From Schumannella soli (GTDB lineage Bacteria > Actinomycetota > Actinomycetes > Actinomycetales > Microbacteriaceae), in assembly GCF_006517435.1 (NCBI RefSeq), contig NZ_VHQG01000004.1, positions 62,001-126,000 on the forward strand: a stretch of DNA of 64,000 nucleotides. Reading direction: 5' to 3'. Both the position numbers and the translations under genes were made by a program. The notes under the pieces were generated by a model that saw only the letters and a program-made list of their open reading frames with translations, did no database searches and was not told the origin of the DNA. Shown here in pieces: positions 1-64,000 of the stretch. Numbering within the stretch: the first letter of the stretch is position 1; each line of letters begins with the position of its first letter.

Positions 1-340
1 GCTCGCGCAACGGGAACCGCACCGTGTCCTTCGCGTGCCGGTACTCCGCGAGCGCGGCCTCGACGTCGTCGCCGCCGCGCGGCACCGGGTAGATGCCGAC
101 GTGCTTCGCCCAGGCGGCGAAGTACATCCGGTAGCCATTCGGCAGCTCGAAGGTCGGCATGCCGTACTTGATCGTCTCGCCGGCATCCGGAACGGCCGCG
201 TGGATGCGCTCCCGCAGCTGCTGCAGCAGCTCGCGCACCTCCGCCGGGCGCCCGGCGATGTAGGCGTCGATGTCGGGCGGGGTGCTCGATGCGGTCGATG
301 CGCTCGATCCGCTCGCTGAGGGCGTCGCTGCCGCGGTCAT
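1..340 (-). CDS. DUF1801 domain protein, C-terminus cut by window edge
   Basis: The 5' part of a minus-strand gene runs off the left edge, leaving about 113 codons. After a Ser/Thr/Ala-rich N-terminus of about 22 residues, the reading frame gives the DUF1801 signature: PPDIDAYIAG, an alpha-helical EVRELLQQLRERI stretch, then ETIKYGMPTFEL and a YFAAWAKHVGIYP segment. The family (YdhG-like, related to an iron-chaperone fold) has no firmly assigned enzymatic role. The ATG start follows an Ala/Ser-rich linker, and the gene downstream (GH26) is read in the same direction but leaves a 28-bp gap. Identity is confident; function is unknown. Confidence 0.8.
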   Translation of the reverse strand, partial: MTAAATPSASGSSASTASSTPPDIDAYIAGRPAEVRELLQQLRERIHAAVPDAGETIKYGMPTFELPNGYRMYFAAWAKHVGIYPVPRGGDDVEAALAEYRHAKDTVRFPLRE

Positions 341-368
341 GGCCGCAGTGTAGGCGGCGCGACGGCGA

Positions 369-1700
369 TCAGCATCCCCTCACATCCTCGGCGTAGCCGA
401 ACCAGTCGGGCAGCGCCTTCCGGAACGCGGACCGGGTGGCCGGACTGCTCGCGGCGCGCCAGTCGACCGTGTCGTCGATCTCGACCTCGACCTTGCTCCA
501 CTCGAACCAGTTGATCATCTTCAGCTGCGGGAACCGCGTCGGGATGTCGGCGGCGAACACCTGATCCCACCAGGCGCTCTTGACCGCGAGCTCGCTCGAG
601 CTGTCGGGCTCGTCGGCGCGCGACGGGGTGTAGATCGCGGCCGTCTCGGGGATCGCGACCGGATGCCCGTGGTCGACGCCGTACTCCTGATAGAAGTCGG
701 GCACCGCCGAGTCATCGCCGGCGGTGCCGTCGTAGGTGCCGGTCAGCATGTCCTCGAACTTGTTCGGCTCGGCGATGTCGTTGTCGCCCCACGGCCGCTG
801 GTTTCCCCAGTGGTAGAGCGAGATGCCGACCCAGTCGACCGCGTCGTCGCCCGGGTAGTACGGCGCGTAGCTGTCGTCGGCCATCGTGAGCACCCCGTCC
901 CCGTCGGTGTCGAGGTCGGCGAAGTCGGCCGTGCCGGGCTTCGCCGCGAACTGACCGCCGGTGAAGGGGTAGCCGCCGCCGTAGTTCGGCGCCCACATCA
1001 TCGAGCTGAGCGGCGCCCGCTCGTGCACGGCCTGCGCGACGCGGCGGAAGGTCTGCACGTAGAGCTCGGGCTGCTGGCCCCAGGCGTACCAGGAGCCGTT
1101 CATCTCATGGGCGAAGCGCACGATCACGGGCACGCCCTCGGCGTTGATGTCGCGTAGATCCTTCGCCAGACGCTGGATGACGGTGTCGCTCAGCGTCGCG
1201 AGCCCGCCGTGCGGCTCGAGGGTGAGCAGCAGGATGCCGCCGTTCGCCTTCACCTGCTCGACGGCGCCGAGGGTGTGCTTCCAGGTCGCCCGGTCGTAGG
1301 GGATGTCGCTGAACTGCACCGACACCGCCGCCTTGTGGCCGATGTTCTTCGCGTGCTCGGCGAGCGTCTCGCTGTCCCAGTCGAGGTTGACGCCGAACAG
1401 CACGCCCGTCTTCGGCACGAGGGCATCGCGATCGCCGACGAGGCACGAGCCGATGCTCGAGGCGGGCGCGACGGCCTGCGAGGCGATCTGGTTCGAGCCG
1501 ACGGCGACACCGCCGGCGACGAGCGCCATGATGACGAGCGGCACGAGGAGGCTGGGGCGTCGTCGGCGCTTCGGGTGCCCGACGAATCCCTGGTTCACAT
1601 CGAATTCCTGGTTCGCGTCGAATCCCTGCTGCTGGTCAGATGCCGGCTCGCCGTCGGCGCGGGCGGCCGACGACGGGTCAGACGATGCCGGCGAGGGCAT
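369..1700 (-). CDS. membrane-anchored glycoside hydrolase family 26-like protein (beta-mannanase type)
   Basis: A 443-aa protein with a cytoplasmic Gln/Asp-rich N-terminus, an Arg-rich stop (RRRR, 45-48), one membrane helix (about 50-69) and an extracytoplasmic (beta/alpha)8 domain. It resembles GH26 endo-mannanases. RFAHEMNG (196-202) carries the probable acid/base Glu199, and AIPETA (349-354) the probable nucleophile Glu352. A loop at 264-275 follows the calcium-binding spacing D-x-D-x-D-G-x5-D, as in dockerin or EF-hand loops. It is the last gene of a three-gene minus-strand module and starts 23 nt inside the STAS gene, so coupled translation is likely. A hydrolase beside a cellulose-synthase-like transferase suggests trimming or release of the polymer made there. 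Substrate cannot be read from sequence. Confidence 0.82.
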   Translation of the reverse strand: MPSPASSDPSSAARADGEPASDQQQGFDANQEFDVNQGFVGHPKRRRRPSLLVPLVIMALVAGGVAVGSNQIASQAVAPASSIGSCLVGDRDALVPKTGVLFGVNLDWDSETLAEHAKNIGHKAAVSVQFSDIPYDRATWKHTLGAVEQVKANGGILLLTLEPHGGLATLSDTVIQRLAKDLRDINAEGVPVIVRFAHEMNGSWYAWGQQPELYVQTFRRVAQAVHERAPLSSMMWAPNYGGGYPFTGGQFAAKPGTADFADLDTDGDGVLTMADDSYAPYYPGDDAVDWVGISLYHWGNQRPWGDNDIAEPNKFEDMLTGTYDGTAGDDSAVPDFYQEYGVDHGHPVAIPETAAIYTPSRADEPDSSSELAVKSAWWDQVFAADIPTRFPQLKMINWFEWSKVEVEIDDTVDWRAASSPATRSAFRKALPDWFGYAEDVRGC

Positions 1701-2025
1701 GAGCGCGTCCCCGGTAGACGGCGACGATCGTGGTGAGCTGCAGTGCGGCGCGGGCCGTCGCCAGTCCGGCGGAGTCGCCGATCACGCGCAGGTCGCCGCC
1801 CGCGGAGCGGACGATGCGCAGCAGTTCGAGCAGACCGGCGATGCCGGAGGCGGTGACGCGGTCGGCGGAGGTCACGTCGACGAGCACGACGGCGGGGCCG
1901 TCCTGCTGCGAGGCGATCACATCGGGACGCAGACGCAGCACGGCGGCGGCGTCGAGCGGTCCGTCGATCTCGAGTTCGACGGCGTCGGGGGCAGTGGTCG
2001 GCGCGGGGACGGTGAGCAGCGACAC
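1678..2025 (-). CDS. STAS-domain protein (anti-sigma antagonist-like)
   Basis: A 115-aa single-domain protein. The pattern LEIDGPLDAAAV, then VVLVDVTSADRVTASGIAGL, then GGDLRVIG fits the STAS fold of SpoIIAA-type regulators. In phosphorylated family members the turn reads D-S-S-G; here it is T58-A59-S60-G61, so the usual phosphorylation site may be lost. The GTG start has a good ribosome site (AGGAGAA, 5 nt upstream). It sits between a GT2 synthase and a GH26 hydrolase on the same strand and overlaps the hydrolase start. This suggests a regulatory subunit for polysaccharide synthesis rather than for a sigma factor, but that is inference from position. Confidence 0.8.
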   Translation of the reverse strand: MSLLTVPAPTTAPDAVELEIDGPLDAAAVLRLRPDVIASQQDGPAVVLVDVTSADRVTASGIAGLLELLRIVRSAGGDLRVIGDSAGLATARAALQLTTIVAVYRGRAHALAGIV

Positions 2026-2163
2026 GGGGTTCTCCTGGGGGTTCGGCGGTGCGGGGGTGATGCCGTGGAGGGAGGGCGGCGGTGCGGGCTTCGGGGCGGG
2101 CGGTGGATCGGGCGGTCGGGTCGGGCGGTGGAGGCGGGCAGTCGGGCGGGAAGGGCAGTCGGA

Positions 2164-4086
2164 TCAGTCGGGGGCGACCGGCAGTGCGGGCTCGCGGCGC
2201 GCATCCTCGTTCGAGACGAGCGCCACGACGCGGCGCAGCTCCTCCCCCGGCGGCAGCGGGTCGGAGATGTCGGCGGAGGGCCCGCGGTAGCGGGCGGCGC
2301 GGATCAGGGCACTGAGCAGGGCGAAGTCGAGTCCGACCCAGAGCAGCGTCAGCCCGGTCGCGATGAGCGGAGCCTCGCCCGTCGCCGCGCGCACGATGCC
2401 GATCACCGAAGCGACCGCGAGCAGGGCCAGCGCGGCGAGCTGCGGCCAGATCGCCCGGTAGTCGGCGCCGCCGTCGCCCTGCTTCTCCTTCGCGGTGACC
2501 GAGAAGGAGAGGTGCTTGCCCAGCAGCGACGCGGCAGCGCCCGAGAGCGCGGCCGAGATCCAGGTCGGGAAGAGCGCGAACGACATCTGCTGACCCCGCC
2601 ACAGCCCACCGGCACCGCGCCCGGCGACCTGGAACAGCAGCTGGCACAGCAGGAACATCGGCGCGAAGTAGAGCACGAAGACGCCGGCGTCGGCGGCGAG
2701 CGGGAACACGCCGGTCGTGAGGAAGACGATCGGCGCCGCGAGGTAGACGAGCGCCGCGAAGCCGTTCAGGTAGCTCGTCATGGTCGCCAGGTACATGAGC
2801 CGCTGGGCGAAGCTGAGCCCGCGCAGCAGCATCGGGTTCTCGCCGAAGAAGACCTGCATCGAGCCGGATGCCCAGCGCTTGCGCTGGGTGAGCATCGTGC
2901 GCACGTCTTCGGGGGCGAGCCCGTGCACGAGCACCTCGTGGTGGTAGACGCTCGTCCAGCCCATCGCGTGCAGGTGCATCGCGGTGGCCATGTCCTCCGT
3001 GATGCTCGAGGTGTCGAGCGCGTGCACGGCGATCGCCTGATCGGTGCGGGCGACCTCGATCGACTCGACCACCGCATCCAGCTCGCTGATCACGGCCGGC
3101 GTCGCCTCGGCTTCGCCGTCGGTGACGGCCGAGCGGATGCCGCGCTGCAGCTCCCACGAGATCTCGCTCAGCACCTCGCCGGTGCGGTGCTGCCGTTCGG
3201 CGACCGTGAGCGCGGCGAGCGCGGCGTCGAGGACGGGCAGCTGGGCGGGATCGCGCAGCGCGAGCCGGCTCTGCAGGTCGATCAGCCGCCATCGCGCGCG
3301 ACGCAGCGCCTGGCGCATGCGGCCGCGGGCGCCGCGCGAGAAGCGGGTCAGTCCGAGCGCCATGATCGCCTCGCGGCGCAGCACCGCGTTCGAGCCGCAG
3401 AAGAAGGCGGCGCCCCAGCCGTCCTTTCCCTGCTGGATCGGGCCGTAGAACAGCTCGGCCCGGCTGCCGAGCGGGTCGGCCGGGTCGACGTTCCAGAAGC
3501 TCTGCGGCGTCTGCACGAAGGCGACGGCCTCGTCGTCGAAGTAGCCGAGCACCCGGTCGAGGAACCGAGGCTCGGGAACCTGGTCGGCATCCAGGATCGC
3601 GATGAAGTCGCCGGCCGTGCCGTAGAGGGCGTTGTTGATGTTGCCGGCCTTGGCGAACCGCTGCCGCCCCTGCCACTCCGGCCCGCGCGTGATGTATCCG
3701 ACGCGGATCGCGGCCGCCGCGCGCCGGAAGTCGGGCCGGTCGCCGTCGTCGAGGATGTACGTCGCGTGCGGGTAGTCGAGGTCGCGCGCGTGGATGGCGG
3801 TGTTGAGCACGAGCTCGAGCGGCTCGTTGTAGGTCGTGATGAACACGTCGACGCTGAGTCCCGGTCGGGCCGGGGGCGCGGTCGGGCGGCGCTTCGCGTT
3901 CCACATCGTCAGGGCGTACAGCACCGACTCGCCGAGGCTGTAGGTCTCGGCGATCACGAGCGGCACACCGATCCACCACACCGGCCACGGCACGGTCGAG
4001 CCCCAGCGCCAGCCGAGGTAGACGAGGCCGAAGGCGACGACCAGCACGGCGAGGATGCGCACCGCGACGAGGTGCCGCGGGCTCAT
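2164..4086 (-). CDS. cellulose-synthase-like family 2 glycosyltransferase
   Basis: A 640-aa processive GT2 membrane enzyme. Two N-terminal helices (about 8-26 and 33-50) lead into the catalytic domain. It holds VFITTYNEP (81-89), DDG (113-115), DAD (166-168, metal/UDP-sugar), TED (363-365, catalytic base) and QRKRW (401-405, acceptor channel). Several transmembrane helices follow to the C-terminus. The DAD-TED distance is about 197 residues, roughly twice that of BcsA, because of a helical Arg/Glu/Ala-rich insertion (about 250-360). I chose ATG 4086, with GGAAG eight nt upstream; a GTG 63 bp further upstream would add only basic residues. No PilZ domain is recognisable. It probably polymerises and exports a beta-linked glucan or mannan; the product is unknown. 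Confidence 0.88.
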   Translation of the reverse strand: MSPRHLVAVRILAVLVVAFGLVYLGWRWGSTVPWPVWWIGVPLVIAETYSLGESVLYALTMWNAKRRPTAPPARPGLSVDVFITTYNEPLELVLNTAIHARDLDYPHATYILDDGDRPDFRRAAAAIRVGYITRGPEWQGRQRFAKAGNINNALYGTAGDFIAILDADQVPEPRFLDRVLGYFDDEAVAFVQTPQSFWNVDPADPLGSRAELFYGPIQQGKDGWGAAFFCGSNAVLRREAIMALGLTRFSRGARGRMRQALRRARWRLIDLQSRLALRDPAQLPVLDAALAALTVAERQHRTGEVLSEISWELQRGIRSAVTDGEAEATPAVISELDAVVESIEVARTDQAIAVHALDTSSITEDMATAMHLHAMGWTSVYHHEVLVHGLAPEDVRTMLTQRKRWASGSMQVFFGENPMLLRGLSFAQRLMYLATMTSYLNGFAALVYLAAPIVFLTTGVFPLAADAGVFVLYFAPMFLLCQLLFQVAGRGAGGLWRGQQMSFALFPTWISAALSGAAASLLGKHLSFSVTAKEKQGDGGADYRAIWPQLAALALLAVASVIGIVRAATGEAPLIATGLTLLWVGLDFALLSALIRAARYRGPSADISDPLPPGEELRRVVALVSNEDARREPALPVAPD

Positions 4087-4309
4087 CGTCGACTTCCGGG
4101 CGCCGCGCGGCGACGTCGGTCGGCGTCGTGGAAGCGCACGGAGCCGCACGATCGCGGCTCATTCGGGTACGCGGGAGTTCGGGGCGTCGCGGGCATGGGG
4201 GGATCCGCTCGAGCGTGGGGAGACTCGGGGTGCGCGAGGTTCGGGATGCGCGGGCACGACGTCGTCGGCGTGACGGCCCGGGTTCGGCCGACGTGGGTAG
4301 CGTGCGTGC

Positions 4310-4315
4310 AGTCTA
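4310..4315 (-). promoter_or_regulatory. candidate -10 box upstream of the GT2-STAS-GH26 module
   Basis: TAGACT on the minus strand matches the TANNNT -10 form seen before many genes in this window. It lies about 225 nt upstream of the GT2 start and would leave a long GC-rich leader. No convincing -35 box is visible 17 nt upstream, so this is tentative. Confidence 0.3.
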
Positions 4316-4680
4316 GGCAGACGCGAGCATCCTGCAGGTTTCGGTGAGGTAAAACGTCGGCGCCGAGAGAAAGCTGGAGCGCCGCGGCTCCTTAATACAT
4401 TTCCGAGCCATTCGCTCCTCGGAGACGCAGTTCATACGCGCTCGCGATGCAGTCGGGAACAGTCCTCAGCCACGATCGACGGGCCATGACGACCAGGCAG
4501 TCAGCCCCGTCATCGTGGAGGCAAGCAATCGGCGCGCTACTCGTGCCTGTCCGGGGCGGAGGTCGGTGCAAATTGGGAGTCCGCTCAAGGAAGACCGGCA
4601 ACCCCAGATCGCTTCATTGAGCGCGCGAGTTCTCGGTCAAGACCGTCCGCTAGTCGCGATGGAGACCCGTTGTGCAGGGT
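4316..4680. other. AT-richer intergenic stretch, no supported gene
   Basis: About 360 bp between the GT2 promoter region and the 3' end of the orphan HTH/transmembrane gene. Base composition drops visibly compared with flanking genes (for example TTAATACATTTCC near 4393). A 69-codon open frame on the minus strand (4392-4601) has no recognisable domain, and I do not call it. The stretch is best seen as part of an acquired islet bounded on the other side by tRNA-Ala. Confidence 0.5.
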
Positions 4681-5499
4681 CTATTCCCCCAGCTCAGGCC
4701 GACCAGACGAGTCGCTAGAGATCGCCTTGGGTGACTGAGAGTCGGAATCAATGAACATTCTCCGCGGACGCGTCTCGGGTTCGGGCAATGCGGAGAGCTC
4801 TCGCGGATCGTGACGTGCTATCTCGCTGACGCGTGGCCGGGTCTTCATCTCGCTGAGACGCGCCGACGCTTCAGATTCGAACTCCGCAGCTTCCAAGCGG
4901 GCCCTCTTGAGATCCGTCTTGCCGCGAACCTGTCTGGCACGTTGTTCGTGCCACTCAGCGAAGAACTTGGGAATGGCTCCGCCGAGGTCACCGGCGTTCT
5001 TCACAGCCAGGAGCAACAGACCAACCGCCACTGAGACGCCGGCTCCGATCGGGCCCACCTGGATCAGCAGATCGAGGGGCGATCCTGAACTCATTCGCTT
5101 GACAGATATCGGAGCGACTGATTCGGGGGGAACACCCACCGCTCGATTACACAAATTCCACAGCGCCTCCGTGGCGGCCAGCGTGCGGGCGATTTCCGCG
5201 AGTTTCCAGTCCTCTGAGTCAAATCGCAGCACAAATTCGCCCCACCCGGCGGGGACGAACGGGCTCTGCATCTCATCTGGCGCAATGATCTGATCCGAGT
5301 GCAAACGATCAAGCGCCAGGATTAGCCACTCCTGGGTGTAAACGCGCTCTACGCGCAATCCCTGCGTCATCCATTGAGGCTCGGGAAGCCTGTGGCTGTC
5401 GATCATCGCGCGAATTCCGCCCTGCGAGAGATCAAGAATCCGAGCGACGACACCGGTCGACAGCAAAGCGGCTTGATCGGGACGCGGCACCTCGGTCAT
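4681..5499 (-). CDS. orphan hypothetical protein, helix-turn-helix-like N-terminus plus central membrane segment
   Basis: A 272-aa protein I do not recognise. The N-terminus (about 12-55: LLSTGVVARILDLSQGGIRAMI then RVERVYTQEWL) looks like an excisionase/MerR-type winged helix that reads a regulatory or structural cue. A hydrophobic segment lies at about 142-166 (GAGVSVAVGLLLLAV). After it comes a charged, probably coiled-coil stretch (WHEQRARQVRGKTDLKRARL) and a disordered Ser/Pro/Arg tail. Codon use is less GC-biased than in its neighbours, and it lies directly beyond the 3' end of tRNA-Ala. Both point to acquisition. It has no co-transcribed partner. Function is unknown. Confidence 0.6.
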   Translation of the reverse strand: MTEVPRPDQAALLSTGVVARILDLSQGGIRAMIDSHRLPEPQWMTQGLRVERVYTQEWLILALDRLHSDQIIAPDEMQSPFVPAGWGEFVLRFDSEDWKLAEIARTLAATEALWNLCNRAVGVPPESVAPISVKRMSSGSPLDLLIQVGPIGAGVSVAVGLLLLAVKNAGDLGGAIPKFFAEWHEQRARQVRGKTDLKRARLEAAEFESEASARLSEMKTRPRVSEIARHDPRELSALPEPETRPRRMFIDSDSQSPKAISSDSSGRPELGE

Positions 5500-5570
5500 G
5501 CCGTGAACCCTAGGCGGAACAATGCTCGACTAGCTTGTGGCGCGCCAGATGCAGAGGTTCGGGAGAGCGA

Positions 5571-5593
5571 AAGCCCCGCTCGAGGCGGGGCTT
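5571..5593 (-). terminator. rho-independent-type hairpin downstream of tRNA-Ala
   Basis: Arms AAGCCCCGC (5571-5579) and GCGGGGCTT (5585-5593) are perfectly complementary around a 5-nt loop. It lies 25 nt past the 3' end of the tRNA-Ala gene in its direction of transcription. There is no long T-run. Confidence 0.7.
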
Positions 5594-5618
5594 CGGTTCG
5601 TGCTGTCGGCTGTTTCGG

Positions 5619-5691
5619 TGGACCTGAGGGGATTCGAACCCCTGACCCCCTGCATGCCATGCAGGTGCGCTACCAACTGCGCCACAGGCCC
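5619..5691 (-). tRNA. tRNA-Ala(GGC)
   Basis: A full cloverleaf reads on the minus strand. Acceptor GGGCCTG pairs with CAGGTCC (one G-U), the D-arm is GCGCAGTTGGTAGCGC, and the anticodon stem CCTGC/GCAGG encloses loop ATGGCAT with anticodon GGC. The T-arm contains GGTTCGAATCC and the discriminator is A. The 3' CCA is not encoded. It borders the AT-rich islet, and tRNA 3' ends are common integration sites. Confidence 0.95.
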
Positions 5692-5824
5692 GTGGCCCCC
5701 TGCGGGGCAACCCTTGAAGCTTACAACAGATCTGAGCGGGCGATGACCACCTCGTGAACGGAGCGCGGGCGGATGCGACGTCGTCGGCGCATCCACCCGG
5801 CCCTGATCAGGGGTTCGCCGCAGC

Positions 5825-6268
5825 TCAGTCGTCGAAGAGCTCGGAGAGCCAGTTCTTCTTCTTTCGGTGAGGCTGCTGTCCCCCGTAGCGCGGGTCGTAG
5901 CCGCGGTTGTCGTAGCGTCGGTCGTCGCGTCGATCGTCGTAGCGGCGGTCGTAGCCGGCGTCGTAGCGCGGATCGTAGACCGGCTGCGCGACCGGAGCCT
6001 GCTGCACTGGCGCCGCGGCGGCCACCGGAGCCACCGTCGGCGCGGCGGCGGCCGGCGCCTCGGGGGCGGCGCGCTCGATGATCTTGTCGAGCTCGCCGCG
6101 ATCCAGCCACACACCCCGGCAGTCAGGACAGTAGTCGATCTCGATCCCGTTGCGCTCGCTCATCACGAGCGTGGTCTCGTCATTCGGGCATCTCATGCCC
6201 TCAGCCTCGTCGAGCCGCTTGTGGATCGGCACAGTTACTGCAGTGGATGCAGTTTGCGTCGCACTCAC
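5825..6268 (-). CDS. TFIIB-type zinc-ribbon protein with Tyr/Asp/Arg repeat tail
   Basis: A 147-aa protein. The zinc-ribbon (zf-TFIIB family) spans about 26-63: C27-P-N-D, then YCPDCRGVWLDRGELDKI with Cys47 and Cys50. Asp30 replaces the second Cys of the first knuckle, as is common in this family. An Ala/Pro/Gln linker (65-95) leads to about ten YDxRYD-like repeats (96-130) and a basic end (HRKKKNWLSELFDD). The GTG start is fixed by GGAGGGG six nt upstream; the internal Met25 lacks such a site. Proteins of this type are widespread and small. They are thought to bind nucleic acid or metal, but no defined role is known. Confidence 0.8.
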   Translation of the reverse strand: MSATQTASTAVTVPIHKRLDEAEGMRCPNDETTLVMSERNGIEIDYCPDCRGVWLDRGELDKIIERAAPEAPAAAAPTVAPVAAAAPVQQAPVAQPVYDPRYDAGYDRRYDDRRDDRRYDNRGYDPRYGGQQPHRKKKNWLSELFDD

Positions 6269-6295
6269 GTCCCCTCCGGACGCGACGCGGACGTC

Positions 6296-6676
6296 TCAGG
6301 CGGTGCGCTCGCCGTGCTCCGGCAGGTCGAGCGCGATGGCCGGGCAGTCCTTCCACAGCCGCTCGAGCGAGTAGTACGAGCGGTCCTCCTCGTGGAATAC
6401 GTGCACGACGAGGTCGCCGAAGTCGAGCAGCACCCAGCGGCCCTCCGAGCGCCCCTCGCGGCGCAACGGCTTCGCGCCGGCCTCGATGAGCTTGTCCTCG
6501 ACCTCGGAGGCGATCGCGAGCACGTTGCGCTCGTTGCGCCCGGTCGCGAGCAGGAAGACGTCGGTCAGCGGCAGCGGGCCGGTGACATCCAGCGCGACCA
6601 GATCTTCAGCCTGCTTGTCGTCGGCCGCGAGAGCGGCGATGCGCAGAAGCTCGAGGGCACGGTCGGATGCGGTCAC
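6296..6676 (-). CDS. rsfS: ribosomal silencing factor RsfS (iojap family)
   Basis: A 126-aa protein matching the RsfS/YbeB family along its whole length. It has KQAEDLVALDVTGPLPLTD near the N-terminus, FLLATGRNERNVLAIA, then GRWVLLDFGDLVVHVFHEEDRSYYSLERLW. RsfS binds ribosomal protein L14 and blocks subunit joining when nutrients are scarce. The GTG start is set by TGAGGAA about 6 nt upstream; longer in-frame versions would begin inside the preceding membrane-protein gene. Order nadD, long acidic protein, rsfS on one strand fits the common actinobacterial nadD-rsfS pairing. Confidence 0.95.
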   Translation of the reverse strand: MTASDRALELLRIAALAADDKQAEDLVALDVTGPLPLTDVFLLATGRNERNVLAIASEVEDKLIEAGAKPLRREGRSEGRWVLLDFGDLVVHVFHEEDRSYYSLERLWKDCPAIALDLPEHGERTA

Positions 6677-6737
6677 GGATTCCTCAGGGTGGTGGTGGAT
6701 GTGCGGGGTGCGAGTGCGGCGCAGGTCACGCGAGAGC

Positions 6738-9184
<2,447 letters not shown>

Positions 9185-9188
<4 letters not shown>

Positions 9189-9787
9189 GTCTCACTCCGG
9201 TAGAGGTGGTGCTTGGAGATGTACTGGACGACCCCGTCGGGAACCAGGTACCAGACGGGATGCCCCCGCCCCACTCGTGCGCGGCAGTCCGTCGACGAGA
9301 TGGCCAGCGCCGGTATTTCCAGAGAGCTTACGCCGTGCTCCGGCAATCCGCGAATGCTCAGCTGGTGCCCCGGGCGCGAGACGGCGACGAAGTGCGCCAG
9401 CTGCCACAGCTCGTCGTGGTCCTTCCATTCGAGGATCTGCGCGACAGCGTCAGCCCCCGTGATGAAGAAGAGATCGGCGTCGGGATGCTCGTCGCGCACA
9501 TCCCTCAGCGTGTCGATCGTGTACGTCGGCCCGTGCCGGTCGATGTCGACGCGGCTGACCGTGAAGTCGGGGTTGGATGCCGTGGCCACGACCGTCATGA
9601 GGTAGCGGTCCTCGGCGCGCGAGACCTCGCTCTTCATCCACGGCTGACCGGTGGGGACGAAGACGACCTCGTCCAGCTCGAAGTGCTGCTTGACCTCGCT
9701 GGCGGCCACCAGGTGGCCGTGATGGATCGGGTCGAAGGTGCCGCCCATCACGCCGATCCGCCGGCGCCGCGGCTCGGATGCCGTCAT
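9185..9787 (-). CDS. nadD: nicotinate-nucleotide adenylyltransferase
   Basis: A 200-aa cytosolic enzyme that converts nicotinate mononucleotide and ATP to deamido-NAD, a late step of NAD synthesis. The nucleotidyltransferase motif [12 protein letters not shown] sits near residues 15-26. The family signature [10 protein letters not shown] near 170-180 matches the ISST-x-x-R motif, and FFITGADA is also present. ATG 9787 begins just before the conserved core ([16 protein letters not shown]); a longer frame is non-homologous. Its stop overlaps the start of the acidic membrane protein (ATGA), so translation is probably coupled. Confidence 0.95.
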
Positions 9788-9797
9788 GCGGGGAGGC

Positions 9798-10031
9798 TCA
9801 GTGAGCGCCCTGTCCGTGGGAGTGCCCGGCGGAGCCCTCGTCCATGCCCGAGGTGTGCTCGACGGCGTCGCCGACCTTGTCGCTGTGACGGTTCGCGACG
9901 TCGCGGTAGCTCCACACGACGAAGGCGGCGCCGATGAAGAAGACGGCCGCGATGAGCGGGAACACCCAGGTCGGGGCGAAGATCGGGTGGTGCTCCTCCG
10001 CTTCGGCGAGGACCAGGGCAAGCGTCGTCAT
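9798..10031 (-). CDS. small His-rich membrane protein
   Basis: A 77-aa protein with one membrane helix (about 20-42, [20 protein letters not shown]) followed by a soluble tail rich in His, Asp and Ser ([22 protein letters not shown]). There is also EAEEHHP before the helix. It has no named family that I recognise. It lies 10 bp upstream of nadD on the same strand, so it is probably co-transcribed. The His clusters on both sides might bind metal, but no established function applies. Confidence 0.65.
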
Positions 10032-10056
10032 GAGGCCGAGTCTAGCGGTCGCGGGA

Positions 10057-11331
10057 TCAGCCGCGGACCTGCCCCGCGCCGCGCACGAGCCACTTCGTGC
10101 TCGTCAGCTCGGGCAGTCCCATGGGGCCGCGGGCGTGCAGCTTCTGGGTCGAGATGCCGACCTCGGCGCCGAATCCGAACTGGCCGCCATCGGTGAAGCG
10201 CGTCGAGGCGTTCACCATGACCGCGGCCGAGTCGACCTCGGCGAGGAAGCGCTCCGCGCGGGCGAGGTCGTTCGTCACGATCGTCTCGGTGTGGTGGGTG
10301 GAGTGGCGGCGGATGTGGTCGAGCGCCGCGTCCAGGCCGTCGACGACGGCGACCGAGAGGTCGAGGCTCATGTACTCGGTGTCCCAGTCGTCGGCGGTGG
10401 CCGGCTCGGCGTCGGCGACGATCGCGCGGGCGCGCTCGTCGGCGTGCAGCGTCACGCCCTGCTCGCGCAGCGCCGCGGCCAGCGGGGGCAGCAGGCGCTC
10501 CGCGTCGGCCGCGTCGACGAGCAGCGTCTCGAGGGCGTTGCAGACGCTCGGGCGGTGCACCTTCGAGTTGACGACGATCTCGACGGCCATGTCGAGGTCG
10601 GCGCCGCGATCGACGAAGGCGTGCACGACGCCGGCTCCGGTCTCGATGACCGGAACGGTCGACTCCTCGACGACGGTGCGGATCAAGCCGGCGCTGCCGC
10701 GCGGGATGAGCACGTCGATGCCGCCGCGGGCGCGCATCAGCGCGGTCGCGCCCGCGCGGCCGAAGTCGTCGACGGTCTGCACCGCGTCGGCGGGCAGTCC
10801 GGCAGAGGCGAGCGCCTCGCGCAGCAGGCCGACCAGCACGCGGTTGGTGTTCTCGGCGGCCGATCCGCCGCGCAGCACCACGGCGTTGCCGCTCTTCAGT
10901 GCGAGCGCGGCGATGTCGACCGTCACGTTGGGGCGAGCCTCGTAGATCGCGCCGACGACGCCGAAGGGCACGCGCACCTGGCTGAGCTTCAGACCGTTGG
11001 GGAGGGTCGATCCGCGCACGATCTCGCCGACCGGATCGGTCAGGGCGATGACCTCGCGCACGGCGTCGCCGAGGGCGCGCAGGCGGGCGTCGTCGAGCTT
11101 GAGGCGATCCTGCAGGCCGAGGCTCATGCCGTTCTCGCGGCCGTTCGCGAGGTCGAGGTCGTTGGCCGGCACGACGACGCCGGCCGAGGTCTCGACGGCC
11201 CGCGCGATGGCCTCGAGCGCCGCGTTCTTCTGGGCGGCGGTCGCGGTGGCGAGGATGCGGGCGGCGGCGCGGGCCGCATCCAGACGCTCGTCGATGGTGC
11301 GGGCGTCGGTGCCGGGCAGCGTGTCGGTCAT
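10057..11331 (-). CDS. proA: glutamate-5-semialdehyde dehydrogenase (gamma-glutamyl phosphate reductase)
   Basis: A 424-aa cytosolic enzyme of the aldehyde-dehydrogenase superfamily. It reduces gamma-glutamyl phosphate with NADPH, the second step of proline synthesis. Conserved segments include VPFGVVGAIYEARPNVT (121-137), ALKSGNAVVLRGGS (144-157), the catalytic Cys264 in RPSVCNALETLL, and FGFGAEVGISTQKLHARGP near the C-terminus. Length is typical. proB lies downstream of an intruding GntR/MFS pair, about 2 kb away on the same strand, although the two are usually adjacent. Confidence 0.97.
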   Translation of the reverse strand: MTDTLPGTDARTIDERLDAARAAARILATATAAQKNAALEAIARAVETSAGVVVPANDLDLANGRENGMSLGLQDRLKLDDARLRALGDAVREVIALTDPVGEIVRGSTLPNGLKLSQVRVPFGVVGAIYEARPNVTVDIAALALKSGNAVVLRGGSAAENTNRVLVGLLREALASAGLPADAVQTVDDFGRAGATALMRARGGIDVLIPRGSAGLIRTVVEESTVPVIETGAGVVHAFVDRGADLDMAVEIVVNSKVHRPSVCNALETLLVDAADAERLLPPLAAALREQGVTLHADERARAIVADAEPATADDWDTEYMSLDLSVAVVDGLDAALDHIRRHSTHHTETIVTNDLARAERFLAEVDSAAVMVNASTRFTDGGQFGFGAEVGISTQKLHARGPMGLPELTSTKWLVRGAGQVRG

Positions 11332-11386
11332 GGCGGGATTCTAGGGCGTGGACGTCAGCCCGCGCGGGCGGGGGCGACCGGCGGGG

Positions 11387-12082
11387 TCAGGTGACGTGCA
11401 GGCCGCGCGTGCGGTCGGGGGCGAGCGCGGCCGCGGTGCGCTCGCGCGCCGCGCGGGCGTGCTCGCGCACGAGGCGCTCGGCCTCGTCGGCGTCGCCGGA
11501 CTGCACGGCGGCGAGGATGGCGCGGTGCTCGGCCGCGCTGCGCTCGCGCGACTCGGCGGTGCGCACCTCGAGCCAGCGCGCCCGCTCGAGACGCGCGAGG
11601 GCCGCCGCGACGGCGTCGGCGAGGAAGCGGTTGCCGCCCGCCGCGGCGAGCCGGCTGTGGAAGCTGCGGCTCGCCCCGAGCAGCTCGTCCGGATCCCCCG
11701 GTGCGCCGTCGACGAGCGCGTGGAGGGTCGCGAGCTCGGACGCGGGCACCCGCCCGACGGCGAGCCGCACGGCGGCCGCCTCGACGGCCTCCCGGAACTC
11801 CGCCGCCTGGTCGAGCTCGTCGCGGTCGAGCGGCGCGACGATCCAGCCGCGGCCGTCGCGGCGCAGCAGCCCCTGCGCCTCGAGCCTCACCATCGCGGCG
11901 CGCACGGGCGTGCGGGATGCGCCGGCGAGCGTCTCGAGCCCGCGCTCGCTCACCCGATCGCCGGGCCGCAGCTCGAGTTCGAGCACGGCGGCGCGCAGGC
12001 GCCGGTAGGCGGCTTCGGCCTGGCCGGTCGCGGGCCTCGCGGACTCGAACGCCGCAGCGGCGGATGTGGTCTCACCGGTCAC
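11387..12082 (-). CDS. GntR-family transcriptional regulator (FCD-type)
   Basis: A 231-aa regulator. The N-terminal winged helix (about 20-88) includes LELRPGDRVSERGLETLAGASRTPVRAAMVRLEAQGLLRR, typical of the FadR/FCD branch. The all-helical C-terminal effector domain contains the characteristic EFREAVEAAAVRLA, SFHSRLAAAGGN and EHRAILAAVQSGDADEAERLVREH with metal-ligand-type Asp/His residues. The GTG start is fixed by AAGGAG 8 nt upstream. It is divergent from an MFS transporter, and a perfect palindrome lies between them. It probably represses that transporter in response to a small acid; the effector is unknown. Confidence 0.88.
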   Translation of the reverse strand: MTGETTSAAAAFESARPATGQAEAAYRRLRAAVLELELRPGDRVSERGLETLAGASRTPVRAAMVRLEAQGLLRRDGRGWIVAPLDRDELDQAAEFREAVEAAAVRLAVGRVPASELATLHALVDGAPGDPDELLGASRSFHSRLAAAGGNRFLADAVAAALARLERARWLEVRTAESRERSAAEHRAILAAVQSGDADEAERLVREHARAARERTAAALAPDRTRGLHVT

Positions 12083-12110
12083 GCGGGGCTCCTTCGTCTC
12101 AGCGCTCGGT

Positions 12111-12138
12111 TTGGTATACCAACACGGTATCCCATACT
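12111..12138 (+). promoter_or_regulatory. palindromic operator overlapping the MFS promoter
   Basis: TTGGTATACCAA (12111-12122) is a perfect 12-bp palindrome of the TNGTATACNA type used by GntR/FCD proteins. Its left half (TTGGTA) can serve as -35 and CATACT (12133-12138) as -10, with a 16-bp spacer. Transcription would then begin about 1-2 nt before the MFS ATG at 12147, so the transporter mRNA would be leaderless. Binding by the divergent regulator would block RNA polymerase directly. Confidence 0.6.
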
Positions 12139-12146
12139 CTCGCCGC

Positions 12147-13376
12147 ATGACCACGTCCGCCGCGCCGCGCATCCGCCGACCGCTCCCCTGGCTCATGCTC
12201 GCGGTCAGCGTATTCGCCCAGGCCGCGGGCACCGTCGTGGTCGCGACGCCCGCGTTCCTCATCCCGCTGCTGCACGTGCAGCAGCACATGCCGCTCGAGC
12301 AGGCCGGCCTGCTCGCGACGGCGCCGAACCTCGGGCTCGTCGCCACGCTCATCGCCTGGGGCGGCGCCGCCGACCGCTGGGGCGAGCGCAACGTGCTCGC
12401 GATCGGCCTGGCCCTGGCCGCCGTCGCGGCCTTCGCCGCCACTCTCGTGCAGGGGCTTGCTCCGCTCGGCGCGCTGCTCGTGCTCGCGGGGGCCGGAACC
12501 GCCTCGGTCAATGCCGCCAGCGGCCGTGTCGTCGTCGGCTGGTTCCCGCCCGAGCGCCGCGGCCTCGCGATGGGCATCCGGCAGAGCTGTCAGCCGCTCG
12601 GGGTCGCCGTCGCCGCGCTCGTCGTGCCGGCCCTCGTCTCCGGCGGCGACGTCGCTCCCGCGCTCGTCTTCGGCGGCATCCTGGTCGCGGTCTCCGCGGT
12701 GCTCTGCCTGATCGTCATCATCGACCCGGCGCGCCCCGCGCGCGCCGACGCACCGGCCCGCCACACCGCGAACCCCTACCGCCGCGACGGGCTGCTGTGG
12801 CGCATCCACGCCGTCTCGGTGCTGCTCGTCGTGCCGCAGTACGCGCTGTCGACCTTCGGGCTGGTCTGGCTCGAGGTGGATCAGGGCTGGTCGCCGCTCG
12901 CCGCCGGCATCCTCGTCGCCGTCGCGCAGTTCCTCGGCGCGCTCGGCCGCATCGCGGTCGGCTGGCTCAGCGACCGCGTCGGCAGCCGCCTGCGGCCGCT
13001 GCGCTGGGTCGCCCTCGCCGGCATCGCGGCGCTGCTGCTCACAGCCGCAGCCGGCGGCCTGCACCTGGCGATCGCCGTCGCGATCACCTACGTGCTCGCG
13101 AGCTGCATCGCGGTCGCCGACAACGGCCTCGCCTTCACCTCGGTCGCCGAGATCGCCGGGCCGTTCTGGTCGGGCCGCGCGCTCGGAGCCCAGAACACCG
13201 GGCAGTTCCTCGGCGCCGCGATCGTCGGGCCCGGCGTGGGCGCGCTGATCGGCCTCGTCGGCTACCCGATCGCGTTCGCGCTCGTCGCCGTCGCCCCCGC
13301 GATCGCCACGCCGCTCATCCCGAAGGATGCGGCGGTCGCCCGACTGCGCGACACGCTCGAGTCGAGCCGCAGCTGA
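12147..13376 (+). CDS. major facilitator superfamily transporter
   Basis: A 409-aa integral membrane protein with about 12 hydrophobic helices. The conserved MFS loop between helices 2 and 3 appears as WGGAADRWGERNVLA (about 72-86), and a second copy as GRIAVGWLSDRVGSRL in the C-terminal half. VVVGWFPPERRGLAMGIRQSCQPLG in helix 4-5 resembles the oxalate/formate and cyanate-type subfamilies. ATG 12147 comes directly after the promoter, and upstream in-frame starts would cross the operator. It is probably controlled by the divergent GntR protein. Substrate is not predictable from this sequence. Confidence 0.88.
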   Translation: MTTSAAPRIRRPLPWLMLAVSVFAQAAGTVVVATPAFLIPLLHVQQHMPLEQAGLLATAPNLGLVATLIAWGGAADRWGERNVLAIGLALAAVAAFAATLVQGLAPLGALLVLAGAGTASVNAASGRVVVGWFPPERRGLAMGIRQSCQPLGVAVAALVVPALVSGGDVAPALVFGGILVAVSAVLCLIVIIDPARPARADAPARHTANPYRRDGLLWRIHAVSVLLVVPQYALSTFGLVWLEVDQGWSPLAAGILVAVAQFLGALGRIAVGWLSDRVGSRLRPLRWVALAGIAALLLTAAAGGLHLAIAVAITYVLASCIAVADNGLAFTSVAEIAGPFWSGRALGAQNTGQFLGAAIVGPGVGALIGLVGYPIAFALVAVAPAIATPLIPKDAAVARLRDTLESSRS

Positions 13377-13394
13377 CGCCGACCCGGCTGCGGG

Positions 13395-14252
13395 TCAGTC
13401 GCGGACGGCGCGCGGCGCGGCGTCGAACCAGGTGCCGACGACTTCCCCGGCGAGCGCGCGCGCGACGTTGGCCGTCGAGGTGAGGATCACCGGCGTGCCC
13501 GACCCGGCCGCGAACTTCGCCGCCTGGATCTTCGTGCCCGCTCCCCCGGTGCCGACGCCCGCGGCGCCGATGTCGCCGAGTTCCACCGTCGACAGGTCGT
13601 CGTCGGCGGCGACCACGTCGATGCGCTCGGCGCCGGGCTCCTGCGGCGGGCGCGTGTAGAGCGCATCCACGTCGCTGAGCAGCACGAGCAGGTCGGCATC
13701 CACCAGCTCGGCGACGAGCGCCGCGAGCCGGTCGTTGTCGCCGAAGCGGATCTCGTGCGTCGCGACCGTGTCGTTCTCGTTGACGATCGGCAGGATCCGC
13801 AGACCCAGCAGCCGCTCCATGGCGCGCTGTGCGTTGCCGCGCGGGGTCGCATTCTCGAGATCGCCGGCCGTCAGCAGCACCTGCCCGGCGAGGATGTCGT
13901 AGCGGTCGAGGCTGGTCTGGTAGCGCCACATGAGCACGTTCTGCCCGACCGCGGCGGCCGCCTGCTGCGTCGCCAGATCGGTCGGCCGGCCGTGCAGCTC
14001 GAGAAACGGGATCGCCGTCGCGATCGCGCCCGACGATACGAGCACGACCTCGACGCCGCGCGCGTGCAACGCGGCGAGCGCGTCGACGAGCGGCTCGATC
14101 TGACCGGCGTTCTCGCCGCTGACCGACGAGGAGCCGACCTTGACGATCACGCGGCGGGCCGAGAGCACCGGCTCGCGCAGAGCGCCGGCATCGCCCTGCG
14201 GCGACGCGGCGCGCTCGGCGGCGGACGCGGTCTGCTCTGCGGTGTCGGTCAT
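13395..14252 (-). CDS. proB: glutamate 5-kinase, PUA-less form
   Basis: A 285-aa enzyme that phosphorylates glutamate at the gamma carboxyl, the first and normally feedback-inhibited step of proline synthesis. The amino-acid-kinase fold is complete: VIVKVGSSSV (36-45), VLVSSGAIATAI, QQAAAAVGQ, NENDTV, FGDNDRLAALVA and GTGGAGTKIQAAKFA. The approximately 100-residue C-terminal PUA domain of the E. coli enzyme is missing; the protein stops after EVVGTWF. The preceding gene on this strand is obgE, 62 bp away. It converges on the MFS gene with only 18 bp between, where GACCCG/CGGGTC can form a small hairpin. Confidence 0.95.
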   Translation of the reverse strand: MTDTAEQTASAAERAASPQGDAGALREPVLSARRVIVKVGSSSVSGENAGQIEPLVDALAALHARGVEVVLVSSGAIATAIPFLELHGRPTDLATQQAAAAVGQNVLMWRYQTSLDRYDILAGQVLLTAGDLENATPRGNAQRAMERLLGLRILPIVNENDTVATHEIRFGDNDRLAALVAELVDADLLVLLSDVDALYTRPPQEPGAERIDVVAADDDLSTVELGDIGAAGVGTGGAGTKIQAAKFAAGSGTPVILTSTANVARALAGEVVGTWFDAAPRAVRD

Positions 14253-14314
14253 CTCCGGCCCGCTCCTCTCGTCTGGAACTGCCTTGTGGTTCAGCGCAGC
14301 GGCGCCGCGGTGCG

Positions 14315-16297
<1,983 letters not shown>

Positions 16298-16304
16298 TCA
16301 GCCC

Positions 16305-16610
16305 TTACTTGATGCCGGTGATCTTGACGCGGGTCAGGTCAGCGCGGAAACCCTGACGCTTCTTGTACCCGGTCTTGTTCTTGAACTTCTGGATCACGAT
16401 CTTCGGTCCACGCTCGTCGCGGATGACCTCGGCCGTGACGGTGACCTTCGCCAGCGCCTTCGCGTCGTGCGTGATCTTGTCACCGTCGACGAGGAGGACG
16501 GGGGCCAGTTCGATCTTGCCGTTCTCGGCCTGGGCGCGATCGAGGACGACGATCGAGCCGACCTCGACCTTCTCCTGACGGCCGCCGGCGCGCACAATTG
16601 CGTAAACCAC
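16305..16610 (-). CDS. rplU: 50S ribosomal protein L21
   Basis: A 101-aa protein with bL21 hallmarks: [18 protein letters not shown] at the N-terminus, KVTAEVI-like strands, and [15 protein letters not shown] plus TRVKITGI at the C-terminus, where it contacts 23S rRNA. I chose the GTG start because AAGGAA lies 6 nt upstream and the family begins at M-Y-A-I. Longer in-frame versions would translate the leader. rpmA follows in the same operon. Confidence 0.98.
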
Positions 16611-16668
16611 GGGATTCCTTCTTGTCGAAAACTTGCGTGCGGAGCCAACTGGCCCTGCGAGCATCGGG

Positions 16669-16685
16669 GCCTCGAAACCCGAGGC
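16669..16685 (-). promoter_or_regulatory. hairpin in the rplU-rpmA leader
   Basis: GCCTCG (16669-16674) and CGAGGC (16680-16685) form a 6-bp stem 59 nt upstream of the rplU start. A TTGACC hexamer on the minus strand just upstream (about 16721) may be the -35 of the operon promoter. L21 operons often carry autoregulatory leaders, but this one matches none I can name. Low confidence. Confidence 0.3.
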
Positions 16686-16797
16686 ACGGTGCGTGGGCTC
16701 AGCCCAGCTAGCACCAAGGGTCAAGAGTACGCGAGGAACGGGGATGCGGTCAAACCCGGTTCTCCCGGTCGGCGCGTCGCCGTGCGCACGGCCCGGC

Positions 16798-17394
16798 TCA
16801 GACCTCGTCGAGGGCTCCGCGCACCTCGTGCTCGCGCGGATGACGCTGCAGCCAGCCCCACAGCAGCACGGCGCCGAGCATGACCACGGCGAACTGGTTG
16901 ATCATGTTCTGCGCGGCCCCGAGCACGCCCCGCGCGGTGTTCTGCCCGAAGCGGTCCAGCAGGCTCGTCAGGTTCTCGCTGCCGCCGAAGAGGTCGGGGA
17001 CGCCGGCGAGGGCGGCGATGAACGAGACCAGCACGACGACCACGACGACTGCGACGGCGCCGACGACGGTCGCGAGAACCGCTCGGCTGAGCACATGGCC
17101 GAGCCGCAGCTGCGCATCCACGGGCGCGAGCTGCCAGAGACAGAGGAACACGCCGGCCGCGAAGGGGATCGAGCCGGTCAGCGAGACGGCGAGCTGGGCC
17201 GTCCACGCCGAGTCGGCGAAGCGCGACCAGTCGCCGCCGAGGGTTCCGACCGTGTACGCGCTCGCGATGACGCCGGAGAGGAATCCCTGCACGAGCACGG
17301 CCCCGAAGATCGCGACCGCCGTCACCAGCGCGGGCACGAAGCCCCGGCGCGTGACCGTCGCGGCGACACGGGAGCTCACGGACTTGTCGGCCAT
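16798..17394 (-). CDS. polytopic membrane protein of unknown function
   Basis: A 198-aa protein with four likely membrane helices: about 17-42 ([20 protein letters not shown]), 66-86, 103-125 (a Val-rich run) and 160-178. It ends with a short charged cytosolic tail. I recognise no family motif. The ATG at 17394 precedes a basic N-terminus ([18 protein letters not shown]). It is divergent from the DUF4031 gene, with only 42 bp between the two starts, so the promoters overlap. It is read towards rplU, which has its own leader. Confidence 0.7.
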
Positions 17395-17424
17395 CGATGC
17401 CAGCCTTCCTCGGTCGCGAATCCT

Positions 17425-17430
17425 TAGACT
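17425..17430 (+). promoter_or_regulatory. -10 box for a leaderless DUF4031 transcript
   Basis: TAGACT ends 6 nt before the GTG start at 17437, so transcription should begin at or next to the start codon. No ribosome-binding site is present. Confidence 0.55.
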
Positions 17431-17436
17431 CGGCGC

Positions 17437-17712
17437 GTGACGGTGCTGATCGACGAGCCTATCTGGCCGGCCCACGGCACCCTCTGGGCGCACCTCGTGA
17501 GCGACAGCGGCCTGGATGAGCTGCACGCCTTCGCGAGCGCCGCCGGAGTTCCGCGCCGCGCCTTCGACAACGACCACTACGACGTGCCGCAGGAGCGCTG
17601 GCAGGAGTTCGTCGACCGCGGCGCCGAGGCGGTGACCGGGCGGGAGCTGCTGCGCCGGCTGCAGGCCGCCGGTCTGCGTGTGCGACAGAAGGACAAGGGC
17701 GCGCGCGGCTGA
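17437..17712 (+). CDS. DUF4031 domain protein
   Basis: A 91-aa protein matching DUF4031 over its full length: VLIDEPIWPAHGTLWAHLVSD, then LHAFASAAGVPRRAFDNDHYDVPQERW and a final GRELLRRLQAAGLRVRQ. Members are small and common in actinobacteria. The conserved Asp/Glu and His positions suggest a nucleic-acid or metal-related role, but none is established. It starts with GTG immediately after a -10 box, and converges on the RNase E gene with 39 bp between stops. Confidence 0.85.
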   Translation: MTVLIDEPIWPAHGTLWAHLVSDSGLDELHAFASAAGVPRRAFDNDHYDVPQERWQEFVDRGAEAVTGRELLRRLQAAGLRVRQKDKGARG

Positions 17713-17751
17713 GACCAGCCGCACGCGCCCTCGCACGTCACATCGACGCGA

Positions 17752-20463
17752 TCACTCGCTCGGCGGAGTCACCACCGCGCCCGCGGAGCCGGCCCGACGC
17801 GATCCGCGCGTCGCACGCCCCTCGCCGGGGAGCTTGGGCTCGGGGAGGGCGTCGAGCACGGAGTCGAGGATGTCCTCGGCGTCCTTGGTGCTGATGCGGC
17901 GGGCGTTGCGCTTCGCCTTAACGACCGGCAGGTCGAGGATCTTGACGGCGGCCTCGGCGGCCGCTCCCGCCGCCTGCTCGGCGAGCTCCGCCTTCGGCTG
18001 CGCCTCGGCCTTCTCGCTCGCCCCGCCGTCGCGCGCGGTCGCCGCGGCCGCGACGGCCTGCTCGGCCGGGGCGCCTTCAGCGTGCTCGTCGCCGGCGTGC
18101 GCCGCGGCGCTGCTCTTGGCGATGAGGCCGAGCGCGTTGCGCACGTCGTCGGTGATGGCGTGGGTGCCGCCGTTCGGCTTGCCCCCGTTGGCGTTCGACC
18201 CGCCGTTGCCGCCGTTGCCGGCGCCGTTCGAGCCTCCGCCGTTCTGACCGCCGTTGCCGCCGTTCGAGCCGCTGCCGCCGCGACCGCGACGGCTGCGACC
18301 GGAGCCGCCCTCGCCGCCGCCGTTCTGACCGCCGTTGCCGCCGTTCGAGCCGCCGCCGTTGCCGCGGTGCTTCGTGACCGGGTCGTGGAACACGACGACA
18401 CCACGACCGGCGCAGTGCTCGCACGGCTCGCTGAAGGTCTCGAGCAGGCCGAGGCCGAGCTTCTTGCGGGTCATCTGCACGAGGCCGAGCGAGGTGACCT
18501 CGGCGACCTGGTGCTTGGTGCGGTCGCGCGACAGGCACTCGACGAGGCGGCGCAGCACGAGGTCGCGGTTCGACTCGAGCACCATGTCGATGAAGTCGAT
18601 GACGATGATGCCGCCGATGTCACGCAGACGCAGCTGGCGCACGACCTCCTCGGCCGCCTCCAGGTTGTTCTTCGTGACGGTCTCCTCGAGGTTGCCGCCC
18701 GAGCCGACGAACTTGCCGGTGTTGACATCCACGACCGTCATCGCCTCAGTGCGGTCGATGATGAGCGAGCCGCCCGAGGGCAGCCACACCTTGCGGTCGA
18801 GCGCCTTCTCGATCTGCTCCGTCACGCGGAACTGGTCGAAGGCGTCCTTGTCGCCCTCGTAGCGCTCGACCCGGTCGACCAGGTCGGGGGCCACGGAGCC
18901 GAGGTACTTGTCGATGGCCTGCTGCGCGTCGTCGCCGGCGATGACCATGCGCTGGAAGTCCTCGTTGAAGACGTCGCGCACGATCTTGATCAGCAGGTCG
19001 GGCTCGCTGTGCAGCAGGGCCGGAGCCTGGCCGATCTCGACGGCGCGCTCGATCTCAGCCCACTGCTGGGTGAGGCGCTGCACGTCGATCGTCAGCTGCT
19101 CTTCGGTGGCGCCCTCGGCGGCCGTGCGCACGATCACGCCGGCGTCGTCGGGGAGCACCTCCTTGAGGATCTTCTTCAGGCGCGCGCGCTCGGTGTCGGG
19201 CAGCTTGCGGCTGATGCCGTTCATCGAGCCGCCGGGCACGTACACGAGGTAGCGGCCCGGAAGGCTGATCTGGCTCGTCAGGCGGGCGCCCTTGTGGCCG
19301 ACCGGATCCTTCGTGACCTGCACGAGCACGCGGTCGCCGGGCTTGAGCGCGAGCTCGATGCGGCGGGGCTGGTTCTTCAGCTCGGGATCCTGCTGCACGG
19401 CGTCCCAGTCGACCTCGCCCGAGTAGAGCACGGCGTTGCGGCCGCGGCCGATGTCGACGAAGGCGGCCTCCATGCTCGGCAGCACGTTCTGCACGCGGCC
19501 GAGGTAGACGTTGCCGATCAGACCGGAGTCCTGCGCGCGGGCGACGTAGTGCTCGACGAGCACGCCGTCTTCGAGCACGGCGATCTGCGTGCGGTTGTTG
19601 GCCTCGCGCACGACCATGGCGCGGTCGACGCTCTCGCGGCGGGCGAGGAACTCGGCCTCGGTGATGACGGAGCGGCGGCGGCCGGCGTCGCGGCCGTCGC
19701 GGCGGCGCTGCTTCTTCGCCTCGAGGCGGGTCGAGCCCTTGATGCGCTGCGGTTCGGTGATCGGCGCCGGCGGCTGCTTGGGCTGGCGCTGCTGCGGCTG
19801 GCGCTGCTCGCGCGGCTCGTCGGTGACGTCCTCTCCCCCGCGGCGACGGCTGCGGCGACGGCCCGTGGCCGACCCCGGCTCGATGTCGCCCTGGCTCGCG
19901 CCCTGACCCGGCTGCTCGGCGCGGGTGCCGCGCTCCGGGGGAACCCAGGTGGGCAGGTCGGGGGCGCGGAACAGCAGCGAGGTGCTGGTGATCTCACCCG
20001 AGAAGAGCGACTGCGGGCCGGATGCGGCGGGCTCCTCCTCGGCGGCCGGCGCGGTCGCGGCATCCGCGGGCGCCTGCTCTCCGACGGTCTCGTCGGCGAC
20101 GATCGCCTCGGCCGGGGTCTCGACGACCTCGGGAGCCGGCGCATCGGCGGCCGGTCCGGTGGTCTGCTCGGCGGTCTGCTCCTCATCGGCCGGGATGTCG
20201 AGCGCGGGCTGCGCGCTGCTCTCGGCCGGGGCCGACTCGGCGGGCTTCGCGGCCGGGTCCTCGACGGTCTTCTCGACCGAGCGGATGCTGTCGAGCGCGT
20301 CGTTCAGCTCGGCGAGGGCGGGCTGCGCCTCGGTCTGGGCCGGCTGCTCGGGCTGAGTGCTGTCGGCGGTCACCGGCGTCGGCGCGGCGGCCTGAGCCGT
20401 CACGCGCCGCGATCGGCGCACGCCGAACAGTCCACGCCCCTTGGGCTTGTCTTCATCCACCAT
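17752..20463 (-). CDS. rne: ribonuclease E/G family endoribonuclease
   Basis: A 903-aa RNA-processing enzyme. Residues 1-250 are a disordered Ala/Glu/Pro region with basic patches. An S1 domain follows (about 305-400, NVYLGRVQNVLPSMEAAFVDIG). Next come the 5' sensor and DNase I-like catalytic domains, with VDVNTGKFVG and the metal-site IDFIDM (about 585-630), and the zinc-link CEHCAGRG (about 683-690). The C-terminus holds Asn/Gly repeats flanking an RSRRGRGG patch, then an Ala/Glu-rich tail. The architecture, with long disordered arms on both sides, is the actinobacterial RNase E type. ATG 20463 follows GAGGAG. It is the main endonuclease for mRNA decay and rRNA processing. Confidence 0.95.
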   Translation of the reverse strand: MVDEDKPKGRGLFGVRRSRRVTAQAAAPTPVTADSTQPEQPAQTEAQPALAELNDALDSIRSVEKTVEDPAAKPAESAPAESSAQPALDIPADEEQTAEQTTGPAADAPAPEVVETPAEAIVADETVGEQAPADAATAPAAEEEPAASGPQSLFSGEITSTSLLFRAPDLPTWVPPERGTRAEQPGQGASQGDIEPGSATGRRRSRRRGGEDVTDEPREQRQPQQRQPKQPPAPITEPQRIKGSTRLEAKKQRRRDGRDAGRRRSVITEAEFLARRESVDRAMVVREANNRTQIAVLEDGVLVEHYVARAQDSGLIGNVYLGRVQNVLPSMEAAFVDIGRGRNAVLYSGEVDWDAVQQDPELKNQPRRIELALKPGDRVLVQVTKDPVGHKGARLTSQISLPGRYLVYVPGGSMNGISRKLPDTERARLKKILKEVLPDDAGVIVRTAAEGATEEQLTIDVQRLTQQWAEIERAVEIGQAPALLHSEPDLLIKIVRDVFNEDFQRMVIAGDDAQQAIDKYLGSVAPDLVDRVERYEGDKDAFDQFRVTEQIEKALDRKVWLPSGGSLIIDRTEAMTVVDVNTGKFVGSGGNLEETVTKNNLEAAEEVVRQLRLRDIGGIIVIDFIDMVLESNRDLVLRRLVECLSRDRTKHQVAEVTSLGLVQMTRKKLGLGLLETFSEPCEHCAGRGVVVFHDPVTKHRGNGGGSNGGNGGQNGGGEGGSGRSRRGRGGSGSNGGNGGQNGGGSNGAGNGGNGGSNANGGKPNGGTHAITDDVRNALGLIAKSSAAAHAGDEHAEGAPAEQAVAAAATARDGGASEKAEAQPKAELAEQAAGAAAEAAVKILDLPVVKAKRNARRISTKDAEDILDSVLDALPEPKLPGEGRATRGSRRAGSAGAVVTPPSE

Positions 20464-20860
20464 CGCTGGTGTCTCCTCGTCCGGAGGGGCGACCGCGCCA
20501 CCCGTCCGGGTGCTCTTGTTCGACGGACCCTCGAGCCCGTCGCAATCCTGTCGGTGGGATCCGGTGAGGCGGCACGCGGGGCGCGGCCTCGCCGGCGGCG
20601 CTCTCTCACAACGCCTCGGAACTGGCATCCGACGCGGTGCGGTCATCGCACTCGCGGCCCGGTTCGGTCTGGTGCTGCGCTCGGGGCGCGGCCCCGGGAC
20701 CCTGCCCGGTAAGCATTCAGCGTCGCCGAGCGCGGCCCGACGACAGGGCCACAGTATCCCAGTTCGCCCACCCGGACGGGCAGGCGCCTCGGTGCGCACC
20801 CGGAAAACGCGACATCCGAGGGTCAGGATGGGCTCCGCATCCGCGTGCGAGGATGCCAGC
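20464..20860. other. divergent intergenic region between rne and VKOR genes
   Basis: About 400 bp without a supported gene. On the minus side it is the rne leader; RNase E genes commonly have long autoregulatory 5' leaders, which would fit, but I can identify no conserved structure. On the plus side it carries the VKOR promoter. Open frames crossing it are extensions of the flanking genes with no homology. Confidence 0.5.
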
Positions 20861-21472
20861 GTGACCGACACCGTCGCGGAGGCGCCGACCTCCCGCCGCT
20901 CCTGGATCTTCGCCGTCTTCCTCATCGTGGCCGGCGCGCTCGGCTGGTGGGCCGCGTTCAACCTGACGCTCGACAAGATCGCGGTGCTCGAAGACCCGAA
21001 CGCCGCCCTGTCGTGCAACGTCAGCGCCTTCGTGCAGTGCGGCAAGAACCTCGACTCGTGGCAGGGCTCGGTGTTCGGCTTCCCGAACCCGCTGCTCGGT
21101 CTCGGCGGATTCGTCGCCCCCATCGCGGTCGGCGTCGCGCTGCTGGCCGGCGCCCGCTTCGCGCGCTGGTTCTGGATCGCCTTCAACGTCGGCATCGTCG
21201 GCGCCCTCGCCTTCGTGATCTGGCTCATCACGCAGAGCTTCTTCTCGCTCGGCACGCTCTGCCCCTGGTGCGCGCTCGTCTGGAGCGTCACCATCCCGCT
21301 CTTCTGGGCGACGTCGCTGCGCAACGCCAAAGAGGGCGTGTTCGGCGACGCGCCGCGCCGCATCGGCCGGCTCCTCACGCCGTGGATCGTGCCGATCACG
21401 GTGGCCTGCTACCTGATCGTCATCGTGATCGGGCAGATCCGGATCCCGATCATCCAGTCGCTGTTCCTCTGA
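20861..21472 (+). CDS. vitamin K epoxide reductase (VKOR) family membrane protein
   Basis: A 203-aa integral membrane oxidoreductase with five likely helices. The shuttle pair is Cys52 and Cys60 in the first loop (SCNVSAFVQCGKN), and the active-site CXXC is CPWC (134-137) at the quinone site. In actinobacteria VKOR replaces DsbB: it reoxidises a DsbA-like partner and passes electrons to menaquinone. The next gene is exactly such a DsbA-like protein. GTG 20861 gives a normal-length N-terminus; an ATG 33 bp upstream is the alternative. Identity is firm. Confidence 0.92.
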   Translation: MTDTVAEAPTSRRSWIFAVFLIVAGALGWWAAFNLTLDKIAVLEDPNAALSCNVSAFVQCGKNLDSWQGSVFGFPNPLLGLGGFVAPIAVGVALLAGARFARWFWIAFNVGIVGALAFVIWLITQSFFSLGTLCPWCALVWSVTIPLFWATSLRNAKEGVFGDAPRRIGRLLTPWIVPITVACYLIVIVIGQIRIPIIQSLFL

Positions 21473-21524
21473 CCGGTTCCCGCAGCTGTCGGCGCGTTCC
21501 CAGCAAGCCGACACCGCCCTCCCC

Positions 21525-21530
21525 TAGTTT
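21525..21530 (+). promoter_or_regulatory. -10 box for a leaderless DsbA-like transcript
   Basis: TAGTTT lies 6 nt before the GTG start at 21537. It gives the DsbA-like gene its own leaderless transcript, independent of VKOR, which ends 64 bp upstream. Confidence 0.5.
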
Positions 21531-21536
21531 TGCCGC

Positions 21537-22394
21537 GTGCCGGAACGTCAGACCAAGAAGCAGCGCATCGAAGAGGCCCGCGAGGCCGCCCGTCAGGCCC
21601 GCGAGTCGCGCGAGAAGCGCCAGCGGCTGCTGAAGGTGCTCGTGCCGATCATCGCCACGGTCGTGGTGCTCGGCATCGGAGCCCTCATCGCGGTCGTCGT
21701 GATCGCGACGATCCCGAAGCCGGCGTTCCCCGGCGGACCCAAGAACATGGCGAGCGACGGCATCCTCTACACCGGCGACGGCACGACGGCCTCGGTCGCC
21801 CCGACGGCCGCCCTGAAGAAGGGCGAGAAGCCGAAGGCCACCGAGTGGGCGAAGGACGACGGCAAGGCGCACATCGTCACCTACGTCGACTGGACCTGTC
21901 CGGCGTGCAAGTCGTTCGAGTCGGCCTACGCCAGCCAGATCAACCAGATCGTGGCCGCGGGTGAGGCGACGCTCGAGGTCCACCCCATCTCGATCCTCGA
22001 CACCCGCTTCACGGGCGAACGGTACTCGAGCCGTACCGCGAACGCCGCCGCGTGCGTCGCCCAGTACGACCCCGACAAGTTCCTCGACGTGCAGACGGCC
22101 GCGTTCGATGCACAAGCCACCGAAGGGACAGCGGGTCTGTCGAATGCGCAGATTCAGAAGTTCGTGAACGGGGCCGGAGCGTCCAGCGATGCCCTGAACA
22201 CCTGCATCACGAGCGAGCGCTTCAAGAAGTGGGTCACCGCCGCAACCCAGCGGGCGACGAGCGACAAGGATCTGGTCGATCCCTCGTCGGGGCAGTTCAG
22301 CACGCCGACGGTCGTCGTCAACGGCAAACGCTGGAACCCCCAGACCGAGACCGACTTCGGCGCTTTCCTGCAGTCGGCGGTCTCGGGCAGCTGA
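21537..22394 (+). CDS. membrane-anchored DsbA-like thiol:disulfide oxidoreductase
   Basis: A 285-aa protein. A charged cytosolic segment (1-31, KKQRIEEAREAARQARESREKRQR) precedes a membrane helix (33-58) and an extracytoplasmic thioredoxin-fold domain. The active site is CPAC (121-124) in YVDWTCPACKSFES, and the cis-proline lies in FSTPTVVVNG near the C-terminus. A second cysteine pair (about 166 and 220) may form a structural disulfide. It would oxidise exported proteins and be reoxidised by the VKOR encoded upstream. The GTG start sits directly behind a -10 box. Confidence 0.92.
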   Translation: MPERQTKKQRIEEAREAARQARESREKRQRLLKVLVPIIATVVVLGIGALIAVVVIATIPKPAFPGGPKNMASDGILYTGDGTTASVAPTAALKKGEKPKATEWAKDDGKAHIVTYVDWTCPACKSFESAYASQINQIVAAGEATLEVHPISILDTRFTGERYSSRTANAAACVAQYDPDKFLDVQTAAFDAQATEGTAGLSNAQIQKFVNGAGASSDALNTCITSERFKKWVTAATQRATSDKDLVDPSSGQFSTPTVVVNGKRWNPQTETDFGAFLQSAVSGS

Positions 22395-22412
22395 CCCGAA
22401 GCCTCAGCAGAA

Positions 22413-22459
22413 CGTCGAAGGGCCCCGCCGCGATCGGATCGCGGCGGGGCCCTTCGACG
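22413..22459. terminator. strong bidirectional terminator
   Basis: Two 22-nt arms (22413-22434 and 22438-22459) are perfect reverse complements around a 3-nt loop. The core is GGGCCCCGCCGCG. It lies between the convergent DsbA-like gene and the small secreted-protein gene and can serve both. Confidence 0.85.
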
Positions 22460-22472
22460 TCGAGTCGCGAGA

Positions 22473-22820
22473 TCAGACCGTCTGGGTCCAGGCCTGGTAG
22501 GCGGCCGGCGACGGGCAACTCGGGAACACGCTGGCCGGGAAGAGAATGTTGATCCCGATCGAGCCGGCAGAGGTCCAGCTGCTGTACTTCGTCCACCCCG
22601 GGAACGGCGCGATCGCGTTGCACTTGACGACGACCCGGAACTGGTAGTTCCCGCCCGCACAGGAAACGCTGGCGCCCCCGGACGATTGGTTGTACCCGAC
22701 CGGCCCGCACCCGACGGCCGCGGGAGCGAGGGGCGCCGCCTGAGCGACCGACACGGGCGCGATGATCGCAGCGGCGCCGGCGAGCGCGAGAGCAGCGAGG
22801 ATTCTGGCTGAACGAGTCAT
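22473..22820 (-). CDS. small secreted protein with four cysteines
   Basis: A 115-aa precursor. The signal peptide (1-28) has a basic start, a hydrophobic core (ILAALALAGAAAIIA) and an AQA cleavage site. The mature chain of about 87 residues is rich in Gly, Ser and aromatic residues. It has four cysteines (38, 54, 67, 102), enough for two disulfides. I recognise no family. It is monocistronic and is enclosed by two strong hairpins, at 22413 and 22943. It converges on the oxidative-folding genes, which could supply its disulfides, though that is only a positional hint. The ATG start has GGGGC-type spacing rather than a strong ribosome site. Confidence 0.65.
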   Translation of the reverse strand: MTRSARILAALALAGAAAIIAPVSVAQAAPLAPAAVGCGPVGYNQSSGGASVSCAGGNYQFRVVVKCNAIAPFPGWTKYSSWTSAGSIGINILFPASVFPSCPSPAAYQAWTQTV

Positions 22821-22942
22821 GAGTTGGAGCCCCAGTCGAAACGAGATGACAATGAGTCGACTAATCGACCCACGGTCTGTCTACCCTCGATAAGGTGGCA
22901 CGAACGTCAGGGCTGGCACCGGCGCATCGACGTGGCCCGACA

Positions 22943-22983
22943 GAAAGCGGTCCGCCACGATCGATTCGTGGCGGACCGCTTTC
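22943..22983. terminator. terminator downstream of ndk
   Basis: Perfect 18-nt arms (22943-22960 and 22966-22983, core GCGGTCCGCCACGA) enclose a 5-nt loop. It lies 27 bp past the ndk stop and upstream of the secreted-protein gene. It should end the ileS-folC-DUF4233-ndk transcript. Confidence 0.75.
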
Positions 22984-23009
22984 GTGGTCGCAAGACTTCG
23001 AACTGAGAC

Positions 23010-23432
23010 TCAGCCGAACCAGAGGCCGAGCTCGCGCTGCGCCGACTCGGGCGAGTCGGAGCCGTGCACGAGGTTCTGCTGCACCTTGAGGCCCCAGTCG
23101 CGGCCGAGGTCGCCGCGGATCGTGCCGGGCGCGGCATCGGTCGGGTCGGTCGTGCCGGCGAGCGAGCGGAAGCCCTCGATCACGCGGTTGCCGGCGATGC
23201 GGATCGCGACGACCGGTCCCGACTGCATGAACTCGACGAGGGGCTCGTAGAAGGGCTTGCCCTGGTGCTCCTCGTAGTGGGCGGCGAGCAGCTCGAGGCT
23301 GGGCTCGACGAGCTTGATGTCGACCAGCTGGTAGCCCTTCGCCTCGATGCGGCGCAGGATCTCTCCGGTCAGGTTGCGGGCGACGCCGTCGGGCTTGATC
23401 AGCACGAGGGTCTCTTCGACGGGGGCGGTCAT
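23010..23432 (-). CDS. ndk: nucleoside diphosphate kinase
   Basis: A 140-aa enzyme that transfers the gamma phosphate of ATP to NDPs to balance nucleotide pools. It has the complete family pattern: TLVLIKPDGVARN (8-20), GEILRRIEAKGYQLVDIK, HYEEHQGKPFY (52-62), and the phospho-histidine His123 in NLVHGSDSPESA. ATG 23432 has GGAAGGA upstream and matches the normal length; longer frames are non-coding. It is last in the operon behind DUF4233, with a strong hairpin after it. Confidence 0.97.
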   Translation of the reverse strand: MTAPVEETLVLIKPDGVARNLTGEILRRIEAKGYQLVDIKLVEPSLELLAAHYEEHQGKPFYEPLVEFMQSGPVVAIRIAGNRVIEGFRSLAGTTDPTDAAPGTIRGDLGRDWGLKVQQNLVHGSDSPESAQRELGLWFG

Positions 23433-23523
23433 GCGGTCGTGTCCTTCCGTTGGGGTGGTCTTCGCGGAACGGGCGACGCTGGCTGCGCCGGGTCTGAAGT
23501 CGGTGGGGTCTGTCGGATGCGGT

Positions 23524-23916
23524 TCAGCGGCGCGCGGCGCGCTGCTGCCTCTCGATGCGGCCGGCCTTGACGACGCACCAGATCCAGATGCCGACGAAGA
23601 TCGCGCCGACGATGAACATCGACGGGTCGACGAAGCCGCAGGCCAGCAGTGCGACCTGGAGCACCCATCCGAGGATCTGCGCCCAGCGGTGCCGGGTCTG
23701 CGAGGCGGTGGCGAGCAGCACGACGATGAAGGCCGCTCCCCCACCGAGGGCCGCGCCCGGCGGCAGCGAGCGCAGGCCGAACAGGGCGAGCGAGGCGAAG
23801 ATCAGCATGATCGCCTCGAGCACGAGCGCGACGGAGAGCAGCGACTCGCGCACGCGGCGCTCGCGCCGCGGGCGGCGGCCCGAGCCCGAGGCGGCGGCCT
23901 GATCCGTGCCGCTCAC
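23524..23916 (-). CDS. DUF4233 membrane protein
   Basis: A 130-aa protein with a basic N-terminus (RRPRRERRVRESLL) and four hydrophobic helices between about 26 and 112 (SVALVLEAIMLIFASLALFG through MFIVGAIFVGIWIWCV). It ends in an Arg-rich tail. This is the DUF4233 family, almost always found between folC and ndk in actinobacteria, as here. The GTG start overlaps the folC stop (GTGA), showing coupling. No function is known. Confidence 0.88.
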   Translation of the reverse strand: MSGTDQAAASGSGRRPRRERRVRESLLSVALVLEAIMLIFASLALFGLRSLPPGAALGGGAAFIVVLLATASQTRHRWAQILGWVLQVALLACGFVDPSMFIVGAIFVGIWIWCVVKAGRIERQQRAARR

Positions 23917-25298
23917 TGCTGCTTCCAGTCCTCGGCGTCGGCGAGCGCGATGACGTCGCCGACGAGCGTGATCGAGCCGGCGACGACCACGGCGCGACGC
24001 GGCGACTCGGCGGCCCAGCCGCGGGCCTCGCGCAGCGCATCCTCGACGTCGTCGACGACGGTGTGCGGCACGCCGAGCTCGGCGACCGTCTCGTCGAGCT
24101 CGTCAGCGGCGATCGCCCGCTCTGAGCTCGAACGGGTGACGACGAACCGGGCGGCGACCGGCGCGAGCTCGGCGAGGATGCCGTGGGCGTCCTTGTCGGC
24201 GAGGATGCCGACCACGAGCGCCAGCTCGTCGAAGTCGAAGTACTCCTGCAGAGCGCTGGCGAGCGCGCGGGCGCCGTGCGGGTTGTGGGCCGCGTCGACG
24301 AGCACGGTCGGCTCGATGCCGACGAGCTGCAGTCGACCGGGCGACGTCGCCTGGCCGAGTCCCTCGGCGAGCACGTCGCCGTCGAGCGGGCGGGTCCCCG
24401 CGCCGAGGAAGGTCTCGACGGCGGCGACCGCGACGATCGCGTTCTGGGCCTGATGGTCGCCGTACAGCGGCAGGAAGACGCCCTCGTAGCGGCCGGCGCG
24501 CCCGCGGATGTCGAGCAGCTGCCCGCCCACCGCGACCGTCGTCGACTCGAGCGCGAAGTCCTGCATCTCGATCGCGACCTCGGCCTCGAACTGGCCGGCG
24601 CGGGCGCGGATCTCGTCCAGCGCCTCGATCGTCTGCATCGCCGTGACGACGCTCGCGCCGGGCTTGATGATGCCCGACTTGGTGCGGGCGATCTCGCCGA
24701 TCGTATTGCCGAGCCGCGCCTGGTGGTCGAGGTCGATCGGGCAGAACACCGCGACCTGCGCGTCGGCGACATTGGTCGAGTCCCACTCGCCGCCCATGCC
24801 CACCTCGAGCACGATCACGTCGACGGGGGCGTCGGCGAAGCAGGCGAAGGCCAGCACCGTCAGCGCCTCGAAGAAGGTCAGCGGGGGCTCGCCGTTCGCG
24901 GTGAGTTCCGCATCCGTCATCAGCAGGTAGGGGCGGATGTCGTCGCCGCCGCGCACGAGCGCCGCGTCGTCGATCGGCTCGCCGTCGATCATGATGCGCT
25001 CGTTGACCCGCACGAGGTGCGGGCTGGTGAGCAGGCCGGGCTTGAGTCCGCTCGCACGCAGCAGGGACTCGATCATGCGACTCGTCGAGGTCTTGCCGTT
25101 CGTGCCGGCGATCGTGATGACCGGGGCCGAGTTCTGCGGGTCGCCGAGCAGCTCGAGCGCGCGGCGGGTCGGCTCGAGGCGCGGCTGCGGGTTCGACTCG
25201 CCGATGCGGTCGAGCAGCTCGCGGTAGAGCGCGTCGGCCGCGGCGCGATCGTCGTCGTCACCGCCGGACGCGGCCGTCGGGTTCAGCTCGTCGGTCAC
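23913..25298 (-). CDS. folC: bifunctional folylpolyglutamate synthase/dihydrofolate synthase
   Basis: A 461-aa Mur-ligase-type enzyme. It adds glutamate to dihydropteroate and then extends the polyglutamate tail of folates. The P-loop [19 protein letters not shown] lies at about 62-80, followed by [28 protein letters not shown], the carbamylated-Lys region [10 protein letters not shown], and the HNPHGA motif near 330. The GTG start overlaps the ileS stop, and the gene end overlaps the DUF4233 start. Translation of this operon is therefore coupled throughout. Confidence 0.95.
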
Positions 25299-28200
25299 GC
25301 GCGGGCCACCTGGATGCTCACAGTCCGATTGTCGCCCACCTTCGCCTCCGAGACCGCCGCGCCCTCGATCACGGCCGCCTGCTCGGGCAGGGCGGTCAGG
25401 TCGAGCGCGAGGGTCTCGCCGCGGATCAGGTCGGCGTGAGCGAGCACGGCGCGGGCGACGTCGGGGTCGCCGGCGACGACGAGGCGGATGCGGTCGCTCA
25501 CCTCGAATCCGGCGTCCTTGCGAGCCTGCTGCACGGCGCGCACGACGTCGCGCGCGGCGCCCTCGGCCTCGAGTTCGGGCGTGAGCGCGGTGTCGAGCAC
25601 GAGGAAGGCGTCGCCCTCGAGCGCCGCGTAGGCGCGGTCGTCGCCGCCCTCGGGCAGCTCGAGAACGAGCTCGAACTCGCCGGCCTCGAGCGGCGTGCCG
25701 TCGACGACCACGGTGCCGTCGGCCTCGACCCAGTCGCCGGCCTTGGCGGCCTTGATGATGCGCTGCACGTCCTTGCCGAGGCGCGGACCCAGGGCGCGCG
25801 CGTTCACGGTCAGACGGCGGGCGACGCTGGCACCGGGCAGCTCGGCGACGAAGCTCACGCTCTTCACGTTGAGCTCGTCGCGCAGCACCTCGGCGAAGCC
25901 CTCGAGCCCCTCCCCGGCGCCGACCACGGTCAGCCCGGCGAGCGGCAGGCGCACGCGCAGGCCGCTGGCCTTGCGCAGCGCGAGACCCGACGAGGCGATC
26001 TGCCGCACGCGGTCCATCGCGCTGACGAGGGCGTCGTCGGCGGGGAACGCGGATGCATCCGGCCAGTCCTCGAGGTGCACGCTGCGCCCGCCGGTGAGAC
26101 CCTTCCAGATCTCCTCGGTCACGAGCGGCAGCAGAGGGGCGGCCACGCGGGTGACCGTCTCGAGCACCGTGTAGAGGGTGTCGAAGGCGTCGCGGTCCTC
26201 GCCCGACCAGAAACGGTCGCGGCTGCGGCGCACGTACCAGTTCGTCAGCACATCGCCGAAGTCGCGCAGCGCCTGGGCCGCAAGCGGGCTGTCGAGCGCA
26301 TCCAGGTGACCCGTGACCTGCTCGACGAGCACGCGGGTCTTCGCCAGCAGGTAGCGGTCGAGCTCGTTCGCGGAGTCGGTGCGCCACTGCGCCTCGTAGC
26401 CCGAGTCGCCCGCGGTGTTCGCGTAGAGGGTGAAGAAGTAGTACGTGCTCCACAGCGGCAGCAGGAACTCGCGCACGCCCTGGCGGATGCCCTCTTCAGT
26501 CACGACGAGGTTGCCGCCGCGGATGACGCTCGACGCCATCAGGAACCAGCGCATCGCATCCGCGCCGTCGCGGTCGAAGACCTCGCTGACGTCGGGGTAG
26601 TTGCGCAGGCTCTTCGACATCTTCTGGCCGTCGCTGCCGAGCACGATGCCGTGGCTGATCACGTTCGAGAACGCCGGCCGGTCGAACAGCGCCGTCGCGA
26701 GCACGTGCATGACGTAGAACCAGCCGCGCGTCTGCCCGATGTACTCGACGATGAAGTCGGCCGGGTTGTGGCCGTTCGCGGTGTCGGTGCCGTCGAACCA
26801 ATCGCGGTTCTCGAAGGGGTAGTGCACCTGCGCGTAGGGCATCGAACCCGAGTCGAACCACACGTCGAAGACGTCGTCGATGCGGCGCATGGTCGACTGA
26901 CCCGCCGGGTCGTCGGGGTTCGGGCGCGTGAGCTCGTCGATGAAGGGACGGTGCAGATCGACCTCGCCGGCGTCGTTCAGCGGCAGCCGGCCGAAGTCGC
27001 GCTGCAGCTCGTCGAGCGAGCCGTAGACGTCGAGTCGTGGGTAGCGGGAGTCGTCGCTCTTCCACACCGGGATGGGCGAGCCCCAGAAGCGGTTGCGGCT
27101 CACCGACCAGTCGCGGGCGTTCGCGACCCACTTGCCGAACTGGCCCTCCTTGACGTTCTCGGGAACCCAGGTGATCTGCTGGTTCAGCTCGCCCATGCGG
27201 TCGCGGAACTCGGTGACGCGCACGAACCAGCTCGACACGGCGCGGTAGATGAGGGGATTGCGGCAGCGCCAGCAGTGCGGGTAGCTGTGCTCGTAGCTGC
27301 GCTCCTGCAGCAGACGCCCCTCGGCGCGCAGCAGACGGATGAGCGGCGTGTTCGCCTCGAACCAGTGCTGACCGGCGACCTCGGTGACGGCGGGCAGGAA
27401 GCGGCCCGCGTCATCCAGCGACAGGATGACCGGGATGCCGGCCTCGGCGCAGACGAGCTGGTCGTCTTCGCCGTAGGCGGGGGCCTGGTGCACGACGCCC
27501 GTGCCCTCGCCGGTCGCGACGTAGTCGGCGACGAGCACGCGCCAGGCGTTCTCGTTGCCGGGCGCGTCCGCGTAGTGGTCCCAGAGGCGGTCGTACTGCA
27601 CGTCACGCAGCTGCTCACCCACGACGGTGCGCTGCACGGCGGCCTGCGCGGCCTTCGCGTCCGCGTAGCCGAGCGCCTTCGCGTAGCCGGCGACCGTGTC
27701 GGCGGCGAGCAGGTAGAGCGACTGACCCTCGGCCGCGCCGTCGGCGGCGCCGTCCGGCCCGGCGGGCAGCACGGCGTACTCGATCGCCGGGCCCACGGCG
27801 AGCGCCGCGTTCGTCGGCAGCGTCCACGGGGTCGTCGTCCAGGCGAGCGCCTTCACGGCGGTCAGCCCGAGCGCCTCGGCCTTCTCGCCGACGAGCGGGA
27901 AGGTGACCGTGACCGACGGATCCTGACGCACCTTGTAGACGTCGTCGTCCATGCGCAGCTCGTGGTTCGACAGCGGCGTCTCGTCGTTCCAGCAGTACGG
28001 CAGCACGCGGAAGCCCTCGTAGGCGAGGCCCTTGTCCCAGAGGCGCTTGAACGCCCAGAGCACGCTCTCCATGAAGTTCGTGTCGAGCGTCTTGTAGTCG
28101 TTCTCGAAGTCGACCCAGCGCGCCTGGCGGGTGACGTAGTCCTGCCACTCCTGCGTGTAGCGCAGCACGCTCGCGCGAGCGGCGGCGTTGAAGGCGCCGA

Positions 28201-28579
28201 CGCCCATCTCCTCGATCTCGTCCTTCGTGGTGATGCCGAGCTGGCGCATCGCCTCGAGCTCGGCCGGCAGGCCGTGGGTGTCCCAGCCGAAGCGGCGGTG
28301 CACCTGCTTGCCGCGCATGGTCTGGTATCGCGGGAAGAGATCCTTGGCGTATCCGGTCAGCAGGTGGCCGTAGTGCGGCAGGCCGTTCGCGAAGGGCGGG
28401 CCGTCGTAGAAGACCCACTCGTCGCATCCCTCGCGGTTCTCGACGGAGGCGCGGAAGGTGTCGTTGCCCTTCCAGAACGCGAGGATGCCCGACTCGATCT
28501 CGGGGAAGCGCGGGCTGGCGGGGACGCCGGGGGTGGCGGGCGTCGCGTTCGCGTCGGCGGAGGAGGTGCGGGGGTACAT
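25295..28579 (-). CDS. ileS: isoleucyl-tRNA synthetase, type 2 (eukaryote-like)
   Basis: A 1094-aa class I synthetase. The HIGH-type motif reads [13 protein letters not shown] (68-80), and KMSKS occurs as [11 protein letters not shown] near 650. The CP1 editing domain lies between, with [15 protein letters not shown] just before. The length over 1000 aa and the C-terminal region without zinc-finger cysteine pairs place it in the type-2 clade, which is usually insensitive to mupirocin. ATG 28579 has AAGGAC upstream, and that site is itself sequestered in the T-box leader. It heads the ileS-folC-DUF4233-ndk operon. Confidence 0.97.
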
Positions 28580-28584
28580 GCGCG

Positions 28585-28790
28585 GTCCTTCGTGCTGTCG
28601 ATCCGGATGAGTGATCTGTGTCGCACGAGGACGACTTGCGCCGCGGTACCACCTCGCTTGCCGCATCCCTGCGACCGCTCTTCTCGGCTGTGACGGGCCA
28701 CCCGCTCGGGTCTAGTGGATGCGCGTTCCGCTCGCGCGGGTCGTGCACCGTTCTTCCGAGGACTCCCCGGTGATGGCCGGATCGACGTCT
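28585..28790 (-). promoter_or_regulatory. translational T-box riboswitch of ileS
   Basis: The leader carries the canonical T-box sequence AGGTGGTACCGCGG (28654-28641), whose TGGT can pair with the uncharged tRNA acceptor end. About 115 nt upstream a short stem I contains ATC (28774-28772) in GGCCATCACCGGGGAG, the expected isoleucine specifier. Downstream, GTCCTCGTGC (28632-28623) can pair with GCACGAAGGAC (28595-28585), which contains the ribosome site of ileS. The switch therefore gates translation rather than transcription, as in other actinobacterial ileS leaders. Uncharged tRNA-Ile should free the start region. Confidence 0.88.
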
Positions 28791-28802
28791 GTGCCGACGA
28801 TC

Positions 28803-29759
28803 CTACGCGCTGCGCGGAGCAGCACGCAGCGCGGCGAGCAGGGCGACGGCGGCCTCGGCGTCATCGACGGTGACCACGAGGCGGCGCTGCCCGATCCGCT
28901 CGACCGAGATCGCCTCGCCCGCGCGGGTGATGACGCCGGTCGCCGTCGCCCCGACGCGCACGCCCCAGCCGCCGAAGTCGGCGAGCGGCTCGACCTGCAC
29001 GGTGTCGGCGCCCGCGACCCGATCGAGCGGAACCCGGAACGCGGGAGCGCCGATCAGGGGACGGACGATCAGACCGGAGCGATCGATACGCACCCGCCAC
29101 TCGAGGAAGCCGATGACCAGCACAGCGACGACGACCGGGATCGCGATGAGCGCCCACGCCCCGCTCTGCGCCGCCGCCCAGACGACGAGCGCGGTGACGG
29201 CGAGCTGCACGACGGCGAGGGCGATCGCGGCACCGCGACCGAGGGTCGCGTGGCCGAGCCAGACGGCGCGCTCGTCGGCCGCGAGCGGCAGGGGCGTCGC
29301 CGAGGTCGACCGCGACGGCGGAACCGGCCCGCGACCGGCCAGCACGACGACGAGCGCGCCGAGCGCGATTCCGCCGAGAGCCCCGAGCAGGAGCGGAGGG
29401 AGGATGTCGACCCGGCCGCCTTCGAGCTGGCCGCCCATCATCGTCGGCGCGAGCACCGCGACCAGCACCGCCGCCGTGACGACGACCGCCGACCCCAGCC
29501 GGGCTCCGGCCGCGACTCCGCGGCGCATCGCGATGGTCAGGCCGACGCAGAGCAGTCCGATCGCCGTCGTCATCACCGGAACCGTCCAGCTCGGTCCGCT
29601 GCCGTCGGCCACCCCGCTTCCGCTCCAGTGAATCGCGATCTCGGCGGGGAGGCGCGGCAGCCAGGCGAGCTCGAGGGCGAGCGCCACCACGGTGGCGAAC
29701 GCCGTGATGGCGGTGGGCAGCCAGGTGACGGGATGCGCGGGCGCGCCGGGGCGGGTCAT
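28803..29759 (-). CDS. DUF1648-type membrane protein
   Basis: A 318-aa protein with about six membrane helices and a C-terminal soluble domain. The N-terminal DUF1648 signature is present: LPAEIAIHWSGSGVADGSGP (about 34-53), between helices 1 and 2. The C-terminal 100 residues (WRVRIDRSGLIVRPL to VTVDDAEAAVALLAAL) look like a PH-like beta domain. Such proteins are usually encoded with a YtrA-type GntR regulator, as here, where its ATG overlaps the regulator stop (ATGA). They are linked to cell-envelope stress; the activity is unknown. Confidence 0.75.
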   Translation of the reverse strand: MTRPGAPAHPVTWLPTAITAFATVVALALELAWLPRLPAEIAIHWSGSGVADGSGPSWTVPVMTTAIGLLCVGLTIAMRRGVAAGARLGSAVVVTAAVLVAVLAPTMMGGQLEGGRVDILPPLLLGALGGIALGALVVVLAGRGPVPPSRSTSATPLPLAADERAVWLGHATLGRGAAIALAVVQLAVTALVVWAAAQSGAWALIAIPVVVAVLVIGFLEWRVRIDRSGLIVRPLIGAPAFRVPLDRVAGADTVQVEPLADFGGWGVRVGATATGVITRAGEAISVERIGQRRLVVTVDDAEAAVALLAALRAAPRSA

Positions 29760-30109
29760 GAGCGGTACTCCTCCTGGATGAGGGCGGTCAGCGTGGGCAG
29801 GGCGACGCCGCGACGACGGGCGTCGGCGACGAGGACGCGGACGGCATCGCGCAGCTCGAGGGCGACGGTCGCCCCCGTCGCGACGACGGCGCCGCGGCCG
29901 CGGCGCAGGTCGACGACGCCCTCCTCGCGCAGCTCCTGGTAGGCGCGCAGCACGGTGTGCACGTTCACGTCGAGCGCGGCGGCGACGTCGCGCGCGGCGG
30001 GCAGCCGGTCTCCGGCGGTGAGCGCACCCCGGGCGATCTCCCGACGCACCGAGGCCGCGAGCTGCGCGAACAGCGGAGCTTCGGAGGCGGGATCGACACG
30101 GAGCAGCAC
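29756..30109 (-). CDS. YtrA-subfamily GntR transcriptional regulator
   Basis: A 117-aa repressor. The winged helix (about 10-78) has PLFAQLAASVRREIARGALTAGDRLPAARDVAAALDVNVHTVLRAYQELREEGVV, standard for GntR. The C-terminal part is only a short helical dimerisation arm, which defines the YtrA subfamily. It starts with GTG directly after a promoter holding a perfect inverted repeat, so autoregulation is very likely. It is co-translated with the DUF1648 membrane protein. Confidence 0.9.
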   Translation of the reverse strand: MLLRVDPASEAPLFAQLAASVRREIARGALTAGDRLPAARDVAAALDVNVHTVLRAYQELREEGVVDLRRGRGAVVATGATVALELRDAVRVLVADARRRGVALPTLTALIQEEYRS

Positions 30110-30116
30110 GCGTCAC

Positions 30117-30145
30117 ATCCTATTGTTCTAATTGCACTAGAACAA
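30117..30145 (-). promoter_or_regulatory. promoter with embedded YtrA-type operator
   Basis: TTGTTCTA-N7-TAGAACAA (30145-30123) is a perfect inverted repeat. On the minus strand TTGTTC (30145-30140) acts as -35 and TAGGAT (30122-30117) as -10, with an exact 17-bp spacer filled by the operator. Transcription would start at or 1-2 nt before the GTG at 30109, giving a leaderless message. Repressor binding would occlude the whole promoter. Confidence 0.75.
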
Positions 30146-30226
30146 CCTCGATTGAGGGGCGCCATCCGCCGTCGCACGACGACGCGCGACGGGAATAAGC
30201 CGGCACGCCAGTAGGCTCCGGTTCTC

Positions 30227-31618
30227 GTGACCGATATCCACGGCGGCAAAGTGCCCACCGCCGAACTCGACCAGAACCCGTCCGGATCCCTGGATCCCAC
30301 CGCAGCCCCCGCCGTCGCGGGCGTCTCCGGCTCCCCCGACCGCCGACCCGCTCGCCGGGCCGTGTGGGCGGCCTTCCTCGGCAGCTCTCTCGAGAGCTTC
30401 GACTTCTACCTCTTCGCCTACTTCAGCGCCTTCTTCTCGGCGAGCGTCTTCTTCCCGAACGACGACCCGGTCGTGGGCCGGCTCGAGGCCTTCGCGCTGT
30501 TCGCCCTGAGCTACCTCGTGCGGCCGATCGGCGCGATCGTCTTCGGCTGGGTCGGCGACCGCCTCGGCCGCCGCCAGACGCTGCTCATCACGATCACCCT
30601 GATGGGAGTCGCGACCGGCGCGATCGGCCTGTTGCCCGGCTACGACACGATCGGGGTGGCCGCGCCGGTCATCCTCGTCGTGATCCGCCTGCTGCAGGGT
30701 CTCTCCCTCGGCGGCGAATGGGGCGGCGGCATCCTCGTCGCCGTCGAGCACGCCGAGCCGAAGCGCCGCGGGCTCTACGCCGCGCTGCCGCAGCTCGGCT
30801 CGCCCGTCGGAACCGGCATCGTCGCGACCCTCGTGATCGTGCTGTCGGCGGTCATGCCGCCCGAGGACCTGGCGGCGTGGGGATGGCGCATCCCGTTCCT
30901 GCTCGCCTTCCCGCTGCTGCTCGTGTCGCTCTGGCTGCGCCTGCGCATCGACGAGACCCCGCTGTTCAAGGCGCTCGTCGCCGAGGACCGCCTCGAGCGC
31001 GTCCCCGTGCTGTCGGCCTTCGCGAAGCACCCGCTCGCGATGGTCGTCGCGATCGGCGCCGCCCTGCTCGGCATCGGCTCGTACTCGCTCATGAACACCT
31101 ACACGCTGAGCTACGGCGTCGCGGTGCTCGGCTTCAAGTACGAGGAGCTGTCGCTCGCGACCCTGATCGGCAGCGCGCTGCAGCTCGTGACGATCCCGCT
31201 GTTCGGCGTGTGGGCGAACCGCATCGGCTCGGCTCGCGTGGTGCTGATCGGCGCGATCGGCACGCTGATCATCACCTTCCCGATGTACTTCCTGCTGCAA
31301 TTCGCGACGTTCCCGATCCTCGTCGGCACGATGATCATCGGCGGCATCCTGCCGACCCTCGCCTGGGCGGGGCTCGGCGGGCTCATGGCGGATGTGTTCG
31401 GCGGGCCGATCCGCTACAGCGCCCTGTCGATCGCCTATGCGGTCGCCGCGACGATCTCGGGCTTCATCCCGCTGATCACGACCGGGATCGGCGCCGCGAC
31501 CGGCAACGCCTGGTGGCACCCCGGGATCGTGCTCGCGGCCCTGTCGGCGCTGACCCTCGTGTCGGCGATCTTCGCCGCCCGCTGGCGCCGCCCCGTCGAC
31601 ACGCTGCTCGAGGCCTGA
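30227..31618 (+). CDS. MFS transporter, metabolite:H+ symporter (MHS) family
   Basis: A 463-aa transporter. After about 45 disordered residues, 12 helices begin with AVWAAFLGSSLESFDFYLFAYFSA, the MHS-family opening. The MFS loop GWVGDRLGRRQTLL is at about 106-119, and the family segment RLLQGLSLGGEWGGGILVAVEHAEPKRRG at about 150-178. Relatives carry proline/betaine, shikimate, citrate or other organic acids. The GTG start lies 9 nt after TAGGCT (30212-30217), so the mRNA is probably leaderless. It is followed by a strong hairpin and is probably monocistronic. Substrate is unresolved. Confidence 0.9.
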   Translation: MTDIHGGKVPTAELDQNPSGSLDPTAAPAVAGVSGSPDRRPARRAVWAAFLGSSLESFDFYLFAYFSAFFSASVFFPNDDPVVGRLEAFALFALSYLVRPIGAIVFGWVGDRLGRRQTLLITITLMGVATGAIGLLPGYDTIGVAAPVILVVIRLLQGLSLGGEWGGGILVAVEHAEPKRRGLYAALPQLGSPVGTGIVATLVIVLSAVMPPEDLAAWGWRIPFLLAFPLLLVSLWLRLRIDETPLFKALVAEDRLERVPVLSAFAKHPLAMVVAIGAALLGIGSYSLMNTYTLSYGVAVLGFKYEELSLATLIGSALQLVTIPLFGVWANRIGSARVVLIGAIGTLIITFPMYFLLQFATFPILVGTMIIGGILPTLAWAGLGGLMADVFGGPIRYSALSIAYAVAATISGFIPLITTGIGAATGNAWWHPGIVLAALSALTLVSAIFAARWRRPVDTLLEA

Positions 31619-31650
31619 CCCGCTGCCGACGGGCGCGAGCGCGCGGTCCG

Positions 31651-31688
31651 GTTCCGAGGGCGGGGTGACGACACCCCGCCCTCGGAAC
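31651..31688 (+). terminator. terminator of the MHS transporter gene
   Basis: Arms GTTCCGAGGGCGGGGTG (31651-31667) and its exact complement (31672-31688) enclose a 4-nt loop, 33 bp past the stop codon. Confidence 0.8.
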
Positions 31689-31775
31689 GGTGACCCGCGC
31701 TCGCGCCTGAACCGCGCGCGCCCCGGCGACTCGTAGGCTGTCGGCGACCTGCCGTCGGCGGGGGACGGAGACACC

Positions 31776-32861
31776 ATGAGCGACGGACGCACGCCGCACG
31801 ACGACGACGACCCGCTGGGCCTCGGATTCGGCGACACGGACCCGGCCGGCGTCCCCGCCGCCGCCGACGGCTCCGCGGAGCCGCCGCCCACCGAGCCGCT
31901 CGCCGCCGGCGACCGGCCGTGGACGCCGGCCGAGGGCACGTCGGCCGCCGATGCCGCCGCGACGGTCTCCCCCGCGACCTCCGGTGACGCCCCGACGACC
32001 GCCGACCCCTTCCCGTGGCTGAACGACGCCGCCGGCGCCTCGGGGCCGGCCGGCGCCGGTGCGGATGCCGCATCGCCGGCGAACGACGACGTCACCCAGG
32101 TCTTCGGCGCAGTCCCGCCCACGACCCCGCCGTCCCAGGCCGCGACCACCGTCTACCCGACCGGCTACGCGACACCCGGCGCCGGAGCGGCCGCCGAGAC
32201 GACCGCGACCCGATTCGACCCGAACCTCTTCACCCCGCTGGCCAGCACCGGCGGCGACGACGAGCCCGACGAGGACGACGGTCCGTCGAAGAAGCCGCTC
32301 ATCGTGCTCGGCAGCATCGGCGGCGTGCTCGTCATCGGGATCGCCATCCTGCTCATCGTGCTGTTCACCCGCGGCAGCGGCGACGCCGAGAAGGACAGCG
32401 CGACGGGCGAGGTCTCGTCGAAGCCGTCGACCTCGACCTCCGCCTCGCCGTCGAAGAGCGCCTCGCCGTCGGCGAGCGCCACCCCCAGCGCGACGCCGAG
32501 CGACCCGCCGTCGAGCGCGCCGCCGACGAAGGCGCCGACCACGGCGCCGCCCGTCGCGAAGCCGACCATCAACAGCTTCACCGCGAACCCGACTCAGATC
32601 GTCTGCGCGTCGAACTCCGCTACCGAGGAGGTCACCCTCAGCTGGTCGGTCAGCGCCCAGTACGTCTCGATCGACGGTGCGTCCCCGATCCCCTCCGACT
32701 CGCAGCCGCCGGCCATGCCCTTCAACTGCTCGGAGGGCACGCATACGTACACGTTGACGGCCTACAACCCGGGCACCGATGTCACCGCACAGAAGTCGGT
32801 GCGCGTGACCAGCATCATCTCGGCGCCCCCTGCCGATCCCGATCCTGGGATCGAGGGCTGA
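31776..32861 (+). CDS. single-pass membrane protein with Ser/Thr/Pro stalk and small extracellular domain
   Basis: A 361-aa protein I cannot assign. Residues 1-172 are cytosolic, acidic and Ala/Pro/Thr-rich, with a short FDPNLFTPLA motif. One membrane helix follows (174-198, PLIVLGSIGGVLVIGIAILLIVLF). A Ser/Pro/Thr/Lys stalk (200-272) leads to an approximately 85-residue domain (NSFTANPTQIVCASNSATEE to KSVRVTSI) that resembles an Ig-like beta sandwich with two cysteines. The topology suggests an envelope sensor or anchor. ATG has GGGGACGGAG upstream, and a TAGGCT -10 (31734-31739) lies 36 nt before it. A strong hairpin ends the unit. Confidence 0.7.
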   Translation: MSDGRTPHDDDDPLGLGFGDTDPAGVPAAADGSAEPPPTEPLAAGDRPWTPAEGTSAADAAATVSPATSGDAPTTADPFPWLNDAAGASGPAGAGADAASPANDDVTQVFGAVPPTTPPSQAATTVYPTGYATPGAGAAAETTATRFDPNLFTPLASTGGDDEPDEDDGPSKKPLIVLGSIGGVLVIGIAILLIVLFTRGSGDAEKDSATGEVSSKPSTSTSASPSKSASPSASATPSATPSDPPSSAPPTKAPTTAPPVAKPTINSFTANPTQIVCASNSATEEVTLSWSVSAQYVSIDGASPIPSDSQPPAMPFNCSEGTHTYTLTAYNPGTDVTAQKSVRVTSIISAPPADPDPGIEG

Positions 32862-32895
32862 CGATTCGAGCGCCTCGTGCCCTCGGGCAAAGAAA

Positions 32896-32928
32896 AAGGG
32901 CGCCCCGGGGATTCCCCGGGGCGCCCTT
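32896..32928. terminator. bidirectional terminator between convergent genes
   Basis: AAGGGCGCCCCGGGGA (32896-32911) is the exact complement of 32913-32928. The minus-strand side continues into a T-run (complement of AGAAAAA), as expected for ending the protease gene. The plus side serves the preceding membrane-protein gene. Confidence 0.85.
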
Positions 32929-32958
32929 CCTTCTCCCCCGCTGTCGGGGTCGGGCCGC

Positions 32959-33915
32959 TTACGCGGCCGACGCCGCCTGGTAGGCGCTCTGGATCGCCGA
33001 ACCCCAGTACGGTCCGAACATCGTGTTCGCGACGCCGTCGTAGCCGAAGCTGTTGATCGAGTTCTGCGTTCCGCCGGCGCCCGATCCGATGAACCAGGGT
33101 CCGCCCGACGATCCGCCGGTCATGTCGCAGTCGATGCCCTGCGACTCCGACTGGCCGAAGGGGTCGTCGCTCGCCGAGCTGTCGGTGCACGACTTGAGCG
33201 TCTCGCCGTTGAAGGGCGAGGCGGCCGGGTAGCCGTAGCTCGTGTAGCCGAGGCCGCGGCTCTGGTTGAACGAGACCGGCGAGGCGCCGACCTCATCCGC
33301 CAGGTTGCCGTTGCCGCTCACGACGGCGAAACCGGTGTCGTAGGTGATGTCGCCGTCGTCCGCCCACTGGTTCGTGGTGAACAGGTCGGTCGCGGTGAAC
33401 TGGCCGTAGGGCGCGCTGCCGTTGTCGTAAGCGGGCACGAACACCCAGTTCGTCGCGAAGTCGCCGGGGCCCTCGTTGACGCAGTGGCCGGCGGTCGCGA
33501 CGACGCTGCCGTTGCTCGAGCTGATGGAGTTGCCCGAGCAGACGTAGTCGCTGCCGCCGAGCGTGAAGAACACCTTGCCGATGTGCGACACCGGCGCCGG
33601 CGATCCGGCCTTCGGGCTGACCGCATTGACCGAGTAGGTCACGGCCTTCCCCTGGGCCGGCGCGGCGGTGGATGCGGTGCGCTCCCCCGTGCTGATGAGC
33701 GCGTCGGCCGGAGTCGCGGCGCGCATCCGGTCGGCCGACCAGTATGTCGCGGCCGTGGCGGCCTTGGTGCTCGGCACAGCGTAGTGCGCGACCTGCGCAC
33801 TCGCGTCGGCGGCCGCGGGCTCTGCCTGAGCGCTCGTCGCGCCGGCGGCGAAGGCGGCGCCGCCGAGCAGCAGAGCCGCCGTCGTCGCTCCGATACGGAA
33901 CCTCGTCGTCGTCAT
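32959..33915 (-). CDS. secreted trypsin-like serine endopeptidase (V8/glutamyl-endopeptidase type)
   Basis: A 318-aa preproprotein. The signal peptide (1-31) ends in SAQA. A propeptide (about 32-105) precedes the chymotrypsin-fold protease. Its triad is His144 (TAGHC), Asp193 (DTGFAVV) and Ser270 (GGSSGGPW). Cys126-Cys145 and Cys243-Cys263 are probable disulfides. The arrangement matches the V8-like Glu-specific peptidases of actinobacteria. ATG has GGGGAG upstream. It is monocistronic, with its own terminator. It is probably exported for nutrient scavenging; specificity is inferred only from overall similarity. Confidence 0.9.
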   Translation of the reverse strand: MTTTRFRIGATTAALLLGGAAFAAGATSAQAEPAAADASAQVAHYAVPSTKAATAATYWSADRMRAATPADALISTGERTASTAAPAQGKAVTYSVNAVSPKAGSPAPVSHIGKVFFTLGGSDYVCSGNSISSSNGSVVATAGHCVNEGPGDFATNWVFVPAYDNGSAPYGQFTATDLFTTNQWADDGDITYDTGFAVVSGNGNLADEVGASPVSFNQSRGLGYTSYGYPAASPFNGETLKSCTDSSASDDPFGQSESQGIDCDMTGGSSGGPWFIGSGAGGTQNSINSFGYDGVANTMFGPYWGSAIQSAYQAASAA

Positions 33916-34299
33916 GTTCTCCCCAATCGATCGTTTCGGTTCTGCACTCGTGTGGCGGCTGTCCCTGGCGCCGATCCGGTTGTGATCCGCGCCGCCGCCT
34001 CTGAGGTGTCTCTGAGCCTGTCGGCGGTGAGGGGATTCCCAGGGCGTTCCTCGGAGACCGAAGCGACTCTTGTGGAGATCGAGAAAACACCCCCCGAATG
34101 GGTGACACGTGATAGCTTTTCGCCGCTCAAGGGCGAGCGGATCTCGACTCCGGGGTCCGGACCGATCGTCCCCCGGCCCGGCTGCCGGGGCCGTCCGCGC
34201 CGCCCTCGAACCCGGCGGTAGACTCGCGCGAGACCCCACACTCAGGCACCTCACCATCCGACTCGGTGCCGCCAAAATCGAAGCGAAAGCGGAGCCCTC
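33916..34299. other. divergent regulatory region between protease gene and valS
   Basis: About 380 bp with no supported gene. It contains the protease promoter on the minus side and, on the plus side, TAGACT (34219-34224) about 75 nt before the valS start. The valS leader shows no T-box motif, unlike ileS. An AT-richer patch (GATCGAGAAAACACC near 34077) may hold further promoter elements. Confidence 0.5.
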
Positions 34300-36918
34300 A
34301 TGTCCGACGCGCACGGCGACAGCACTCCCGAGACCGGCAGCAGCCGCATCCCCGACCGTCCGGCTCTGGAGGGCCTCGAGCCGAAGTGGGACGCCGCCTG
34401 GGCCGAGCAGGACACCTACTCTTTCGACCGCGCCGCGGCTCTCGCCGCCGGCAAGGAGAGCGTCTTCGCGATCGACACCCCGCCCCCGACCGCGTCGGGC
34501 AGCCTGCACATCGGCCACGTCTTCAGCTACACCCACATGGACCTTGCCGCGCGCTTCAACCGCATGCGCGGCAAGCACCTCTTCTACCCGATGGGCTGGG
34601 ACGACAACGGTCTGCCCACCGAGCGCCGCGTGCAGAACTACTACGGCGTGCGCTGTGACCCGACGCTGCCCTACGACCCCGAGTTCACCCCGCCGCAGGA
34701 AGGCGGAGAGGGCAAGAGCACGAAGGCGGCCGACCAGCTGCCGATCTCGCGCCGCAACTTCGTCGAGCTCTGCGAGCGGCTCACCGCCGAAGACGAGGTG
34801 CAGTTCGAGGAGCTCTGGCGCAAGCTCGGTCTCAGCGTGGACTGGAAGCTCACCTACCGCACGATCGGCGACGAAGCACAGCGCGCGGCCCAGCGCGCGT
34901 TCCTGCGCAACCTCGCCCGCGGCGAGGCCTACCAGGCGGATGCGCCCACGCTGTGGGATGTGACCTTCCGCACCGCGGTGGCGCAGGCGGAGCTCGAGGA
35001 GCGCGACCAGCCGAGCGCGTACCACGGCCTCGCCTTCCACCGTCCCGACGGCGGCGTGATCGACATCCAGACCACCCGGCCCGAGCTGCTGCCCGCGTGC
35101 GTCGCCCTCGTCGCGCACCCCGACGACGAGCGCTACCAGGCGCTGTTCGGCACGACCGTGACGACGCCGCTGTTCGGCGTCGAGGTGCCGGTGCTCGCCC
35201 ACCACCTCGCTCAGAAGGACAAGGGATCGGGCATCGCCATGATCTGCACCTTCGGCGACACGACCGACGTCACCTGGTGGCGCGAGCTCGACCTGCCCAA
35301 CCGCACCGTCGTCGGCTTCGACGGCCGTCTCGTGTCGGAGGCGCCCGCCGCCGACCTGTTCACCGAGGCGGGCCGCGCCGCCTACGCCGAGCTGGCCGGC
35401 AAGACCGTGTTCAGCGCCAAGGCGCGCATCGTCGAGCTGCTGCAGGAGTCGGGCGAGCTGATCGGCGAGATCAAGAAGATCCAGCACCCGGTCAAGTTCT
35501 TCGAGAAGGGCGACCGTCCGCTCGAGATCGTGTCGACCCGCCAGTGGTACATCGCCAACGGCGCCCGCGACGAGGCGCTCAAGCAGCGCCTGCTCGAGGC
35601 GGGCAAGCAGATCGACTTCCACCCCGACTTCATGCGCGTGCGCTACGAGAACTGGGTCAACGGGCTCACCGGCGACTGGCTCATCTCGCGCCAGCGCTTC
35701 TTCGGCGTGCCGATCCCGGTCTGGTACCCGCTCGACGCCGACGGCAACCCGGTGCAGGGCTCGCCGATCGTGCCGAGCGAGGAGGCGCTGCCGATCGACC
35801 CGTCGAGCGACACCGCCCCCGGCTACGACGAGTCGCAGCGCGGCGTGCCCGGCGGCTTCGTCGGCGAGCTCGACATCATGGACACCTGGGCGACCTCGTC
35901 GCTCACCCCGCAGATCGCCGCCGGCTGGGGCACCGACCCGGAGCTCTTCGACCTGGTGTTCCCCTACTCGCTGCGCTCGCAGGGGCAGGACATCATCCGC
36001 ACCTGGCTGTTCTCGACCGTGCTGCGCGCGCAGCTCGAAGAGGGCACCGTGCCGTGGACGAACGCCGGCATCTCGGGCTTCATCGTCGACCCCGACCGCA
36101 AGAAGATGTCGAAGTCGAAGGGCAACGTCGTCACGCCGGCCGGCATGCTCGACGACCACGGCTCGGATGCGGTGCGCTACTGGGCGGCCTCGTCGCGCCT
36201 CGGCACCGACGCGGCATTCGACCCGCAGAACCCGAAGCAGATCAAGATCGGCCGCCGTCTGGCGATCAAGGTGCTCAACGCGGCGAAGTTCGTATACTCT
36301 TTCCCCTTCGACGAGGCCGCGGCCGGCGTGACCGAGCCGCTCGACCTCGACGTGCTGGCCGAGCTCGCCCGCGTGGTGGAGCTGTCGACCGCCGCCTACG
36401 AGCAGTTCGACCACGCCCGCGCGCTCGAGCTGAGCGAGCAGTTCTTCTGGACGTTCTGCGACGACTACCTCGAGCTCGTCAAGGAGCGCGCCTACACGGG
36501 CTCCGGCGCCGCGCAGGCGAGCGCGGTGACCGCGCTGCGCGCCGCCGTCGACGTGCTGCTGCGCCTGCTCGCGCCCGTCATCCCCTTCGCCACCGAGGAG
36601 GTGTGGTCGTGGACCCACGAGGGCTCCATCCACACCGCCGCCTGGCCGGAGGCCTCGGAGCTGCGCGCACTCGGCGCGACCGAGCCCAGCGGCCTGCTGC
36701 CGGCCGTCAGCGCGGCGCTCATCGGCATCCGCCGGGCGAAGACGGATGCGAAGGCCTCGCAGAAGACACCCGTCACCTCGGCGACGCTGGCCGGTCCCGC
36801 GATCCTCGCCGGCGCGCTCGACGACCTGCGCGCCGTGGGCCGCATCGCCGAGCTGACGCACGTCGAGGCCGACGAGGTCGCGGTGAGCGACATCGTGCTC
36901 GAGGAGCAGCAGGCGTGA
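34300..36918 (+). CDS. valS: valyl-tRNA synthetase
   Basis: An 872-aa class I synthetase. The first signature is TASGSLHIGHVFSYTH (about 64-79), and KKMSKSKGNVVTP lies near 600. The editing domain between includes HPDDERYQ. The C-terminus is short and lacks the long coiled-coil arm of E. coli ValRS. The N-terminal RVQNYYGVRCDPTLPYD segment fits the alternative actinobacterial/archaeal-like ValS group, which I state with moderate confidence. The stop overlaps the GTG of a GNAT gene. Confidence 0.95.
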   Translation: MSDAHGDSTPETGSSRIPDRPALEGLEPKWDAAWAEQDTYSFDRAAALAAGKESVFAIDTPPPTASGSLHIGHVFSYTHMDLAARFNRMRGKHLFYPMGWDDNGLPTERRVQNYYGVRCDPTLPYDPEFTPPQEGGEGKSTKAADQLPISRRNFVELCERLTAEDEVQFEELWRKLGLSVDWKLTYRTIGDEAQRAAQRAFLRNLARGEAYQADAPTLWDVTFRTAVAQAELEERDQPSAYHGLAFHRPDGGVIDIQTTRPELLPACVALVAHPDDERYQALFGTTVTTPLFGVEVPVLAHHLAQKDKGSGIAMICTFGDTTDVTWWRELDLPNRTVVGFDGRLVSEAPAADLFTEAGRAAYAELAGKTVFSAKARIVELLQESGELIGEIKKIQHPVKFFEKGDRPLEIVSTRQWYIANGARDEALKQRLLEAGKQIDFHPDFMRVRYENWVNGLTGDWLISRQRFFGVPIPVWYPLDADGNPVQGSPIVPSEEALPIDPSSDTAPGYDESQRGVPGGFVGELDIMDTWATSSLTPQIAAGWGTDPELFDLVFPYSLRSQGQDIIRTWLFSTVLRAQLEEGTVPWTNAGISGFIVDPDRKKMSKSKGNVVTPAGMLDDHGSDAVRYWAASSRLGTDAAFDPQNPKQIKIGRRLAIKVLNAAKFVYSFPFDEAAAGVTEPLDLDVLAELARVVELSTAAYEQFDHARALELSEQFFWTFCDDYLELVKERAYTGSGAAQASAVTALRAAVDVLLRLLAPVIPFATEEVWSWTHEGSIHTAAWPEASELRALGATEPSGLLPAVSAALIGIRRAKTDAKASQKTPVTSATLAGPAILAGALDDLRAVGRIAELTHVEADEVAVSDIVLEEQQA

Positions 36919-37433
36919 GCGCCGGCGGCGATGCCGGCGCGGCCGCGGACGAGTCCGTCACGACCGACTCGGGTCTCGTGATCCGCGCGATCACGGCCGA
37001 CGACCTCGCCGCCTGGCGCGAGCTGTTCCGCGCCTACGGGGAGTTCTACGAGACGGTGTTCGACGACGCGCACCTCGACCACGTCGGCGCTCTGCTCGTC
37101 GCCGAGGGCTCCGGGGTCGACGCGCTCGTCGCCGTCGACTCGGCGGACGGCGACGCCCTGGTCGGATTCGCGCACTACCGCTCGCACCCCGACACCTTCA
37201 GCCGGCACCGCGACTGGTACCTCGACGACCTGTTCACCGCCCCGGCAGCGCGCGGCCGCGGTGCGGCGACCGCGCTCATCGCCCGCCTCGGCGAGATCGC
37301 CCGCGACGGGCGCGAGCGGGGCGAGGGCGGCACGCTCCGCTGGATCACCGCTGCATCGAACGAGCGCGCCCAGCGGGTCTACGACCGGATCGCGCAGCGC
37401 ACGACCTGGCTGACCTACGAGCAGAAGCTCTAG
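36915..37433 (+). CDS. GNAT-family N-acetyltransferase
   Basis: A 172-aa protein. After about 18 Ala/Asp-rich residues it shows the GNAT fold: LVIRAITADDLAAWRELF, then LVGFAHYR, YLDDLFTAPAARGRGAATALIARL (acetyl-CoA motif A, about 103-126) and AQRVYDRIAQRTTWLTYEQ. It begins with GTG inside the valS stop (GTGA) and is thus co-translated with valS. The acceptor is not predictable; N-acetylation of a small amine or a protein N-terminus is possible. Confidence 0.88.
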   Translation: MSAGGDAGAAADESVTTDSGLVIRAITADDLAAWRELFRAYGEFYETVFDDAHLDHVGALLVAEGSGVDALVAVDSADGDALVGFAHYRSHPDTFSRHRDWYLDDLFTAPAARGRGAATALIARLGEIARDGRERGEGGTLRWITAASNERAQRVYDRIAQRTTWLTYEQKL

Positions 37434-37490
37434 GCCACGACGTCGGCGGCGTCGCATCCGCGTCGCCGCGCATCTTCGAGAGGAGCGGAC

Positions 37491-37739
37491 ATGCAGCTCG
37501 GAACACGCTGGAGCGTCGGGGCGGACACCCCGCCGCGACTGCCCGAGGCGGTCGTGACGGCCGTGCGTCAGGTCGAGGCGGAGCTCGCCGCCGAGGGCGT
37601 CGACACGTCCGTCTGGCGCTGGACGCTCACCTGGCTCGAGGGCCGGCCGGTCGTCGAGCTGGATGACGGCACGACCATCCGCTACTCGCCGGCCGCCGAC
37701 GAGGCCGTGATCGAGGCGCCGCAGCCCGAAGACGGCTGA
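37491..37739 (+). CDS. small hypothetical protein
   Basis: An 82-aa soluble protein with no family I recognise. The middle, EAVVTAVRQVEAELAAEG, is helical, followed by two beta-like strands with WRWTLTWLEGRPVVELDDGTTIRY. The ATG is preceded by GAGAGGAG at good spacing, and third-position GC is as high as in the neighbours, so it looks truly coding. It lies 57 bp after the GNAT gene and may share its transcript. Confidence 0.65.
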   Translation: MQLGTRWSVGADTPPRLPEAVVTAVRQVEAELAAEGVDTSVWRWTLTWLEGRPVVELDDGTTIRYSPAADEAVIEAPQPEDG

Positions 37740-37808
37740 CGGGCCCGAGCGCGCGTCGGCGCGGGCGCTGATGCCGGCGCGGGCGGGCGGTCGGCCGGTG
37801 CGGTCGGC

Positions 37809-38042
37809 TCAGCGGATGAGGAACGCGCGCTGCAGCTCGGCGCGGCGCTCGCGCTCGACGCGGGCGCGCGCGTTCTCGCGCAGCAGCGTCGCGTCGGCGC
37901 GTGTGCGGGCGTCGCGCTCGGCGGACTCCGCGGCACGGCGTCGCGCCCAGACGGTCAGCGCGAGTCCGAGCCGGTAGACGGCGAGGGTCGCGCCGCCGCT
38001 CGGGCGCACGCCCAGGGCCAAGGTGTGGATCGCGGCGGACAT
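37809..38042 (-). CDS. small basic hypothetical protein, downstream partner of the ArsR-type regulator
   Basis: A 77-aa protein with a short hydrophobic N-terminal half (IHTLALGVRPSGGATLAVYRLGLALTVW) and a strongly charged helical half (ARRRAAESAERDARTRADATLL, RARVERERRAELQRAF). It may be membrane-associated. The start has GGAGGGATAACC upstream, and that site overlaps the end of the ArsR-type gene, whose stop lies 2 bp away. The two are therefore co-translated. No function known. Confidence 0.65.
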   Translation of the reverse strand: MSAAIHTLALGVRPSGGATLAVYRLGLALTVWARRRAAESAERDARTRADATLLRENARARVERERRAELQRAFLIR

Positions 38043-38044
38043 GG

Positions 38045-38752
38045 TTATCCCTCCTTCCGGTCGTGCGTGTCGGTGGTGCTGTCGGAGTCGTCGCCGGGCG
38101 TGACGTCGCCGCCCATGATCGGGAAGACGTTGAGCTGCGCCTGCACGGGGCGGGATCCCGGCTCGGTGCTGTCGCGGTAGGTGACGACGAACTCGTCGAC
38201 GACCTCCATGAGCCGCTTGCTCAGCTGCGCCAGCTGCGGTCCGGTGAGGCGCAGGTTGGCGGTGGAGATCGTGGCGCGATCGATCCACTTCTCACCCAGC
38301 TCGTCGCCGTGCGTGAGGAACTCGTCGAGCAGGCGTCGCCGACTGCGCTCCCATTCGGCCTGGATCAGCTCGCTCGCGGCGCGCATCCCGCCGCCGGCAC
38401 GGAACGCGTCCGGGTTCAGCGAGATGCCGCCGGGAACGCGTTCCCACCAGCGCTCGCGGGCGGTGCCCCGGCCCTCGACCTCGCGCACGAAGCCGTGCTT
38501 CTCGAGCTGGCGCAGGTGGTAGCTGGTCGAGCCGCTCGACTCGCCGAGCCGCTCGCCGAGGCCGCTCGCCGTGGCGGGGCCGAAGGTCGAGAGCACGTCG
38601 ACGATCGCGACACGCAGCGGATGCGCGTAGGCCTTGAGCGCGGTCGCATCGAGGGTGCGGCCGACCGCGGCGCCGGCGGTCGGTGCCGCGTCGGCACCCG
38701 GTGCGGCATCGGCGGCCGACGCGGAACCGTCGTCCGGATCGGTGGAGGTCAT
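38045..38752 (-). CDS. ArsR/HTH_20-type transcriptional regulator
   Basis: A 235-aa regulator. After an Ala/Asp-rich N-terminus (1-32) the winged helix covers about 33-105: DATALKAYAHPLRVAIVDVLSTFGPATASGLGERLGESSGSTSYHLRQLEKHGFV, then RERWWERV. The C-terminal half (about 120-210) is a helical ligand or dimer domain seen in actinobacterial HTH_20 proteins (ISLNPDAFRAG, QLSKRLMEVVDEFV). The ATG lies 3 bp from a 14-bp repeat array shared with the divergent M3 peptidase gene. Autoregulation and control of the peptidase are likely. Confidence 0.85.
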   Translation of the reverse strand: MTSTDPDDGSASAADAAPGADAAPTAGAAVGRTLDATALKAYAHPLRVAIVDVLSTFGPATASGLGERLGESSGSTSYHLRQLEKHGFVREVEGRGTARERWWERVPGGISLNPDAFRAGGGMRAASELIQAEWERSRRRLLDEFLTHGDELGEKWIDRATISTANLRLTGPQLAQLSKRLMEVVDEFVVTYRDSTEPGSRPVQAQLNVFPIMGGDVTPGDDSDSTTDTHDRKEG

Positions 38753-38754
38753 GG

Positions 38755-38814
38755 TGCAAAGATACTTCTGCAAATATTTCTTTGCAAGGTTTTCTTTGCA
38801 ACGTTTTCTCTGCA
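38755..38814. repeat. 14-bp iteron array, putative operator
   Basis: TGCA occurs five times at exactly 14-bp spacing (38755, 38769, 38783, 38797, 38811). The four full units read TGCAAAGATACTTC, TGCAAATATTTCTT, TGCAAGGTTTTCTT and TGCAACGTTTTCTC. The array is much more AT-rich than its surroundings. It lies between the ArsR-type start (38752) and the M3 peptidase start (38846), ending about 20 bp before the peptidase -10 box. The spacing of about 1.3 helical turns suggests cooperative regulator binding. Confidence 0.75.
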
Positions 38815-38832
38815 TCCCTCGGGCGGCCGTTC

Positions 38833-38838
38833 TAGGGT
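38833..38838 (+). promoter_or_regulatory. -10 box for the M3 peptidase gene
   Basis: TAGGGT ends 7 nt before the ATG at 38846, suggesting a leaderless transcript. The -35 position falls on the last repeat of the 14-bp array, so occupancy of the array would interfere with this promoter. Confidence 0.5.
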
Positions 38839-38845
38839 GGAGCGC

Positions 38846-40879
38846 ATGACCGCCACCCCCTTCTCGCAGCCGAGCACCCTCCCCCACGGGCTCCCGCCCT
38901 TCGCCGAGATCCGCGACGAGCACTTCGCGCCCGCCTTCGAGGAGGGCATGGCCGAGCAGCGGGCCGAGGTCGCGAACATCACGCGGGTGCGGTCGATGCC
39001 GACCTTCGAGAACACGATGGAGCCGCTCGAGCGCTCGGGCCGCATCCTCGACCGGGCCCTGCACGTCTTCTTCAACAAGTCGTCATCCGACTCGAACGAC
39101 ACCACGAACGCGCTCGAAGAGGAGTACGCGCCCAGATTCGCCGCGCACAGCGACGCGATCCGCCTCGACAGCCAGCTCTACTGGCGCGTGTCGACGCTCT
39201 GGGAAGGCCGCGAGAGCGCCGACTGGACTCCCGAGCAGCGCTACCTCGTCGAGCGCTGGCACACCGAGATGACGCTCGCCGGAGCGGGCCTGGACGACGA
39301 GGCCAAGACGAAGCTGAGCGAGCTGAATGCGCGACTGTCGACGCTGACGACGCGCTTCGAGAAGAACCTGCTCGCCGACACGAACGAGCTGGCCGTGGTC
39401 ATCCGCGACCGCGCCGAACTCGACGGACTCGGCGAGGGCGAGATCGCCTCGGCGGCGGAGGCCGCCCGCGAGCGCGGCATCGAGGATGCCTGGCTCGTCA
39501 CGCTGCCGCTGTTCACCGGCCACCCGTGGCTGGCCGCGCTGACCGACCGCGACGTGCGCGAGCGCATCATGACCGCGTCCCGCTCGCGCGGCATCCGCGG
39601 CGGCGAGCACGACAACCGCGAGGTGCTGCTCGAGATCGTGCGCCTGCGCGCCGAGCGGGCCGAGCTGCTCGGCTTCGCCAGCCACGCGGCCGCCGTCACC
39701 GCCGACCAGACCGCGAAGACCCCCGAGGCGGTCGCCGGGATGCTCGAGCGCCTCGCGCCCGCCGCCGCGCGCAACGCCCGCGCCGAGCAGGAGGCCCTCG
39801 AGAAGCAGTCTGGGCAGCCGATCGCGGCGCACGACTGGGCGCTGTTCACCGAGAAGGTGCGGGCCGCCGAGTACGACGTCGACACCGCCGCGCTGCGCCC
39901 CTGGTTCGAAGCCGAGCGCGTGCTGCGCGACGGCGTCTTCTTCGCCGCCGGACAGGTCTACGGCCTGAGCTTCGAGGAGCGCCCCGAGCTGCAGGCGTAC
40001 CACCCCGAAGCCCGCGTCTTCGAGGTCTTCGAGGAGGACGGCAGCGCGCTCGGCCTCTACGTGCTCGACCTCTACACGCGCGACTCGAAGCGCGGCGGCG
40101 CGTGGATGAACCCGCTCATCTCGCAGTCGGAGCTGCTCGGCATCCCCACGTCGATCGTCGTCAACAACCTCAATGTGCCCAAGCCGCCGGCCGGATCCCC
40201 CACGCTGCTGACGCTTGACGAGGTCAACACCCTGTTCCACGAGTTCGGCCACGCCCTCCACGGACTGCTCGCGCACGTCACCTACCCGCGCTTCTCGGGC
40301 ACGAACGTCTACCGCGACTTCGTCGAGTTCCCGAGCCAGGTCAACGAGATGTGGATGCTGTGGCCCGAGGTGCTGGCGAATTACGCCAAGCACGTCGAGA
40401 CCGGCGAGCCGCTCGACCAGGCCATCGTCGACCGACTGCACGCCTCCGAGCAGTTCAACGAGGGCTTCGCGACCAGCGAGTATCTTGCCGCCGCGCTGCT
40501 CGACCAGGCCTGGCACCGGCTCTCGGCCGCCGAGGCGGCATCCATCACCGACGTGGCCGACTTCGAGGCGCGTGCGCTCGCGGCCGTCGGGCTCGACAAC
40601 CCGGCGGTGCCGACGCGCTACTCGTCGACCTACTTCGCGCACACCTTCTCGGGGGGCTACGACGCCGGCTACTACTCCTACATCTGGAGCGAGGTGCTCG
40701 ATGCGGATGCGGTGGAGTGGTTCCGCGAGAGCGGCGGCATGACCCGCGCGAACGGCGACCGCTTCCGCGAGTTCGTGCTCGGCATCGGCGGCTCGCGCGA
40801 CCCGCTGGAGTCGTACCGCGAGTTCCGCGGACGACCCGCTGACCTCTCCCCGCTGCTGAAGCGCCGCGGCCTGGAGTAG
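38846..40879 (+). CDS. M3-family zinc metallopeptidase (peptidyl-dipeptidase/oligopeptidase A type)
   Basis: A 677-aa cytosolic peptidase. The zinc motif HEFGHALHG lies at 465-473, with the third ligand in FVEFPSQVNEMW about 25 residues later. The substrate-closing signature GGYDAGYYSYIWSEVLDADA occurs near the C-terminus. The N-terminal all-helical half (ENTMEPLERSGRILDRALHVFF) is typical of Dcp/OpdA. It degrades short peptides left by other proteases. ATG 38846 matches the family N-terminus (PLPPFAEIRDEHFAPAFEEGM-like); longer frames run through the iterons. It is probably regulated through the 14-bp array. Confidence 0.93.
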   Translation: MTATPFSQPSTLPHGLPPFAEIRDEHFAPAFEEGMAEQRAEVANITRVRSMPTFENTMEPLERSGRILDRALHVFFNKSSSDSNDTTNALEEEYAPRFAAHSDAIRLDSQLYWRVSTLWEGRESADWTPEQRYLVERWHTEMTLAGAGLDDEAKTKLSELNARLSTLTTRFEKNLLADTNELAVVIRDRAELDGLGEGEIASAAEAARERGIEDAWLVTLPLFTGHPWLAALTDRDVRERIMTASRSRGIRGGEHDNREVLLEIVRLRAERAELLGFASHAAAVTADQTAKTPEAVAGMLERLAPAAARNARAEQEALEKQSGQPIAAHDWALFTEKVRAAEYDVDTAALRPWFEAERVLRDGVFFAAGQVYGLSFEERPELQAYHPEARVFEVFEEDGSALGLYVLDLYTRDSKRGGAWMNPLISQSELLGIPTSIVVNNLNVPKPPAGSPTLLTLDEVNTLFHEFGHALHGLLAHVTYPRFSGTNVYRDFVEFPSQVNEMWMLWPEVLANYAKHVETGEPLDQAIVDRLHASEQFNEGFATSEYLAAALLDQAWHRLSAAEAASITDVADFEARALAAVGLDNPAVPTRYSSTYFAHTFSGGYDAGYYSYIWSEVLDADAVEWFRESGGMTRANGDRFREFVLGIGGSRDPLESYREFRGRPADLSPLLKRRGLE

Positions 40880-40912
40880 GTGCAGAGCAGGCGGCGGCGA
40901 CGACGGCATCGG

Positions 40913-41002
40913 CGACGCAACTCAGGAGCGACACAGCTCAGGAGGTCCGCACCGAGACGGGGCGCGCGCCTCGTCTGAGCACGGATCTCCTGAGTTGCGT
41001 CG
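40913..41002. repeat. nested inverted repeat of the CTCAGGA family, left of the monooxygenase gene
   Basis: Outer arms CGACGCAACTCAGGAG (40913-40928) and its exact complement (40987-41002) are 58 bp apart. A second direct unit, CTCAGGAGGTCC (40937-40948), is also complementary at 11 of 12 positions to 40983-40994, so two alternative folds compete. Inner arms GCTCAG/CTGAGC (40936-40941, 40975-40980) add a third tier. It lies in the convergent gap between the M3 peptidase and the monooxygenase genes. Beyond it are GCGGC-type simple repeats. Confidence 0.8.
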
Positions 41003-41071
41003 GGGCGGGCGCGGCGCGGCGCGGCGCGCCCGGCGACCGTGGGGCCGTCGGAACGGGACCCCGCGCTCGGC

Positions 41072-42088
41072 TCAGGCCCGGGCCGCGGCCGGGGCGAGCG
41101 CCCGCACGGTGTCCAGCCGATCGCTGAGGCGCGAGCCCTGCACGGCCAACACGATCTCGTCGGCGCCGGTGCGGGCGATGAGAGCGTCCAGTGCGGCCCG
41201 CACCGTCGCCTCCGAGCCGACGGCCTGCTGGGCGAGGCGCGCATCCACCCACTCGGTCTCGGCGGCGGTCCAGGGGTGCTGCTCCGCCTCCTCGATCGTC
41301 GGGATGCGCGCGGGCAGCCGGCCGGTGCGCATGCGCAGCTGCACGAGCGCCTGCGGCAGAGCGCGGCGGCGGGCATCCGCGTCGTCGTCGCCGACCACGG
41401 TCGCGACAGCGACGGCGGATCGCGGCTCGCGCAGCACGACCGACGGCGTGAAGGCCTTGCGGTAGAGATCGAAGACGACGTCGGTCATCTCGCCGCCCGC
41501 GAAGTGATGGGCGAAGGCGAAGGGCAGGCCCATCATCCCGGCGAGGCGCGCGCTGAAGTCGCTCGAGCCGAGCAGCCACAGCTCGGGCGAGTCGCCCATC
41601 CCGGGGATCGCGACGATGCGGCCGCCCTGCCCGCTCTCGAGCGGCGGGATCGTGCCGAAGTAGGCGAGCAGCTCGATGACCTGGTTCGGGAAGTCGTCGA
41701 CCGTCTCGGCGCCGACGTTGCGCCGGATCGCCGCCGACACGGTCGGATCGGTACCCGCGGCGCGCCCGAGGCCGAGGTCGATGCGGTCGCCGTGCAGGGC
41801 GACGAGGGTTCCGAACTGCTCGGCGATCACGAGCGAGGAGTGGTTGGGCAGCATGACCCCTCCCGAGCCGACGCGGATGCGCTCCGTCGCCGCCGCGATC
41901 GCGCCGATCAGCACGGCGGGCGCCGAGCTGGCGATCGAGGGCATGCCGTGGTGCTCGGCGACCCAGAAGCGGGAGTAGCCCGCTGCATCCGCCGCCTGCG
42001 CAACCGCGATGGTCTCGGCGAGGGCGGAGGCGTGGTCGCCGCCGCTGACGATGGGGGCGAGGTCGAGGATCGAGAGGGGTGCGCTCAC
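41072..42088 (-). CDS. luciferase-like (LLM class) flavin-dependent monooxygenase
   Basis: A 338-aa TIM-barrel FMN enzyme. It shows [22 protein letters not shown] at the N-terminus, [29 protein letters not shown] (about 39-67), and [26 protein letters not shown] (about 71-96). [14 protein letters not shown] and [16 protein letters not shown] follow, all typical of the alkanal-monooxygenase-like (MsnO8/YwnB) branch. It lacks a flavin reductase neighbour. The gene is flanked on both sides by CTCAGGA-type inverted repeats. Substrate is unknown. Confidence 0.9.
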
Positions 42089-42111
42089 CCGACCTGCAAC
42101 GCCGTCGCGCC

Positions 42112-42408
42112 GCTCAGGATTCCGCGGGTCAGTCGGCGGCGCGGCGGCCGAACCGAACTGGTGAGCGGACTCGTCGTCCTCCGCTCTCCCTCCGCGACCC
42201 AGGTGCTTCGCAATTCAGGATCGGTTTCGCAATTCAGGATCAGCGGCGGGATCCGCACGGATAGCGGCCGGAATCCCGGTCGGATCCTGAATTGCGCGGC
42301 GACGGATCCTGAATTGCGGTCGGGCCGGCGAACTCAGGGCACGACGCGTCGGGGTCGGACGCCCGGATCCAGCGCTCAGGGATCCGCGGGTTAGTCGGCG
42401 GCGCGGCG
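42112..42408. repeat. 297-bp composite repeat: 35-bp direct repeats enclosing four CAATTCAGGATC units
   Basis: Copies at 42112-42146 and 42374-42408 match at 32 of 35 positions (for example CCGCGGGTYAGTCGGCGGCG). The right copy is the 3' end of benE including its stop codon; the left copy repeats the same last codons with TGA in place of TAA. Between them are two direct units GCAATTCAGGATC (42210-42222, 42229-42241) and two inverted units CGGATCCTGAATTGCG (42281-42296, 42303-42318). A degenerate unit, GCGAACTCAGGGC, lies at 42328. No gene is supported between 42089 and 42390. Confidence 0.75.
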
Positions 42409-43599
42409 ACGCCCGACGCGCAGCACGAGCATGATCGCGCCGCCGGCGAGGAGTCCCCACACGGCCGAGCCGATGCCCGCGACGCTGACGCCCGAGGCGA
42501 CGACGAGGAAGGTCGCGATCGCGACGACGCGGTTCGGCACCTCCTCGAGGGCTCCGGCGATCGCGGTCACGAGCGCGCCGAGCAGGGCGAGACCGGCGAC
42601 CGACTCGATGAGGATGGGCGGACTCGCGCGCACCAGCGCTCCGGCGACGCCCGCACCGAACGCGAGCACCAGGTAGGCGACGCCACCCGTCACCGCGGCG
42701 ATCCAGCGGCGGGCATGCGGCGTGTGCGAGTCGGGGCCGGCCATGATCGCGGCGGTGAGGGCCGAGAGGTTCACCTGGAACCCGCCGAACGTCGACGTCG
42801 CCGCCGAGACGATGCCGGTCGAGGCGAGCAGCGTGCGGGTCGGCGCGGCGTCGTACCCGAAGGTGCGCAGCACCGTGAAGCCCGGGATCTGCTGCCCGGC
42901 CATCGTGACGAGGTAGAGCGGCACGCCGAGGCCGACGATCAGCGCCGGGTCGAAGCTCGGCGCCGTCAACGTCACGACGGGGGCGAGCGAGGCTCCGTCG
43001 GCCCAGTCGGGTCCGGCGGCGACGAGCACGGCGACCGCGGTGGCGACCACGGCGGCGGGCACGGCCCAGCGCGGCGCGAGGCGGCTCAGCACGAGCCAGA
43101 CGACGATCGGCGGCAGCGCGAGCCAGGGATGCTCGACGCTCGCGGTGACCGGCGCGACGCAGATCGGGAAGAGGATGCCGGCGAGCATCGCACTCGCGAT
43201 GGGCTTCGGGATGCTCGTCGCCAGCCGGGCGAGCCAGGGCCAGAAGCCGGTGATCGCCATGAGGGCCGAGGCCACGAGGAAGGCGCCCACCGCGCCCGAG
43301 TAGTCGTGTCCCTTCGTCGCGGCTCCCGCGGCCACGAGGACGGCGGCGCCGGGCGTCGACCACGCGAAGGAGAGCGGCATGCGGAACCGCAGGCTCAGCA
43401 CGATCGCGAGCACGGCCTGGCCGAGGCAGAGCGCGAGCAGCCCCGAGGCGGCCTCGGCGGGCGTGGCGCCGACGGCGGTGAGCCCGGCGATCACGAGCGC
43501 GAACGAGCTCGCGAAGCCGGTGACGGCGCCGACGAGCCCGGCGGCGATCGGCGCGGCGAGGGAGGAGGGCGCGGAGGCGGGGCGGTCACCGGCTGTCAT
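42391..43599 (-). CDS. BenE-family benzoate/H+ symporter-like transporter
   Basis: A 402-aa membrane protein with about 12 helices. Family segments include GLVGAVTGFASSFALVIAGL, MPLSFAWSTPGAAVL (about 73-87), IPKPIASAMLAGILFPI, GVPLYLVTMAGQQIPGFTVLR and STFGGFQVNLSALTAAI. Relatives import benzoate, but no aromatic-degradation genes are nearby, so the true substrate may differ. The ATG start precedes a short polar N-terminus. Its 3' end takes part in the 35-bp direct repeat. Confidence 0.9.
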   Translation of the reverse strand: MTAGDRPASAPSSLAAPIAAGLVGAVTGFASSFALVIAGLTAVGATPAEAASGLLALCLGQAVLAIVLSLRFRMPLSFAWSTPGAAVLVAAGAATKGHDYSGAVGAFLVASALMAITGFWPWLARLATSIPKPIASAMLAGILFPICVAPVTASVEHPWLALPPIVVWLVLSRLAPRWAVPAAVVATAVAVLVAAGPDWADGASLAPVVTLTAPSFDPALIVGLGVPLYLVTMAGQQIPGFTVLRTFGYDAAPTRTLLASTGIVSAATSTFGGFQVNLSALTAAIMAGPDSHTPHARRWIAAVTGGVAYLVLAFGAGVAGALVRASPPILIESVAGLALLGALVTAIAGALEEVPNRVVAIATFLVVASGVSVAGIGSAVWGLLAGGAIMLVLRVGRRRAAD

Positions 43600-43648
43600 G
43601 GCCGCACCAGCCTAGTGAGCGCGGCGACTCCGGCCCGCGCGACAGAAG

Positions 43649-43695
43649 GGCCCGCATCCTCTCCCCCGCCGTGACGGGAGACGAGGATGCGGGCC
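43649..43695 (-). terminator. terminator of the amino-acid ABC transporter operon
   Basis: GGCCCGCATCCT (43649-43660) pairs with AGGATGCGGGCC (43684-43695). An inner TCCCCCG/GGGAG helix extends the stem. It lies 28 bp past the stop of the ATPase gene. Confidence 0.75.
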
Positions 43696-43722
43696 GCATC
43701 CGAACAGAGCCGCGAGCGCCGC

Positions 43723-44544
43723 TCAGAGCACCTTCGAGAGGAACGCCTTCGTGCGCTCGTGCTGCGGGTCGGTGATCACCTGGCGCGGGTCGCCGGCCTC
43801 GACGACCACGCCGCCGTCCATGAAGACGAGGCTGTCGGCGACCTCGCGCGCGAATCCCATCTCGTGCGTGACGACGATCATCGTCATGCCCGAGGCGGCC
43901 AGGTTCTTCATCACGTCGAGCACCTCGCCGACCAGCTCGGGGTCGAGCGCCGAGGTCGGCTCGTCGAAGAGCAGCAGCTTGGGCTCCATCGCGAGAGCGC
44001 GGGCGATCGCGACGCGCTGCTGCTGACCGCCCGACAGGGATGCCGGGTAGGCCTTCGCCTTGTCGGCCAGGCCCACGCGGGCGAGCAGCTCGGTCGCCCG
44101 CTTCACCGCCGCATCCCGCCCCTGCCGCTTGACCCGCTGCGGCGCCTCGATGATGTTCTCGAGCACGGTCAGGTGCGGGAACAGGTTGAAGCGCTGGAAC
44201 ACCATCCCGATGTCGCGCCGCTGAAGCGCGGCCTCCTTCGGGTGCAGCTCGTAGATCTTGTCGCCGCGCTGCCGGTACCCGATGAGCTCGCCGTCGACGA
44301 ACAGGCGCCCGCCGTTGACCTTCTCGAGGTGGTTGATGCAGCGCAGGAACGTCGACTTGCCCGAGCCCGACGGCCCGATGATGCACATGACCTCACCGCG
44401 CCCGACCTCGAGCGAGATGCTCTTGAGCACGGTGTTCGAGCCGAAGCTCTTCATGACGTTCTCGGCGCGCACCATCGGCTCGGCGACGCGCGCAGCCGGT
44501 GTCGCCGGTGCCGCCGACGCGGCGGTGGATGCGGTGTCGCTCAT
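43723..44544 (-). CDS. polar amino-acid ABC transporter ATP-binding protein
   Basis: A 273-aa ATPase of the GlnQ/HisP type. Walker A is GPSGSGKST (about 57-65), the Q-loop lies in [19 protein letters not shown], the ABC signature is [15 protein letters not shown] (about 167-181), and Walker B is [14 protein letters not shown], followed by the switch His in VVTHEMGFA. The N-terminal 25 residues are Ala/Thr-rich and non-conserved. Its ATG overlaps the permease stop (ATGA). It energises import by the permease and lipoprotein encoded upstream. Confidence 0.95.
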
Positions 44545-45539
44545 GCGCCGCCCCTCTCGTTCGTGGCGTCTCCGCTCGCCGGCTCCCCCGCCGACGCGCC
44601 CGCGGCCGCGGCCGTCGGCGCGACCGGGTTGCCGCCCACGTCGATGAACCGCGTGCTGCGCGCGAAGCGCTTCTCGAGGAAGTACTGGCCGACCATGAGC
44701 ACCGAGGTGATCACGAGGTACCAGATCGACGCGACGATGAGCAGCGGGATCGGGTTGAAGGTCTCGGCCGAGATGTCGCGGGTGCGCGTGTAGAGGTCGG
44801 TCGAGAGCGGCACCGCCGTGACGAGCGAGGTCGTCTTGAGCATCGAGATGACCTCGTTGCCGGTCGGCGGGATGATCACGCGCATCGCCTGGGGCAGGAT
44901 GATGCGCCGCATCGTCTGACCCCAGGTCATGCCGAGCGCGACGGCCGCCTCATCCTGGCCCTTGTCGACCGAGAGGATGCCGGCACGGGCGATCTCCGAC
45001 ATGTAGGCCGCCTCGTTGAGCGCGAGGCCGATGACGGCGAGCCAGAAGACGCTGATCGCCTCTTGCGTCGTCCAGCTGACCGCGGCGGTCGTGAAGGGGA
45101 TGCCGATCGTGATCGTCTTGTAGATCGTGGCGAGCAGGCCCCAGAACACGAGCTGCACGTAGACCGGGGTGCCGCGGAAGATCCACACGAACACCCAGGC
45201 GAGCGCGCGCAGCACCGGGTTCGGCGACAGGCGCATGACCGCGACGAGACCGCCGATGAGGATCGCGCCGATCATCGACAGCACGGTCAGCTCGAGCGTC
45301 ACCAGCACGGCCTGCGACACGCGCCGGTCGAAGAGGTACTTCGCGACCGAGGGCCAGTCGTAGGTGGGCCGGTTGACGGCCGCGTCGTAGACGAAGAGCG
45401 CCAGGATCGCGACCAGCACCACGGCGATGATCCAGCGGCCGGGGTGGCGCAGCGGGATTGCCGTGATCGGGTCGGGCGAGGCGCCCGACGGGCTCGGGGC
45501 GCCGGAGCGCGCCGAGCCCGTCGAGGTGGTGTCGCTCAT
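44541..45539 (-). CDS. polar amino-acid ABC transporter permease
   Basis: A 332-aa HisM/GlnP-type permease. About 30 polar residues precede the first helix ([16 protein letters not shown]). The core has [35 protein letters not shown], and the ATPase-coupling EAA loop [33 protein letters not shown] (about 196-228). A long Ala/Pro tail ends the protein. It lies 2 bp after the lipoprotein gene. A single permease suggests a homodimeric channel. Confidence 0.94.
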
Positions 45540-45541
45540 CG

Positions 45542-46438
45542 TCAGCTCGTGGCCCCGTTGATGTCGATCTTGTCGATCGCGCCGTCCTCGACGCCCCACT
45601 TCTTGAGGATCTTCGCGTAGGTGCCGTCATCCTGCAGCGACTGCAGAGCGGCCTGGAGGGCCTGGCCGAGCGTGCCGCGGTCCTTCGCGATCGGCATGCC
45701 GTAGAGGAACACCGAGTACGGGTCGCCCGAGACCTCGAGCTTGCCCTTCGACTGCTTCACCGCGTAGAGCGTGACGGGCGAGTCGGCCGAGAGCGCGTCG
45801 GCGCGGCCGAGCGTCACGGCAGCGGTCGCGTCGTCCTGGGTGTCGTAGCCGAGCAGCTTGATCTCCGCCTTGCCGGCGTCGGTGCAGGCCTTCGACTTGG
45901 CGGGGCCGTCGTCGAGCGCCTCGGTGGTGCCGTTCTGCACGGCGAGGGTGATGCCGCAGGCGTTGTCGGGGTCGACGGTCTTGCCCGCGGGCGTCGCCCA
46001 CTGGATGCCGGCCTGGTAGTAGTCGATCATGTCGACCTGCTTCTGACGCTCCTGCGTGTCGAAGAACGACGAGAGGCCGACGTCGTACTTGCCGCCGGTG
46101 ATGCCGGGGATGATGTTGTCGAACTTGGCGACCTGGTACTTGGTCTTCAGTCCGAGCTTGCCGGCCATGGCATCCGCGAGCTCGATCTCCCAGCCGATGG
46201 GGTTGCCGTCGGCGTCCTTGAACTCGTTGGGCGCGTAGGTCGCGTCGGTGCCGAGGGTCAGCGTGCCCGACTCGACGATGTCGGCGGGCAGCAGCTTCGC
46301 GGCGGCCTCGTCCTTCTTCACGTCGGAGGCGCCGCCGCTCGCGGCAGGGGTGTCGGTCTCGTTGTTGACGCAGCCCGACAGCGTGAGCGCGGTGACGGCG
46401 GCGAGGGCGACGAACGGCAGGAGTGCGGTGCGTTTCAT
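45542..46438 (-). CDS. amino-acid ABC transporter substrate-binding lipoprotein
   Basis: A 298-aa family-3 solute-binding protein. The signal peptide ends in lipobox LSGC with Cys23 as lipid anchor. The periplasmic-type fold shows TLTLGTDATYAPNEF (about 58-72), GWEIELADAMAGKLGL, FDNIIPGITGGKYDVGLSSFFDTQERQKQVDMIDYY and CGITLAVQNGTT. Two extra cysteines (about 161 and 184) may form a disulfide. It heads the three-gene transporter operon. The exact amino acid is not clear. Confidence 0.94.
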   Translation of the reverse strand: MKRTALLPFVALAAVTALTLSGCVNNETDTPAASGGASDVKKDEAAAKLLPADIVESGTLTLGTDATYAPNEFKDADGNPIGWEIELADAMAGKLGLKTKYQVAKFDNIIPGITGGKYDVGLSSFFDTQERQKQVDMIDYYQAGIQWATPAGKTVDPDNACGITLAVQNGTTEALDDGPAKSKACTDAGKAEIKLLGYDTQDDATAAVTLGRADALSADSPVTLYAVKQSKGKLEVSGDPYSVFLYGMPIAKDRGTLGQALQAALQSLQDDGTYAKILKKWGVEDGAIDKIDINGATS

Positions 46439-46481
46439 GGTGTCCTTCTCGTGGTGCAGCGACGGGATGGTCGTGGCGGGC

Positions 46482-46529
46482 GGTGGTGCGGAGTCGGGGT
46501 GGTGCGGAGTCTCGGTGGTGCGGTCAGGT
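46482..46529. repeat. three tandem 16-bp repeats upstream of the ABC transporter operon
   Basis: GGTGGTGCGG recurs at 46482, 46498 and 46514, exactly 16 bp apart. The first two units continue with GAGTC. The third ends at the stop codon of the amidohydrolase gene (46524). The array fills half of the 85-bp gap before the lipoprotein start, so it lies in the operon's leader or promoter. Confidence 0.6.
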
Positions 46530-48179
46530 CGTGTGCACGCGCACGCCGTCGATCCAGGTCGAGGCGGTGCGGGTGTCGGAGATCGCGTCGACCGACCCCG
46601 CGAAGGGGTTGCGGTCGACGACGGCGAGGTCGGCGACGGCGCCCGGCTCGAGCGTGCCGGTCGGCTCGAAGGCGTTGATGCGCGCGGAGCCCTGCGTGTA
46701 GGCGCTGAGCGCCTGAGCGAGCGACAGCGCGCTCCCGGGGTAGAAGGGCTTCGGGTTGTAGTCGGCGTCGTCGTGCGGCAGGCGACGCGTGACGGCGACC
46801 TGGATCGCGGCCCAGGGGTCGGGCGTCGTGACCGGCCAGTCGCTGCCGGCGCAGAAGACGGCGCCCGCGTTCCACAGCTGGGCGAAGGGGTACTGCCACG
46901 ACGAGCGCTCGGCGCCGAGGGCGACGAGGTTGATGAGCTCGTTCTGCGGCTCCCAGTTGGCCCAGAGCGCCTGCATGTTCACGGTCGCGCCGAGCGGGGC
47001 GAAGCGGGCGAGGTCGTCGGGGTGCACGACCTGCACGTGAGCGAGGTGGTGGCGGATGCCGCTGTCGCCGTTCGCGGCGCGCGCGGCTTCGATGGCATCC
47101 AGCGATTCCCGCACCGCGCGGTCGCCGATCGCGTGGATGTGCACCTGGAATCCGGCGCGATCGAGCTCGGTCACGTCGCGGCGCAGCTCGATCGGGTCGA
47201 CGAAGGAGAGGCCCGTGCCGAGGGTCGGGGCGCCGCTCGCGTCGAGGTAGGGCTCGAGCATTCCCGCCGTGTAGTTCTCGGGGATGCCGTCCTGCATGAT
47301 CTTGATGCTCGTCGCGCGGAACCGCGGGTGCTCGAGCGCCTCGCGCCGCGCGACCAGCTCGGGAATCTGCTCGACGCCGCGCGAGCGCTCCCACCAGAGC
47401 GCCGCGACGACGCGCGCGGTGAGCGCGCCCGAGCGGGCGGCCTCGAGGTACACGGGCCCGGTGTCGCTGTGGCTGCCGTAGTCGCCGACGATCGCGTCCT
47501 GCCACCCGGTGATGCCGAGCGAGTGCAGGTACTTCTGCGCCGTGAGCAGCGCCTCGGTCTCCTCGGCCGTCGTGTCGGCCGGGATGTGCCGGGTCACGAG
47601 CGTGCGGGCGCCCTCGTGCAGGGTGCCGCTCGGCGCTCCGTTCGCGTCGCGCTCGATCCGGCCGTCGGCCGGATCGGGGGTGTCGGCGCGCAGGCCCGCG
47701 ATCTCGAGAGCGCGGCTGCTCACCCAGGCGCCGTGGTGGTCGCGGTTCGAGAGGAAGGCGGGGCGGTCGCCGATCACCGCATCCAGGTCGGTCGCCAGCG
47801 GAGCGCCGCCCGGGAACGCCGCGACCTGCCAGCCGCCGCCGAGGATCCACGGCAGCTCGGGGTTCGCCTCGGCGTAGTCGCGGATGATCGCGAGGTACTG
47901 CTCGCGCGTCGCCGCGCCGGAGAGGTCGCAGCGCATGAGCTCGAGGCCGCCCTCGACGGGGTGGATGTGCGCGTCGACGAAGCCGGGCAGCACGAGGCCG
48001 CCTGCGAGGTCGACGACCTCGGTGTCGGGCCCGGTCAGTTCGGCCAGCTCGTCGGCTCCGCCGAGGGCGAGGATGCGGCCGTCGGCGACGGCGAGGCCGG
48101 TGACGCGGGCGTCGGGCTCGGCGAGGCCGCCGGTGTAGACGGCGCCGTTGACGAACACCGTCTGCGCGCGAGATGACAT
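46524..48179 (-). CDS. YtcJ-type metal-dependent amidohydrolase
   Basis: A 551-aa enzyme of the amidohydrolase_3 group. The metal motif is VDAHIHPVEGG (His71, His73). Later ligands appear in VHIHAIGDRAV, HHLAHVQVVHPDDL and FCAGSDWPVTTPDPW near 400-415. The N-terminal beta domain (FVNGAVYTGGLAEPDARVTGLAVADGRILALG) and the C-terminal VADLAVVDRNPF complete the composite fold. Relatives hydrolyse N-acyl or formyl groups or cyclic amides. It precedes the amino-acid transporter on the same strand, so it may act on the imported compound, which is inference. Confidence 0.9.
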   Translation of the reverse strand: MSSRAQTVFVNGAVYTGGLAEPDARVTGLAVADGRILALGGADELAELTGPDTEVVDLAGGLVLPGFVDAHIHPVEGGLELMRCDLSGAATREQYLAIIRDYAEANPELPWILGGGWQVAAFPGGAPLATDLDAVIGDRPAFLSNRDHHGAWVSSRALEIAGLRADTPDPADGRIERDANGAPSGTLHEGARTLVTRHIPADTTAEETEALLTAQKYLHSLGITGWQDAIVGDYGSHSDTGPVYLEAARSGALTARVVAALWWERSRGVEQIPELVARREALEHPRFRATSIKIMQDGIPENYTAGMLEPYLDASGAPTLGTGLSFVDPIELRRDVTELDRAGFQVHIHAIGDRAVRESLDAIEAARAANGDSGIRHHLAHVQVVHPDDLARFAPLGATVNMQALWANWEPQNELINLVALGAERSSWQYPFAQLWNAGAVFCAGSDWPVTTPDPWAAIQVAVTRRLPHDDADYNPKPFYPGSALSLAQALSAYTQGSARINAFEPTGTLEPGAVADLAVVDRNPFAGSVDAISDTRTASTWIDGVRVHTT

Positions 48180-48286
48180 GACGCTCCTACTCCGGATCCC
48201 CGCTCCATCGCGGGGCCGGTGTGCCGATGCTATTCCCGATCGAGCGACGCGATCCGCACCGAAACCAAACTTTTACAACCGGATCG

Positions 48287-48314
48287 GTGGACGGGCGCGG
48301 AGAGCACCGTCCAC
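48287..48314 (-). terminator. weak hairpin downstream of clpX
   Basis: GTGGACGG (48287-48294) and CCGTCCAC (48307-48314) form an 8-bp stem. It is followed on the minus strand by an AT-richer TTGTAAAAGTTTGG stretch. It may end the clpX transcript. Confidence 0.4.
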
Positions 48315-48351
48315 TTCACCCGTCGTTCAGCGAGCGCGCTCGAGTTCGGGA

Positions 48352-49629
48352 TCAGGCCGACTTCTCGGCCCGACGCGGCTGGCGCGGCACGATCGTCGGC
48401 GCCGCGTTGCTGCTGACCGCATCCCGCGTGATGACCACGCGCGCCACGTCGTCGTCGGAGGGCACGTCGAACATGATCGGGCCGAGCACCTCTTCGAGGA
48501 TCGCGCGCAGACCGCGGGCGCCGGTCTGTCGCAGCACGGCCAGGTCGGCGATCGCCTCGAGCGCGTCCTGCTCGAACTCGAGCTCGACGCCGTCGATCTC
48601 GAACATGCGCTGGTACTGCTTCACGAGCGCGTTCTTCGGCTCGGTGAGGATCTGCATGAGCGCGCTCTGGTCGAGCGGCGACACCGTCGTCACGACGGGG
48701 AGACGGCCGATGAACTCGGGGATGAGCCCGAACTTGTGCAGGTCCTCCGGCAGAACCGCGCTGAACAGCGTGGCCTCGTCGCGCTTCGAGTGCAGCGGGG
48801 CGCCGAAGCCGATGCCGCGCTTGCCGACGCGGCCCGAGATGATGTCCTCCAGCCCGGCGAAGGCGCCAGCCACGATGAACAGCACGTTGGTCGTGTCGAC
48901 CTGGATGAACTCCTGGTGCGGGTGCTTGCGGCCGCCCTGCGGGGGCACGCTCGCGACCGTGCCCTCGAGGATCTTCAGCAGCGCCTGCTGCACGCCCTCG
49001 CCCGAGACGTCGCGGGTGATCGACGGGTTCTCGGCCTTGCGGGCGATCTTGTCGACCTCGTCGATGTAGATGATGCCGGTCTCGGCCCGCTTGACGTCGT
49101 AGTCGGCGGCCTGGATGAGCTTGAGCAGGATGTTCTCGACGTCTTCGCCGACGTAGCCCGCCTCGGTGAGGGCTGTCGCATCCGCCACCGCGAAGGGCAC
49201 GTTGAGGCGCTTCGCGAGCGTCTGGGCGAGATAGGTCTTGCCGCAGCCCGTCGGGCCGATGAGCAGGATGTTGCTCTTCGCGATCTCGATGTCGTCGAGC
49301 ACGGCGTCGGCGCTGACGAGCTGGCTGCGGGCGCGGATGCGCTTGTAGTGGTTGTAGACGGCGACCGACAGCGCGCGCTTGGCGGGCTCCTGGCCGATCA
49401 CGTACTCCTCGAGGAAGTCGAAGATCTCGCGCGGCTTCGGCAGATCGAACTCGCTCGAGGTCTCCTCGCCGGCTTCGGCGAGGCGCTCTTCGATGATCTC
49501 GTTGCAGAGTTCGACGCACTCGTCGCAGATGTAGACGCCGGGACCTGCGATCAGCTGCTGCACCTGCTTCTGCGACTTGCCGCAGAACGAGCACTTGAGC
49601 AGGTCGGCGCTCTCACCGATGCGTGCCAT
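48352..49629 (-). CDS. clpX: ATP-dependent Clp protease ATP-binding subunit ClpX
   Basis: A 425-aa AAA+ unfoldase that feeds ClpP1P2. The N-terminal zinc domain has Cys13-x2-Cys16 and Cys35-x2-Cys38 ([15 protein letters not shown]). Walker A is GPTGCGKT (about 121-128), Walker [11 protein letters not shown], and sensor/pore elements include [10 protein letters not shown] and ARGLRAILE. The IGF-type ClpP-contact loop appears as GFGAP. It is usually directly downstream of clpP2; here a copper module and a reductase gene intervene, so it must have its own promoter. Confidence 0.97.
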
Positions 49630-49732
49630 TCAGGTCACCCTCCCCGAATCGTTCATCAGAGCCTAGACCGAACAGGGCTCGCGGCGTTGCACCCCGTAAG
49701 GGCGGTGCGTCTCGGGGCGTCCTCATGCTCTT

Positions 49733-49738
49733 TAGACT
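49733..49738 (+). promoter_or_regulatory. -10 box of the copper module
   Basis: TAGACT on the plus strand lies 61 nt before the ATG at 49800. It is the most likely promoter for the three-gene membrane protein, YcnI and CopC unit. Confidence 0.4.
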
Positions 49739-49799
49739 GGATGCGACGACCGACATCCCGGTCGCGACACCCCGTTCCGCCGCCCGAGAGGTCACCGGC

Positions 49800-50543
49800 A
49801 TGTCGTCTGCTCTGCAGAGCCGCGCGGCGCGCACCGCGCGCGGCGCCCTCGCGGGCACGACGGCGATGGTGCTCGCGGCGGCGTCGCACGGCTTCGGCGG
49901 GGGCGACGTCCCCGGCTGGCTCGCGATCGCCGTCGGGCTCGTGGTCGCCGTGCTGCTCGGCACGCTGCTGACCGCGCGACGGCCCTCGCTGCCCCGGCTG
50001 CTCGCGATCGTGCTGCCGAGCCAGGCGGCGTTTCACTACCTGTTCGTGCTGCTCGGCGGGCCGGGCCTCGCCGTCGCACGCCACGTGCACCCGGGTGCGA
50101 GCTCGAGCGACTTCGCGTCCGCGGCCGCCACCTCCTCCGCTTCCGGAGCGGGAGCCGCCCATGTCGGCGCCGCGCACGCCGCCCACCTCACCGAGCCGCG
50201 GATGCTCGCCGCGCACCTCGTCGCCGCGATCGTGACGGTCGTGCTGCTGCGCTGGGCCGAGGCGGCGCTGTGGACGCTGCTCGTGCGCCTGGCCGAGCCG
50301 ACGGGCGCCCCGGCCGCCGCGCTGCGCCGCGCGCTCCTCGGACTGGCCGCGCTGACCGCGCTCGTCGGCGGCGCCCTCGCCGACACCGGCGCGGGCTCGC
50401 GACGCACATCCGCGACCGCGATGGCGCTCCGCCGCGCGTTCCGCTCCGCCGCGGGCGCTCACGGTTCGGCCGTGCGCCTGCGGTCCGCGGTCCTCGTCCG
50501 CTCCTCCCCCCGGCGCGGACCGCCCCTCCTCTCGTTCGCCTGA
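49800..50543 (+). CDS. His-containing polytopic membrane protein of the copper module
   Basis: A 247-aa protein with about five helices (for example PGWLAIAVGLVVAVLLGTLL, LLAIVLPSQAAFHYLFVLLGG, MLAAHLVAAIVTVVLL). The loop at about 95-140 is rich in His, Ala and Ser (ARHVHPGAS, AAHVGAAHAAHL), plausible for metal binding. The C-terminal 60 residues are Arg/Ser-rich and may be cytosolic. I recognise no named family. ATG 49800 has GAGAGG upstream, and an earlier in-frame ATG lies before the -10 box. It heads a unit with YcnI and CopC homologues, so a role in copper handling is inferred from context. Confidence 0.65.
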   Translation: MSSALQSRAARTARGALAGTTAMVLAAASHGFGGGDVPGWLAIAVGLVVAVLLGTLLTARRPSLPRLLAIVLPSQAAFHYLFVLLGGPGLAVARHVHPGASSSDFASAAATSSASGAGAAHVGAAHAAHLTEPRMLAAHLVAAIVTVVLLRWAEAALWTLLVRLAEPTGAPAAALRRALLGLAALTALVGGALADTGAGSRRTSATAMALRRAFRSAAGAHGSAVRLRSAVLVRSSPRRGPPLLSFA

Positions 50544-50646
50544 CATCCGCCGCCCGGCATCCGCGCCGGCCGGCACTGCGCGCCGACGTCCGTCGCGCGC
50601 ACCCCAGCGAACGATCGCCGCGCCCTGCGGCGACCAAGGAGAGACC

Positions 50647-51438
50647 ATGAACCGCGCTTCCGCGCACCCCGCCACCCCGTCCGTCGTCACCGCGGCGGCC
50701 GCCGCCCGCACGCGACGCCCCCTCGCCCTGACCGCCACGGCGGTCGGCGCCGGCGCCCTGCTCGCCCTCGCCGCACCGCTCGCCGCGAGCGCCCACGTGA
50801 CGGTCGGACCGAACACCGCCGCGGCCGGCAGCTACGCCACCGTGAACGTGAAGGTGCCGACCGAATCGGACACCGCATCCACCACCAAGGTCGAGCTCGA
50901 TCTGCCGACCGACACCCCGCTGTCGTACGTGGCCTACGAGCCGATCGCCGGATGGAGCGTCCAGGCCGTCAAGGAGAAGCTGCCGAAGCCTGTCAAGGTC
51001 GGCGACAGCACCCTCACCGAGGGCTACACCAAGGTGATCTGGACCGCGACGGGCGAGGGCATCAAGCCCGGCGAGTTCGTGCAGTTCCCGGTCACGCTCG
51101 GCCCCGTTCCCGACGTCGACAAGCTCGTGCTGCCGGCGCACCAGAGCTACAGCGACGGCAGCGTCGTCGACTGGGATGAGACGGGCGCCGACGCCGAGGA
51201 CCCGGCGCCGACCGTCTACGTGAACGAGGCCCCGCCCGCGGACGAGCACGGCGGATCGCACGGCGCGTCCGGCGACGACCACGACGCGGATGCGACGGCG
51301 GCGACGGCGACGACCGCCGCGCAGCCGGACGTGCTCGCCCGTGTGCTCGGCATCGTCGGCCTCGTCATCGGCGTGATCGGCCTCGTCGTCGGCGCGCTCG
51401 GCGCGACCCGCGCGCGCCACGGAAACGGAGCGGCGTGA
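50647..51438 (+). CDS. YcnI-family (DUF1775) exported copper-binding protein
   Basis: A 263-aa precursor. A long signal region (1-49) ends in ASA, so the mature protein begins His-Val-Thr: HVTVGPNTAAAGSYATVNVKVP. This N-terminal His is the copper ligand of the YcnI/DUF1775 family, with the conserved Glu in VPTESDTAST. GWSVQA and IKPGEFVQFPVTLGPVPD follow. A His/Asp-rich stalk (HGGSHGASGDDHDAD) and a C-terminal membrane helix (about 232-254) anchor it. Its stop overlaps the copC start. Confidence 0.9.
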   Translation: MNRASAHPATPSVVTAAAAARTRRPLALTATAVGAGALLALAAPLAASAHVTVGPNTAAAGSYATVNVKVPTESDTASTTKVELDLPTDTPLSYVAYEPIAGWSVQAVKEKLPKPVKVGDSTLTEGYTKVIWTATGEGIKPGEFVQFPVTLGPVPDVDKLVLPAHQSYSDGSVVDWDETGADAEDPAPTVYVNEAPPADEHGGSHGASGDDHDADATAATATTAAQPDVLARVLGIVGLVIGVIGLVVGALGATRARHGNGAA

Positions 51439-52271
51439 TCGGCGTGAGCCGCGCATCCCGCACCACCGGCCGGGCGACCTCGCGTCGCCCGGCCGGGCCC
51501 CGCGCGCTCGCCGTCATCGCGGCGAGCGCCCTCGTCGCGGCGCTCGGACTCGCGGGCGCCGTGCTCGGCGTCGCCGCGCCCGCGTCGGCGCACAACCGCG
51601 TCACGGCGACCGTGCCGGCCGCCGACTCGACGGTGACGACCCTGCCCGAGACGTTCTCGATCACGACAGACCTGGCGCTGCTCGACCTGCAGGGCGGCGG
51701 CAAGGGCTTCGCCGTGCGCGTCGAGGGTCCCGACGGCTGGAGCTACTGCCCGGCCGAGCCGACGATCGTCGACAACGTCATGTCGGTTCCCGCGGTGCTG
51801 GGCGGCTCGGGCGCCTACACGCTCACCTGGCAGCTCGTGTCCGCCGACGGCCACACCGTGAGCGGCGACTTCGAGTTCAGCTGGCAGGCTCCGGCCGACT
51901 ACGTCGTGCCGAAGCCGGGCGCCGACGGCAACCCGGCCTGCACGGCCGATGCGGCCGACCAGGCGGATGCGGACGGCTCGGCCTCGTCTGCTCCCTCGGG
52001 GCCGGCTGTCGGCCAGGACGGCGCCCAGGTGCCGCTCGGCGACGTGCTCTGGATCGGCGGCGCGATCCTCGCGGTGCTCGTGGCGGGCGGCGTCACGCTG
52101 CTCCTGCTGACCCGCAAGCCGCGCGGCGAGCGCACCGGCGATGACGGCACGACGCGCGACAGCGGCGGTGCCGGGTCGGACTCGGTCTCCGACGGCCGCG
52201 ACGCTGACGACGGATCGAGCGGCAGCGGCGGCCCCGGCGGCTCCGACTCCGGCGGCGGCAGCTCCGACTGA
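51435..52271 (+). CDS. CopC-domain copper-binding membrane protein
   Basis: A 278-aa precursor. The signal peptide ends in ASA, leaving mature N-terminal His (HNRVTATVPAADSTVTTLPETFSITTD), the hallmark copper ligand of CopC. The beta-barrel continues with YTLTWQLVSADGHTVSGDFEFSW, where SADGHTVSG carries the second His ligand. A Ser/Gly/Ala linker precedes one membrane helix (about 204-224), and the cytosolic tail is Gly/Asp/Ser-rich. No CopD domain is fused or adjacent. The GTG start overlaps the ycnI stop (GTGA). Confidence 0.9.
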   Translation: MIGVSRASRTTGRATSRRPAGPRALAVIAASALVAALGLAGAVLGVAAPASAHNRVTATVPAADSTVTTLPETFSITTDLALLDLQGGGKGFAVRVEGPDGWSYCPAEPTIVDNVMSVPAVLGGSGAYTLTWQLVSADGHTVSGDFEFSWQAPADYVVPKPGADGNPACTADAADQADADGSASSAPSGPAVGQDGAQVPLGDVLWIGGAILAVLVAGGVTLLLLTRKPRGERTGDDGTTRDSGGAGSDSVSDGRDADDGSSGSGGPGGSDSGGGSSD

Positions 52272-52307
52272 CCGCGGCGCCGACCGCGTCGGCGGCGCAC
52301 GCCCGAC

Positions 52308-52736
52308 CTAGCGGGTCGCGGGAACCAGCTTCACCAGCGGGATCTCGCGGCCCGCTTTCCGTTCGTGCTCCGCGAAGAACGGGAAGCCTTCGAGCAGCTC
52401 CGCCCACAGCCGCGCCCGTGCGTCGCCCGTGACCGTCTCGGCGCGCGCATCCCATTCGCTGTCGGGCAGCTCGACGTGCACCCGCGGGTCGGCGACGAGG
52501 TTGAGATACCAGGCCGGATGCCGCGGTGCGCCCGCCGCCGACGCGACGACGATCACGCCGCCGTCGACGCCCGCACCCTGCGGCACGAACATCATCGGCG
52601 AGGTGCGCTTCTCGCCCGTGCGGCGTCCCGTGGTGGTGAGCAGCGCGATCCGCTCGCGGTGCACCCCCGGAACCCCGAGGTCTCCCCCGGCTCGATACCC
52701 CGCGATGACCTGCTCGTCCAGCTCGTGCGCCGTCAT
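52308..52736 (-). CDS. deazaflavin-dependent nitroreductase family protein (DUF385/DDN-like)
   Basis: A 142-aa protein with a split beta-barrel fold. It contains ERIALLTTTGRRTGEKRTSPMMFV (about 28-51) and IVVASAAGAPRHPAWYLNLVADPRVHVEL (about 62-90), which form the F420-binding signature of the DDN family. Such proteins reduce nitro compounds, quinones or other acceptors with F420H2. It ends with VKLVPA. It lies alone between the copper module, which converges on it, and clpP2. Confidence 0.88.
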   Translation of the reverse strand: MTAHELDEQVIAGYRAGGDLGVPGVHRERIALLTTTGRRTGEKRTSPMMFVPQGAGVDGGVIVVASAAGAPRHPAWYLNLVADPRVHVELPDSEWDARAETVTGDARARLWAELLEGFPFFAEHERKAGREIPLVKLVPATR

Positions 52737-52768
52737 GCCCGCACGGTACGCCCTGCCGGTGACAGGCA

Positions 52769-52800
52769 GAAGGGCCGCCGGGTATTCCCGACGGCCCTTC
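52769..52800 (-). terminator. terminator downstream of clpP2
   Basis: GAAGGGCCG (52769-52777) pairs with CGGCCCTTC (52792-52800). An inner CCGGG/CCCG helix surrounds a TATT loop. It ends the clpP1-clpP2 transcript and explains why clpX is not continuous with it here. Confidence 0.8.
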
Positions 52801-52846
52801 CCCCACGGCTCCGCGCGAGCAGAGCGGCGCGACGCAGCGGCAGCGC

Positions 52847-53518
52847 TTACTTGGCGGTCAGCGCCGGCACGTTCTTGCGGCTCGTGAGCACCTGGTCGAT
52901 CAGGCCGTACTCGAGGGCCTCCGGCGCGGTGAGGATCGTGTCGCGCTCGATGGCGGCGTTGATCTCCTCCTGCGACTTCTTCGAGTGGTTCGCGAGGGTC
53001 TCCTCGAGCCAGGTGCGCAGGCGCAGGATCTCCTTGGCCTGGATCTCGATGTCGGAAGCCTGACCGCGACCGGCCTCGCCGACGGCGGGCTGGTGGATGA
53101 GCACACGCGCGTTCGGCAGGGCGAGGCGCTTGCCCGGCTCGCCGGCCGCCGCGATCACGGCCGCGGCCGAGGCCGCCTGGCCGAGCACCACGGTCATGAC
53201 CTGCGGGCGGATGTACTGCATCGTGTCGTAGATCGCCGTCATGGCCGTGAACGAGCCGCCGGGGCTGTTGATGTACATGACGATGTCGCGGTCGGGGTCC
53301 TGGCTCTCGAGCACCAGCAGCTGGGCCATGATGTCGTCGGCCGAGGCGTCATCCACCTGCACACCCAGGAAGATGATGCGGTCTTCGAACAGCTTCGCGT
53401 AGGGGTCCTGACGCTTGAAGCCGTAGGCCGTGCGCTCCTCGAAGCTGGGGAGGATGTAGCGCGACGAGGGCATGCGCGACGCGAGGTCGCCGCCCGCCGA
53501 GAAGTTCGGGGTCTCCAT
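52847..53518 (-). CDS. clpP2: ATP-dependent Clp protease proteolytic subunit 2
   Basis: A 223-aa serine peptidase subunit. Catalytic Ser117 lies in LGQAASAAA and His142 in VLIHQPAVG; the Asp is expected in AIERDTILTA. The longer N-terminus (METPNFSAGGDLASRMPSSRY) is typical of actinobacterial ClpP2. It forms the mixed ClpP1P2 tetradecamer with the subunit encoded 37 bp upstream. ATG has GAGA upstream. Confidence 0.96.
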   Translation of the reverse strand: METPNFSAGGDLASRMPSSRYILPSFEERTAYGFKRQDPYAKLFEDRIIFLGVQVDDASADDIMAQLLVLESQDPDRDIVMYINSPGGSFTAMTAIYDTMQYIRPQVMTVVLGQAASAAAVIAAAGEPGKRLALPNARVLIHQPAVGEAGRGQASDIEIQAKEILRLRTWLEETLANHSKKSQEEINAAIERDTILTAPEALEYGLIDQVLTSRKNVPALTAK

Positions 53519-53555
53519 GATTCGTTCCGTCTCTCTTGTTCTCTGCGCTCGCGGC

Positions 53556-54146
53556 TTAGTTGGTCTCGTCGGTTCCGCCGCCGCCGACGACGTCGGCCGC
53601 CGACTCGCGGATGTGGTCGACGAAGCCGTACTCGAGTGCCTCCTCGGCCGTGAACCAGCGGTCGCGGTCGCCGTCGGCGTTGACCTGCTCGGCGGTCTTG
53701 CCGGTCTGCGAGGCCGTGATCTCGGCGAGGCGCTTCTTCATGTCGTTGATCAGCGCGGCCTGGGTCTGGATGTCGGACGAGGTTCCGCCGAATCCGCCGT
53801 GAGGCTGGTGCAGCAGCACGCGCGCGTTGGGCGTGATGTAGCGCTTGCCCTTGGTGCCGGCCGTGAGCAGCAGCTGGCCCATCGAGGCCGCCATGCCGAT
53901 GCCGACCGTGACGATGTCGTTAGGCACGAACTGCATCGTGTCGTAGATCGCCATGCCGGCCGTGATCGAGCCGCCGGGTGAGTTGATGTAGAGGAAGATG
54001 TCCTTCTTCGGGTCCTCGGCGGCGAGCAGCAGCAGCTTCGCCGCGATCTCGTTGGCGTTGTCGTCACGCACCTCGGAGCCGAGCCAGATGATCCGGTCCT
54101 TGAGAAGTCGGTCGAAAACGCTCGGCGCGAATGCCGGTTCTGCCAT
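53556..54146 (-). CDS. clpP1: ATP-dependent Clp protease proteolytic subunit 1
   Basis: A 196-aa subunit. Catalytic Ser88 lies in [10 protein letters not shown], His113 in VLLHQPHGG and the acidic residue in [13 protein letters not shown]. The N-terminal region [30 protein letters not shown] is standard. It is co-transcribed with clpP2. The tig gene, usually just upstream in this cluster, lies about 4.5 kb away behind plus-strand genes. The Gly/Asp C-terminus is not conserved. Confidence 0.96.
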
Positions 54147-54328
54147 TGGAGCAACTCCCTGTTCTGTGGATTGCCTCGAATCTACCGGGGCGTTCGAAGC
54201 GGTCTGGGCGCTGTTCGCCGTGGGCAGATCGGGTGTCGCCGAGCGCGACCGCGCCCGCCCGGCGCACGCCGAGCCGCGCGCTGCCTGTCGAGTCGCCGAG
54301 CGCGGTTCCGCGCCGCTGCGGCCGCGCG

Positions 54329-54334
54329 TAGCCT
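54329..54334 (+). promoter_or_regulatory. -10 box for a leaderless transcript (membrane protein and TPR gene)
   Basis: TAGCCT ends 6 nt before the GTG start at 54341. No ribosome site is seen. It probably drives both following genes. Confidence 0.5.
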
Positions 54335-54340
54335 GACCGC

Positions 54341-54904
54341 GTGAGCGACGGGGCGGAGCAGGGAGATGCGCGAGCCGGCGCGGCCGGCGGGTCCGGCGCG
54401 TCCGGCGGGTCCGGCGTCTCCGGCACGCGACTGCAGCGCTGGGCGACCTCGGCGCTCTGGCCGGTCGCGATCGCGGTGCCGATCGTCTCGCTCCTGACCG
54501 CGGTGATCGTGCGGCTCGGCGGGCACCGCGGCCCGGACGGCGCCGACAGCTCGTCGACGCAGGGGATGCTGGGCGGCATCGGCGACGGCTTCCTCGTGCA
54601 GCTGGCGGGGATCGACGCGGTGCTGCTGCTGGGCACGCTCGTCGCGGCAGCGCTGATGCGCGTGCGTCAGGTGCGCGGCGGCGCCGAGCTCAGTCGCCCG
54701 GAATCGTGGGCGGTTCTGGCGCAAGCGTGCGGCGGAGCTCTGTTCGCGCTGGGGATCGTGCTGATCGACCCCGCCCCGGGTCCGGCCGGCCAGTGCCTCA
54801 TCATGGGACTGTGGGCCGTCGTCGTCGGCACCGGCGCGCTCGTGACGCTCGCGGTGCGCGAGCTGCGGCCCCGTTCGAGCCCGCCCGAGGAGAGACTTCC
54901 GTGA
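54341..54904 (+). CDS. membrane protein of unknown function, paired with a TPR protein
   Basis: A 187-aa protein. A Gly/Ala/Ser-rich N-terminus (1-28) precedes four likely helices at about 36-58, 84-103, 124-142 and 150-168 (for example [36 protein letters not shown]). A short Arg/Glu tail follows. No family is recognised. Its stop overlaps the GTG of the TPR gene (GTGA), so the two are translated together. The DNA for residues 14-28 is a GGC/GCG simple repeat. Confidence 0.7.
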
Positions 54905-55473
54905 CCGACCCGACCGCGCCCGCCGCGGCATCCGCCTCGCCCGACGCCGTCGCCCCCAGCGCCGATCGCGCCGCCGACCCCGCGTACGCCGACTGGCGCC
55001 GCCGCGTCGACGCGGTCTGGGATGACGACGGCCTCGACGAGCGCGAGGTCATGCGCCGCATCGACGCGCTGGCGGCGGAGCGCCCCGACGACCCGGAGGC
55101 CCTCGCCGAGGCCGGCGGCGCCCGCGACTCGGCGGGGCTCGAGTCGTGGGCCGAGCAGCTGTACGTGCGCGCACTGGATGCCGGGCTCGCCGAGCCGTAC
55201 CGGTCGCAGGTGACGATCCAGCTCGCCTCCACGATCCGCAATCTCGGGCGGCCGGAGGAGTCGATCGCGCTGCTCGACGCGCACTTCGGCGACCAGCCCG
55301 AGCACGAGCTGGCGGCGGCGGCGAGCGCGTTCCGCGCCCTCGCGCTGACCTCGGCGGGGCGGCAGGTCGAGGCGGTGGCCGAGCTGCTCATCACGCTGGC
55401 GCCGACGCTCCCCCGCTACCGGCGCTCCGTGCGAGCCTACGGGCGCGACCTCGTGGGACTGCCCGAGGAGTGA
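54901..55473 (+). CDS. tetratricopeptide-repeat protein
   Basis: A 190-aa soluble protein. After an Ala/Asp-rich N-terminus (1-27), helical pairs with TPR character run from about 40 to 180: RPDDPEALAEAGGARDSAGLESWAEQLYVRALDAGL, NLGRPEESIALLDAHF, AAASAFRALALTSAGRQVEAVAELLITL. This matches the single-copy tetratrico-peptide family common in actinobacteria. It probably acts as a protein-binding scaffold with the co-translated membrane protein. No specific partner is known. Confidence 0.8.
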   Translation: MTDPTAPAAASASPDAVAPSADRAADPAYADWRRRVDAVWDDDGLDEREVMRRIDALAAERPDDPEALAEAGGARDSAGLESWAEQLYVRALDAGLAEPYRSQVTIQLASTIRNLGRPEESIALLDAHFGDQPEHELAAAASAFRALALTSAGRQVEAVAELLITLAPTLPRYRRSVRAYGRDLVGLPEE

Positions 55474-55619
55474 GCGCGACGGCGCGCGGCATCGGCGCCG
55501 ATGCGTGCGCGGTGATGCCGACGCCGGCGTCCTCGCCGAATCGCAGAGCTCGCTGAGAACCGGGCCGCGCATCCCGTCTCGTGGCCGGCCGTTAACCCAC
55601 GGTCTTTACGGTCGCCGGG

Positions 55620-57896
55620 ATGGATGCGATGAGCCGACGCCGCCCGCGGCCCGCCCCGAGCGCCGCGGGGCGCACCGGCTCGGCCTCCGCCGACGGCGCC
55701 GGCGCCGGCGCCGGCGACGGCGACGGCGCCGGATTCCGCGCCGACGTGCACGCGATCCGCGCCCTCGCCATCGTGCTCGTCGTCGCGTACCACCTCCATC
55801 TCGGCCTCCCGGCGGGCGGATTCGTCGGCGTCGACGCCTTCTTCGTCGTCTCGGGGTTCCTGATCACCGGACACCTCGTGCGCGAGCTGCGGCGCGACGG
55901 CCGGGTGGATCTGCTCGCGTTCTGGGCGCGTCGCGCCCGGCGTCTCGTGCCGTCGGCGCTCGTCGTGATCGTCGTCGCCGGCGCGGTGGGCGTCGCGGTC
56001 ATCCACCGCGAGGACTGGCCGCGACTCGGCTCCGAGCTCGCCGCGAGCGTGCTCTACGTCGAGAACTGGTTCCTTGCGGGGGCGAGCGTCGACTACCTCG
56101 CCGCGGGCGCCTCCGCGACGCCGTTCCAGCACTTCTGGTCGCTCGGCGTCGAAGAGCAGTTCTACCTCGTCTGGCCCCTGCTCCTGCTGCTCGCCTGGCG
56201 CGTGGTCGCACGACGCCGCGGCCGCGCCGAGGCGAGTGAGCGCCTCCGAACGTCCGCCCGAATCGGATCGGCCGCATCCCTCCTCAACCGGGTGCGCGAT
56301 CGCGATCCGCTCACCGTCGCGACGCTGCTGGTCGCCCTCGTCACGGCGGCGTCGTTCGCGGCATCCCTCGTGCTCACCGCGACGAACCCCGAGCCCGCCT
56401 ACTTCTGGCCGCACACCCGCGCGTGGGAGTTCGGCGCGGGCGCGCTCCTCGCGCTGACCGGTGCTCGGCTGCGGGCCCGGCTCGCGGTTCCGGGAGCGGT
56501 GCTCGGCTGGATCGCGCTCGTGGTCACCGGCCTCCTGCTGCCCGCCTCGGTCGCCTACCCCGGCGTCGCCGCCGCGCTGCCGGTCGCCGCGACGGCGCTC
56601 GTGATCGCGGCCCGCGCCGAGTCCGGCGTCGTCGGCCGTGTCATCCGACTCCCGCCGGTTCGCGTGCTCGGCACGCTCTCCTACACGCTGTACCTCTGGC
56701 ACTGGCCGGTCGGGGTGCTGCTGCCGAAGGCGGTCTCCCTGCTGCCCGGGTTCGAGGCCGTGGCGGTCGCCGGCGTCTCGCTCGGCCTCGCCGCTCTGAC
56801 CCACGTGCTCGTCGAGAAGCCGGGTCTCTCGCCGCGGATGCGCCGCCTGCGCCCGCGTGTCGTACTCGGCGCGACCGCGGCGGCCATGGTGATGGTGCTC
56901 GCCGGTCCGGGTGCCGGCTGGGCCGCGATCACGAACCAGCGCGCCGACGACGCCCGCCTCGCCGCGCAGCTCGCCGAGCAGCATCCGGACTGCTTCGGCG
57001 CCGCCGCGATCGCCGACGCCACCGGGTGCGAGCTGAACGGCGAGCCCGCTCTCGCGTTCACCCCGTCGACGACGACCGCCGAATACGACATCTCCCCCAC
57101 CTGGGACGAGTGCCAGGCCCGCGACGACGCGCCGGTCAGCTGCGTGGTCGGCCAGCGCGGCGGCATCCGCGTCGCCCTGATCGGCGACTCGCACGCCCAC
57201 CACTGGGAGTCGGCGCTCAGCCGGCTGGCCGAGCAGCGCGGGTGGGAGCTGCACCTCTTCGTCAAGGGCGGCTGCGAGTTCTCCGACATCGCCTGGAGCG
57301 ACGTCGACGTGTCGACGGCTGCGCGCTGCGCGCGGTGGAACGAGCGAGTGGATGCCGCACTCGCTGACGAGGACCCCTACGAGCTCGTGTTCACCTCCGC
57401 GCGCGCCGACCTGCGCGGGCAGCCGACGGGGCTGGCGGGCCGCGCCGCTTCCGCCGCCGAGGCGAGTTCCGACGCGACGCCGGATCCCTCGGCCGAGGCC
57501 GGCCGCGCCGCGATCGCGGCGGCCGGCTATCGCGCGGCCTGGCAGCCGCTGATCGACCGCGGCGCGACCGTGCTGGGCATCCGCGACACCCCCGCCGTCG
57601 GTACCGGCAACCGCGCCTGCCTCGACGCGAACCCCGACGAGATCGGCACCTGCGAGATCAGCGCCGAGCGCGCGCTCGCGTCGGCCGATCGGCTGGCCGC
57701 GACCGCCGCATCCACCCCCGGAGCCCGCGAACTCGACCTGACGTCGTCCTTCTGCCGCGACGACTCGTGCCCGGCCGTGATCGGCAACGTGCTCGTCTTC
57801 CGCGACTCGCAGCACCTCACCGCGACCTACTCGCGCACGCTCGCCCCCGCGCTGGGTCGGGCGGTGGATGCGGCGCTCGCGCCCCCGGCATCCTGA
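55620..57896 (+). CDS. acyltransferase-3 membrane protein with C-terminal SGNH domain (OafA/YrhL type)
   Basis: A 758-aa envelope-modifying enzyme. After about 38 low-complexity residues, the acyltransferase-3 domain (about 40-420) has FRADVHAIRALAIVLVVAYHLH with the catalytic-type His, FVGVDAFFVVSGFLITGHL, RRARRLVPSALVVIV, and FQHFWSLGVEEQFYLVWP. About ten helices follow. The SGNH domain (about 430-758) starts its motif at IGDSHAHHW (near 522) and ends with the D-x-x-H pair in RDSQHLTATYSR. Such fusions O-acetylate exported polysaccharide, peptidoglycan or glycolipid. It is monocistronic. ATG 55620 or ATG 55629 may be the start. Confidence 0.9.
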   Translation: MDAMSRRRPRPAPSAAGRTGSASADGAGAGAGDGDGAGFRADVHAIRALAIVLVVAYHLHLGLPAGGFVGVDAFFVVSGFLITGHLVRELRRDGRVDLLAFWARRARRLVPSALVVIVVAGAVGVAVIHREDWPRLGSELAASVLYVENWFLAGASVDYLAAGASATPFQHFWSLGVEEQFYLVWPLLLLLAWRVVARRRGRAEASERLRTSARIGSAASLLNRVRDRDPLTVATLLVALVTAASFAASLVLTATNPEPAYFWPHTRAWEFGAGALLALTGARLRARLAVPGAVLGWIALVVTGLLLPASVAYPGVAAALPVAATALVIAARAESGVVGRVIRLPPVRVLGTLSYTLYLWHWPVGVLLPKAVSLLPGFEAVAVAGVSLGLAALTHVLVEKPGLSPRMRRLRPRVVLGATAAAMVMVLAGPGAGWAAITNQRADDARLAAQLAEQHPDCFGAAAIADATGCELNGEPALAFTPSTTTAEYDISPTWDECQARDDAPVSCVVGQRGGIRVALIGDSHAHHWESALSRLAEQRGWELHLFVKGGCEFSDIAWSDVDVSTAARCARWNERVDAALADEDPYELVFTSARADLRGQPTGLAGRAASAAEASSDATPDPSAEAGRAAIAAAGYRAAWQPLIDRGATVLGIRDTPAVGTGNRACLDANPDEIGTCEISAERALASADRLAATAASTPGARELDLTSSFCRDDSCPAVIGNVLVFRDSQHLTATYSRTLAPALGRAVDAALAPPAS

Positions 57897-57914
57897 CCGC
57901 CCCGCACCGCCTCG

Positions 57915-58439
57915 TCAGCGCCGCAGCTTGTCGAGAGTGTTGACGTTGCGGCTCGTGAGCCACGGCTTGTAGCGCGCCCTCGACTGCGCCTTGCCCATGA
58001 CGCTGTCGAGCGTCGAGCCCTTCTGCACGGTCCAGTAGAGGACGCCGTGGGCGAGTTCGGCGCGCTCGAGCTCCGGGTCGAGCGACGGGATGACCGCCTC
58101 CAGCTCGGCGCGGGTGTCGTCGTGCGCGGCGACGACGACGTAGTCGTGCCAGCCGTCGCGACCGCGTTCGAAGGGGTAGCCGTCGATGATGCGGGCGAGC
58201 TCGCCGTCGTCGAGCACGTGCACCCAGGCGTCGTAGCCGAAGCGCTCCCGCAGCGCCGACTCGAGCCGCTCCTTGACGGTCGTCGCGGACTCCTCGCTCT
58301 CGAGCACGACGTTGCCGCTCGCGAGCACCGTGCGCACACCGTCGTAGCCGAGGCCGCGCACGCACGCCGCGAGGTCGGCCATCTTGATGTTCACGCCGCC
58401 CACGTTCACGCCGCGCAGCAGCACGACGTATCCCGTCAT
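57915..58439 (-). CDS. DUF1697 family protein
   Basis: A 174-aa protein matching DUF1697: YVVLLRGVNVGGVNIKMADL at the N-terminus, GYDGVRTVLASGNVVLESEE, DAWVHVLDDGELARII, and MGKAQSRARYKPWLTSRNVNTLDKL at the C-terminus. The family is widespread with a ferredoxin-like fold and no known reaction. It converges on the acyltransferase gene with an 18-bp gap. ATG 58439 matches the family start. Confidence 0.9.
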   Translation of the reverse strand: MTGYVVLLRGVNVGGVNIKMADLAACVRGLGYDGVRTVLASGNVVLESEESATTVKERLESALRERFGYDAWVHVLDDGELARIIDGYPFERGRDGWHDYVVVAAHDDTRAELEAVIPSLDPELERAELAHGVLYWTVQKGSTLDSVMGKAQSRARYKPWLTSRNVNTLDKLRR

Positions 58440-58567
58440 CGCGCACCTCCTCGTCGCGGTCAGGTTAGCGAGGGGCGCCGACACGAGCGCCCCAGGTCGC
58501 GGTGGTCGGCGTCGGCCGGCGCACCGATCCGCGACCGCGGGGCCGCCCGCCGGCGCCGGACACGACG

Positions 58568-58602
58568 GAGGGTCGGGCGGGATCTCTCCCGACCGACCCT
58601 CG
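58568..58602 (-). terminator. terminator downstream of tig
   Basis: GGAGGGTCGG and CCGACCCTCG-type arms (within 58568-58602) pair. The inner CGGGA/TCCCG helix surrounds TCTC. It lies 34 bp after the tig stop, so clpP1 and clpP2 are not in the tig transcript. Confidence 0.7.
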
Positions 58603-58635
58603 AGCCGTTCGCCCCGGTCACGCCGGGGCGCCACG

Positions 58636-59994
58636 TCAGTGGTTGTGTCCGGCGTGCTCGTCGTGCTCGTCGGCCGTCTCGTCGCCGATGATCGGGCTGT
58701 CGTCGCCCTCACCCAGCGCGGTCGCGGTGAAGGCGCTGACGTCGACGGGCTTGCCGTCGGCATCCACGACCTTCGCCTTGCTCAGCACGACCGCGAGGGC
58801 CTTGCTGCGTGCGACGTCGGCGACCATGGCGGGGATCTGACCGCCCTGGTCGAGGGCCTTGATGAAGTCGCCGGGCTCCATGCCGTACTGCGCCGACGCC
58901 TGCACCAGGTAGGTGGTGAGCTCGTTCTGAGAGACCTGCACGTTCTCCTTCTCGACGATCGCGTCGAGGATGACCTGCTGGCGGAAGGTCTTCTGGGTCG
59001 ACTCGGTCACCTCGGCGCGGTGCTCGTCGTCCTCGAGACGGTTCTCCTGCTCGAGGTGACGGTGCACCTCGTCTTCGACCATCTTCTCGGGAACGGGGAT
59101 CTCGACCTGCTCGAGCAGCACGTCGACGATCTGGTCGCGCGCCTGGGCGCCCTGACCGAAGACCTTCGACTTGCCGAGCTGCTCGCGCAGGTCGGCCTTG
59201 AGCTCGTCGATCGTGTCGAACTGGCTGGCGATCTGGGCGAAGTCGTCGTCGGCCGGCGGCAGCTCGCGCTCCTTGACGGCGTTCAGCGTGACGGCGATCT
59301 GCGCGTTCTCGCCCTCATGGTCGCCGCCGAGCAGCGGGGCCTCGAAGGTGGTCGACTCACCGGCGGTGAGCGTGTCGAGGGCCTCGTCGATGCCCTCGAT
59401 GAGCTCGCCCGAGCCGATCTCGTAGGAGATGTTCGACGCCGTGTCGACCTCTTCGCCGCCGATCGTGGCGGTCAGGTCGAGCTGCGCGAAGTCGCCGGTC
59501 TTGGCCGGGCGGTCGACGGTCACGAGCGTGCCGAAGCGGGTGCGCAGGTTCTCGAGCTCGGTGTCGACGTCCTCGTCGGCGATCTCGGCGTTGTCGACCT
59601 TGAGCTCGAGGCCCTCGTACGACGGCAGGTCGAACTCGGGGCGCACATCCACCTCGACGGCGATCTTCAGGTCGCCGGCGAAGGTCTTCGCATCGGGCCA
59701 CTCGAGCACGTCGGCCTCGGGGCGGCCGATCGGCTTGATGTCCTCGTTCTGCGCGGCCTCGCGGTAGTAGCGGTCGAGGCCCTCGCTCACGGCGTGGTTG
59801 AGCACCTCTTCGCGGCCGACGCGCTGGTCGATGATGGGCGGCGGCACCTTGCCCTTGCGGAAGCCGGGGATGCTGACCTGCTCGGCGATGTGCTCGTAGG
59901 CGTGCGCGATGGCGGGCTTCAGCTCGTCCGGCGTCACCGAGATGGTGAGCTTGACGCGGGTGGGCGTGAGCTTCTCGACGGTCGTGGTGACCAT
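58636..59994 (-). CDS. tig: trigger factor, ribosome-bound chaperone and peptidyl-prolyl isomerase
   Basis: A 452-aa chaperone at the ribosome exit tunnel. The N-terminal ribosome-binding signature is GFRKGKVPP (about 44-52) in [19 protein letters not shown]. The FKBP-type domain spans about 160-245 ([38 protein letters not shown]), and the helical C-terminal arms extend from about 250 to 425. The last 15 residues are Asp/Glu/His-rich ([11 protein letters not shown]), a SlyD-like possible metal site. ATG 59994 has AGGAGA upstream. tRNA-Pro lies 36 bp upstream on the same strand. Confidence 0.97.
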
Positions 59995-60029
59995 AGGGGT
60001 GTATCTCCTGCTGTCGGTGGTCTGGTTGG

Positions 60030-60104
60030 TCGGGGCGACAGGATTCGAACCTGCGGCCTCCCGCTCCCAAAGCGGGTGCTCTAGCCAAGCTGAGCTACGC
60101 CCCG
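60030..60104 (-). tRNA. tRNA-Pro(TGG)
   Basis: The minus strand folds into a cloverleaf. Acceptor CGGGGCG pairs with CGCCCCG; the D-arm is GCTCAGCTTGGCTAGAGC. Anticodon stem CCCGC/GCGGG encloses TTTGGGA with anticodon TGG. The T-arm contains GGTTCGAATCC and the discriminator is A. CCA is not fully encoded. It is transcribed towards tig. Confidence 0.95.
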
Positions 60105-60294
60105 CGGATTCCAGTCCCGCGGGGGCTGGGCGGCGGAGCTGACGCTCCACCACGATTGCCTGGCATTGCCCGGAAAACGGCCGCGCGACAGTCTAGCGGA
60201 GGGCGCGGCCGGGTTCCTGCGCGCGAGGGCTCCGTCCGAGCGCGCTCGCGTTCCGCTGCGAGCGGTCAGCGGTTTCGGGGCGCCGCGGCTTCCG

Positions 60295-60387
60295 CCCGGA
60301 TCCGTGCACGGATGCCGGTGGAGAGGACCGCCGAGCTCCATACCCGCTCCGTTCCAACGTCGAGCGGCTTCCGTGCACCGATCCGGG
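60295..60387. repeat. imperfect 15-bp inverted repeat
   Basis: CCCGGATCCGTGCAC (60295-60309) and GTGCACCGATCCGGG (60373-60387) are complementary at 14 of 15 positions, with a 63-bp interval. Both arms are also adjacent to GGCTTCCG (60287-60294 and 60366-60373). The function is not evident. Confidence 0.5.
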
Positions 60388-60440
60388 ACCGAGCCCGGGC
60401 CTCACGGGCGGTCTTCTCGTCGTCGGGACTCGCCGCCCTC

Positions 60441-60446
60441 TAGTTT
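60441..60446 (+). promoter_or_regulatory. -10 box for a leaderless cupin transcript
   Basis: TAGTTT ends 7 nt before the GTG at 60454. No ribosome site precedes the start. Confidence 0.5.
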
Positions 60447-60453
60447 CAGAGAC

Positions 60454-60780
60454 GTGTCGATCTTCGATCTCATCGCCGCCGCCCCCGACCCCGCTCGCGC
60501 CGACCTCTTCGTCACGCCCGAGCTCATCCTGCGCAGCCGCGGCTTCGAGCCCGGCGGCGGACTCCGCAAGCACGTGCACGCGAACCTCGACGAGGTCTTC
60601 ATCGGACTCCTCGGAGAGACGACGGTGTACGCCGGGGATGCGGTGATCCGCCTCGGCGTCGGCGAGACCCACTTGGTGCCGCGCGGCATCCCGCACGAGA
60701 TCCGCAACGAGAGCGACGCCCCGTCGCGGCTCGCAATCGTCAAGTCGCCGGGCGACGACGACGACACCGAGTGGCTCTGA
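60454..60780 (+). CDS. small cupin-domain protein
   Basis: A 108-aa single beta-barrel protein. The first cupin motif is seen as GGGLRKHVHANLDEVFIGLLGETTVYAGD with His residues and Glu as metal ligands. The second is VGETHLVPRGIPHEIRNES, with the final His. Length fits a minimal Cupin_2 protein. Its role could be sugar or small-molecule binding or isomerisation; no neighbour narrows it. The GTG start lies behind a -10 box. Confidence 0.85.
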   Translation: MSIFDLIAAAPDPARADLFVTPELILRSRGFEPGGGLRKHVHANLDEVFIGLLGETTVYAGDAVIRLGVGETHLVPRGIPHEIRNESDAPSRLAIVKSPGDDDDTEWL

Positions 60781-60905
60781 TGCGCTCAACCCGCGCGACC
60801 CGCTCGATCCGTCGACGCTGAGCGACCGCCTCGGGGCGCGTCCGAGCTTCGCCGTTCGCGCGCGTCGCTCCCCCGGATGTCGGTGGTGAGGCGCACCCTG
60901 TCCGC

Positions 60906-61091
60906 ATGGCCGACATCGACATCCGCGAACTCCGTGCATATGAGCCGTACTGCGTGCGCTGCGGCGAGTCCGGTCCGATCGAGACGAGCGCGTTCCTCGC
61001 CTTCGCGTGGGAGCAGTCGCACCAGTGCGCCGAGGATGCCCTCGACGCCCGCGACGGCGACGACCTGTCGAGCGAGCTGCGCTCCGCCTGA
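60906..61091 (+). CDS. small zinc-ribbon-like hypothetical protein
   Basis: A 61-aa acidic protein with C-x2-C (YCVRCGES, about 15-20) and a later His-Gln-Cys (SHQCAED, about 39-42). Together these could form a small metal site. It is otherwise helical and acidic. I recognise no named family. Codon use is normal for the window, and the ATG fits. The upstream region has no clear ribosome site, so the call is moderate. It precedes tRNA-Gly on the same strand. Confidence 0.5.
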   Translation: MADIDIRELRAYEPYCVRCGESGPIETSAFLAFAWEQSHQCAEDALDARDGDDLSSELRSA

Positions 61092-61182
61092 CCGGCCTTC
61101 TCGGCCTCGCACGGGCCCGCGGCGCAGAACCGCCTCATCCGTGCGTTAGGCTGTCTCCCGGTTCCAGCTCGACTGGAATCAC

Positions 61183-61256
61183 GGGGATGTAGCTCAATGG
61201 TAGAGCCTCAGTCTTCCAAACTGATTACGCGGGTTCGATTCCCGTCATCCCCTCCA
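61183..61256 (+). tRNA. tRNA-Gly(TCC)
   Basis: Acceptor GGGGATG pairs with CATCCCC. The D-arm is AGCTCAATGGTAGAGC, and anticodon stem TCAGT/ACTGA encloses CTTCCAA with anticodon TCC. The T-arm has GGTTCGATTCC. Discriminator T is followed by an encoded CCA. A TAGGCT -10 candidate lies at 61147-61152. Confidence 0.95.
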
Positions 61257-61296
61257 CACCGGCGCCACAGCCGAACACGTCTCCGCGACCGAACCG

Positions 61297-61941
61297 CTAG
61301 TGCGGGGCGATCGCCAGCTTCGTGCCGAAGCCGATCAGCACGGTTCCCGTGATGCGGTCGATGATGCGGATCGCGCGGGCGTTGCGCAACCAGCGCGACG
61401 CGACCGACGAGGCGACGATGATGCCCGCGAACCAGACGACGCTGATCAGGTTGTGCACGATCGCGAGCACGAGGCCCATGACGATCGGCGACGAGCCGTG
61501 CGGGATGAACTGCGGGATCGTCGCGATGTAGAAGACGCCCACCTTCGGGTTGAGCAGGTTCGTCATCGCGCCGGTAGCCCAGGCGCGCACGTAGGGATGG
61601 CGTCCGCGGGTGTCGATCGTCGGCACCTCCACCGGCGCGTGGGCGCTGCGGCGGAACGACTTCCAGATCAGCGAGGCGCCGAGGTACACCATGTAGAGCG
61701 CGCCGGCGATGGTGAGGATGCGGTACGCCAGCTCCGAGGCCGCGAGCAGCGCCGACGCCCCGACGGCCGCGGCGACGCCCCAGACCAAGGCGCCCGATTC
61801 GATGCCGGCCGCCGTCGCGACGGCGACGCGCTTGCCCTTGGTGAGGCCGGAGCGCAGCACGAGCGTCGTGTCGAGCCCGGGGATGATCGTGAGCAGCGTC
61901 GCCACCACAGCGAAGCCGCCGATCGCCTGCCAGAAGGTCAT
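61297..61941 (-). CDS. LysE/RhtB-family amino-acid exporter
   Basis: A 214-aa membrane protein with six helices. The family opening is FAVVATLLTIIPGLDTTLVLRSGLTKGKRVAVATAAGIESG (about 10-50) with the conserved PG(P/L)D-type turn. The second signature, GAMTNLLNPKVGVFYIATIPQFI (about 124-146), is diagnostic. It exports amino acids or derivatives. It is monocistronic, facing away from tRNA-Gly. The ATG start follows a short normal N-terminus. Confidence 0.92.
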   Translation of the reverse strand: MTFWQAIGGFAVVATLLTIIPGLDTTLVLRSGLTKGKRVAVATAAGIESGALVWGVAAAVGASALLAASELAYRILTIAGALYMVYLGASLIWKSFRRSAHAPVEVPTIDTRGRHPYVRAWATGAMTNLLNPKVGVFYIATIPQFIPHGSSPIVMGLVLAIVHNLISVVWFAGIIVASSVASRWLRNARAIRIIDRITGTVLIGFGTKLAIAPH

Positions 61942-62005
61942 GGCCGGATTCTAGGAGCGCGGCCGAATCTCGAGCGCGCACCCGCGACGCGACGCCCTCG
62001 GCTTT

Positions 62006-62305
62006 CTAGCTGTAGCGGCGCGTCAGCCGCACAGCGACCGTGTCGCCGATCTGCTTGCCGAGCTTTGCGCGCAGCTTCGCGCTGATCGACACCATGTGAC
62101 CGCCACGGCCCGTGACCATGACGCCGACGTCCGGCAGCTCGACGTCGTCGATCAGCACATCGCAGCGCACGGCGCGCTTCGTGCCGAACAGCTCGGCCGA
62201 GTCGGGCACTTCGACGCAGCTCCACATCTCGCCTTTGACGTCGACGCCGATCGGCGCCTGGAATGCGACGTCGAGGTCGATCGGGTGCTCCAGCCTCGGC
62301 GTCAT
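62006..62305 (-). CDS. DUF1905 domain protein
   Basis: A 99-aa beta-rich protein matching DUF1905: VKGEMWSCVEVPDSAELFGTKRAVRCDVLIDD (the family usually has W-x-F/V-V-x-V-P), then GGHMVSISAKLRAKLGKQIGDTVAVRL. No function is known. Its ATG overlaps the stop of the YwqK-type gene upstream (ATGA), so the pair is co-translated. Confidence 0.85.
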   Translation of the reverse strand: MTPRLEHPIDLDVAFQAPIGVDVKGEMWSCVEVPDSAELFGTKRAVRCDVLIDDVELPDVGVMVTGRGGHMVSISAKLRAKLGKQIGDTVAVRLTRRYS

Positions 62306-62706
62306 GGACGTTCCTCCTGGTCGGCAGCCCGGTCGGGATGCTTCTGCGTCTTCGTGACGGCGCCGTCACGGTCGTAGTGAATCCACTCGCCGGATCGCTT
62401 GCCGTGCACCCACTCGCCCTCGTCCATGAGCGCGCCGTTCGGATGCCAGCGCCGCCACCTCCCGTGCTGCTCGCCGTCGAGGAACGCACCCTGCTGCAGC
62501 AGCTCGCCGTTCTCTCGCCACCACGCCCACTCGCCCGTGAACCGCCCCGCGAGGGACTGCCCTTCGGCTTTCCTGCCGCCGTTGCGATAACAGTGCGCAG
62601 CGCGCCCCGACTTCTGCCCGTCGACGTAGTTCTCGAGGCCGCTCAGGCTGCCGTCGGAGAAGTGGATGCGGTGCTCGCCATCCCGCGGCGGCTCGCCGTC
62701 AGTCAT
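62302..62706 (-). CDS. YwqK/MORN-repeat protein
   Basis: A 134-aa protein with about four MORN-like repeats of 22-24 residues: GSLSGLENYVDGQKSGRAAHCYRNG, GRFTGEWAWWRENGELLQQGAF, GEQHGRWRRWHPNGALMDEGEW, and GKRSGEWIHYDRDGAV. Some YwqK proteins are called toxin-system antitoxins, but no toxin gene is adjacent; its partner is DUF1905. ATG 62706 is favoured by GGGAG 9 nt upstream; an ATG 30 bp further upstream is the alternative. Confidence 0.75.
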   Translation of the reverse strand: MTDGEPPRDGEHRIHFSDGSLSGLENYVDGQKSGRAAHCYRNGGRKAEGQSLAGRFTGEWAWWRENGELLQQGAFLDGEQHGRWRRWHPNGALMDEGEWVHGKRSGEWIHYDRDGAVTKTQKHPDRAADQEERP

Positions 62707-62738
62707 GCTCGACTTCTCCCTCGTTGAGCTCGCCACGA

Positions 62739-63137
62739 TCAGCTCGCCGGCAGCGGCGCCGCGACCTCCCAGACGTGGCCGGCCGGGTCGCGGAAGGCCG
62801 CGGTGCGGATGCCCCAGGGCCGGTCGAGCGGGCCGTTGAGCAGCTCGACGCCGCGCGAGCGCAGCAGCTCGGCCGTCGCATCCACGTCATCGACCTCGAG
62901 GGTGAACTGCACGCGCACGCCGGCAGCCGCGTCGCCGACGGTCGCGGGGCCCACGAGCCCCGCCGCCTCGGAGACCTGCAGCAGGTTGATCATCGTCGGA
63001 CCGAACACGAAGACGCCCGACACCTCGTCTTCAAAGTGCACGGGCAGATCGAACACGCGCGCGTAGAACTCCTTCGCGGCGGCGATGTCTTCGACGAAGA
63101 GGGTGACAGCGGGGATGCGCGCGGTCCAGGTCGACAT
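62739..63137 (-). CDS. VOC-superfamily protein (glyoxalase/bleomycin-resistance-like)
   Basis: A 132-aa protein with paired beta-alpha-beta-beta-beta units: PAVTLFVEDIAAAKEFYARVFDLPVHFEDEVSGVFVFG, then VRVQFTLEVDDVDATAELLRSRGVELL and WGIRTAAFRDPAGHVWEVA, which carries the C-terminal Glu ligand. The substrate is unpredictable. ATG 63137 matches the family start. A TACGGT box 6 nt upstream suggests another leaderless transcript. It is 32 bp upstream of the YwqK gene on the same strand. Confidence 0.88.
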   Translation of the reverse strand: MSTWTARIPAVTLFVEDIAAAKEFYARVFDLPVHFEDEVSGVFVFGPTMINLLQVSEAAGLVGPATVGDAAAGVRVQFTLEVDDVDATAELLRSRGVELLNGPLDRPWGIRTAAFRDPAGHVWEVAAPLPAS

Positions 63138-63263
63138 GTGAACACCGTACACATCGTGTCACGCAATCACCAGGCTCGACCATCAGGCGCATCGGCCCGC
63201 GGGTTCCGACGATCAGCCCGTCGGCGGATGCGCCGATCCGGCCCGACTGCGAGCATCGAGGGG

Positions 63264-63707
63264 ATGACGACGCCCTCCCCCACCACCGCCTGCGAGCAGC
63301 TCGCCCGCGTCGCCGACCGGCTCGCCGAGCGCACCGACGACCCGAACCGCTTCCTGCGCGCGCTCGCCTGGAACTGCGCCGGCGTGCGCCTCGACCCCCG
63401 CGGGGTTCTCGATCTCGCACGCGGCGGCCGCAACCGCTTCCGCGGCGGCGGGTTCCGCGCCGAGTTCGACGACGGCACGACCGGCCAGGTGCGGCACTTC
63501 GCCGGGATCGCGGTCGCGCCGGTGCTGATCGGCGAGGGCGCCACCCGCTGGGCGATGCGCACGGTTCTGCGCGATCCCGAGACGAGCGCCGACCACCGGC
63601 TCAGCCTCGCGGCCCTCGAGTTCTCGCGAGAGCTGCGCCACGGCGCGCTGCCCCTCTCAGCTGCCGGCGACTGGGTGCGCGAGCGGCTGGCGGCATCCCC
63701 GTCGTGA
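63264..63707 (+). CDS. hypothetical protein
   Basis: A 147-aa protein I do not recognise. The N-terminal half is helical (TTACEQLARVADRLAERTDDPNRFLRALAWNCAGV), with a central Arg/Gly patch (LARGGRNRFRGGGFRAEF), a strand region (FAGIAVAPVLIGEGATRWAMRTVL), and a final helix (LSLAALEFSRELRHGAL). ATG has GAGGGG immediately upstream. It is divergent from the VOC gene, and the gap between starts is 126 bp. It may be monocistronic. Confidence 0.65.
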   Translation: MTTPSPTTACEQLARVADRLAERTDDPNRFLRALAWNCAGVRLDPRGVLDLARGGRNRFRGGGFRAEFDDGTTGQVRHFAGIAVAPVLIGEGATRWAMRTVLRDPETSADHRLSLAALEFSRELRHGALPLSAAGDWVRERLAASPS

Positions 63708-64000
63708 GCTCGCGCCGCGGAAGCAGCATCGCGTCCGGCACGCGGACGATCCGCAAAACCCCCGACACGCTCGACTGGACGACCTATGACGACGTTTTTG
63801 GTCACGATCAGATAACGGCCGGGGTACAGGAAAGTCGAGCCGATCTCCGTCGAGAAACGAGACCTTGTCGGCCGCTCCGAGAAAGCCCAGTTCAGAGCGA
63901 TGGTATGCATACGCCATGCCCCCTGATCGAGGGATCTTGCAGTGTCCGCACTAAGGAGGACAGACGCATCCGGCACGTCTACCCCCGAAAAGGTGACAAT
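63708..64000. other. AT-richer window end, possible end of an acquired gene on the minus strand
   Basis: From about 63740 the composition falls below the window norm (for example GACGTTTTTGGTCACGATCAG). A minus-strand frame is open from the right edge to beyond 63740 (FSGVDVPDASVLLSADTAR, GSTFLYPGRYLIVTKN), without a recognisable domain. It then merges with antisense of the preceding gene, so no true 3' end can be set. I do not call a gene. Confidence 0.3.

Follow-up and report, generated by a model that had tools for sequence, protein, structure and literature searches.

Short elements built from two inverted 11-bp arms (GCAAYTCAGGA) at a span of 66-67 bp are dispersed in several genomes of the Microbacteriaceae, and the window, by which the whole 64,000-nucleotide stretch analysed is meant, carries two such units and extra half-sites. 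Comparison of sequences indicates that each element is probably a place of fixed geometry, with two half-sites, for a cognate protein that joins an AbiEi-type winged helix to a Vsr-like (EDxHD) nuclease domain and whose own gene is bracketed by the same elements. Neither the fixed length nor the linked nuclease gene had appeared in the earlier note on this DNA, which had described the first element as a three-tier inverted repeat.

The inverted repeats of the window

The elements of the window lie next to and between three genes, as follows:

38846-40879, + strand: M3-family peptidase gene (PF01432, E 5.9e-113; scan from 38849)
40917-40927, + strand: extra half-site GCAACTCAGGA, an exact match, 16 bp before the start of the canonical unit; with 40988-40998 it forms the core of the 16-bp outer arms
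40933-40998, unstranded: element 1, canonical 66-bp unit of type A, with arms ACAGCTCAGGA (40933-40943) and TCCTGAGTTGC (40988-40998)
41072-42088, - strand: luciferase-like monooxygenase gene between both elements (PF00296, E 8.1e-37)
42210-42220, + strand: extra half-site GCAATTCAGGA, left of element 2
42229-42295, unstranded: element 2, canonical 67-bp unit of type B, with perfect arms (42229-42239 and 42285-42295)
42307-42317, - strand: extra half-site, right of element 2
42391-43599, - strand: BenE-type transporter gene (PF03594, E 2.6e-84), its 3' end towards element 2

The perfect outer arms of 16 bp that had been reported are real: 40913-40928 and 40987-41002 are complementary at 16/16 positions with 58 nt between them, and none of 50 dinucleotide shuffles of the window produces a perfect inverted repeat of at least 16 with a loop of 3-100. 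The real window contains three further perfect repeats of that arm length elsewhere, all with short loops. Long perfect short-loop hairpins at 22412-22460, 22943-22983 and 31651-31688 have the appearance of ordinary terminator-type stems. The second unit (40929-40944) can indeed replace the first in pairing, as had been proposed, with a duplex energy of -25.0 versus -30.4 kcal/mol and forced folds of -54.2 versus -55.4 kcal/mol; the free fold (-58.7) combines portions of both alternative pairings. The family-type unit is formed by the second left copy and the right arm, the outer left copy being the extra half-site, and the stop codon of the peptidase gene is followed on its 3' side first by this half-site and then by the unit.

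The core also recurs past the monooxygenase gene, again in agreement with the earlier description: GCAATTCAGGA is found there four times (42210, 42229, 42285 and 42307), twice on each side of the second element. CTCAGGAG alone is no rarer than chance in the window (4 found, 2.6 expected); CAAYTCAGGA is enriched (6 found, 0.05 expected). The monooxygenase gene has its 3' end towards element 1 and its start towards element 2; the start of its homologue in genome G268 (locus L126) is likewise adjoined by an element, and element 2 differs by one base from the copy that adjoins the same gene in G001.

An ordinary hairpin terminator, or an RNA switch, serving the genes of the peptidase and the monooxygenase would fit the location 3' of a stop codon and the strong predicted RNA folds, which reach -62 kcal/mol (z -5.1) for 40905-41010 and z -7.0 for the region across the monooxygenase gene with the GCAATTCAGGA copies. 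This explanation is nevertheless very improbable: no T-run follows either arm of element 1 or element 2, the symmetry is two-directional, the spans are fixed at 66/67 and 78 bp, and two sets of relatives lack any pairing constraint (see below), which contradicts the reading for the family. Rfam covariance models at gathering scores recover three tRNAs from the window and match neither element.

Distribution and anatomy of the elements

In the window's genome (G000, 3.68 Mb), GCAAYTCAGGA with at most one mismatch occurs 42 times on both strands, 17 of them exact, versus 21 times for the reversed pattern. A relaxed scan of sampled stretches recovered 12 paired units, including both of those in the window; the count is a minimum, since 12 of the 42 matches have no sampled stretch. 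Seven of the units, element 1 included, were grouped by hand as type A (64-66 bp). Among 299 genomes of the Microbacteriaceae, the paired exact pattern is present in ten, belonging to 6 of 85 genera (G268, 52 units; G129, 17; G001, 8; G002, 5; G000, 2; five others, 1 each), and the reversed control in none. At a fixed gap and up to three mismatches, matches extend to 24 of the 299 genomes and 15 of the 85 genera, where single matches may be due to chance because the reversed control also gives one match in each of three genomes. A shorter core, sought across the order, was found in 4 of 396 genomes, all of them Microbacteriaceae, and in 0 of 362 outside the family. The suspected repeat family thus exists, with at least 12 units in the window's genome and 52 perfect ones in the relative G268, and the genome search proposed as its test returned copies beyond those of the window, with arms that are not confined to the terminator of the monooxygenase gene.

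Named records with units (33 stretches) come from Schumannella, Homoserinibacter, Frigoribacterium, Microbacterium, Agreia, Subtercola, Frondihabitans, Agromyces, Humibacter and some MAGs, and the distribution is patchy within genera. A Eubacterium MAG (L074) was rejected as a probable chance terminator with longer complementary arms in an A+T-rich surround. Viral contigs gave 47 matches of a loose pattern, and no viral relatives of the nuclease-family protein described below were found; plasmids (2 records) and phages (1 record) gave short weak matches only. No clean empty site, free of any element, was found. In Frigoribacterium sp. Leaf186 (L085, L101), units lie in local repeats with nearly identical interiors, so local duplication also multiplies elements. 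One contig of 3.4 Mb holds eleven ACAACTCAGGA-like variant units inside about 104 kb (G294:C1:2415521-2519246); the spread in G268 is even. A different dispersed inverted repeat, GAGTTGCCCRCTTC..GAAGYGGGCAACTC, which has a shorter loop than the elements but shares GAGTTGC with them, occurs in G000 and Schumannella sp. 10F1B-5-1 (L010, L019, L029, L031, L094); it may belong to yet another gene of the nuclease family, and a separate relaxed scan found none in the window.

The length of the units is tightly defined. The 52 perfect units of G268 measure 66 bp (24), 67 bp (27) or 65 bp (1), and their number stays at 52, all of 65-67 bp, when the allowed gap is widened to 30-60. G268 and G129 together contain 30 tandem pairs, with linkers of 16 bp (24), 17 bp (5) and 27 bp (1), and 11 single units. 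The interiors of the 52 G268 units are not mutual copies, no pair being more alike than column-shuffled controls (best identity 0.68, a value that the shuffled null reaches as well). Nor are they self-complementary: own halves pair at 6.71 of 20 positions versus 7.51 with the halves of other units (permutation p 0.997), and 64 units of a second, 78-bp type, introduced below, likewise have no preference for their own halves (p 0.93). An RNA hairpin as the selected feature is thereby rejected for these two sets, and the cruciform or RNA switch favoured in the earlier note finds no support for the family as a whole. In the window's genus, the interiors are partly palindromic, the type A copies resemble one another, and own-pairing is weakly preferred (p 0.044 and 0.14 with 12 units each, 24 of the 25 listed units); a hairpin may be present there.

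A second regularity is helical. Along the unit, maxima of A+T content follow one another at intervals of about 10 bp, in G268 as well as in another 52 units from elsewhere (G129 and the window's genus included), with a Fourier power at 10.5 bp of 0.36-0.39 against a shuffle maximum of 0.03; the 78-bp type reaches 0.125 against 0.012, and in all three sets the power exceeds that of all 500 shuffles. Interiors that are unrelated and non-self-complementary, yet phased at 10 bp between persisting arms of persisting span, suggest that the unit is a site for a DNA-wrapping protein rather than an RNA stem. In tandem pairs, the top strand is C-rich in 28/30 first units and G-rich in 27/30 second units; this bias is seen in convergent and tandem settings, continues into the adjoining flanks, where C prevails to the left of the element and G to the right, and falls to about zero past about 100 bp. 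Loop-loop pairing within tandem pairs was rejected, as the eight most similar pairs listed, with reverse complements counted too, contain no neighbours. The C-to-G skew would suit a Rho site and the phasing a gyrase site; attC and chromosome-organisation sites were further classes considered for the elements.

Probable nuclease genes and their flanking repeats

The 668 proteins predicted close to elements include three families that recur under four genus labels each, although two of the labels, Microbacterium and g85, are possibly one genus. One of these families consists of proteins of about 300 aa with an MTES_1575/DUF559 nuclease domain and an AbiEi-type winged helix, and in G268 and G129 its genes are bracketed by elements. 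In this family, 47 of 50 members match MTES_1575 at E 0.01, 42 match DUF559 and 31 match AbiEi_4, the last often under the curated cut-off of Pfam; the PADLOC AbiEi model PDLC02225 also matches 31/50. Profile matches to the PDB include 3hrl (E 1.1e-9) and 3r3p ('Mobile intron protein', E 4.4e-4), which we take to be the catalytic domain of I-Bth0305I. Residues E199, D226, D238 and D251 are present in 51/51 members, H243 and D255 in 50 and E236 in 46; since the catalytic residues are almost invariant, the family protein is likely to be an active nuclease. An MTES_1575 domain in a 1362-aa open frame of the window's genome (G000:C6:952536-952826) is separate from this small family.

A profile (A1) was built from five members picked beside elements in G268, G129, G592, G503 and Microbacterium Leaf288, and gave matches in 14 of 15 genomes searched (55 rows, from which 30 loci were taken). 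The best family member is bracketed by elements in six of eight element-bearing genomes (G129, G268, G592, G503, G002 and G001), a result that is partly circular because A1 stems from element-adjacent proteins, G001 and G002 being the independent cases. For the two others, G000 and G277, no gene flanked by elements of matching arm type was found, and the remaining 24 of the 30 loci have no bracketing elements, save for a weak match with 4 mismatches in L244. In G268 and G129 (L105/L139), the nuclease gene ends inside an element and takes its final codons and stop from it (..NSGEIVRRARRRLDAAGIS in G268).

A comparison of left and right flanks showed that many of the 30 members are accompanied by inverted arms of other types. 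A strict form of this test demands that the same 8-mer stand 20-85 nt from its reverse complement in the left and in the right flank. Of 51 family loci of the Microbacteriaceae, 28 pass and 23 fail; those that pass have an identical, locus-specific inverted pair on each side of the gene. Without the five A1 founders, 24 of 46 pass. Only 2/245 controls pass, both being family genes caught among the controls, and none of 20 weak homologues outside the Microbacteriaceae does. The 28 loci are not independent, as family genes often sit at syntenic loci, and by hand they fall into about 16 syntenic groups. On a tree of the 51 members, close relatives mostly have common arms (an informal comparison).

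The arm variant beside a gene agrees with that of the dispersed units where both were listed: AACTCAGGC stands beside the gene of G503 and in 10/10 listed units (of 15), and AATTCAGGAGAT beside the gene of G592 and in 5/5 units, the gene-flanking ones included. Arms read from gene flanks moreover predict dispersed repeats. The arms GAAATGCAGG and GAAACTCAGG, combined in one pattern and sought in ten genomes, are dispersed in nine of them with 2-37 copies (G000, G001 and G002, 12 each; G004, 37; G268, 14; G129, 36; G228, 18; G061, 14; G181, 2; G003, 0); the reversed control gave 0 in all. Among the matches listed are 75 units, all from G268, G129, G228 and G061 and with one or both arms of the GAAATGCAGG type, which span 78 bp (65), 77 bp (5), 79 bp (4) or 76 bp (1). 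The 64 units of 78 bp among the 67 of these that were analysed form the A+T-phased, unpaired set referred to above. G061 (genus g58) has 14 such units and no family gene at E 1e-10, and its elements are a second candidate for orphans.

The first case is the window's genome itself, which has no A1-type cognate gene. Its two family members are more distant: L229 is an open gene of the GAAACTCAGG type with catalytic residues kept and with adjoining elements of 77 and 78 bp, and at L241 arms are seen loosely. At one locus of G001 and G002 the order is flank, element, gene, element, flank; the orthologous place of G000 (C1:186082-186169) reads flank, one 66-bp element, flank. Arm mismatches are present in 10 of the 12 units of G000, and its elements resemble orphans whose arms are decaying, the cognate gene apparently being gone; a contrast in arm decay with G001 and G002 is biased, because their units were mostly found by requiring perfect arms.

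Decay of sites after gene loss would also be expected from an addiction or sponge arrangement, in which the free nuclease is harmful and the dispersed sites hold it. The kept catalytic residues and the mismatched arms of the gene-less window genome agree with this arrangement, which we nonetheless consider improbable: the G001 and G002 units provide no fair contrast, and one lost site among dozens would hardly matter, so that selection on any single site should be weak, contrary to the conservation of places described next.

Conservation, position and comparison with known systems

Where orthologous places of different species and genera were aligned (seven alignments of G268 with G129, Homoserinibacter gongjuensis or Micrococcales bacterium 72-143), arms and span are kept and most interiors are scrambled. 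The interiors of one pair (L105/L139) are still visibly similar; four of the seven alignments have a pair in G268 and a single unit in G129, and synteny in L115/L135 is confined to one flank. Captured spacers of the CRISPR type were considered, as interiors differ between orthologous places, and were set aside because interiors are A+T-phased and those of L105/L139 are still visibly alike.

According to a crude, purpose-made gene caller, the 41 clusters of the 66/67-bp type in G268 and G129 lie mostly tens of bp off a stop codon, 19 between convergent, 21 between tandem and 1 between divergent genes. The 42 clusters of the 78-bp type, from 40 chosen stretches, comprise 15 convergent, 18 tandem and 9 divergent settings, none inside a called gene; 52 element-free gaps in loci of both types comprise 5, 27 and 20, respectively. 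No shared function emerged from the scan of 22 neighbouring proteins. Such placement could mean that the elements serve the host at gene 3' ends, where a bound protein would insulate or terminate transcription between neighbours or set a topological boundary. We hold this to be possible, though tentatively: the strand bias described above and the conservation of single places are in its favour, but the 78-bp type is less biased in position, the elements are patchy within genera, one of the 41 clusters (L122) falls within a called gene, and a selfish element tolerated off promoters would give the same picture.

Somewhat less likely is that the elements are selfish in the manner of REP/REPIN sequences, i.e. 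non-autonomous mobile pieces that a transposase copies by acting on their hairpins, so that the ends are kept for mobility and the spacer drifts. The extragenic inverted doublets of fixed spacing, their clusters and the gene beside its own repeat type are as for REPINs and RAYTs (PMC3116915), and the resemblance of type A copies in the window's genus and the solo element where relatives bear the gene would fit too. However, two sets of units lack hairpin pairing, the G268 interiors are not mutual copies and orthologous places are kept across genera. A RAYT partner was rejected, as Y1_Tnp has no match in the nine element-bearing genomes tested and matches in one of 14 genomes in all, namely G003, where the element searches found none.

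The preferred reading, a two-half-site place for the cognate nuclease, could operate in the following manner: Two protomers would bind the inverted arms, which would serve as half-sites of the winged helices, and wrap or bend the phased interior, the span reflecting the reach of the dimer. The spans of 66-67 and 78 bp are about one helical turn apart. The nuclease domains would thereby be brought near the centre of the unit, either to nick it or merely to hold DNA at gene ends; the benefit may fall to the cell or to the element. This explanation leaves the origin of the non-copied interiors and of dozens of identical arms unaccounted for. A wider proposal, which we regard as evenly poised, is that an undescribed gene-repeat class exists in the Microbacteriaceae in which a nuclease gene, standing between copies of its own site, phased and ruler-like, seeds and maintains genome-wide sites, protein and arms co-evolve, several systems that differ in their arms coexist in a genome, DNA is wrapped into a nucleoprotein that has the nuclease at its middle, and loss of the gene leaves a solo element behind.

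The data suggest that gene and repeat are partners in a way that has not been seen so far; no description of such an element-nuclease system was found in the open-access PMC literature, where absence is weak evidence. If true, it would assign these bacteria's DUF559/MTES_1575 proteins a first role. With their constant length and helical phasing, the elements lend themselves to a sharp and testable model of how a small protein wraps DNA, and the orphans in the window's genome illustrate what may happen after gene loss.

The elements differ from Rho-independent terminators in the absence of a T-run after the stem of elements 1 and 2, and from MITEs in that the G268 copies have no common interior, although in the window's genus the type A copies are similar to one another. 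E. coli BIMEs are intergenic palindromic, protein-binding modules close to gene 3' ends, a position shared by the elements, which differ in sequence, geometry and linked gene. Known AbiEi proteins, which act as antitoxins in type IV toxin-antitoxin systems, bind to inverted repeats and also bend DNA (PMC7319586); the family protein shares their N-terminal winged helix, but here it is fused to a nuclease domain, and the candidate sites are chromosome-wide rather than limited to its own promoter. The EDxHD homing endonucleases, with the Vsr-like fold and the prototype I-Bth0305I, belong to the same nuclease superfamily by profile and share the conserved E, D, H and D; the prototype dimerizes on a target of nearly 60 bp (PMC3943268). 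Unlike these, the genes described here are chromosomal, encode an AbiEi-type domain and have dozens of further sites in the same genome, and the gene does not split its own site: a complete element stands on each side, and the gene-less locus of G000 contains one complete element. REPINs and REPs with their RAYTs come closest, as dispersed extragenic doublets with a gene beside its own repeat type; the partner here is a winged-helix Vsr-like nuclease, no RAYT being present in the element-bearing genomes tested, and the interiors of two sets are phased at 10 bp and form no hairpin, those of G268 being non-copied. A REP-type pairing of a gene with dispersed repeats of its own has been described for one enzyme class, the RAYTs, and a second, unrelated class with its own sites would, if true, mean that such partnerships evolved more than once.
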